From positions 1 through 26,425 of IMG/VR virus record IMGVR_UViG_3300022591_000060: a stretch of DNA of 26,425 bases; one strand, 5' to 3'. This DNA comes from a virus. Position 1 is the first letter of the stretch. Each line of letters starts with the position of its first letter. Under the pieces are notes generated by a model. That model ran no database searches. It was not told the origin of the DNA and saw nothing but the letters and a program-made list of their open reading frames with translations. The translations under genes were made by a program, and so were the position numbers. This document shows positions 1 to 26,425 of the stretch, one piece after another.

Positions 1-186
1 TCTCAGGCAGAGATAGATGGGTAAAATCCTTTACAAGTAATTGAGAAAATTCAATCATTCAGTTCAGTAGATCTAACAGCACTGGTTACTGAAATTTTAA
101 ACTTTAATAGATTTAAAACTAGCGTTCTAGGACTAAGTGTAAATTATTCTACAACTGCTGACGTTGCTAGAGAGATTCGACCTTGA
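1..186 (+). CDS. 3' end of an unidentified gene, possibly frameshifted
   Basis: An open frame of 53 codons runs from 25 to a TGA at 184-186 and ends in ...ADVAREIRP. It has no ATG, GTG or TTG start and follows directly after an in-frame TAA at 22-24. A second open frame enters from the left edge at position 3 and stops with TGA at 42-44 (…SGRDRWVKSF…). The two frames overlap at 25-41, so a single +1 shift there, natural or a sequencing error (A4 run at 23-26), would give one continuous C-terminus. The TGA overlaps the TTG start of the next gene, which favours real coding up to that point. I do not recognise the product; a virion protein is an inference from its place before gp4. Confidence 0.4.
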
Positions 187-620
187 GCTTAAAATATGCC
201 AAGGGTCCCTACAATTTAAAAAACCCAGAGAAGTATATGGGATTAGGGACTCCGTATTATCGTTCAAGTTGGGAGTTAGCAGTCATGCGCATGTGTGACA
301 ACAATCCTAACATTCAACAATGGGCTAGTGAGTCAATTAAGATTCCTTATAGAGATCCTCTAACTGGAAAGCAAAGTATATATGTTCCAGACTTCTTAGT
401 AGTCTATGTAGACAACAAACAAAACACCCATGCTGAGTTATGGGAAATCAAACCAGCAAATCAACAGATAAAAGAAAAGGTAGGAAAGAACCCCTACAAT
501 CAAGCGCAGTTCGTACGAAATCAAGCCAAGTGGCAAGTAGCTAATCAATGGGCCGCAAAGAATGGGCTTCGTTTTAGGGTTATAAACGAACACGATATTT
601 TCCATACTGGTAAGAAATAA
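183..620 (+). CDS. 4: Head completion protein gp4-like, TnsA-type nuclease fold
   Basis: 145 residues, close to T4 gp4 (about 150). T4 gp4 acts at the end of head assembly, after DNA packaging, so that the tail can join. The sequence has the layout of a TnsA/restriction-like nuclease core: E31 in the SSWE motif, D70 in VPDF, and E88-I-K90 in the WEIKP motif, in the expected order E...D...ExK. The start is TTG at 183, overlapping the upstream TGA (TTGA), which suggests translational coupling; a weak purine run (AGAGAG) lies before it. It is followed 13 bases later by the small terminase gene, so it sits in a head/packaging operon. The nuclease reading is a motif-level inference; the gp4 family call is fairly secure. 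Confidence 0.82.
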   Translation: MSLKYAKGPYNLKNPEKYMGLGTPYYRSSWELAVMRMCDNNPNIQQWASESIKIPYRDPLTGKQSIYVPDFLVVYVDNKQNTHAELWEIKPANQQIKEKVGKNPYNQAQFVRNQAKWQVANQWAAKNGLRFRVINEHDIFHTGKK

Positions 621-633
621 AATAAGTAATAGT

Positions 634-1116
634 ATGACTAAGAAACTAGAAGAACTACTAAACATCAGTCCAGCAGAGGAAAAACCTCTAGAAAAGCCTC
701 CAGTCGAGGCAATTCCTGCTCATATTGATCTACAAGAAAACTTAGCGCAATTTGACAAGATTTCAGCCGCTCTACCTACAGTAAAAGGCTTGGGCGATAT
801 GAGTGATACAGAACTAGATGCTTTAGCAAGTAAAGCAGAACAAGCATTTGACGATCTTTATGATCTAGGAATGAATGTAGAAGCACGTTATAGCACCCGT
901 ATGTTTGAAGTTGCGGGTAATATGCTCAATGCGGCTATTAGTGCTAAATCTGCTAAAATTGACAAAAAACTAAAAATGGTCGATCTTCAATTGAAGAAAT
1001 TAGCCATTGACCAAAAGAACAACGCAAACAGCGACGGTGGTGTAGTTGCTGGTGAGGGATACGTGATTTCTGACCGAAATAGTCTCATAGCGAAACTTAA
1101 AAATATGGATAAATAA
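634..1116 (+). CDS. 16: Terminase small subunit gp16
   Basis: 160 residues, matching T4 gp16 (164). The small subunit binds the DNA end or concatemer and stimulates the ATPase and packaging activity of gp17. The N-terminal 40 residues are Pro/Glu-rich and probably flexible. The central part (about 75-135) is a long helical hairpin with the family signature: a DLGMNVEARYSTR stretch, then FEVAGNML, then SAKIDKKLKMVDLQLKK, which is the oligomerising coiled-coil core. The C-terminus (VISDRNSLIAKL) is the usual terminal helix. In T4 this gene directly precedes gene 17; here two other genes (1134-2500) separate them, which is unusual. Confidence 0.92.
   Translation: MTKKLEELLNISPAEEKPLEKPPVEAIPAHIDLQENLAQFDKISAALPTVKGLGDMSDTELDALASKAEQAFDDLYDLGMNVEARYSTRMFEVAGNMLNAAISAKSAKIDKKLKMVDLQLKKLAIDQKNNANSDGGVVAGEGYVISDRNSLIAKLKNMDK
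1108..1115 (+). promoter_or_regulatory. T4-late-promoter-like octamer GATAAATA
   Basis: GATAAATA differs from the T4 late consensus TATAAATA at one position. It overlaps the 3' end of the gp16 gene and ends 18 bases before the ATG at 1134. With T4 spacing the transcript would start near 1121. Inferred by motif only. Confidence 0.4.
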
Positions 1117-1133
1117 TATACTGAGAAACTGAT

Positions 1134-1724
1134 ATGAAATCATTTAAAGAATACCTATCCGAGAGCAAAAAACAGTACGATTTTAAAATTAAAATCGCTG
1201 GTACTTTTGACGCCGATAAAGAAGCAACACTTAAAACAGCTCTAGAGCGTTATAGTGTAACAAGTTTTAAAAAGTCAGGCACAACACCTACACAATCATT
1301 ACCACTAGATTTTCCAAAGATCCGTAACGAATCAGTTAGCGTCTATGAAGTGGTTTTAGACTATCCTACAACACCATACGAATTACACGAATATATCTGC
1401 TCTAACTGTTCAGTCGGCGCAGACTTTGTTGTAGTGCGTAAGCCAGGCGAACCAACTGAAGCATACCAAGAAGAAACAGAAAAGCGTGAAGGCGCTCTGT
1501 TACAAGATTCAAACTATACAGAAGTTCCTGCAGTCGACAGCAAGCAATACTATGGCACCGAATACAATCAGAGCCTTGTAAAGGAATTGAACGACTCACT
1601 AAAGGCAAACCGTAAAGAACGCGGTGAAGTTATTCCAAGCACTGCTGACGGAAAAACAACAAACGACGTGGCACAAAATAATGTTAGCCCTGTTCGTCAA
1701 ACAACTTATGATCCAAGGAAATAA
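1134..1724 (+). CDS. Putative internal capsid/core protein with capsid-targeting N-terminus
   Basis: 196 residues, no enzyme motif. The N-terminus MKSFKEYLSE closely matches the capsid-targeting sequence of T4 internal proteins (MKTYQEFIAE type), which is removed by the prohead protease gp21 after an L/I-x-E site; here LSE at residues 8-10 would be the cut. Residues 15-105 look like a compact alpha/beta domain with two cysteines close together (ICSNCS). The tail from about 110 on is charged and low in hydrophobics. It lies between the terminase genes with a late-promoter-like motif upstream. Family knowledge supports a prohead-core or packaged internal protein; the specific role is inferred. 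A conserved hypothetical of aquatic T4-like phages is the cautious reading. Confidence 0.6.
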   Translation: MKSFKEYLSESKKQYDFKIKIAGTFDADKEATLKTALERYSVTSFKKSGTTPTQSLPLDFPKIRNESVSVYEVVLDYPTTPYELHEYICSNCSVGADFVVVRKPGEPTEAYQEETEKREGALLQDSNYTEVPAVDSKQYYGTEYNQSLVKELNDSLKANRKERGEVIPSTADGKTTNDVAQNNVSPVRQTTYDPRK

Positions 1725-1726
1725 TT

Positions 1727-2500
1727 ATGATGAAAATGATCGATGTAATGAAAAGATTAGCTGAGTTAGACAGCGAAAACGGCGGCGTTAAAGAGTCAGT
1801 TCAAGTTGTTAATGAACCAACCATTGCGCTAATCACCGAATCCATTTCAGAATGCGGAATGGGCATGTCAGAAACTCCTGCTATCGGCGGCATGATGGGC
1901 GGTGCTCCATCAACTCCAGCAAGTTTCAGTATCAACGCTAGTGCTTCTACTGGTGACGAAGTTGCTAACATGCTTACACAAATTTTAACACTATCTGGAA
2001 TGAAAGAAGTCGGTCCAAAAGACATCGGCGCTGAAGAACCAGGTCATCCACTAACAGGTGAGCCTCCAGAAGCTCCTAATGACATCAAAGCGGCATTAGA
2101 CGCTATTGACCAAGCAGAACAACCAACTGGTGATGTTGCTGGTATGCCAGGCGAAATGGATACAGCAGGCCCAATGGGAACTGCAGACGGCGACGTTGGC
2201 GCAATGGCAGATCAAGTTCAAGACATGGCAGACCAATTAAAAGGCACAAGCAAAGATGAATTAGGCTTAGAAAGTTTACGTCAATTTGATAACAGCCCAC
2301 AAGAGCAAACACGTTCTTACAATCCAAATGACTTTGCTAACATCATTAACAAAGTACGTGATTTTGAAACTGTTCCAGCTCGCGGCGGTGATAACCCACT
2401 AAAGCAAGAATCTATCGAACAAGCTCCACAAAAAGATACTAGTTTCTTAGATTTAACAAATCAATTATTCCAAGAATACAACACATTCAAAAATAGTTAA
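1727..2500 (+). CDS. Acidic low-complexity virion-type protein
   Basis: 257 residues starting MMKMIDVMKRLAELDSE. A good Shine-Dalgarno (AAGGAA, 1715-1720) sits inside the end of the previous gene, giving the ATG at 1727. The first 20 residues again contain an amphipathic helix with an L-x-E site (LAE), like a capsid-targeting/gp21 cleavage signal. The middle (about 45-190) is rich in Gly, Met, Pro, Ala, Asp and Gln with repeated short Gly/Met strings and looks disordered. The C-terminus has a helix ending QLFQEYNTFKNS. No catalytic motif. Composition and position suggest a scaffold/core or internal head protein. It is the last gene before a strong terminator at 2517-2544. Function not recognised. 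Confidence 0.6.
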   Translation: MMKMIDVMKRLAELDSENGGVKESVQVVNEPTIALITESISECGMGMSETPAIGGMMGGAPSTPASFSINASASTGDEVANMLTQILTLSGMKEVGPKDIGAEEPGHPLTGEPPEAPNDIKAALDAIDQAEQPTGDVAGMPGEMDTAGPMGTADGDVGAMADQVQDMADQLKGTSKDELGLESLRQFDNSPQEQTRSYNPNDFANIINKVRDFETVPARGGDNPLKQESIEQAPQKDTSFLDLTNQLFQEYNTFKNS

Positions 2501-2516
2501 TTAACACAGTAATACC

Positions 2517-2544
2517 AAATAGGCTCTTCGGAGCCTATTTTTTT
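2517..2544 (+). terminator. Rho-independent terminator with UUCG loop
   Basis: Perfect 10-bp inverted repeat AAATAGGCTC / GAGCCTATTT closed by a TTCG tetraloop (2527-2530) and continued by a T run ending at 2544. It ends the gp4-gp16 operon 16 bases after the stop of the preceding gene, just before gp17. Confidence 0.92.
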
Positions 2545-2545
2545 C

Positions 2546-2553
2546 AGTAAATA
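2546..2553 (+). promoter_or_regulatory. Late-promoter-like octamer AGTAAATA before gp17
   Basis: AGTAAATA lies directly after the terminator and ends 5 bases before the ATG of gp17 at 2559; no Shine-Dalgarno is present. With T4 late-promoter geometry (octamer at about -13 to -6) the transcript would begin at the A of ATG. Confidence 0.45.
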
Positions 2554-2558
2554 AAGTT

Positions 2559-4151
2559 ATGAGTTTACCAAATAACAGCGGACTAATTAAATCTGCTAAC
2601 AAGACACAAAAGTTCACCGAACAAGATATCGACGATATCATGAAGTGCGCTGACCTAGAAACCGGCCACAAATATTTCTTAAAAAAATTCTTTGCGATTC
2701 AACATCCTACTCGCGGACAAATACAGTACGAAGCATACGGATATCAAGAAGCCCTTGTAGATAGTTTACACGACTATCGATTCAACGTAAACATGCTACC
2801 ACGTCAGAGTGGCAAAACAACAACAGCAGTAGGATACCTATTATGGTATGCTATGTTTAAACCAGACCAAACAATTCTTATTGCCGCTCACAAGTACACG
2901 GGTGCGCAAGAGATTATGCAACGTATTCGTTACGCATATGAACTATGTCCTGATCATATTCGTTGCGGAGTAAACAGTTACAACAAACAGTCGATTGAGT
3001 TTGATAACGGCTCACGTATTGTTGCGCAAACAACTACAGAAAATACAGGTCGTGGTATGTCAATATCATTACTATATTGCGATGAGTTCGCATTCGTTCC
3101 GGTTAACATTGCCAAAGAATTCTGGACTTCAATTTCGCCTACACTAGCAACTGGTGGTAAGGCAATTATTACATCAACACCGAACTCAGACGAAGATCAG
3201 TTTGCTGAAATTTGGTTTGGCGCTATTAAGAACGAAGACGAGTTTGGAAACATTAGAGAAGACGGTCTAGGAGTTAACGGATTCCACGGATATAAATCCA
3301 ACTGGTGGGATCACCCCGATCGAGACGAGAAGTGGAAAGAAGTTGAGATGGGGCGTATCGGTGAAGAACGTTTCCGTCGCGAGTACGGTTGCGAATTCTT
3401 GGTATTTGACGAAACACTTATCAGCAGTTTATTCCTAAGTGAAATGACTGGCAACGAGCCTGTAATTAAGATGGGGCAAGCACGATGGTACAAGAAGATT
3501 GATCCTCGATGTACATACGTTATTAGTTTAGATCCTAGTTTAGGTACGGGCGGTAACTATGCCGCAATTGAAGTAGTAGAAGTACCAACTATGATTCAAG
3601 CAGGTGAGTGGCATCATAACTTAACTCCTATACAAAGTCAAGTTAAGATTATGCGAGATATCTGTAAATTTATCGATGATGCTTGTACAGAAAAAGGTGT
3701 ACAGAGTAGCATATACTATTCAGTAGAAAACAATAATATTGGTGAAGCCGCACTAGTTGCGATTAGTGAATTAGGTGAAGAAACATTCCCTGGATTATTC
3801 CTAAGTGAGCCTATTAAGAAAGGACACGTTAGACGCTATCGTAAGGGCTATAATACAACAGAAAAAGCCAAAGTTGCTACCTGCGCCAAACTTAAACACC
3901 TAATAGAAAACCGCAAATTAACAATTAATTCGCAGAGCTTTATTAGTCAGCTTAAAACATACATTGCTCAAGGTGTTAGTTTTGGTGGTAAAAACGAAGA
4001 GCCAGATGACTTAGTAGCGTCTATGCTGGTTAATTTACGTATGATTATGCAGTTACAAGAGTGGGATCCTACGATCTACGACACAATGCACGAGTACGTA
4101 AATGACGAAATGGAGCTTCCAATGCCCATCTATATCAGCAGTGGTTTTTAA
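2559..4151 (+). CDS. 17: Terminase large subunit gp17 (ATPase-nuclease)
   Basis: 530 residues, shorter than T4 gp17 (610). This is the DNA-packaging motor: an N-terminal ATPase pumps DNA into the prohead and a C-terminal RNase H-fold nuclease cuts the concatemer. Seen in the sequence: Walker A LPRQSGKTT (about 80-88), Walker B LLYCDE (171-176), coupling motif TSTPN (205-209), nuclease Asp D325 in ISLDPSLGTG, E390 in YSVENNN and D483/D484 in EEPDDLVAS. All key elements are present, so it should be active. The shorter length relative to T4 cannot be placed without alignment. The start at 2559 follows a late-promoter-like motif by 5 bases with no ribosome-binding site. Confidence 0.97.
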   Translation: MSLPNNSGLIKSANKTQKFTEQDIDDIMKCADLETGHKYFLKKFFAIQHPTRGQIQYEAYGYQEALVDSLHDYRFNVNMLPRQSGKTTTAVGYLLWYAMFKPDQTILIAAHKYTGAQEIMQRIRYAYELCPDHIRCGVNSYNKQSIEFDNGSRIVAQTTTENTGRGMSISLLYCDEFAFVPVNIAKEFWTSISPTLATGGKAIITSTPNSDEDQFAEIWFGAIKNEDEFGNIREDGLGVNGFHGYKSNWWDHPDRDEKWKEVEMGRIGEERFRREYGCEFLVFDETLISSLFLSEMTGNEPVIKMGQARWYKKIDPRCTYVISLDPSLGTGGNYAAIEVVEVPTMIQAGEWHHNLTPIQSQVKIMRDICKFIDDACTEKGVQSSIYYSVENNNIGEAALVAISELGEETFPGLFLSEPIKKGHVRRYRKGYNTTEKAKVATCAKLKHLIENRKLTINSQSFISQLKTYIAQGVSFGGKNEEPDDLVASMLVNLRMIMQLQEWDPTIYDTMHEYVNDEMELPMPIYISSGF

Positions 4152-4157
4152 TAAATA
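4150..4157 (+). promoter_or_regulatory. Late-promoter-like octamer AATAAATA
   Basis: AATAAATA overlaps the stop of gp17 and ends 5 bases before the ATG at 4163. No Shine-Dalgarno. T4-type spacing would put the transcript start at the start codon. Confidence 0.5.
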
Positions 4158-4162
4158 CACGC

Positions 4163-6934
4163 ATGAACGCAATTGAATTAATCTCACAAGACTTATTTGA
4201 CAAAGTACGCAGTCGTTTCAGTAACCTACAAATGGGCGACGAAAACGGCGGTGTTACCTTAGATCCAACAGAAGCACGTTTCTTTGATTTTGACTTTGTT
4301 CTCGAAGGAAATGACCTGGGTCGTGTAAGCATTAGTATCAATGATTTAGGTACATTAAAAGTATTTTATAGTCAGGGCATTACCGAAGGACAAGATTCAG
4401 TAACACAGGGTTATTGGTTCGACTTCTTACGTGAAATGCGTGGCTTTGCCAAACGCAGAATGTTACGTTTTGATACACGTGACATTACTAAAGGCAATTT
4501 AGAAAAACAAGATTTTCAATATCTAGCCGTTAACGGATCCAAGGAACCAAACATGACAGAATCATCTATGTATGGCAGCTCAAAGAGTAGCTATCGCCCA
4601 TTAGAAAAAACAATGCTAATCATTCGCCACAATCACCAAGTTGGTGAAGACAGAGGCGCACGTAGCCGTAGCAATAACATCAACGCTATCTTCATTCAAA
4701 ATGAAGCAGGTGAGCGTTTCAAGTATCCAACTAATCACTTAGCTGGTGCTCGTGCGATGCAACGTCACGTTGCTAACGGTGGCATGCCTTATGATACAGC
4801 AGGTTCCGCAATCATTCAGATGAGTGAACAAATTAAACAGTTATCAACATTTAAGCGTCAAGTTGGTAATGTAGAACAACTAACACAGGAAGCAGTTGGT
4901 ATTGTTGACCGTGTTGGTAGTAAATTACAATCATTACGTAGCACAGTAGAAAGTATTAGTAAACAAGGTCACTATCAAGAGTGGCGTGAAGGTGTAGAGT
5001 CAGCTGAAGCAAACGCATTTAGTGATATTGACGAAACAACTATTGAAGATTACAAATCTAAGTTTACAGTAAGTTCTTTCAAAGAAGATCTAGCACAGTT
5101 CTTTCCACTAGTATATTCTATCATGCAGGAAGCTGGCGACTTAGATTTAGAAGATTATGTAGGCGAAGCAAAAGAAGATGATGTATGTCCAGTTTGCGAT
5201 GCTGATCCTTGCGAGTGCGAGAAAGAAGAAAAAGTTGACGAAATGGCTGAGTTTGAAAACTGGGCTGATACTATTGCTATGGAACGCTTTGAAGATGAAG
5301 TGGAAGAAGCAGTCAAAGGTCAAGACGTTTCAGATAAGTCTTGGTTAAAGTCAGCTGGTAAAAAGCCAAGCGTTGGTAGCAAGATTAAGGACGCCGCTAA
5401 AGGTATCAAAGCATTTGCCAAAGGCGATCGCGAAGCTGAAAAGAAATTAGATACATACGAAGCATTTTATATGGGTGCTGAAGATTTGCCAGAGTGGACT
5501 CGCGATGCGTTACATCGTGTAAGCCGCGGCGAAGTTAAAGATCCAGCAGAGTTATACAGTGAACTAGTTACTGACTTAGGTATTGATGACAACAAGGCTA
5601 GCCGTATTGCCCAAATGACATTTACCAAAGGCGGTGGCATTGATATAACAGCACAACATCGTGTTGCTCCTCCAGATGACGGCATGGGTAATATTCCAGG
5701 TAGTTCAGCAGACGGTGAAGAAGATGATGATTCTTTCTTAAATCGTTTACGTGGACAAGCTAAGAGCGGCTCAATTAAGCCAGGTGTTGATACTGGTGGT
5801 GTTGATGAAGAAACAGACGAAGAAGGTTTTAAAAATTACTCAGCTCGTGAAGTTGCTGAAACTATTCTAAGTCATTATGATCGTGAAACTGGTAAATTTC
5901 CACTAGGCGAAACTGGTGTTATTACTAAGATTGGTAAAGAGTACGGCGAGCATGCTAAGACATTAGCCGACGCACTTATCAAACGCTTACAATCAAAGAG
6001 CGAAAGCCAAGATCAAATGGAAGCTATAAGCAGACTAGCTGGCCTTCCAGTAATCAACGAAGGTATCTTTGATAAACTAACTGCGTACAAAAACAAACTA
6101 ACGCAGATGTTTTCTCCAGAAGAAAAACAACAACTTGCAGATGTTGCTAAACAGGCTACGGGTGGTGACATGACACTTTCTTTAGCAAATGCTAAAAAAG
6201 TTGGTGCGGCATTACTAGGCGCTAATGAAGATATGCGTGGCTTAGGTGACCTTGTTGCCAAAGTAAAAGGCGTGGCACAAATGCTTGGATTTATAGGTGG
6301 TGGACTTGCTATGGCTTCTGCCGCTACAGGACCGTTAGCAGTTACACTTGGTGCTATCGTATTAGCACTTAGCGTAGGATCTGCGGTTAAGGATCTTGCG
6401 AAACCTAAAGATGCTACTTGGGAAGAGGGTATGTTTGGATTTGGTATGCCAAAGACAAAAGTTAATGGAACTACATTAATGGTTCAAGGTGACCAAAAAG
6501 CAGGTCAGAAAGTTATGGCCGCTTTACAAAAAGCTAATCCAAAACTTGCCGCTCAGGGTAAACATTACGGTACTACCGGAATGGATGGTCCGCAGTATTT
6601 AGGAATCCAATTTGCTAGCCCACAGTTAGCACAGCAAGCCGCACAAGCATTAGGTAGCATGGCTGAAACTGCTTCCCAAACAGATCTTGACGATATTGAA
6701 GATCAAGATCGCGAACACGAAATAGGTAACGACTACGACGAAGTTGACGAAGATGACAAACAAATGGAATCTATTCGTAAACTAGCAGGCTTAAAGGTTA
6801 ACGAAACTGGCGAGAAAGGTTCATGGAAAAAAGAAACACCATGGAAAAAGGCTACAAAGAAAGACCCACGTGGTATAGTTACAAATTTAAGTGACAAAGC
6901 TCGTAGAGAAGCTGAAAAGAAATCTAAAGAATAA
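4163..6934 (+). CDS. Large virion-type protein with repeated prohead-signal-like motifs
   Basis: 923 residues, unrecognised as an enzyme. Residues 1-260 form a folded region conserved, as far as I recall, in aquatic T4-like phages, with a basic stretch (FAKRRMLRFD) and a HLAGARAMQRHV motif. A Cys cluster follows near 342-353 (CPVCDADPCEC), able in principle to bind a metal. Long acidic, probably disordered stretches separate small helical parts. Two copies of a short motif, MEAISRLAGL (from about 619) and MESIRKLAGL (from about 868), each end in xxNE; they resemble gp21-type signals. Between them (about 700-750) is a strongly hydrophobic Gly/Ala-rich stretch. It follows gp17 and is closed by a terminator. 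Structural or core/scaffold role inferred; a processed polyprotein is possible. Confidence 0.6.
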   Translation: MNAIELISQDLFDKVRSRFSNLQMGDENGGVTLDPTEARFFDFDFVLEGNDLGRVSISINDLGTLKVFYSQGITEGQDSVTQGYWFDFLREMRGFAKRRMLRFDTRDITKGNLEKQDFQYLAVNGSKEPNMTESSMYGSSKSSYRPLEKTMLIIRHNHQVGEDRGARSRSNNINAIFIQNEAGERFKYPTNHLAGARAMQRHVANGGMPYDTAGSAIIQMSEQIKQLSTFKRQVGNVEQLTQEAVGIVDRVGSKLQSLRSTVESISKQGHYQEWREGVESAEANAFSDIDETTIEDYKSKFTVSSFKEDLAQFFPLVYSIMQEAGDLDLEDYVGEAKEDDVCPVCDADPCECEKEEKVDEMAEFENWADTIAMERFEDEVEEAVKGQDVSDKSWLKSAGKKPSVGSKIKDAAKGIKAFAKGDREAEKKLDTYEAFYMGAEDLPEWTRDALHRVSRGEVKDPAELYSELVTDLGIDDNKASRIAQMTFTKGGGIDITAQHRVAPPDDGMGNIPGSSADGEEDDDSFLNRLRGQAKSGSIKPGVDTGGVDEETDEEGFKNYSAREVAETILSHYDRETGKFPLGETGVITKIGKEYGEHAKTLADALIKRLQSKSESQDQMEAISRLAGLPVINEGIFDKLTAYKNKLTQMFSPEEKQQLADVAKQATGGDMTLSLANAKKVGAALLGANEDMRGLGDLVAKVKGVAQMLGFIGGGLAMASAATGPLAVTLGAIVLALSVGSAVKDLAKPKDATWEEGMFGFGMPKTKVNGTTLMVQGDQKAGQKVMAALQKANPKLAAQGKHYGTTGMDGPQYLGIQFASPQLAQQAAQALGSMAETASQTDLDDIEDQDREHEIGNDYDEVDEDDKQMESIRKLAGLKVNETGEKGSWKKETPWKKATKKDPRGIVTNLSDKARREAEKKSKE

Positions 6935-6952
6935 GGTATTACCAACTTAAAC

Positions 6953-6980
6953 AAAAAGGCAGAAATATTCTGCCTTTTTT
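6953..6980 (+). terminator. Rho-independent terminator
   Basis: Stem GGCAGAA (6958-6964) / TTCTGCC (6968-6974) with a 3-base loop, flanked by A5 and T6 runs that extend the stem. It ends the structural block just before the gp32 promoter. The flanking A and T runs could make it work in both directions. Confidence 0.92.
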
Positions 6981-6981
6981 G

Positions 6982-7010
6982 TTGACAAGATAAATAAAGT
7001 AGCATACAAT
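6982..7010 (+). promoter_or_regulatory. Consensus sigma70-type promoter for the gp32 operon
   Basis: TTGACA (6982-6987), a 17-base spacer, and TACAAT (7005-7010): five to six of six matches in each box. The spacer contains GATAAATA (6989-6996), a late-promoter-like octamer. An inverted repeat GCATAC (7002-7007) / GTATGC (7015-7020) overlaps the -10 box and could be an operator or a 5'-end hairpin. The leader of about 80 bases before gp32 has an A/T-rich stretch around the AAGGAG site. Confidence 0.85.
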
Positions 7011-7097
7011 TAGTGTATGCAAACTTTCTTTTACGTAGTTGCGTATTAGAGAGAGGCAAGTAGTAAACAAAGGCATATTATTAAGGAGAAAATTATT

Positions 7098-8126
7098 ATG
7101 GCATCTTTGGCAGAAATCCGCGCTAAACTTCAAGAAGCGCAAAACAAATCAAGTGGTCAATCCACAGGCGGCGGCGACAACGCAATTTACCCACATTGGA
7201 ATATCTCAGAAAACTCAGAAGCAGTTGTTCGGTTCTTACCTGACGGTGATGCTGATAACACATTCTTTTGGATTGAGCGTGCTATGATCAAGCTAGAGTT
7301 TGCTGGCGTTAAAGGCCAGACAGACAGCAAGAAAGTAGTTGTACAAGTTCCATGTATGGAAATGTGGGGCGAAACATGCCCAATCTTAACTGAGGTTCGT
7401 CCTTGGTTTAAAGACAAGAGTTTGGAAGAGCAAGGTCGCAAGTATTGGAAGAAGCGTAGTTATTTGTTCCAAGGCTATGTAGTTGACAGCCCACTAAAAG
7501 AAGATAAAACTCCAGAGAATCCAATTCGTCGATTCATTATTGGTAGCCAAATCTTTAACATCGTTAAAGCGGCTCTAATGGATCCAGATATGGAAGATCT
7601 ACCAACTGACTACTTACGTGGTGTTGACTTTAAAATTGTCAAAACTTCAAAAGGTGGTTATGCTGATTACTCAACATCAAAATATGCTCGTCGTGAACGT
7701 GCGTTAACTGATGAAGAAAAAGGCGCAATTGAGCAGTATGGTCTGTACAACTTAAAAGACTTTTTACCTAAGAAACCAGGTGAAGTAGAACTTAAAGTTA
7801 TCAAAGAAATGTTTGAGGCGTCAGTAGACGGTGAAGCATATGACATGGAACGTTGGGGTCAGTATTTCAAACCAGCTGGAATGGGCGGTAGTGGTCAAGC
7901 TACAGGTTCTGCACCACGTGCGGCAACTCCAGCAGTAGCATCTCCAGCACCAGTGGCAGAGGAAGATGACGCACCTTTTAACTCTGCGGAATCAGCACCT
8001 GCCGTCAAAGTTGCTGAACAGGCTCAAGTGGCGAAAGAAGATGCGCCAGCGTCTAGTGGCTCTGAAGCAAGTGCCCGTGCTCAGGATATCTTAGCAATGA
8101 TTCGCAACCGTCAGAAAGCAGAATAA
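7098..8126 (+). CDS. 32: Single-stranded DNA-binding protein gp32
   Basis: 342 residues, slightly longer than T4 gp32 (301). It coats single-stranded DNA during replication, recombination and repair and interacts with the polymerase, primase-helicase and UvsX/UvsY. The basic N-terminal segment (about 1-25) corresponds to the cooperativity arm, followed by the OB-fold core (about 35-250) with the YPHWNI and EAVVRFLPDG region and basic KYWKKRSYLFQGYV. Only two cysteines (C86, C94) lie where the T4 zinc site is, so zinc binding is uncertain. The C-terminal part is an Ala/Pro linker with acidic clusters (EEDDAPF), as expected for the regulatory acidic tail. Shine-Dalgarno AAGGAG at 7083-7088. Synthesis in T4 is autoregulated through its leader; the A/T-rich leader here would allow the same. 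Confidence 0.93.
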   Translation: MASLAEIRAKLQEAQNKSSGQSTGGGDNAIYPHWNISENSEAVVRFLPDGDADNTFFWIERAMIKLEFAGVKGQTDSKKVVVQVPCMEMWGETCPILTEVRPWFKDKSLEEQGRKYWKKRSYLFQGYVVDSPLKEDKTPENPIRRFIIGSQIFNIVKAALMDPDMEDLPTDYLRGVDFKIVKTSKGGYADYSTSKYARRERALTDEEKGAIEQYGLYNLKDFLPKKPGEVELKVIKEMFEASVDGEAYDMERWGQYFKPAGMGGSGQATGSAPRAATPAVASPAPVAEEDDAPFNSAESAPAVKVAEQAQVAKEDAPASSGSEASARAQDILAMIRNRQKAE

Positions 8127-8137
8127 GGAGATAGATA

Positions 8138-9202
8138 ATGGCTAAAGCATTTGATATTTCTAAATTTCGCAAGTCAATCACTAAGTCAATTGATGGCTTA
8201 GGGGTTGGCTTTAATGACCCAACTGACTGGATTTCAACTGGCAATTACGCACTAAACTATCTTATCTCTGGGGACTTCTTTAAAGGAGTTCCTTTAGGTA
8301 AGGTAACGGTGTTTGCTGGTGAATCTGGCGCAGGTAAGTCATATATCTGTTCTGGTAACATTATTCGTAATGCGCAAGAGCAAGGCATTTATGTAGTCTT
8401 AGTTGACTCAGAAAATGCGTTAGATGAACAATGGTTAAAAGACTTAGGTGTTGATACTTCAGAAGATAAACTTCTAAAGTTGAACATGGCTATGATTGAT
8501 GACGTTGCTCGTACTATTTCAGAGTTCATGAAAGAGTATAAAACAATGGATATCACAGAGCGTCCAAAGGTTATGTTTGTAATCGATTCACTTGGTATGT
8601 TGCTTACTCCAACTGACGTAAATCAGTTCGAAGCAGGCGAAATGAAAGGTGATATGGGTCGTAAACCTAAAGCACTTACAAGTCTTGTTCGTAACTGTGT
8701 AAACATGATTGGTAGCTATAATGTTGGATTAGTTTGTACTAATCACACATACGCATCACAAGACATGTTCGATCCAGATGACAAAATCAGTGGTGGTCAA
8801 GGCTTCGTTTATGCTTCTAGTATTGTAGTTGCTATGAAGAAACTCAAACTCAAAATTGACGCAGATGGTAACAAAGTATCTGATGTATTAGGTATCCGTG
8901 CCGCTTGTAAGATTATGAAAACACGTTATGCTAAACCTTTTGAAACTGTACAAGTTGAGATTCCGTATTCAACTGGTATGGCTCCAACATCCGGTTTGGT
9001 TGACATGTTCGAGAAAATGGGTGTATTATCTAAGGTAGGCAATAAATTAGCTTATACGGATAAAGACAGTGGTGAAATCATTGCTGAGTTCCGTAAGAAC
9101 TGGACTGAAGATAAGTTGCATATCATCATGAATCAATGGGATGCTAAGGCGGCTGAAACTTTAACCACTCAACCAACCGAACCAGAGGAAGAAGAAGCAT
9201 AA
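8138..9202 (+). CDS. uvsX: UvsX RecA-like recombinase
   Basis: 354 residues (T4 UvsX 391). It forms filaments on single-stranded DNA and drives strand exchange for recombination-dependent replication and repair. Walker A is GESGAGKS (61-68), Walker B is VMFVIDS (about 145-151), with a conserved glutamate in VDSENALDEQW (about 90-99) and the DNA-loop region near GDMGRKPKAL. The C-terminus ends in an acidic run (EPEEEEA). Shine-Dalgarno AAGGAG lies just after the gp32 stop, 11 bases separate the two genes, and the stop overlaps the next ATG (TAATG), so gp32, UvsX and the following genes are one operon. Confidence 0.96.
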   Translation: MAKAFDISKFRKSITKSIDGLGVGFNDPTDWISTGNYALNYLISGDFFKGVPLGKVTVFAGESGAGKSYICSGNIIRNAQEQGIYVVLVDSENALDEQWLKDLGVDTSEDKLLKLNMAMIDDVARTISEFMKEYKTMDITERPKVMFVIDSLGMLLTPTDVNQFEAGEMKGDMGRKPKALTSLVRNCVNMIGSYNVGLVCTNHTYASQDMFDPDDKISGGQGFVYASSIVVAMKKLKLKIDADGNKVSDVLGIRAACKIMKTRYAKPFETVQVEIPYSTGMAPTSGLVDMFEKMGVLSKVGNKLAYTDKDSGEIIAEFRKNWTEDKLHIIMNQWDAKAAETLTTQPTEPEEEEA

Positions 9203-9456
9203 TGGATGAAACTCTAATCATTACAGTTTGGGATATTTTTCGTGAATATATCCCTGAGAAGAATCGTGAAATGGCGGCGAATCAATACGTTGATTTTCTA
9301 CTAGGTAACGATATCGATCCAGATACATTATCAGGATACACTGGGTATGATCCTCATCTCGACGAAGCAATTAAAACCGTAGTCGAAGAAGAAGGTGTGG
9401 AGAAGGATGATCCATACGATGAGGACAACTTAGGTTACGAGGACGAGGACTATTAA
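9202..9456 (+). CDS. Small acidic conserved protein
   Basis: 84 residues, very acidic, especially the C-terminal third (EEEGVEKDDPYDEDNLGYEDEDY-like composition). No motif that I can name. The N-terminal half is helical with hydrophobic positions (VWDIFREYIPE, NQYVDFLLG). Its ATG overlaps the UvsX stop and its stop overlaps the next ATG, so it is translationally coupled between two recombination genes. I recall similar small proteins beside uvsX in aquatic T4-like phages, so it is probably real and linked to recombination, but its role is unknown; a DNA-mimic or partner of UvsX/UvsY is speculation. Confidence 0.7.
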   Translation: MDETLIITVWDIFREYIPEKNREMAANQYVDFLLGNDIDPDTLSGYTGYDPHLDEAIKTVVEEEGVEKDDPYDEDNLGYEDEDY

Positions 9457-9911
9457 TGGCTTGGTACAGTAAAGTTAGTAGGGACTTGTCCCACCTACCT
9501 GACTGTATTGAGTATTATTATACTCAGTTAGACGAGGCTAGGAAGGAAGTTAAGGTATACGGTAATCTTGAAAGAGCTAGTGCCGCACTTCCTGGCATTG
9601 TTGAACAGCGTTTCAACCAGCTTCAAGAAATTGAAGCTGTGTTGGAATACTTAAACATAGAATTAAGACGTACTAGAAGTAAAGCATTTAAGAAGTATCT
9701 AGAGAATTATCAACGTGCTCTCAGTAGCAGAGACTGTGAGAAGTATGTTGACGGTGAGGCCGACGTAGTCGATCTAGAGAAAATTGTGAACGAGTTTGCC
9801 TTGTTACGCAATCAATGGCTAGGGATTATTAAAGGTCTTGATATAAAACAATGGCAGATGAGTAATATTATTAAATTACGAACTGCTGGAATGGAAGATG
9901 TCCATATATAA
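9456..9911 (+). CDS. uvsY: UvsY-like recombination mediator
   Basis: 151 residues, all-helical, close in size to T4 UvsY (137). UvsY loads UvsX onto gp32-covered single-stranded DNA. The layout matches the family: an N-terminal helix pair, a central basic segment with RRTRSKAFKKYLENYQRAL (about 70-90), then a YVDGEADVVDLE segment and two final helices with LRNQWLGIIKGLDIKQWQMSNI. Overall sequence similarity to T4 UvsY is low by eye, so the call rests on size, helix pattern and its place two genes after uvsX. It is coupled to its neighbours by TAATG overlaps. Alternative: an unrelated helical protein of the same operon. Confidence 0.65.
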   Translation: MAWYSKVSRDLSHLPDCIEYYYTQLDEARKEVKVYGNLERASAALPGIVEQRFNQLQEIEAVLEYLNIELRRTRSKAFKKYLENYQRALSSRDCEKYVDGEADVVDLEKIVNEFALLRNQWLGIIKGLDIKQWQMSNIIKLRTAGMEDVHI

Positions 9912-11143
9912 TGATCTATGTAGAAGACTTGATCCTACGGCTATGCGGCGCCGGGAAGTGGCTATTTGACCCTCCCCTGATGCCTGACTCTGGTTGGGAA
10001 TGGGAGTTTGTTAGTTCAGTAGCTGAACAAATTGGCGTAGGTAATGCTATGCCTGAAAAGCAAGCTATTACTGCCATTAAGATTATCAACAAATATAAAC
10101 TTGAATTAGAAAAGAAAATTGGTCAACCTATTGACCTTAGCACTCCACAATTCAAACAATCATTTAGAATTTTAAGTGAAGACAAATCAATTACTATCGG
10201 AAAGGTTAATGGTGTAGAATCTATCATTGTGCGCTTTCCGTATAACCCGGATGTAATTAGAAGTATTAACGAACACGTAAAGAATAGCGACTGGCAAAGT
10301 ATCCAGTGGAATTCTAGGCTACATCAAGTAGTGGCCAATTGGGAAGGCACTGATAAATTTTGGCGATTTTCCTTACTCGAAGAAAACATTTTATGGATTG
10401 CTAACAATCTATTACCTAACGGATATAATGCCTGCGACCGGTTTCTTGAACTAGTTAACGATGCCAAAGATATTGTCAATTCAATTAATGACTATGCTCC
10501 TATGGTTATTAAAGAAGAAGGCTATTACAAGTATAAAAATTGCGCAGATTCTATACAGCCACTTGGTACTAGTAACGTAATTAAATTTTTGTTTGACGCA
10601 AAGAATTACGGTATTACTGCTTGGAACGATAAGGTAGATGCTGACTACAAGTCAGTAGTAACATCGGCAGTAACACAGGACTTATTAAACAATACAACTC
10701 CAATTTGGATTGATTCAACTAAGCAACCAATTGACGCATTTAAAGATGTTATCAAATATGGTGGGCCTGTTTTGATTATTATTCCAGGTGGTAGCGAAAT
10801 AGATCATACAGTACTATGGCATCAAATGGCTTTAGATTTTGGTATTACAAATAAAGAAATGGCTGTATTGTTTAGAACACCTAACCAAAATGGTGGTGAA
10901 TTTAACAAATACGTCAAGGATAATGAACTAAACAACGAAATTAGTGAACGTACTAAAGTTGTATTTGTAAGCACTAAGATTCCTAAGCCGTTGGTAAAAT
11001 CAGGCATTAAATTTAATACAGTATTAAATCTAGGTTTTTACAATCAATTACATTTTAGTATGAGTGTAGTCTTGCAATCAGCCACCAATATAGTGTATTA
11101 TACTAATAAACAACCTCACGGGATTACCATTGGCAACTGCTAA
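9911..11143 (+). CDS. Helicase-like protein without ATPase motifs, beside UvsW
   Basis: 410 residues. Around 100-165 there is a pattern (VRFPYNPDVIRSINEHVKN...WN...HQVVANWEG) that resembles the HARP-type substrate-recognition domain of annealing helicases such as SMARCAL1. The C-terminal 160 residues alternate beta strands and helices (GPVLIIIPGG, KVVFVSTKIPK, FNTVLNLGFYNQ, SATNIVYYTN) like a RecA-fold lobe, but no Walker A (GxGKT) or DExH is present. It overlaps the UvsW start by 14 bases and follows the UvsY-like gene, so it belongs to the same operon. I infer a degenerate SF2-type partner that works with UvsW on branched DNA. A plain conserved hypothetical is the safe call. Confidence 0.6.
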   Translation: MIYVEDLILRLCGAGKWLFDPPLMPDSGWEWEFVSSVAEQIGVGNAMPEKQAITAIKIINKYKLELEKKIGQPIDLSTPQFKQSFRILSEDKSITIGKVNGVESIIVRFPYNPDVIRSINEHVKNSDWQSIQWNSRLHQVVANWEGTDKFWRFSLLEENILWIANNLLPNGYNACDRFLELVNDAKDIVNSINDYAPMVIKEEGYYKYKNCADSIQPLGTSNVIKFLFDAKNYGITAWNDKVDADYKSVVTSAVTQDLLNNTTPIWIDSTKQPIDAFKDVIKYGGPVLIIIPGGSEIDHTVLWHQMALDFGITNKEMAVLFRTPNQNGGEFNKYVKDNELNNEISERTKVVFVSTKIPKPLVKSGIKFNTVLNLGFYNQLHFSMSVVLQSATNIVYYTNKQPHGITIGNC

Positions 11144-12584
11144 ACTAATAATTAAAGACGAAGTTAACGTTAAGTTTGAAAATCTAGATCTAGATACAAG
11201 AAAAGAACTAGTGAAGAAATTTAAGTATTTCGACAACAAGGCAAGATATATGCCTGCGTACAAACTCGGACGTTGGGATGGTTGTACTACATTCTTTGGA
11301 CTCGGCGGTACAAGTTATGTAAGTTTGCTAGATCGTATCCTTCCAGAACTAGAACGTATTGGATACTACATCGAAGTAGAAGATGAGCGAGTTAGTCCTG
11401 TTTTAGAGTTTGCTAAAATTACTGAAGAGTATTGGGGTGACATGTGTTGGCCTGAAGGACATCGCTTTGCTGGACAACCTATTAGACTTCGAGATGACCA
11501 AGTAGGTGTTGTTAATACATTCTTAGAAAATCCGCAGAGTTTACAATCTGTAGCTACTGGTGCTGGTAAGACTATTATGACTGCTACATTAAGTAAGATT
11601 TGCGAGAAGTATGGACGAACACTAGTTATTGTTCCAAACAAAAGTCTAGTTGAACAAACTGAAGAAGATTATGTTAACGTTGGATTGGACGTCGGTGTTT
11701 ACTATGGCGATCGCAAGGACTTAGGTAAGACGCATACTATTTGTACTTGGCAGTCACTAAACATTCTTGATAAGAAAACTAAGAATGGCGAAGCTGATTT
11801 AATTACACTTGCTGAGTTCTTAGAAGGTGTTAGCTGTATTATTATTGACGAAGTACACCAAGCCAAAGCAGAAGTATTAAAGAATCTTTTAACACAGAAT
11901 TTACGTAATGCGCCAATTCGTTGGGGACTTACTGGAACTATTCCAAAAGATGATTTAGAGTTTGAAAGTATCCGTTGTAGCTTAGGCAATGTAGTAGGTA
12001 CTGTTACTGCGCACGAGTTACAGGAAAAAGGAATTCTATCAGGATGCCATGTAAACGTAGTACAAACACAAGAATGGAAAGAGTTTGCAAGCTATCAAGC
12101 AGAGTTAAAGTATCTAGTAACAGATGATACTAGAATGGAATGGATTAGCAAACTAATTAAAGGTATTGCCGACAGTGGCAACACTTTAGTACTAGTTGAT
12201 AGAATTGAAACAGGTAACTTTATTATTAATGAAATACCAGATTCAGTGTTTATCAGTGGAGCAGTAAAATCAACAAAACGTAAGGAACAATATCGCGAAG
12301 TAGCAACAAACGATGACAAGATTATTGTCGCAACATATGGCGTTGCTGCCGTGGGTATTAATATTCCTAGGATTTTTAATCTTGTACTGTTGGAGCCTGG
12401 AAAGAGTTTTGTTCGGGTAATTCAAAGTATTGGGCGAGGTGTACGTAAAGCCGAGGATAAAGATTTCGTACAGATTTGGGATTTAACAGCAAATACCAAA
12501 TACGCAAAAAGACATTTAACAGAACGCAAAAGATTCTATAAGGAAGCCAAATACCCGTTCACTATTGAAAAGGTAAAATATTAA
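11130..12584 (+). CDS. uvsW: UvsW-like SF2 DNA helicase
   Basis: 484 residues (T4 UvsW 503). UvsW is a RecG-like DNA/RNA helicase that moves branches, reverses forks and removes R-loops in the switch from origin to recombination-dependent replication. The N-terminal 110 residues form the DNA-binding domain (KFKYFDNKARYMPAYKLGRWDG). Motif I VATGAGKT (141-148), motif II DEVH (240-243), motif III GLTGT (266-270) and motif VI QSIGRGVRK are all present. The start used is TTG at 11130, inside the end of the previous gene; no ATG is available before the conserved N-terminal domain. The overlap implies coupling. Confidence 0.94.
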   Translation: MATAKLIIKDEVNVKFENLDLDTRKELVKKFKYFDNKARYMPAYKLGRWDGCTTFFGLGGTSYVSLLDRILPELERIGYYIEVEDERVSPVLEFAKITEEYWGDMCWPEGHRFAGQPIRLRDDQVGVVNTFLENPQSLQSVATGAGKTIMTATLSKICEKYGRTLVIVPNKSLVEQTEEDYVNVGLDVGVYYGDRKDLGKTHTICTWQSLNILDKKTKNGEADLITLAEFLEGVSCIIIDEVHQAKAEVLKNLLTQNLRNAPIRWGLTGTIPKDDLEFESIRCSLGNVVGTVTAHELQEKGILSGCHVNVVQTQEWKEFASYQAELKYLVTDDTRMEWISKLIKGIADSGNTLVLVDRIETGNFIINEIPDSVFISGAVKSTKRKEQYREVATNDDKIIVATYGVAAVGINIPRIFNLVLLEPGKSFVRVIQSIGRGVRKAEDKDFVQIWDLTANTKYAKRHLTERKRFYKEAKYPFTIEKVKY

Positions 12585-12585
12585 C

Positions 12586-13089
12586 ATGCAGATACTAACA
12601 TTAGACAACAAGACATTCTATTTGAATGATCTACCAGATGAAATTGATGAAGATTTTCGTTACTCGGTTTTAGATAATAGTGATCCCCATAACCCTGATT
12701 ATTTCTTCCTACCATTGATCTTTTTAGAATCATTTACAGGCCCTGCCGCAGTACTTAAAGTTGGTCCTTATGAACTAACAATGCCGTTAGACTGGTGCTG
12801 TATTGTAGGTGATCCTACAGGTCCAGAGATGGAAGTGTTACCGCTTACTAGCCTAAATGATAGAGGTTTTAAAACATTCTGTTTCAATCCAATTCAATCA
12901 TTCCGTCCAGAATTTCATGAGATTGATATCATTAATATCTATCCAGATGTTAAATGGTACTTTCCTAAAATGAAACCTGGACAATTACTAACAACTCCGT
13001 TAACTGGCGGCGATAACCCGATGTGTGCTTACTTTGTTAAAGAAGTTAGTCGCCAAAGTGAAATTGTAGATTATACAAAGTGCTGGTAA
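12586..13089 (+). CDS. Conserved hypothetical protein
   Basis: 167 residues. No signal peptide or membrane segment. It starts with a short beta-rich part (MQILTLDNKTFYLNDLP), then a conserved-looking core with many aromatic and proline residues (YFFLPLIFLESFTGPAAVLKV, PLDWCCIVGDP, FCFNPIQSFRPEFHEI, VKWYFPKMKPGQLLTTPL). I recall this layout from aquatic T4-like phages between uvsW and clamp-loader-type genes, but know no function. The gene begins one base after the UvsW stop and ends one base before the next ATG, so it is part of the replication operon. A DNA-metabolism role is suggested only by position. Confidence 0.7.
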   Translation: MQILTLDNKTFYLNDLPDEIDEDFRYSVLDNSDPHNPDYFFLPLIFLESFTGPAAVLKVGPYELTMPLDWCCIVGDPTGPEMEVLPLTSLNDRGFKTFCFNPIQSFRPEFHEIDIINIYPDVKWYFPKMKPGQLLTTPLTGGDNPMCAYFVKEVSRQSEIVDYTKCW

Positions 13090-13090
13090 T

Positions 13091-13354
13091 ATGGGTAGTC
13101 TTAAGCCTGGTGCTACTTACATATACGAAAGAGTTGGCGACACCGTGTACGCACGTGAAGCAGGTGCTCCTCCCGAATCTCGGCAAGCAGTTGGTTGGGA
13201 TTATGATCCGGCGTCTAATCCCCACTTTAATCGAATACGGCAACAAGCACTTTGGGAACAAATATTTGAAGAAGCAAAACATAATTTAGCATTGCAAAAA
13301 GCATTAGAACAATGTATAATACTATATAATCTGAGTAAAGACCATGGCACTTGA
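13091..13354 (+). CDS. Small conserved phage protein
   Basis: 87 residues starting MGSLKPGATYIYER. The pattern LKPGATYIYERVG...YAREAGA followed by a helical C-terminus (LWEQIFEEAKHNLALQKALEQCIILYNLSK) is one I associate with a small protein common in T4-like phages of water bodies. No catalytic motif. It overlaps the following gp62-like gene by 11 bases. Function unknown. Confidence 0.65.
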   Translation: MGSLKPGATYIYERVGDTVYAREAGAPPESRQAVGWDYDPASNPHFNRIRQQALWEQIFEEAKHNLALQKALEQCIILYNLSKDHGT

Positions 13355-13799
13355 TATTAAACGTGAATTAAACAGCGTAGATCGTAAAGTTTACGACTTC
13401 TACGATAATCTGTCAGATCAAGAAAAGAAAGAGTTTTCGCCGTACATTTTAATGAGATATGTTTCCAATGTACAAGGAGACAATGACATTCAAGAATGGT
13501 TTATTGAAATGACTAACGAATTAGTTAACAAACACCACTGGCTATTAAGCAAGAATCATAAGGCATTGTTGTGGAAATTGTTTGCGGCAACCGGTGCTGG
13601 TGTTACTTGTTATCATCCATATCTTAAAGCAGGTAGCAAAGAAAAAGCAGTTAAGATTGAAAAACTATTAGTAGAATTAAATCCGTCTATGAAACTTAGC
13701 GATATTAAACTATGGGCTAAAATGATGGATAAGAAAGACAAAGAAGAACTATTTGATAAAATGGGCTTTGATAAAAAGCAACGTAAGGAATACGAATGA
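13344..13799 (+). CDS. 62: Clamp-loader small subunit gp62-like
   Basis: 151 residues (T4 gp62 187). gp62 joins four gp44 subunits to load the gp45 sliding clamp. The features fit the family: a helical N-terminal part with an R-x-x-S-x-V pattern (LMRYVSNV), an N-E-L-V-N-K-H segment, a K-x-x-A-L-L-W-x-L-F helix, and a C-terminal basic helix pair (KMMDKKDKEEL...GFDKKQRKEY). T4 encodes gp44 next to gp62; no gp44 or gp45 is in this window, so support from context is partial. It begins inside the previous gene and its TGA overlaps the next ATG. Confidence 0.55.
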   Translation: MALDIKRELNSVDRKVYDFYDNLSDQEKKEFSPYILMRYVSNVQGDNDIQEWFIEMTNELVNKHHWLLSKNHKALLWKLFAATGAGVTCYHPYLKAGSKEKAVKIEKLLVELNPSMKLSDIKLWAKMMDKKDKEELFDKMGFDKKQRKEYE

Positions 13800-13972
13800 A
13801 AGTTGGATTATGGACTGTGGCTGTTCAAGAAGACGGCAAGGTATATTTAGAAGACAACGATTTTCAACACGATGTACGACTATATGTTAACGGTGATTTT
13901 GCTACACCGGAACAACATTGGGAATATGCTTCAGTACTGGCTAGAAAACTAAACGGAACATATACAGACTAA
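13796..13972 (+). CDS. Small 58-residue protein, tightly coupled
   Basis: ATG at 13796 overlaps the previous TGA (ATGA), and its TAA at 13970-13972 overlaps the next ATG (TAATG). The translation begins MKVGLWTVAVQEDGKVYLED and ends NGTYTD; it has two beta-like stretches and a C-terminal helix (QHWEYASVLARKL). The perfect fit into the gap and codon use like the neighbours make it a real gene although it is short. Function unknown. Confidence 0.75.
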   Translation: MKVGLWTVAVQEDGKVYLEDNDFQHDVRLYVNGDFATPEQHWEYASVLARKLNGTYTD

Positions 13973-14667
13973 TGTTCAAACTAGAAGAACAACCTTTCGT
14001 TTGCGTTCACTGCGGAAAGAGTTTTATGAAAGAAAAAACTCTAATGGCTCATATGTGTGAGCCAAAGCGCCGTGCTATGCAGAAGACAGAAAAGCGTGTT
14101 CAAGCAGGTTATATGGCGTGGAATCGTTGGTATGCGCTAAGTCAAAATCAACGTACTCTAAAAAGCTATGAAGACTTTTGTAAAAGTTCTTACTACAACG
14201 CCTTTGTTAAATTTGGTAGTTTTGTAACTAATGTTAACCCACTATACCCGGACAAGTTTATCGACTTTGTTATTAAGAGTGGAGTTAAGTTAGACCATTG
14301 GTGCCGTGATGAGTTATATGATACCTATCTAAAAGAAATTCTAAAGATAGAACCAGTCGAAGCCGCAGTACAACGTTCAATTACAACTATGATGGAATGG
14401 GGTGATAGTAGTGGTGCTCAATGGTTCCATTACTTTAACTATGCCAATTTTAATCGTGCGGTTAGTGATATACGTAATGGTAAAATTAGTGCGTGGATCG
14501 TGTTGAATTGTACTACTGGTAAAGCTATGCTTGAAAATATGAATGACGAGCAATTAGAATTAATTCAGACTGTTTTGGATATTCCTTTCTGGGTACATCA
14601 TTTTAAATCTAAAAAAGCTGACGTGGAATTAGTAAAAGAAATATGTAGGGAGAGCGGAATTGAATAA
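13972..14667 (+). CDS. Zinc-finger (C2HC) protein of the replication operon
   Basis: 231 residues. The N-terminus holds a zinc finger C-x2-C-x12-H-x-C with C11, C14, H27 and C29 (FVCVHCGKSFMKEKTLMAHMC). A basic segment follows (KRRAMQKTEKRV), then a helical domain rich in aromatic residues (AWNRWYALSQNQ, YYNAFVKFGSF, EWGDSSGAQWFHYFNYANFN). No catalytic motif. I recall zinc-finger proteins of this kind near clamp-loader genes of aquatic T4-like phages. A nucleic-acid-binding regulator of transcription or replication is inferred from the finger and the context. Confidence 0.65.
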   Translation: MFKLEEQPFVCVHCGKSFMKEKTLMAHMCEPKRRAMQKTEKRVQAGYMAWNRWYALSQNQRTLKSYEDFCKSSYYNAFVKFGSFVTNVNPLYPDKFIDFVIKSGVKLDHWCRDELYDTYLKEILKIEPVEAAVQRSITTMMEWGDSSGAQWFHYFNYANFNRAVSDIRNGKISAWIVLNCTTGKAMLENMNDEQLELIQTVLDIPFWVHHFKSKKADVELVKEICRESGIE

Positions 14668-14881
14668 AGAAAATTTAGTACGTGTACTCAAAGGACAGGA
14701 TAAGATACAGAGCTTTCGTTGTAGTGTACTAGACTGGCACCGCTGGACTACCTGGAGTATGATTGAACAAGATTGGGAAAAAGGTCCACTGAGTCCGAGA
14801 CTGCGATGCTATTGTGCTGATTGTGGTCGTACACGATTTGAAAACCCTTACAGCAACACACTTAGGAAGAACTCAGAATGA
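14660..14881 (+). CDS. Small Cys-containing protein, TTG start
   Basis: 73 residues from TTG at 14660, chosen because AGGGAG (14647-14652) is well placed before it. Cysteines 21, 50, 52 and 55 and H27 could form a small metal site (the RCYCADCG part looks like a half zinc ribbon). A later ATG at about 14759 would remove C21 and H27. It overlaps the previous stop by 8 bases and its TGA overlaps the next ATG. Function unknown. Confidence 0.6.
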   Translation: MNKENLVRVLKGQDKIQSFRCSVLDWHRWTTWSMIEQDWEKGPLSPRLRCYCADCGRTRFENPYSNTLRKNSE

Positions 14882-15210
14882 GCAGAGTATTACCAATGTC
14901 AGAATCTCTTATGAAATTTTGTAAAGTGTTTAATGCTGAAGTATTAGATAGTGATAGAAAATTTAAACGAGTAAAAATGCCAAGTTGGCCGGATTACGAA
15001 AACCCCGATATCAGTTATGAAGTTGAAGAACTTCCTGCGGTCGCAATTCACCTACCTCGTGAAAAACTTAAAGATTTTTTAAGTGTAGTTGACGAACAGC
15101 GATACAAAGAATTAGAAATTAGAGATCAAGTTCCGGCAGTAAAAAAAGCATATGAGCATTACAAAATGTTATTGAACATGTGCGGAGGAGATTACGATGC
15201 CAGATATTGA
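14878..15210 (+). CDS. Conserved hypothetical protein before PolIII-like gene
   Basis: 110 residues starting MSRVLPMSESLMKF. The second half is helical with the pattern AIHLPREKLKDFLSVVDEQ and RDQVPAVKKAYEHYKMLL, which I recall from small proteins of aquatic T4-like phages. It has no catalytic motif. ATGA coupling to the previous gene and a 14-base overlap with the PolIII-alpha-like gene tie it to the operon. A protein-protein partner of the next gene is possible but not shown. Confidence 0.65.
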   Translation: MSRVLPMSESLMKFCKVFNAEVLDSDRKFKRVKMPSWPDYENPDISYEVEELPAVAIHLPREKLKDFLSVVDEQRYKELEIRDQVPAVKKAYEHYKMLLNMCGGDYDARY

Positions 15211-15754
15211 TATTGACTTTTTAGATCGAACAAAAGCTCTAGAAGTATTAGAGCACGTACCTGCGGTTTTGGAAGATGGTAAGAAACATAACACCGGAGT
15301 TTACTGTCAACGCATACCTAACAATCCATTAACTGGATTAGCTAGCATTGATTACAAAACTGCCGAAGACCGCGGATATATGAAGATAGATTTTTTGAAT
15401 GTTGGCATATATCAAGGTGTTCGTAATGAAGAGCATCTGATTAACTTGATGAATACTGAGCCATTATGGGATCTACTGCTAGAAGACGACTTTACCAATC
15501 AGCTATTTCACGTAAACGGACATGGTTCTATTCTCAGAGAGATGAAACCCAGAAGCATACCGCAACTAGCGGCAGTATTGGCAGTAATTCGTCCAGCAAA
15601 AAGACATTTGATCGGAAAAGATTGGACAACCGTAATGAATGAAGTGTGGGTTAAGCCGGTAGGTGACGAATATTTCTTTAAGAAAGCTCACGCTGTGGCG
15701 TATGCGGCTGCAATTGTTGTACAGATGAATTTAATCTGTGAAAACCTAGTCTAA
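15197..15754 (+). CDS. Miniature DNA polymerase III alpha (DnaE)-like protein
   Basis: 185 residues, against more than 1000 for DnaE/PolC. It starts MPDIDIDF, the palm motif of family C polymerases (E. coli MPDFDVDF with catalytic D401 and D403); the following RTKALEVLEHV also fits DnaE (KRDQVIEHV). Residues 63-67 KIDFL match KFDFL, which carries the third catalytic Asp (D555 in E. coli), here D65. Residues 102-134 (QLFHVNGHG...MKPRSIPQLAAVLAVIRPA) match the fingers region VFQLESRG...L.P..F.D..ALVALFRPG, and 160-173 (FFKKAHAVAYAAAI) match FNKSHAAAY. Order is conserved, linkers are shortened; PHP, thumb, OB and clamp-binding domains are absent. Very strong Shine-Dalgarno GGAGGAG at 15184-15190. 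Active polymerase, partner-dependent enzyme or regulator are all open. Confidence 0.85.
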   Translation: MPDIDIDFLDRTKALEVLEHVPAVLEDGKKHNTGVYCQRIPNNPLTGLASIDYKTAEDRGYMKIDFLNVGIYQGVRNEEHLINLMNTEPLWDLLLEDDFTNQLFHVNGHGSILREMKPRSIPQLAAVLAVIRPAKRHLIGKDWTTVMNEVWVKPVGDEYFFKKAHAVAYAAAIVVQMNLICENLV

Positions 15755-16137
15755 CCTTTAGTTCTAAAGGTCCTAACTAGTTGTATTGACTTACGCTTGA
15801 TGCGTTTTTCAGCAATCTCGCTCAAATTTACAGTTGGCCCAAAAACTATACTAACGTCTTTGCTATTAAAGGTTTTAATATAGGGCCTAAACTGTGCCAT
15901 CTCAAGTTTTAGGAAAATGTTGATAGGAATCTTGCGATTGCTCTCCCACCACCATGTTTCTCCAAGCTCTAAAAACAAAGATTTTTCAATTTCTGTCCGT
16001 ATAGTGCTAAAGTCGTAGATGCTGGTTACGTTATTGTCAAAATTTATGACAATACCTACGTATTCGTCTTCGTTACATTTAATACATGAAATGAACGGAA
16101 AGTTTTGTTGAAATTCGGTGTCTTTATTATGTCTCAT
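15751..16137 (-). CDS. Conserved hypothetical protein (opposite strand)
   Basis: 128 residues starting MRHNKDTEFQQNFPF. The core has short strands and aromatic residues (CIKCNEDEYVGIVINFD, LFLELGETWWWESNRKIP, FLKLEMAQFRPYIKTFN) and a basic C-terminus (EKRIKRKSIQLVRTFR). I recall the GETWWWESNR...PINIFL pattern from aquatic T4-like phages with unknown function. It runs against the replication operon; its TAG overlaps the TAA of the PolIII-like gene by three bases. No late-promoter-like motif or Shine-Dalgarno is obvious upstream. Confidence 0.75.
   Translation of the reverse strand: MRHNKDTEFQQNFPFISCIKCNEDEYVGIVINFDNNVTSIYDFSTIRTEIEKSLFLELGETWWWESNRKIPINIFLKLEMAQFRPYIKTFNSKDVSIVFGPTVNLSEIAEKRIKRKSIQLVRTFRTKG
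15755..15770. other. Hairpin at convergent gene ends
   Basis: Perfect inverted repeat CCTTTAG / CTAAAGG directly beside the overlapping stops of two convergent genes, inside the 3' end of the minus-strand gene. No T run follows on either strand, so a terminator is uncertain; it could stabilise mRNA ends. Confidence 0.4.
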
Positions 16138-16142
16138 TAATC

Positions 16143-16150
16143 AATAAATA
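16143..16150 (+). promoter_or_regulatory. Late-promoter-like octamer AATAAATA
   Basis: AATAAATA ends 5 bases before the ATG at 16156, the same spacing as before the genes at 2559 and 4163 and the minus-strand gene starting at 21110. It overlaps an earlier in-frame ATG at 16150, which argues for 16156 as the real start. Confidence 0.5.
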
Positions 16151-16155
16151 TGTGT

Positions 16156-17064
16156 ATGCAGAAATTACCTGTCTATTTATATACCAACATCTACCAAGTT
16201 GTGCTAGATTTGGACAATTCTCGAGGTGTAAACAACATCATGTATCAACGCAACCTAATATTTCAAAAGGGCCTTAAAAATAAGGTTCAAATTCAGTTTA
16301 AGAACTCAGACCAAAAGCCAGTCGACGTATCAACAGGGACATTTTTCTTCCGTATGTTCAGCGCAGACAATGTAATGCCATTTGAACCGAAGCAACTTGA
16401 AATAATTGATGACGGAGTTACTACTAGTACCCGTGGGTTGGCGGTATTAACCCTAACTGAAAGTGATACCATGGATGTTATGCCTCAGACTTATACCTTT
16501 AATATCTCTGCGTTGGATGCCGAAGGTAGTTACACTCCTGCATATTCCAATACATACTACGGTATGGCTGGTACTGCTGAAATTCGTGATGATGTTCAAC
16601 CATTCTTAACCGAAAGTTTGGCAGTAACCGAATTTGGATGGTATCGTGACCAACCAAAAGACCGCCAAGGTATCTCCCAGCTTAACTGGTGGAGCTTCAG
16701 TGGTCCGAGCATGTTGGCCAACCCAGCATTCAACTCAAACAATGGTCTACAGACATTACAGTTTTACCTAAATAATTTTAAGGGTCACGTGGATGTTTAC
16801 GGAACTCTCCAAAATAACCCAAGTGGGCAGGGCAATGCCAACGAAACATACGCATTAATCCAAACTATCAACTATGATAAGAATTTTACCGGAGTTGACT
16901 ACGTTAACGTAATTGGTAACTATACCAATCTTAAGGTAAAGTATGTACCAGATGGTGATACTCTGGGTGTTAATTGGTATGGTGCTTCCATACCGGGTAA
17001 TCCAACACCAAATCAACCATATTGGCCTAACGGGAAGATTGACAAAATCCTATTTAGAAGTTAA
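16156..17064 (+). CDS. Virion-type structural protein
   Basis: 302 residues from the ATG at 16156 (an ATG two codons upstream lies inside the promoter-like motif; a third at 16240 has GAGGTG before it but would cut the conserved KLPVYLYTN start). The protein is beta-rich, with few charged helices: VYLYTNIYQVVLDLD, NLIFQKGLKNKVQIQFKNSDQKPV, GTFFFRMFS, then a domain with INYDKNFTGVDYVNVIGNY and a C-terminal strand. The pattern resembles proteins I know from tail/neck gene clusters of aquatic T4-like phages. No enzyme motif. A late-promoter-like motif and absence of a Shine-Dalgarno agree with a late structural gene. Confidence 0.65.
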   Translation: MQKLPVYLYTNIYQVVLDLDNSRGVNNIMYQRNLIFQKGLKNKVQIQFKNSDQKPVDVSTGTFFFRMFSADNVMPFEPKQLEIIDDGVTTSTRGLAVLTLTESDTMDVMPQTYTFNISALDAEGSYTPAYSNTYYGMAGTAEIRDDVQPFLTESLAVTEFGWYRDQPKDRQGISQLNWWSFSGPSMLANPAFNSNNGLQTLQFYLNNFKGHVDVYGTLQNNPSGQGNANETYALIQTINYDKNFTGVDYVNVIGNYTNLKVKYVPDGDTLGVNWYGASIPGNPTPNQPYWPNGKIDKILFRS

Positions 17065-17073
17065 AATAGTTGC

Positions 17074-18084
17074 ATGAACCTGATTCAGGCAACCTTTATA
17101 AACTTCTTACCTGCGAAAAGAAAACAAACCCCAAGTGGGTGGGTTAGCTTTAACGCACCCTGTTGCGTCCATAATGGGGAGAAGGTAGACAAACGCCAGC
17201 GTGGTGGTGTATTGACCAGTGGTGAAGGTGGTTTTCAGTACCATTGCTTTAACTGCGGGTTCAAAGCAGGGTGGAGTCCAGGTAAACTATTAAGTAAAAA
17301 TACTAAAAATCTCATGCGTTGGATGAGCATGCCAGATGACGACATCAACAAACTTACACTAGAGGCCCTGAAGAATAAGGAAGAATTAGCGGCCACGCCA
17401 ATTCCACTAAATTTTGGTCTCGAACCCCGAGAATTGCCAGAAAATTGCCTTCCTATACAAACATGGATCGACGAAGGTTGCGAGGATCCAGACTTCCTAG
17501 AAGTAGTTGCGTACATTTTTGATCGTGGCATGGAGCTTGACTGGTATGACTGGATGTGGACTCCTGAGCCCGGTTATAAGGACCGTGTAATTATTCCATT
17601 TTTTCATGAAAAAGTGGTGGTAGGCTGGACAGGACGTAAAATTAGAGATGGGCGACCAAAGTACTTGACTACAGCACAACCGGGTTATGTTTTTAATATC
17701 GATGCTCAGTCGCATGATAGAAAATATGTAATTGTTGTTGAAGGACAATTTGATGCCATCGCAGTAGACGGTGTGGCAATCATGCATAATGACCCCAATC
17801 AGACGCAAATTTCCAGGATTTCTGCGTTGGGTCGTGAAGTCATAATTGTCCCTGACAACGACAAGGCCGGGGCTAAATTAATATCCGCGGCTATTGAACA
17901 GGGATGGTCCGTTAGCTTGCCTGACTGGGGCCCTGACGTAAAAGACGTAGCAGACGCAGTGAAGAAATTTGGTAGAATTTACACTCTTTTTACCATTTTA
18001 AAGTACCGAGAAACAGGCGAAACAAAAATTAAACTATTGAGAAAAAAACTTGAACACAAACATGACGAATCCACAACCACCTAA
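17074..18084 (+). CDS. 61: DNA primase gp61
   Basis: 336 residues (T4 gp61 342). It makes short RNA primers for lagging-strand synthesis together with helicase gp41. The N-terminal zinc-binding domain has C30/C31, H33, C58 and C61 (CCVHNG...YHCFNCGF). The TOPRIM catalytic core carries E223 in VVEGQFDA and D261/D263 in IIVPDNDKAG. The C-terminus is basic (KIKLLRKKLEHK). It overlaps the gp41 gene, so primase and helicase are made together. Upstream, a degenerate late-like octamer (TTAAAATA) ends 5 bases before ATG; no clear Shine-Dalgarno. Confidence 0.95.
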   Translation: MNLIQATFINFLPAKRKQTPSGWVSFNAPCCVHNGEKVDKRQRGGVLTSGEGGFQYHCFNCGFKAGWSPGKLLSKNTKNLMRWMSMPDDDINKLTLEALKNKEELAATPIPLNFGLEPRELPENCLPIQTWIDEGCEDPDFLEVVAYIFDRGMELDWYDWMWTPEPGYKDRVIIPFFHEKVVVGWTGRKIRDGRPKYLTTAQPGYVFNIDAQSHDRKYVIVVEGQFDAIAVDGVAIMHNDPNQTQISRISALGREVIIVPDNDKAGAKLISAAIEQGWSVSLPDWGPDVKDVADAVKKFGRIYTLFTILKYRETGETKIKLLRKKLEHKHDESTTT

Positions 18085-19492
18085 CTATAGCTCAGAAATT
18101 CAGAAGCTGTATCTCGAAATGTTCATGAGCGATGCCGAGACATTTATTCGCTGTCAGAACATATTTGACCCTGAAAATTTCGACAGAAAACTCCAAGAAG
18201 TTGCGGGCTTTATTAACACCTATGTAAATGAATATAAGGTGATGCCTGAGTCAAGTATTGTTAATGCGGCATGTAATACAGCACTAAATCCAGTCGCACT
18301 ACCAAGAGAAAACTATGATTGGCTCATGGATGAATTTGAGCAATTTAGTCGTCATAAAGGCTTAGAAAGAGCAATTTTAAAGTCAGCTGATTTACTTGAA
18401 AAGGGCGATTACGGTCCTGTAGAAAAGATGATTAAGGATGCTGTTCAAATTAGTTTGAACAAAGACATGGGTACAGATTACTTCTTAGACCCACGTGGAC
18501 GTCTCGAAGGATTGAAGAATAGTAATGGTCAAATTTCGACAGGTTGGCCAAGCATTGACAAGAAATTATATGGTGGATTTAACCGAGGTGAACTTAACAT
18601 TTGGTGTGCGGCATCAGGTGGCGGTAAATCATTATTCCTCGCTAACCTAGGATGTAACTGGGCATTGGCAGGGCTTAACGTAATTTATCTTACATTTGAG
18701 TTGAGCGAAGCACTTGTAGCTATGCGTATGGATAGTATGTTAACTGATGTGCCAACTCGTGAGATTTTTAAGAATCTTGAGGATGTTGAACTTAAGGTTA
18801 AGATGCTTGGTAAGAAAGCAGGAAGCATACAAATCAAATATTTGCCAAGTGGTAAGAACGCAAATGATATTCGTGCGTACTTGAAAGAGTATCAAGTTAA
18901 GAAAGGGTTTAAACCAGACATTATCTTAATTGACTACTTGGATTTAATGATGCCAATGAGTGTTAAAGTTAGCCCAAGTGATTTGTTTGTTAAGGACAAA
19001 TATGTATCGGAAGAGTTACGTAACTTAGCAATGGAAACTCAATCTATTGTATGTACAGCGAGTCAGTTGAATCGTAGTGCTGTTGAAGAAATTGAGTTTG
19101 ATCACAGTCATATTTCAGGCGGTTTATCAAAGATTCAAACGGCAGATAACGTAATTGGTATCTTTACAAGTCGAGCAATGAAAGAACGTGGACGTTATCA
19201 AATTCAGTTTATGAAGACACGTTCAAGCTCAGGTGTTGGACAGAAAGTTGATTTAGAGTTTGATGTAGATACTTTGCGAATTAAAGATTTAGGCGACGAA
19301 GATGACTACAACAATAAACCTAAAACAAATATCTATGACAGTTTGAAAAAGACAAGTACAGTTCTTGATCAAGAAACTGGTGAGATTAAATCAGATCCTA
19401 TGGAAGGAATTCCAGTAGGTAAGATTAAAGGTGTACAGGGCAATTCTAAAGTTAGGGAATTGTTAGCTGGATTGAATCCAGAAAAAGATTAA
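18062..19492 (+). CDS. 41: Replicative DNA helicase gp41 (DnaB family)
   Basis: 476 residues from the ATG at 18062, equal to T4 gp41 (475); a TTG four codons upstream is the alternative. It is the hexameric 5'-3' helicase that opens the fork and carries the primase. The N-terminal helical domain spans about 1-140. Walker A is AASGGGKS (about 184-191), Walker B DIILIDYLDLM, followed by TASQLNRSAVE and the DnaB-type HISGGLSKIQTADN and IQFMKTRSSSGVG sensor/arginine region. The start overlaps the primase end by 23 bases. The stop overlaps the stop of the convergent YqgE gene. Confidence 0.96.
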   Translation: MTNPQPPNYSSEIQKLYLEMFMSDAETFIRCQNIFDPENFDRKLQEVAGFINTYVNEYKVMPESSIVNAACNTALNPVALPRENYDWLMDEFEQFSRHKGLERAILKSADLLEKGDYGPVEKMIKDAVQISLNKDMGTDYFLDPRGRLEGLKNSNGQISTGWPSIDKKLYGGFNRGELNIWCAASGGGKSLFLANLGCNWALAGLNVIYLTFELSEALVAMRMDSMLTDVPTREIFKNLEDVELKVKMLGKKAGSIQIKYLPSGKNANDIRAYLKEYQVKKGFKPDIILIDYLDLMMPMSVKVSPSDLFVKDKYVSEELRNLAMETQSIVCTASQLNRSAVEEIEFDHSHISGGLSKIQTADNVIGIFTSRAMKERGRYQIQFMKTRSSSGVGQKVDLEFDVDTLRIKDLGDEDDYNNKPKTNIYDSLKKTSTVLDQETGEIKSDPMEGIPVGKIKGVQGNSKVRELLAGLNPEKD

Positions 19493-20049
19493 AACAGAGT
19501 TGATATTTTTTGGTTGACGCAGTGGTTAATCGCAAGTTGCCACTGCTCTTCCCCTGTTCCAATTAAACATACTTCAGAAGTAGCAGGAGCAGTTAACCAT
19601 TGATGATCAACAGTCCACGGATGTTGTCCGCTCATTTCCCCTTCAAGTTGTCCAGCACTCCAAGCCGCTAACCCAATACCAATTCGATACAGCGCAGGGC
19701 CTTCGCCTTGGCTAATTGCGGCCAACACGCTCATATCTCCCGTAATGCCCAATTCTGGAGTTATGGGTAAAGTGCTAGGACTGGACCAATCTAAGCTGTG
19801 TACTACATGCACCCTAGTTGGTTCTACTGGACCACCTACATATACCTTAGCAGGGTTATTATACTCAATTCCAGCCGCGGCCATAACTGCTCGTATATCT
19901 AAGGAACTTGCTTCTCTGTTTACAGTAACTCCCCAAGCGCCATTGACGCCGTGTTGGACAACTAGGATCACTGCTTTGGAGAACAGATTACTGTGGGTTT
20001 TGGGTTGGGTTACAAGTATGTTACCTGCGAGCGAGTTGAAAACAGTCAT
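19489..20049 (-). CDS. YqgE/AlgH family protein
   Basis: 186 residues, the normal family size. Family signatures in order: GNILVTQPKTHSNLFSKAVILVVQHG, GAWGVTVNR, VYVGGPVEPTRVHVVHS, LGITGDMSVL, YRIGIGLAAWSAGQLEGEM and HPWTVDHQWL. YqgE/AlgH proteins are conserved in proteobacteria; AlgH has been linked to alginate control in Pseudomonas but the biochemical role is unsettled. The gene stands alone on the minus strand, convergent with gp41 (stops overlapping) and divergent from the nucleotidyltransferase gene. In a phage it is an acquired host-type gene, possibly auxiliary. It is full length with no visible damage, so it is likely kept for function. Confidence 0.9.
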   Translation of the reverse strand: MTVFNSLAGNILVTQPKTHSNLFSKAVILVVQHGVNGAWGVTVNREASSLDIRAVMAAAGIEYNNPAKVYVGGPVEPTRVHVVHSLDWSSPSTLPITPELGITGDMSVLAAISQGEGPALYRIGIGLAAWSAGQLEGEMSGQHPWTVDHQWLTAPATSEVCLIGTGEEQWQLAINHCVNQKISTLF

Positions 20050-20063
20050 ACTGGTATTTACGC

Positions 20064-20071
20064 TATAAATA
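20064..20071 (+). promoter_or_regulatory. Exact T4 late promoter octamer TATAAATA
   Basis: TATAAATA, a full match to the T4 late consensus, lies 7 bases before the ATG at 20079. No Shine-Dalgarno lies between. T4 spacing would start the transcript at about the last two bases before the ATG. Confidence 0.65.
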
Positions 20072-20078
20072 ACTCATA

Positions 20079-20768
20079 ATGTACATCTTTGAGTTTAATT
20101 CCCCGATTGAAATACACAACGAGCTAAACCCTGCTCTGTGGGACGACGATCAAATTAGACGTGAAATCAGCGTCAAACTGCTTCAAATCGCCAAGGAATT
20201 CTATCATTTTCTAGGGGTTTCGACGCCGATCGAAGACGTTTTAATCACGGGGTCCCAAGCCAACTACAACTACACTAAACAGTCTGACATAGATCTTCAT
20301 TTAATTGTAGACTTTAGTAAGGTAGAATGTGAAGGTGAAGTTAAAGAGCTGTTTGATACCAAACGTAAACTTTGGAAAAAGGAACACGATATTACCATTA
20401 AGGGTATCGAGGTTGAGTGCTATGTTGAGGATTCAAACGAACCCGCAGTAACTTCTAGCTATTCAATTATCTCAGATGAATGGGTTAAACAGCCTAGTAA
20501 AGATATTAAGGATTACGATCGTGAACGAGTAGAGAAGCTAGCAACTTTGTGGGCTAGCACAATTGACTCTGCTATCGACAGCGACGACTTATCAACGTGT
20601 TCAACAGTCAAAGACTACCTAGGAGTGTTCCGCAGAACTAACCTAGCTAAGGATGGAGAATTTGGTGCTGGGAACCTTGCGTTCAAGGCTCTACGCAATT
20701 CGGGATATATCGGAAGATTAATGGATAAAATTGGCGACCTTAAAGATCGCCAACTTAGTTTAAGATAA
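20079..20768 (+). CDS. Nucleotidyltransferase-fold protein
   Basis: 229 residues. The polymerase-beta-type nucleotidyltransferase signature is complete: G58-S59 in ITGSQAN, D70 and D72 in SDIDLH, and a possible third acidic residue (E113) in GIEVECYVE. The N-terminal part (FNSPIEIHNELNPALWDDDQI) and the helical C-terminal domain (about 135-229) surround the catalytic core. I recall relatives in aquatic T4-like phages. Substrates in this superfamily range from nucleic acids to proteins and small molecules, so the target is unknown. An exact T4-type late promoter precedes it. Its TAA region overlaps the stop of the convergent gene by 9 bases, and a 7-bp hairpin (TTGGCGA / TCGCCAA, 20731-20753) lies near its end. 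Confidence 0.8.
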   Translation: MYIFEFNSPIEIHNELNPALWDDDQIRREISVKLLQIAKEFYHFLGVSTPIEDVLITGSQANYNYTKQSDIDLHLIVDFSKVECEGEVKELFDTKRKLWKKEHDITIKGIEVECYVEDSNEPAVTSSYSIISDEWVKQPSKDIKDYDRERVEKLATLWASTIDSAIDSDDLSTCSTVKDYLGVFRRTNLAKDGEFGAGNLAFKALRNSGYIGRLMDKIGDLKDRQLSLR

Positions 20769-21110
20769 CCAGGGTGGAATTCTAACCACTGGTGCTGATT
20801 CAAGTTGCTGTAGTTGTAGTGTTAAATTATCAGTCATTTGAGCAATAACATCTTCGCCCAAACTATTCTCAACTAATTCTTCAACATGCTCTTGTGTAAC
20901 TTGAGCGTACTCAACAAAATTTTCTACAGTTCCTCTTTCAAAGACTGCGTTATCAATTAGAGTTTCGCCATACTGAGGAACACGATTACCTTGATCGTCC
21001 GCTCCCCATAATGTCCAATAAACTCTAGAAATAACTTCATTGTACTGACCAATGGTTACTGTTTCTAATTTACTAAAATCCCAGTCGAATGTATATTGTG
21101 CTTGTGCCAT
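20760..21110 (-). CDS. Small virion-associated-type protein
   Basis: 116 residues from ATG at 21110 (MAQAQYTFDWDF); an in-frame ATG 54 bases upstream would add residues encoded by the end of the neighbouring gene and is unlikely. A late-promoter-like AATAAATA lies 5 bases before this ATG, supporting the start. The protein has a beta-rich N-terminal half (SRVYWTLWGADDQGN, ETLIDNAVFERG) and a helical C-terminal half (QVTQEHVEELVENSLGED). It resembles a small family of phage proteins often found near tail genes (a DUF7936-like layout: short strand-rich domain plus LT-x-EQV-type helix and a Pro-rich end). Structural role inferred. Confidence 0.65.
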   Translation of the reverse strand: MAQAQYTFDWDFSKLETVTIGQYNEVISRVYWTLWGADDQGNRVPQYGETLIDNAVFERGTVENFVEYAQVTQEHVEELVENSLGEDVIAQMTDNLTLQLQQLESAPVVRIPPWLS

Positions 21111-21115
21111 ACGAC

Positions 21116-21123
21116 TATTTATT
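21116..21123 (-). promoter_or_regulatory. Late-promoter-like octamer AATAAATA (minus strand)
   Basis: AATAAATA on the minus strand, 5 bases before the ATG at 21110 and inside the 3' end of the neighbouring gene's coding region. No Shine-Dalgarno. It fixes the start of the downstream gene. Confidence 0.5.
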
Positions 21124-21949
21124 AGAAATAATATCCATTTGGACGTTGGAAGTAAGTTTCGCAACCTTCTAAAGTACAGTTATCTTTACGATGATCGCAC
21201 CAGAAGTTTACACCTAATCCCTGCGCAATAGCCATACCAACTGACTGGTTGCCCAAGTACAAATCACTACCCTGAATTACCTGAGCTAGCTCTAGTAAGT
21301 CTTCTGTAGGGTAGTGTTGAATGTTGATCTTAAAGTCCTCTTCGTAGTTGGCATGTTCTTCTTTAGTACCTACAAATACTGCCTGCTTGTACCATTCTTG
21401 CTGAACTACATTCTGCCATACCTGATGTACTTGTCCGTTACCGTATCTGTCAGTTTTAGAAATCACTATGTGCTTTCCTGGCACCTTTACTGGAGTGACG
21501 TTAGTCAACCAAGGCTTAGTAATCTCTGGTTCAAACTGCGCAGGATCTAAGCCAACTGCTAGGGAATACTGTTTGCCGTAGTGGCCACGGTCAATTTGAT
21601 TACCGTAAAACCAGCAACAGATATTATCCAATGGATGCGTGATTTCCTCACCATTCCATACTGCCCATTTCTTAATGTAGGGCTGTGCTTCAATCAATGG
21701 AGCCAACAGGTCAAAATCCTTTTGACGCATACGACCACTGTGTGTGCCACCGTTAGGCCACCCAATGACATTCTTACATAAGTTGTCTAGGTTTTCTAGA
21801 CGAAGATAAAATTCTCCACCACCTAACAAGCGGATAGGAATCATACTATAGATGATATCACCAAACGTCCAAGTCTGACTAAAAGTTAGTGTATCGCCTG
21901 GTTTGTATGGTGCTGGCTCGTAAGGGCCTGGTTTGAATTTGTAGAACAT
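21122..21949 (-). CDS. GT9-like (heptosyltransferase-type) glycosyltransferase
   Basis: 275 residues, a little short for family GT9 (about 320-350). The GT-B layout is seen: N-terminal GDIIYSMIPIRLLGGGEFYL (the GD-x2-x-S start typical of heptosyltransferases), and a C-terminal nucleotide-sugar-binding half with AVFVGTKEEHANYEED, HYPTEDLLELAQVIQGSDLYLGNQS and GMAIAQGLGVN. The E-x-F...T-D-L-L-E-L-A...N-Q-S pattern is that of ADP-heptose:LPS transferases. Good Shine-Dalgarno (AAAGGA) before the ATG and a sigma70-type promoter at 21971-21999. Among virion-type genes, it may glycosylate virion or host surface components; the substrate is unknown. Confidence 0.7.
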   Translation of the reverse strand: MFYKFKPGPYEPAPYKPGDTLTFSQTWTFGDIIYSMIPIRLLGGGEFYLRLENLDNLCKNVIGWPNGGTHSGRMRQKDFDLLAPLIEAQPYIKKWAVWNGEEITHPLDNICCWFYGNQIDRGHYGKQYSLAVGLDPAQFEPEITKPWLTNVTPVKVPGKHIVISKTDRYGNGQVHQVWQNVVQQEWYKQAVFVGTKEEHANYEEDFKINIQHYPTEDLLELAQVIQGSDLYLGNQSVGMAIAQGLGVNFWCDHRKDNCTLEGCETYFQRPNGYYF

Positions 21950-21970
21950 GTTGATCCTTTAAGTGCGTAT

Positions 21971-21999
21971 ATTATAGCACTATTTACAATTCAGATCAA
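21971..21999 (-). promoter_or_regulatory. Sigma70-type promoter for the glycosyltransferase gene
   Basis: On the minus strand: TTGATC (21994-21999), a 17-base spacer, TATAAT (21971-21976), 22 bases before the ATG at 21949. The -10 box is a perfect match; the -35 box matches four of six. It overlaps the stop of the upstream gene. Confidence 0.65.
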
Positions 22000-22559
22000 A
22001 TGGAGTAGGTACTTGTTGAAACTGCGCCAGTTTGGGTATTAAACGCAGGAATTTGTATAGCAGGCTGTTGACTAGCAGTATATGTGTCTATGCTACGTTG
22101 CCAAATTGTTGTACTGATAGTTGTAGTAGCTAGATCGCGAACTGCTAGATATTGTAGGTAATTATGCCCAATGATCCATCCTAGCGCATCTTGACTAGTA
22201 GCTGTGGTAACATCGCTAGATCCCAGTTCGAATCCTGTGCCAGAACGATTAAAGTTGTCAGAGGCTAAAATGTTACCATTTGCTGGATCAATTACATAAC
22301 TGGCAATACCACCGCCCATTGTTGCTGTTTGAACAAACACCGTTACCGTAGTTGACGTAAAGAATGTGCTGACAAAACCAGTTAAGGTATTTGTACCCTG
22401 TATATGCCATCCTATGCTGTTGACTACGTTAGGGTAGGTTGTAACAGGAATGTAAGTAGCAGTACTAACATAGACCGCAGGAGTTACTGACCAGTTATCG
22501 ATGTAAGTTTCAAAGATAGTCGAGCTAAAAGCTGAGGATGTAGAATCAAAAACGATCAT
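21996..22559 (-). CDS. Ser/Thr-rich virion-type protein
   Basis: 187 residues, very rich in Ser, Thr, Val and aromatic residues, few charged; beta-strand-like throughout (VYVSTATYIPVTTYPNVV, FFTSTTVTVFVQTATMGGG, TTTISTTIWQRSIDTYTASQ). No signal peptide or enzyme motif. Composition is typical of tail-fibre or tail-tip proteins. It overlaps the previous gene by four bases and lies next to the fibre gene at 23030 on the other strand. Exact role unknown. Confidence 0.6.
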   Translation of the reverse strand: MIVFDSTSSAFSSTIFETYIDNWSVTPAVYVSTATYIPVTTYPNVVNSIGWHIQGTNTLTGFVSTFFTSTTVTVFVQTATMGGGIASYVIDPANGNILASDNFNRSGTGFELGSSDVTTATSQDALGWIIGHNYLQYLAVRDLATTTISTTIWQRSIDTYTASQQPAIQIPAFNTQTGAVSTSTYSI

Positions 22560-22990
22560 AGATAAATTCTTTGCTGTAAAGTCATAGTTACCGCAGGACG
22601 CTCAAGATGATCTAGTAATTCGAAATTCCAATCTATGTCCGTGCACCCTAATCTAGGCTTAACACGACCAACAGTATAGCGTACTCGCATACCTTTGGTA
22701 ATCTCAGTATGCCCAGGCCATGCCCAGTTTCTGTAGCCTAGATCTACTACTTCTTTAACATCTACTAGCCCTACTACTCGCTTAAAATAGCGAATTAATA
22801 ACGACATTTCGGCAGAGCCCGGAATTACTTCTGCTCCTGTAGCTGAGTCTATAGGTAGCGAGTTAGGCCAATTGATTTCAGCTACTGTAGGGTCAAATAC
22901 AGTACTTTGGGCTCCGTTTCCAGGAGATAAATTAGCCAGGATAAGAACCGCGGGAGGGTCTCTAGTTTCAACGTTGACGGTAAATAGCAT
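22556..22990 (-). CDS. Virion-type protein of the tail cluster
   Basis: 144 residues starting MLFTVNVETRDPPAVL. The first half is Pro/Asn-rich and probably extended; the second half is a compact alpha/beta or beta domain with WAWPGHTEITKGMRVRYTVGR and DWNFELLDHLERPAVTM. It is the first gene of the minus-strand cluster and overlaps the next gene by 4 bases. A late-promoter-like GTTAAATA lies 6 bases upstream, with no Shine-Dalgarno. I do not recognise a family; structural role from context. Confidence 0.55.
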   Translation of the reverse strand: MLFTVNVETRDPPAVLILANLSPGNGAQSTVFDPTVAEINWPNSLPIDSATGAEVIPGSAEMSLLIRYFKRVVGLVDVKEVVDLGYRNWAWPGHTEITKGMRVRYTVGRVKPRLGCTDIDWNFELLDHLERPAVTMTLQQRIYL

Positions 22991-22996
22991 ATAACG

Positions 22997-23004
22997 TATT
23001 TAAC
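22997..23004 (-). promoter_or_regulatory. Late-promoter-like octamer GTTAAATA (minus strand)
   Basis: GTTAAATA on the minus strand ends 6 bases before the ATG at 22990. It lies in the 39-base gap between divergent virion-type genes. Confidence 0.4.
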
Positions 23005-23029
23005 TGTTTAAGTCAGTAAGGAACAAAAC

Positions 23030-24934
23030 ATGCCATATCGCATTTATCAAGGTAAAGAAATTCTAGCCCAGGGCCCGATAGCCCTACGAAGAGGTGAATT
23101 ATTTTTAGAGTTAGATACTCTAGAGTTATTTGTCAGCGACGGAACATCAGGTGCTATTCCTGTTGGCACTGGCGGGGGCGGCGGATCCTTTACAGGTACA
23201 GTGGCATTTAGCCAACTATCCGGACAAATTGGAGAAAGCCAAATTGCCAGCGGTAGTATTATTAATACTCAACTGCGCACAGACAATCAGCCCACAGCAA
23301 CGTGGCTACTATCAGCTAACGGCACAGGCGGATTTGCGTGGGTAGCACCAGGAAGCGGTGGCAACACCAACGTGAGTCTAGCTGGACAAACTGGCGACTA
23401 CAACGACCTTACTCACAAGCCTGTATTCACGCAGGGCAACTTACGTAATACCAATCAAGTAGTTTCAGCTCCTAGTTTATCAACTGGATCTACATATATA
23501 ATTTCTAACCTAGGTAACAGTGATTTTACTCTAGCAGGCGCAGGCGCTAACGTAATAGGTACTGTATTCGTAGCTACTACAACTACAACGGGTGGCGGTA
23601 CAGCTCAATTACTAGAGCGTTTTTCCGTGGCTCTAACAGGCAACTACAAAGACCTATTAGATACCCCTACACTAGTATCAGCATTTACTAACGATGCCAG
23701 CTATGTTAGCACAGTGACTCTAGCCAGCTATGTAACAACTAGTCAAGTAAGTCAACTCGTAGGTCAGCAGATTGATGCGGCCATTGCCAACTCAGGCACA
23801 TTCTATACAGTATTACAAGAACTATCAGCCCTAAGCACCAGCACTGGTGTTACAGATGCGCTAGCCAATAGACTGCGTGTTGACATCAATACACAAAATC
23901 TAACTACTCAGCAGAAGGCCAACGGTGTTGCTAACCTAGGACTTGCCGCAGTAGCAACTTCAGGTAGCTATCTTGACCTACTAGATGTTCCGCAAACGTT
24001 CACTATTACTCCAGCTACTAACTCTACCATCGGTGGCGTTATTATTGGTACTGGTCTAACAGTAGATCACACAGGACGTATTGCTCTAGAACAGAACACA
24101 GGTACTGTTAGCGTTAGCCTAATTCCTCCAACCAGCTTGAAAGGACAACTGATCCAGACAGCAGGTGAATTACTAGGTGATGCCAACTATGTGTATCTAG
24201 CACAGTCTGGCTTTACACCTACTGGATTCCAAACTAACCAAACAGCCAGTTCAGCTACCAACATTATTACCACAATGAGCAGTCAGTGGTCAGCTACTAT
24301 TCAAAACGCACAGGCTACATATCAGCCTGGACAGTGGCATATCTATAACAGCAACAAGCTACAAGACTACTCAGTAATAGCAATTAATCAAAACTCAGGT
24401 ATTGCTTACTTTACTATTGATCAACTGGTCAACTACAACTCCGGTGATCAGTACTATATTCAAACTAGTGACACTTGGAAGCGTATAGGTCAAATGGACT
24501 CATACGGTACTAGCCAGCAGAGCATCGCAGGTACACCGGCAACTACAGTCGCCCTTAACCCAGTAATTAACTTACCACAAGGGCAGACATACGGTACAAC
24601 AGCTACTCTAGTGACCCTAGACTGCTCAGGCATTACCTACGGTGAAATTGCCATCAGCTTTACAGACACCAACAATACTGAGTACTATAAAGGAACACTA
24701 GAAGTATTCCTATACCCAGACTTGTCATATATTATTCACCCAAATATTGCTGGTAACAAAACAGACCGAGTAGTTCTAGGTTATTCAAACAGCGCCAGCG
24801 CAGTATATCAAAATACCGCGCAGATCAAGATTCCAGTCTACAACGGTGATCGTAACGTAGGACTTAATCAAACTCAATCAACCATTGCTATTAGTCAAGT
24901 CAAGTACACTTGGTTAGTACGCACTAACATATAA
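23030..24934 (+). CDS. Tail fibre protein
   Basis: 634 residues. The N-terminus (YRIYQGKEIL...RRGELFLELDTLELFVSDGTSG) is the short strand-rich start common in phage fibres, followed by a Gly run (about 49-54). Three copies of a Y-x-DL-x2-x-P repeat follow, as does an IISNLGNSDFTLAGAG...GTVF segment typical of fibre shafts. The remainder is Thr/Asn/Gly/Ser-rich beta structure, with a C-terminal domain of repeated strands (about 480-634) that may be the tip. No chaperone domain or protease site is clear. AAGGA precedes the start. Its role would be receptor binding. The host receptor cannot be read from the sequence. Confidence 0.85.
   Translation: MPYRIYQGKEILAQGPIALRRGELFLELDTLELFVSDGTSGAIPVGTGGGGGSFTGTVAFSQLSGQIGESQIASGSIINTQLRTDNQPTATWLLSANGTGGFAWVAPGSGGNTNVSLAGQTGDYNDLTHKPVFTQGNLRNTNQVVSAPSLSTGSTYIISNLGNSDFTLAGAGANVIGTVFVATTTTTGGGTAQLLERFSVALTGNYKDLLDTPTLVSAFTNDASYVSTVTLASYVTTSQVSQLVGQQIDAAIANSGTFYTVLQELSALSTSTGVTDALANRLRVDINTQNLTTQQKANGVANLGLAAVATSGSYLDLLDVPQTFTITPATNSTIGGVIIGTGLTVDHTGRIALEQNTGTVSVSLIPPTSLKGQLIQTAGELLGDANYVYLAQSGFTPTGFQTNQTASSATNIITTMSSQWSATIQNAQATYQPGQWHIYNSNKLQDYSVIAINQNSGIAYFTIDQLVNYNSGDQYYIQTSDTWKRIGQMDSYGTSQQSIAGTPATTVALNPVINLPQGQTYGTTATLVTLDCSGITYGEIAISFTDTNNTEYYKGTLEVFLYPDLSYIIHPNIAGNKTDRVVLGYSNSASAVYQNTAQIKIPVYNGDRNVGLNQTQSTIAISQVKYTWLVRTNI
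23378..23997 (+). repeat. Tail-fibre shaft repeats (Y-x-DL-x3-P)
   Basis: Three copies in the fibre gene: GDYNDLTHKP (23378-23425 region), GNYKDLLDTP (23630-23674 region) and GSYLDLLDVP (23953-23997 region). Spacing is uneven (about 250 and 320 bases). Such units are common in trimeric fibre shafts. Confidence 0.7.
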
Positions 24935-24946
24935 GGAAATATCATC

Positions 24947-25234
24947 ATGTCAGAACAACAAAAAACAGCTATTGTATGGACTCGCCCAGGATGCAGTCTA
25001 TGCTATCACGTAGTAGATCGCCTAACACGTCAAGGTGTTACTGTAGAAGAACGTAAGATCGATGCGTTCCATTGGACCTTTGATCAGTTTAAACAGGCTA
25101 GCCCATCATGGTCAAACTTGCCAGTTATACAGTTACCAGACGGCACTCTATTAAAGAACATCAAAGAAGTAGATGAGTGGATTGGAAAAGATCCAGAACA
25201 GAAGATTACCTTCCATCCTAGTGCGGTGGGGTAA
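24947..25234 (+). CDS. Glutaredoxin-like thioredoxin-fold protein
   Basis: 95 residues. Active site C16-S-L-C19 in WTRPGCSLCYHV, cis-proline P59 in NLPVIQLPDG, and the glutaredoxin end (KEVDEWIG). It reduces disulphides; in T4 the counterpart NrdC serves the phage ribonucleotide reductase. The Pro-Gly before the CxxC and the -SLC- centre are seen in grx-type and related small oxidoreductases. AAGGAAA lies before the start. It follows the fibre gene by 12 bases and is probably co-transcribed with it; no reductase gene is in the window. Confidence 0.85.
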   Translation: MSEQQKTAIVWTRPGCSLCYHVVDRLTRQGVTVEERKIDAFHWTFDQFKQASPSWSNLPVIQLPDGTLLKNIKEVDEWIGKDPEQKITFHPSAVG

Positions 25235-25252
25235 AAAGGATACCTGTCACAA

Positions 25253-25265
25253 GCGGCGAAGCCGC
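25253..25265. other. GC-rich hairpin
   Basis: GCGGC GAA GCCGC, a 5-bp all-GC stem with a 3-base loop, 18 bases after the glutaredoxin stop. It is more GC-rich than its surroundings. No T run follows, so it may be a processing or stability element, or assist termination on the plus strand. Confidence 0.5.
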
Positions 25266-25270
25266 GGTAG

Positions 25271-25309
25271 CGCAAAAACAAAAATATAGGGCTTTTATAG
25301 CCCTATATT
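25271..25309 (-). terminator. Terminator of the minus-strand small-gene operon
   Basis: Perfect 11-bp inverted repeat AATATAGGGCT (25283-25293) / AGCCCTATATT (25299-25309) with a 5-base loop. Read on the minus strand it is followed by a T-rich tract (TTTTGTTTTTG), the form of a rho-independent terminator. On the plus strand no T run follows, though it could still slow transcription from the fibre/glutaredoxin side. Confidence 0.8.
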
Positions 25310-25331
25310 ATTATCAACAGTATTAATAAGT

Positions 25332-25463
25332 TCAACAATTAGTAAACCACTTACACCAAGTCCACATAGTAGCAAACTCCCAGTATAAGCATACAAAGGC
25401 CAAAGTTAGCCACAGCCATTGCTTAAGACTAAATTTAACTTCAGGTTCTTGCCAGTCGCTCAT
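25332..25463 (-). CDS. 43-residue membrane protein
   Basis: MSDWQEPEVK, then a single hydrophobic, Trp-rich segment (about 14-36, LKQWLWLTLAFVCLYWEF) and a short Trp/Cys-rich end. The ATG overlaps the TGA of the previous gene (ATGA) and the stop is followed 23 bases later by the terminator hairpin. Very short, but overlaps and context make it a likely gene. Topology suggests a cytoplasmic N-terminus with one membrane span. Function unknown; small lysis or superinfection proteins look like this. Confidence 0.7.
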   Translation of the reverse strand: MSDWQEPEVKFSLKQWLWLTLAFVCLYWEFATMWTWCKWFTNC

Positions 25464-25585
25464 AGGTATAGTTTAATCCCATATAATAGTAACCCTTCCA
25501 AGACTGCTAGTACAGCCAAGAGAAACCACATACGCCATATAAAAGGGATCTTTAAACGAGTTTTCCCCATTTTACTCTTAACCAT
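25460..25585 (-). CDS. 41-residue basic membrane protein
   Basis: MVKSKMGKTRLKIPF, strongly basic, then one membrane segment (about 17-38, WRMWFLLAVLAVLEGLLL) and a short end. By the positive-inside rule the N-terminus stays in the cytoplasm. It starts inside the 3' end of the DUF2061-type gene in another frame and its TGA overlaps the next ATG. Function unknown. Confidence 0.65.
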   Translation of the reverse strand: MVKSKMGKTRLKIPFIWRMWFLLAVLAVLEGLLLYGIKLYL

Positions 25586-25731
25586 AAGCGTTCCATCACA
25601 TACTGTACAATAGCTAAGACAAAGTGTATAGCTACAGCTTCACCTAAGCCAGTCCATAGCGCAGTAATAGCTAGAGCTGTAAAACGATAGCTAAGAGTAC
25701 GAACCCATGTACGTGCGTGGCTTTCTATCAT
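25552..25731 (-). CDS. DUF2061-type small membrane protein
   Basis: 59 residues: MIESHARTWVRTLSYRFTAL, then a hydrophobic stretch AITALWTGLGEAVAIHFVL and a C-terminal YVMERLWLRVKWGK. This layout (R-S/T-basic start, T-W-R or Y-R-x-T, two short membrane segments with a G-x2-x-A turn, and H/M-E-R-x-W-x-R-V-x-W-G end) is that of the DUF2061 membrane family, known in bacteria and phages with unknown function. The ATG overlaps the upstream TGA (TGATG), so it is translated by coupling. Confidence 0.8.
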   Translation of the reverse strand: MIESHARTWVRTLSYRFTALAITALWTGLGEAVAIHFVLAIVQYVMERLWLRVKWGKLV

Positions 25732-25967
25732 GCTGGAGTATCACCCTTGGGAGTATGTAGATCAATCTTAGCTTGATAAGCCGCTATAGTAGTCTTAGCA
25801 CGATTGATCTGTACGTCAACATCCTTAAGACGATCACGATCATTAAATGTAATCTTTGACTCTTCTAAGGGTAAAGCATTAATGATGTTTTGACGATATG
25901 CTTCTAAGCGTATGAGCTTCATTTCGATCATACGTATATGAGCATGGAATTTGTTTATATTGAACAT
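25728..25967 (-). CDS. Small helical protein of the minus-strand operon
   Basis: 79 residues from ATG at 25967 (MFNINKFHAHIRMIEM). An earlier in-frame ATG at 26015 would overlap the previous gene by 44 bases and is less likely; the chosen one starts 4 bases after the upstream stop. It is almost wholly helical with heptad-like leucines and isoleucines (KLIRLEAYRQNIINAL, DRLKDVDVQINRAKTTIAAYQAKI), so a coiled coil is likely. Function unknown. Confidence 0.6.
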   Translation of the reverse strand: MFNINKFHAHIRMIEMKLIRLEAYRQNIINALPLEESKITFNDRDRLKDVDVQINRAKTTIAAYQAKIDLHTPKGDTPA

Positions 25968-25971
25968 ACAC

Positions 25972-26217
25972 TTAATTAGCCCAGCGTAGAATAAACATAG
26001 TACAATCTGAAGCACGTTGAAACGCTATACATGCTTGATAATACTCTTGATCTTGCGTAGAGCTGAATATCCACTGTCCAGAACCTATATGACTGTCTAA
26101 CCATAACTCTAGCAGTAATAAACTGTCTATCCAGTCTTGCTGACGTGCTACAGTAGGGTTATCTGGCCAGGGTACTACAGCTTGATACGGGAACTGTTCC
26201 TCTAGTTTGGACAACAT
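25972..26217 (-). CDS. Small hypothetical protein, first of the minus-strand operon
   Basis: 81 residues starting MLSKLEEQFPYQAVVPWPDNP. A helical core with SLLLLELWLDSHIGSGQWIF and a YYQACIAFQRASDCTMFI segment, moderately hydrophobic but without a clear membrane span. It leads the five-gene minus-strand chain. A plausible but weak promoter lies about 20-60 bases upstream on the minus strand (TTGCGC then a TATAGC-like box). Function not recognised. Confidence 0.55.
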   Translation of the reverse strand: MLSKLEEQFPYQAVVPWPDNPTVARQQDWIDSLLLLELWLDSHIGSGQWIFSSTQDQEYYQACIAFQRASDCTMFILRWAN

Positions 26218-26425
26218 ACAAGTACTTATCGAGACCGCTATAGCAGTCTAAAAAATTGCTAGCGCAAATTTTTTTGATTTCAGATCTCAGAAGGGGGCGA
26301 AGTTTTGGTAAAAGCTAAAAAAATCCTGTGCAAAAAGTATGAAGGCCACAGATCTGTACCCCTGGTGATACAGTCTAACTACTGGGGTATTTTGCGCATG
26401 CTTGCTTGCTTGCGCTTGCTTGTAG
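26218..26425. other. Non-coding region with palindromes and CTTG repeats
   Basis: No ORF of useful length on either strand. It holds an imperfect 16-base palindrome around GCTATAGC (26233-26248), a bulged hairpin AAAAAATTGC TAGC GCAAATTTTTTT (26250-26275) with A and T runs that could terminate in both directions, a perfect 10-base palindrome ACAGATCTGT (26348-26357), an inverted TACCCC...GGGGTA (about 26357-26390), and a (CTTG)3-CG-(CTTG)2 tract (26401-26422). It may contain the promoter of the minus-strand operon and a terminator for a gene to the right. I see no tRNA. Confidence 0.5.

What the first reader, a model, noticed from the sequence alone, without database searches (positions are those of the whole stretch)
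15197..15754. Miniature family C (PolIII alpha/DnaE-like) protein in a T4-like phage
A 185-residue protein keeps, in order, the family C palm motif PDIDIDF, the KIDFL motif with the third catalytic Asp, the fingers-like region ending in VIRPA, and the KAHAVAY motif, but lacks PHP, thumb, OB and clamp-binding domains. T4-like phages use family B polymerases, so a compact PolIII-alpha relative in their replication operon, with a very strong GGAGGAG ribosome-binding site, is striking. It could be an active mini-polymerase, a repair enzyme, a subunit that works with another protein, or a decoy of the host replicase.
Basis: partly seen in the sequence, partly recalled or inferred. Interest (0 to 1): 0.85.

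Follow-up and report, generated by a model that had tools for sequence, protein, structure and literature searches.

The report
Half of a split mini DNA polymerase
This phage gene encodes the metal-binding half of a tiny bacterial-type DNA polymerase whose other half is made from a second, distant gene in the same kind of phage; the split enzyme was noticed computationally in 2021, but no test of whether it makes DNA was found.

Summary
Window 15197-15754 encodes a 185-residue relative of the Pol III alpha palm and fingers, under purifying selection, with all three catalytic Asp (D3, D5, D65) invariant in 59 aligned relatives. It is not a stand-alone mini-polymerase: it begins at the MPDIDIDF motif and lacks the first half of the palm, including the nucleotide-binding GRGS loop. 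That missing half is a separate 160-185-residue protein (phrog_11127), encoded 11-224 kb away. All ten named phage genomes examined carry both halves once each, plus a family B polymerase, and no PHP domain. AlphaFold models of the halves (mean pLDDT 91-92) match E. coli Pol III alpha residues 278-393 and 400-780, so together they rebuild palm plus fingers, without PHP, thumb, OB or clamp-binding parts. Best explanation: the catalytic subunit of a two-subunit minimal family C polymerase working beside the primase-helicase. Iyer et al. 2021 already described this 'minimal split Pol III alpha' in jumbo phages, so it is a new member of a known but biochemically untested kind. Added here: a conserved junction and gene neighbourhood, a 141-kb (non-jumbo) example, and a Lactobacillus phage whose full-length dnaE carries an endonuclease-bearing insert exactly at this junction.

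The parts
15197..15754 (+). C-half of split minimal Pol III alpha (palm second half + fingers), 185 aa
   Evidence: phrog_11778 E 3e-64; AlphaFold model matches E. coli Pol III alpha 400-780 at Z 8.9
15184..15190 (+). GGAGGAG ribosome-binding-site-like sequence, 6 nt before the ATG, inside the upstream ORF
   Evidence: sequence; not conserved in most relatives
15200..15220 (+). PDIDIDF, catalytic Asp pair D3/D5 (E. coli D401/D403 by motif)
   Evidence: D3, D5, D7 invariant in 59/59 and in 68/68 including named phages
15383..15400 (+). KIDFLN, K63 and third catalytic Asp D65 (E. coli D555 by motif)
   Evidence: K63, D65 invariant; aligned with KMDFL of solved chain 5lew
15587..15601 (+). IRPAK, fingers motif; R132, P133, K135 invariant
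   Evidence: aligned with the RPG motif of solved chain 5lew
15680..15703 (+). KKAHAVAY, fingers motif; K162, H165, Y169 invariant
   Evidence: aligned with NKSHAAGY of solved chain 5lew
15751..16137 (-). phrog_11637 gene, convergent and overlapping the 3' end of the C-half gene; function unknown, constant neighbour
   Evidence: phrog_11637 E 8e-35; present on the opposite strand in 45/45 loci with enough flank; same arrangement in most named phages
14878..15210 (+). upstream ORF (110 aa) overlapping the C-half start by 14 nt; poorly conserved
   Evidence: no PHROG match; match in 9/45 loci
13972..14667 (+). phrog_11058 gene with a C2H2-like zinc finger; constant upstream neighbour
   Evidence: (zf-C2H2, below curated cut-off); 45/45 loci
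17074..18084 (+). primase (Toprim, T4 gp61-like)
   Evidence: phrog_47 E 5e-40; 45/45 loci
18050..19492 (+). DnaB-like replicative helicase (T4 gp41-like)
   Evidence: phrog_19 E 1e-73
11130..12584 (+). UvsW-like helicase
   Evidence: position and homology to annotated uvsW in RaK2 and 121Q

Best explanation
The gene encodes the C-terminal catalytic subunit of a two-subunit minimal family C (Pol III alpha-like) DNA polymerase. The second subunit (phrog_11127, 160-185 aa), from a distant gene, supplies the first part of the palm with the GRGSS nucleotide-binding loop; this subunit supplies the metal-binding Asp residues and the fingers. Neither half carries a complete active site, so they most likely assemble non-covalently into an enzyme of about 350 residues without thumb, PHP or clamp contacts, hence probably of low processivity. 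Shown: both genes present together in relatives, intact motifs, folds that tile the Pol III alpha palm and fingers. Inferred: the physical complex, polymerase activity, and its role. The role I think likeliest is short synthesis beside the primase-helicase (primer extension before hand-over to the family B polymerase, or gap/repair synthesis), because the gene is fixed near the primase gene.
For: C-half and N-half both found in 10/10 named phage genomes (nine complete, one labelled partial) and in 4 of 10 metagenomic contigs tested, once each, at distant places; N-half alone only in partial contigs. Family B polymerase in 19/20, PHP in 0/20 with 14/14 positive controls. Active-site residues invariant in both halves. 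Models: C-half = E. coli 400-780, Z 8.9; N-half residues 70-168 = E. coli 278-393, Z 9.8; above Z 3 every row is Pol III alpha or PolC. N-half profile against phage DnaE E 1.7e-10, C-half 8.5e-5. Distance matrices of the halves correlate, r 0.79 over 13 genomes, 0/5000 permutations. dN/dS about 0.14 and 0.26. Precedent: split family B halves 43A/43B of Aeromonas phage 25 co-purify and polymerise (PMC2988022).
Against: No complex was modelled (the structure tool takes one chain) and no experiment was found in the library searched. Loss of the thumb and of the usual fingers insertions could leave a non-processive or non-polymerising enzyme. The window is a 26-kb fragment without the N-half, so the partner is inferred from relatives. 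The correlated distances could reflect shared descent alone. The specific role (primer extension or repair) rests only on gene neighbourhood.
Confidence: 0.68

Rival explanations
1. The two halves form a Pol beta-superfamily nucleotidyltransferase that no longer copies a template, for example end-addition to RNA or DNA during repair.
For: The palm of family C is a Pol beta-like nucleotidyltransferase fold (stated in PMC7824862); thumb and much of the fingers are gone.
Against: Fingers motifs of Pol III alpha (the RPxK and KxH regions) are invariant; the gene sits in the replication module near the primase.
Confidence: 0.15
2. A catalytically dead regulator: a decoy of the host replicase, or a structural part of the phage replisome.
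For: It lacks the clamp-binding and OB parts and half of the palm; these phages already have a full family B polymerase.
Against: Metal-binding Asp and GRGS residues are kept in both halves across very diverged phages, which a decoy would not need; named hosts span at least two bacterial classes.
Confidence: 0.12
3. The 185-residue protein is an active mini-polymerase on its own (one option of the first reader).
For: All three catalytic Asp in one chain, well-folded model.
Against: The nucleotide-binding GRGS half of the palm is in another protein, present in every named genome tested.
Confidence: 0.03
4. A decaying remnant of a polymerase gene.
For: Short; begins in the middle of the palm; the authors of the CBB genome called their N-half 'truncated' (PMC5259590).
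Against: Hundreds of relatives, the same boundaries in those read, purifying selection, conserved synteny.
Confidence: 0.01

Closest known systems
Minimal split DNA polymerase III alpha of group 2.2 jumbo phages (Iyer et al. 2021, PMC7824862)
   Different: The window's own phage is an uncultivated relative; here the partner gene is inferred from relatives, and the family is also found in a 141-kb phage (Alishewanella phage Slicko01), below jumbo size.
Bacterial Pol III alpha (DnaE) and PolC, family C
   Same: Palm and fingers fold, catalytic DxD and third Asp, GRGS loop, fingers motifs.
   Different: Two chains instead of one; about 350 residues instead of roughly 1,100 or more; no PHP, thumb, HhH, OB, beta- or tau-binding parts.
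Split family B polymerase gp43A/gp43B of T4-related Aeromonas phages (PMC2988022)
   Same: A phage DNA polymerase cut into two gene products; there they co-purify and are active.
   Different: Family B; the gene is divided by a mobile insertion or spacer and the two pieces stay together in the genome.
Interrupted full-length dnaE of Lactobacillus phage ATCC 8014-B2 (phrog_7513 + phrog_12219)
   Same: The interruption falls between the same palm elements, inside the D-I-D codons.
   Different: Full-size polymerase; the pieces are adjacent, with an endonuclease-like gene (NUMOD3) in the insert.

Membership tests
Minimal split Pol III alpha (Iyer et al. 2021) | Small C-terminal protein with Mg-binding Asp and DNA-template-binding fingers | tested here: met
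Minimal split Pol III alpha (Iyer et al. 2021) | Separate N-terminal NTP-binding protein from a distant gene | tested here: met
   20/20 records of relatives, including 10/10 named genomes; not in the 26-kb window itself
Minimal split Pol III alpha (Iyer et al. 2021) | Co-occurs with a family B polymerase and no PHP domain | tested here: met
   PF00136 19/20, PHP 0/20; in relatives only
Minimal split Pol III alpha (Iyer et al. 2021) | Reconstituted polymerase activity | not testable with these tools
   needs biochemistry; the 2021 paper also only predicts it
Family C replicative polymerase (DnaE/PolC) | Palm with DxD, third Asp and GRGS loop | tested here: met
   met only by the two halves together
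Family C replicative polymerase (DnaE/PolC) | Single chain with PHP, thumb, OB and clamp-binding parts | tested here: not met
   185 + about 168 residues; no PHP in 20 records; thumb region absent from the C-half alignment
Pseudogene or decaying fragment | Relaxed selection, stop codons, no conserved boundaries | tested here: not met

The most novel reading that the evidence does not exclude
A DNA polymerase of about 350 residues, made of two non-covalently joined chains cut between the nucleotide-binding loop and the metal-binding strand, works beside a family B replicase as a dedicated primer-extending or repair enzyme; it arose when a mobile endonuclease insertion at the catalytic DxD codons of a phage dnaE cut the gene, after which the halves moved apart and shed their accessory domains.
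Probability: 0.25. Interest if true: 0.75.

Novelty: new member of a known kind. Interest (0 to 1): 0.48.

Why it matters
If active, it would be among the smallest templated DNA polymerases and would show how little of a family C polymerase is needed to copy DNA. It would also pose the question of why phages with a T4-type replisome keep a second polymerase as two separate genes across many lineages. The prediction of obligate pairing is simple to test by co-expression.

Tried and rejected
Pfam and PDB sequence searches with the single protein are nearly blind (PF17657 E 0.25; best PDB E 0.92); profiles were needed. Split intein or trans-splicing to rejoin the halves: no intein-like extension at the end of the N-half or the start of the C-half; no Rfam match in the window. 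A group I intron in the Lactobacillus phage insert was not detected by Rfam at E 0.05, so it is called only an endonuclease-bearing insert. A fused single-chain minimal form was not found among about 200 loci, though the search was not exhaustive. Cellular origin: the eight genome-collection hits are in metagenome-assembled genomes of unrelated phyla and look like binned phage contigs (inference); plasmids none. One scan with the SCTP-2 N-half found nothing. No experimental study of the family was found in the open-access library, which lacks most subscription journals.

Full report
What is there. It belongs to phrog_11778, named 'DNA polymerase' (E 3e-64). At least 549 relatives were found in IMG/VR, and 63 named phage records match, from Pseudomonas phage PA5oct to RaK2, 121Q, Atu_ph07 and Phosso. 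In 59 aligned sequences D3, D5, D7, K63, D65, R132, P133, K135, K162, H165 and Y169 are invariant; the three D of DIDID and D65 stay invariant in 68 sequences that include the most diverged named phages. Median dN/dS is about 0.14. It is a working gene, not a remnant.

The missing half. In the close relatives the gene starts at the M of MPDIDIDF with no useful in-frame upstream extension; in the more diverged phages up to about 14 residues precede the DxD. In bacterial Pol III alpha this motif lies in mid-palm and follows the GRGS loop that holds the incoming nucleotide (established knowledge of DnaE structures). A search of ten large relatives with the Pfam palm model found a second small ORF in the 270-kb record G001, 168 residues long, ending '...GVGRGSSVASYVLYLIGVHKIDSLKYNLDWREFLR'. 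This is the first half of the palm. It belongs to phrog_11127, also named 'DNA polymerase'.

Both halves travel together. Across 20 records the N-half is in 20 and the C-half in 14. The six without the C-half are contigs that were chosen because they carry the N-half and are probably fragments. All ten named genomes (Paride, Atu_ph07, Phosso, SCTP-2, RaK2, 121Q, CM1, Slicko01, XacN1, Vibrio phage 2.275.O, the last labelled partial) carry one copy of each, from about 11 kb (Slicko01) to about 224 kb (Phosso) apart. A family B polymerase is in 19 of 20, and a PHP domain in none, while all 14 control genomes gave PHP. In G001 the family B enzyme looks intact by eye, with SLYPS and GDTDS motifs. 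Distances between phages computed from the two halves correlate (r 0.79, 13 genomes, 0 of 5000 permutations), as expected for co-inheritance.

Structure. AlphaFold gave confident models of the C-half (mean pLDDT 91.6, pTM 0.80) and of the G001 N-half (91.3, 0.70). For the C-half, all 15 matches with Z above 3 are Pol III alpha or PolC; on E. coli 2hnh it spans 400-780 (Z 8.9, 180 residues, 4.1 A). For the N-half, residues 70-168 span 278-393 of 2hnh (Z 9.8, 97 residues, 2.8 A). On E. coli the halves thus tile the chain with a gap of six residues; the thumb and large parts of the fingers are skipped. Profile comparison to full-length phage DnaE agrees (N-half E 1.7e-10; C-half 8.5e-5). The meeting of D3, D5 and D65 in one site follows from this fold match and the motif alignment; I had no coordinates to measure it.

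Neighbourhood. The window carries a T4-like module: gp32-like protein, UvsX, UvsY, UvsW, the C-half, primase and DnaB-like helicase. In 45 relatives with enough flank, the primase gene, the zinc-finger gene phrog_11058 and an antisense gene phrog_11637 are present in all; in most loci phrog_11637 overlaps the 3' end of the C-half gene by a few to about 20 bases. The same order holds in RaK2, 121Q, Paride, Atu_ph07, SCTP-2 and others.

How it probably works. The N-half should supply the nucleotide-holding loop and the C-half the metal-binding Asp and fingers, so that only the pair makes an active site. Without thumb and clamp contacts I expect short, poorly processive synthesis. Its fixed place near the primase suggests extension of primers before hand-over to the family B polymerase, or repair synthesis; Iyer et al. 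suggested synthesis of one strand or repair. The pairing is well supported by inference; the role is a guess from gene order.

Prior work. Iyer et al. 2021 (PMC7824862) described exactly this: a 'phage-specific minimal version' of Pol III alpha, split into two proteins from distant genes, in group 2.2 jumbo phages with a family B polymerase, likely to reconstitute a complete enzyme. They regard it as a model of an ancestral form. The CBB paper saw only the N-half and called it truncated (PMC5259590). So the window gene is a new member of a known kind.

A clue to origin. In Lactobacillus phage ATCC 8014-B2 the full-size dnaE is interrupted by an insert with a NUMOD3-bearing, endonuclease-like gene; aligned to the uninterrupted dnaE of phage ATCCB, the cut lies between ...FPD (residue 486) and IDID (487), that is inside the catalytic DxD codons and at the place where the minimal polymerase is cut. 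Mobile endonucleases are known to target conserved codons of polymerase genes and to split genes into halves that still assemble (PMC2988022). This suggests fission followed by relocation and reduction, as an alternative to an ancient minimal form; my evidence does not decide between them, and the Lactobacillus phage is not a close relative.

Noticed in passing
window 15751-16137 (-): phrog_11637 gene of unknown function, convergent with and usually overlapping the C-half gene in all 45 relatives with enough flank and in most named phages; a candidate partner.
   Followed up: partly
window 19489-20049 (-): AlgH/DUF179 (YqgE-like) protein in a phage (PF02622 E 7e-31).
   Followed up: no
window 20079-20768 (+): Small nucleotidyltransferase-domain protein (PF01909, phrog_36119).
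   Followed up: no
window 13972-14667 (+): Protein with an N-terminal C2H2-like zinc finger (phrog_11058), a constant upstream neighbour of the C-half gene.
   Followed up: partly
L211-L217; L221 (Mycobacterium phage Cuke); L222 (phage TR-TP2): Larger phage DnaE proteins split at a different point, after the third catalytic Asp; by eye an exonuclease-like ORF lies between the pieces in L211, L214, L215 and L217, an annotated HNH endonuclease gene in L222, and nothing in Cuke.
   Followed up: partly
L217 2881-5232: Intein with HNH endonuclease inserted at the IRPG motif of the phage DnaE fingers (Intein_splicing E 2e-8, just below its cut-off; HNH E 3e-5).
   Followed up: partly
L218 3722-4690 (Lactobacillus phage ATCC 8014-B2): Endonuclease-bearing insert inside the catalytic DxD codons of full-length dnaE; Rfam finds no intron family at E 0.05.
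   Followed up: partly
Records W01 (Paride), W02 (Atu_ph07), W08 (Slicko01): Family B polymerase matches fall in two different open frames in these phages, suggesting that it too is split or interrupted.
   Followed up: no
L223-L230: C-half genes in metagenome-assembled genomes labelled as unrelated bacteria and archaea; probably phage contigs binned by mistake.
   Followed up: no
window 24947-25234 (+): Glutaredoxin-like protein (PF00462 E 7e-6).
   Followed up: no
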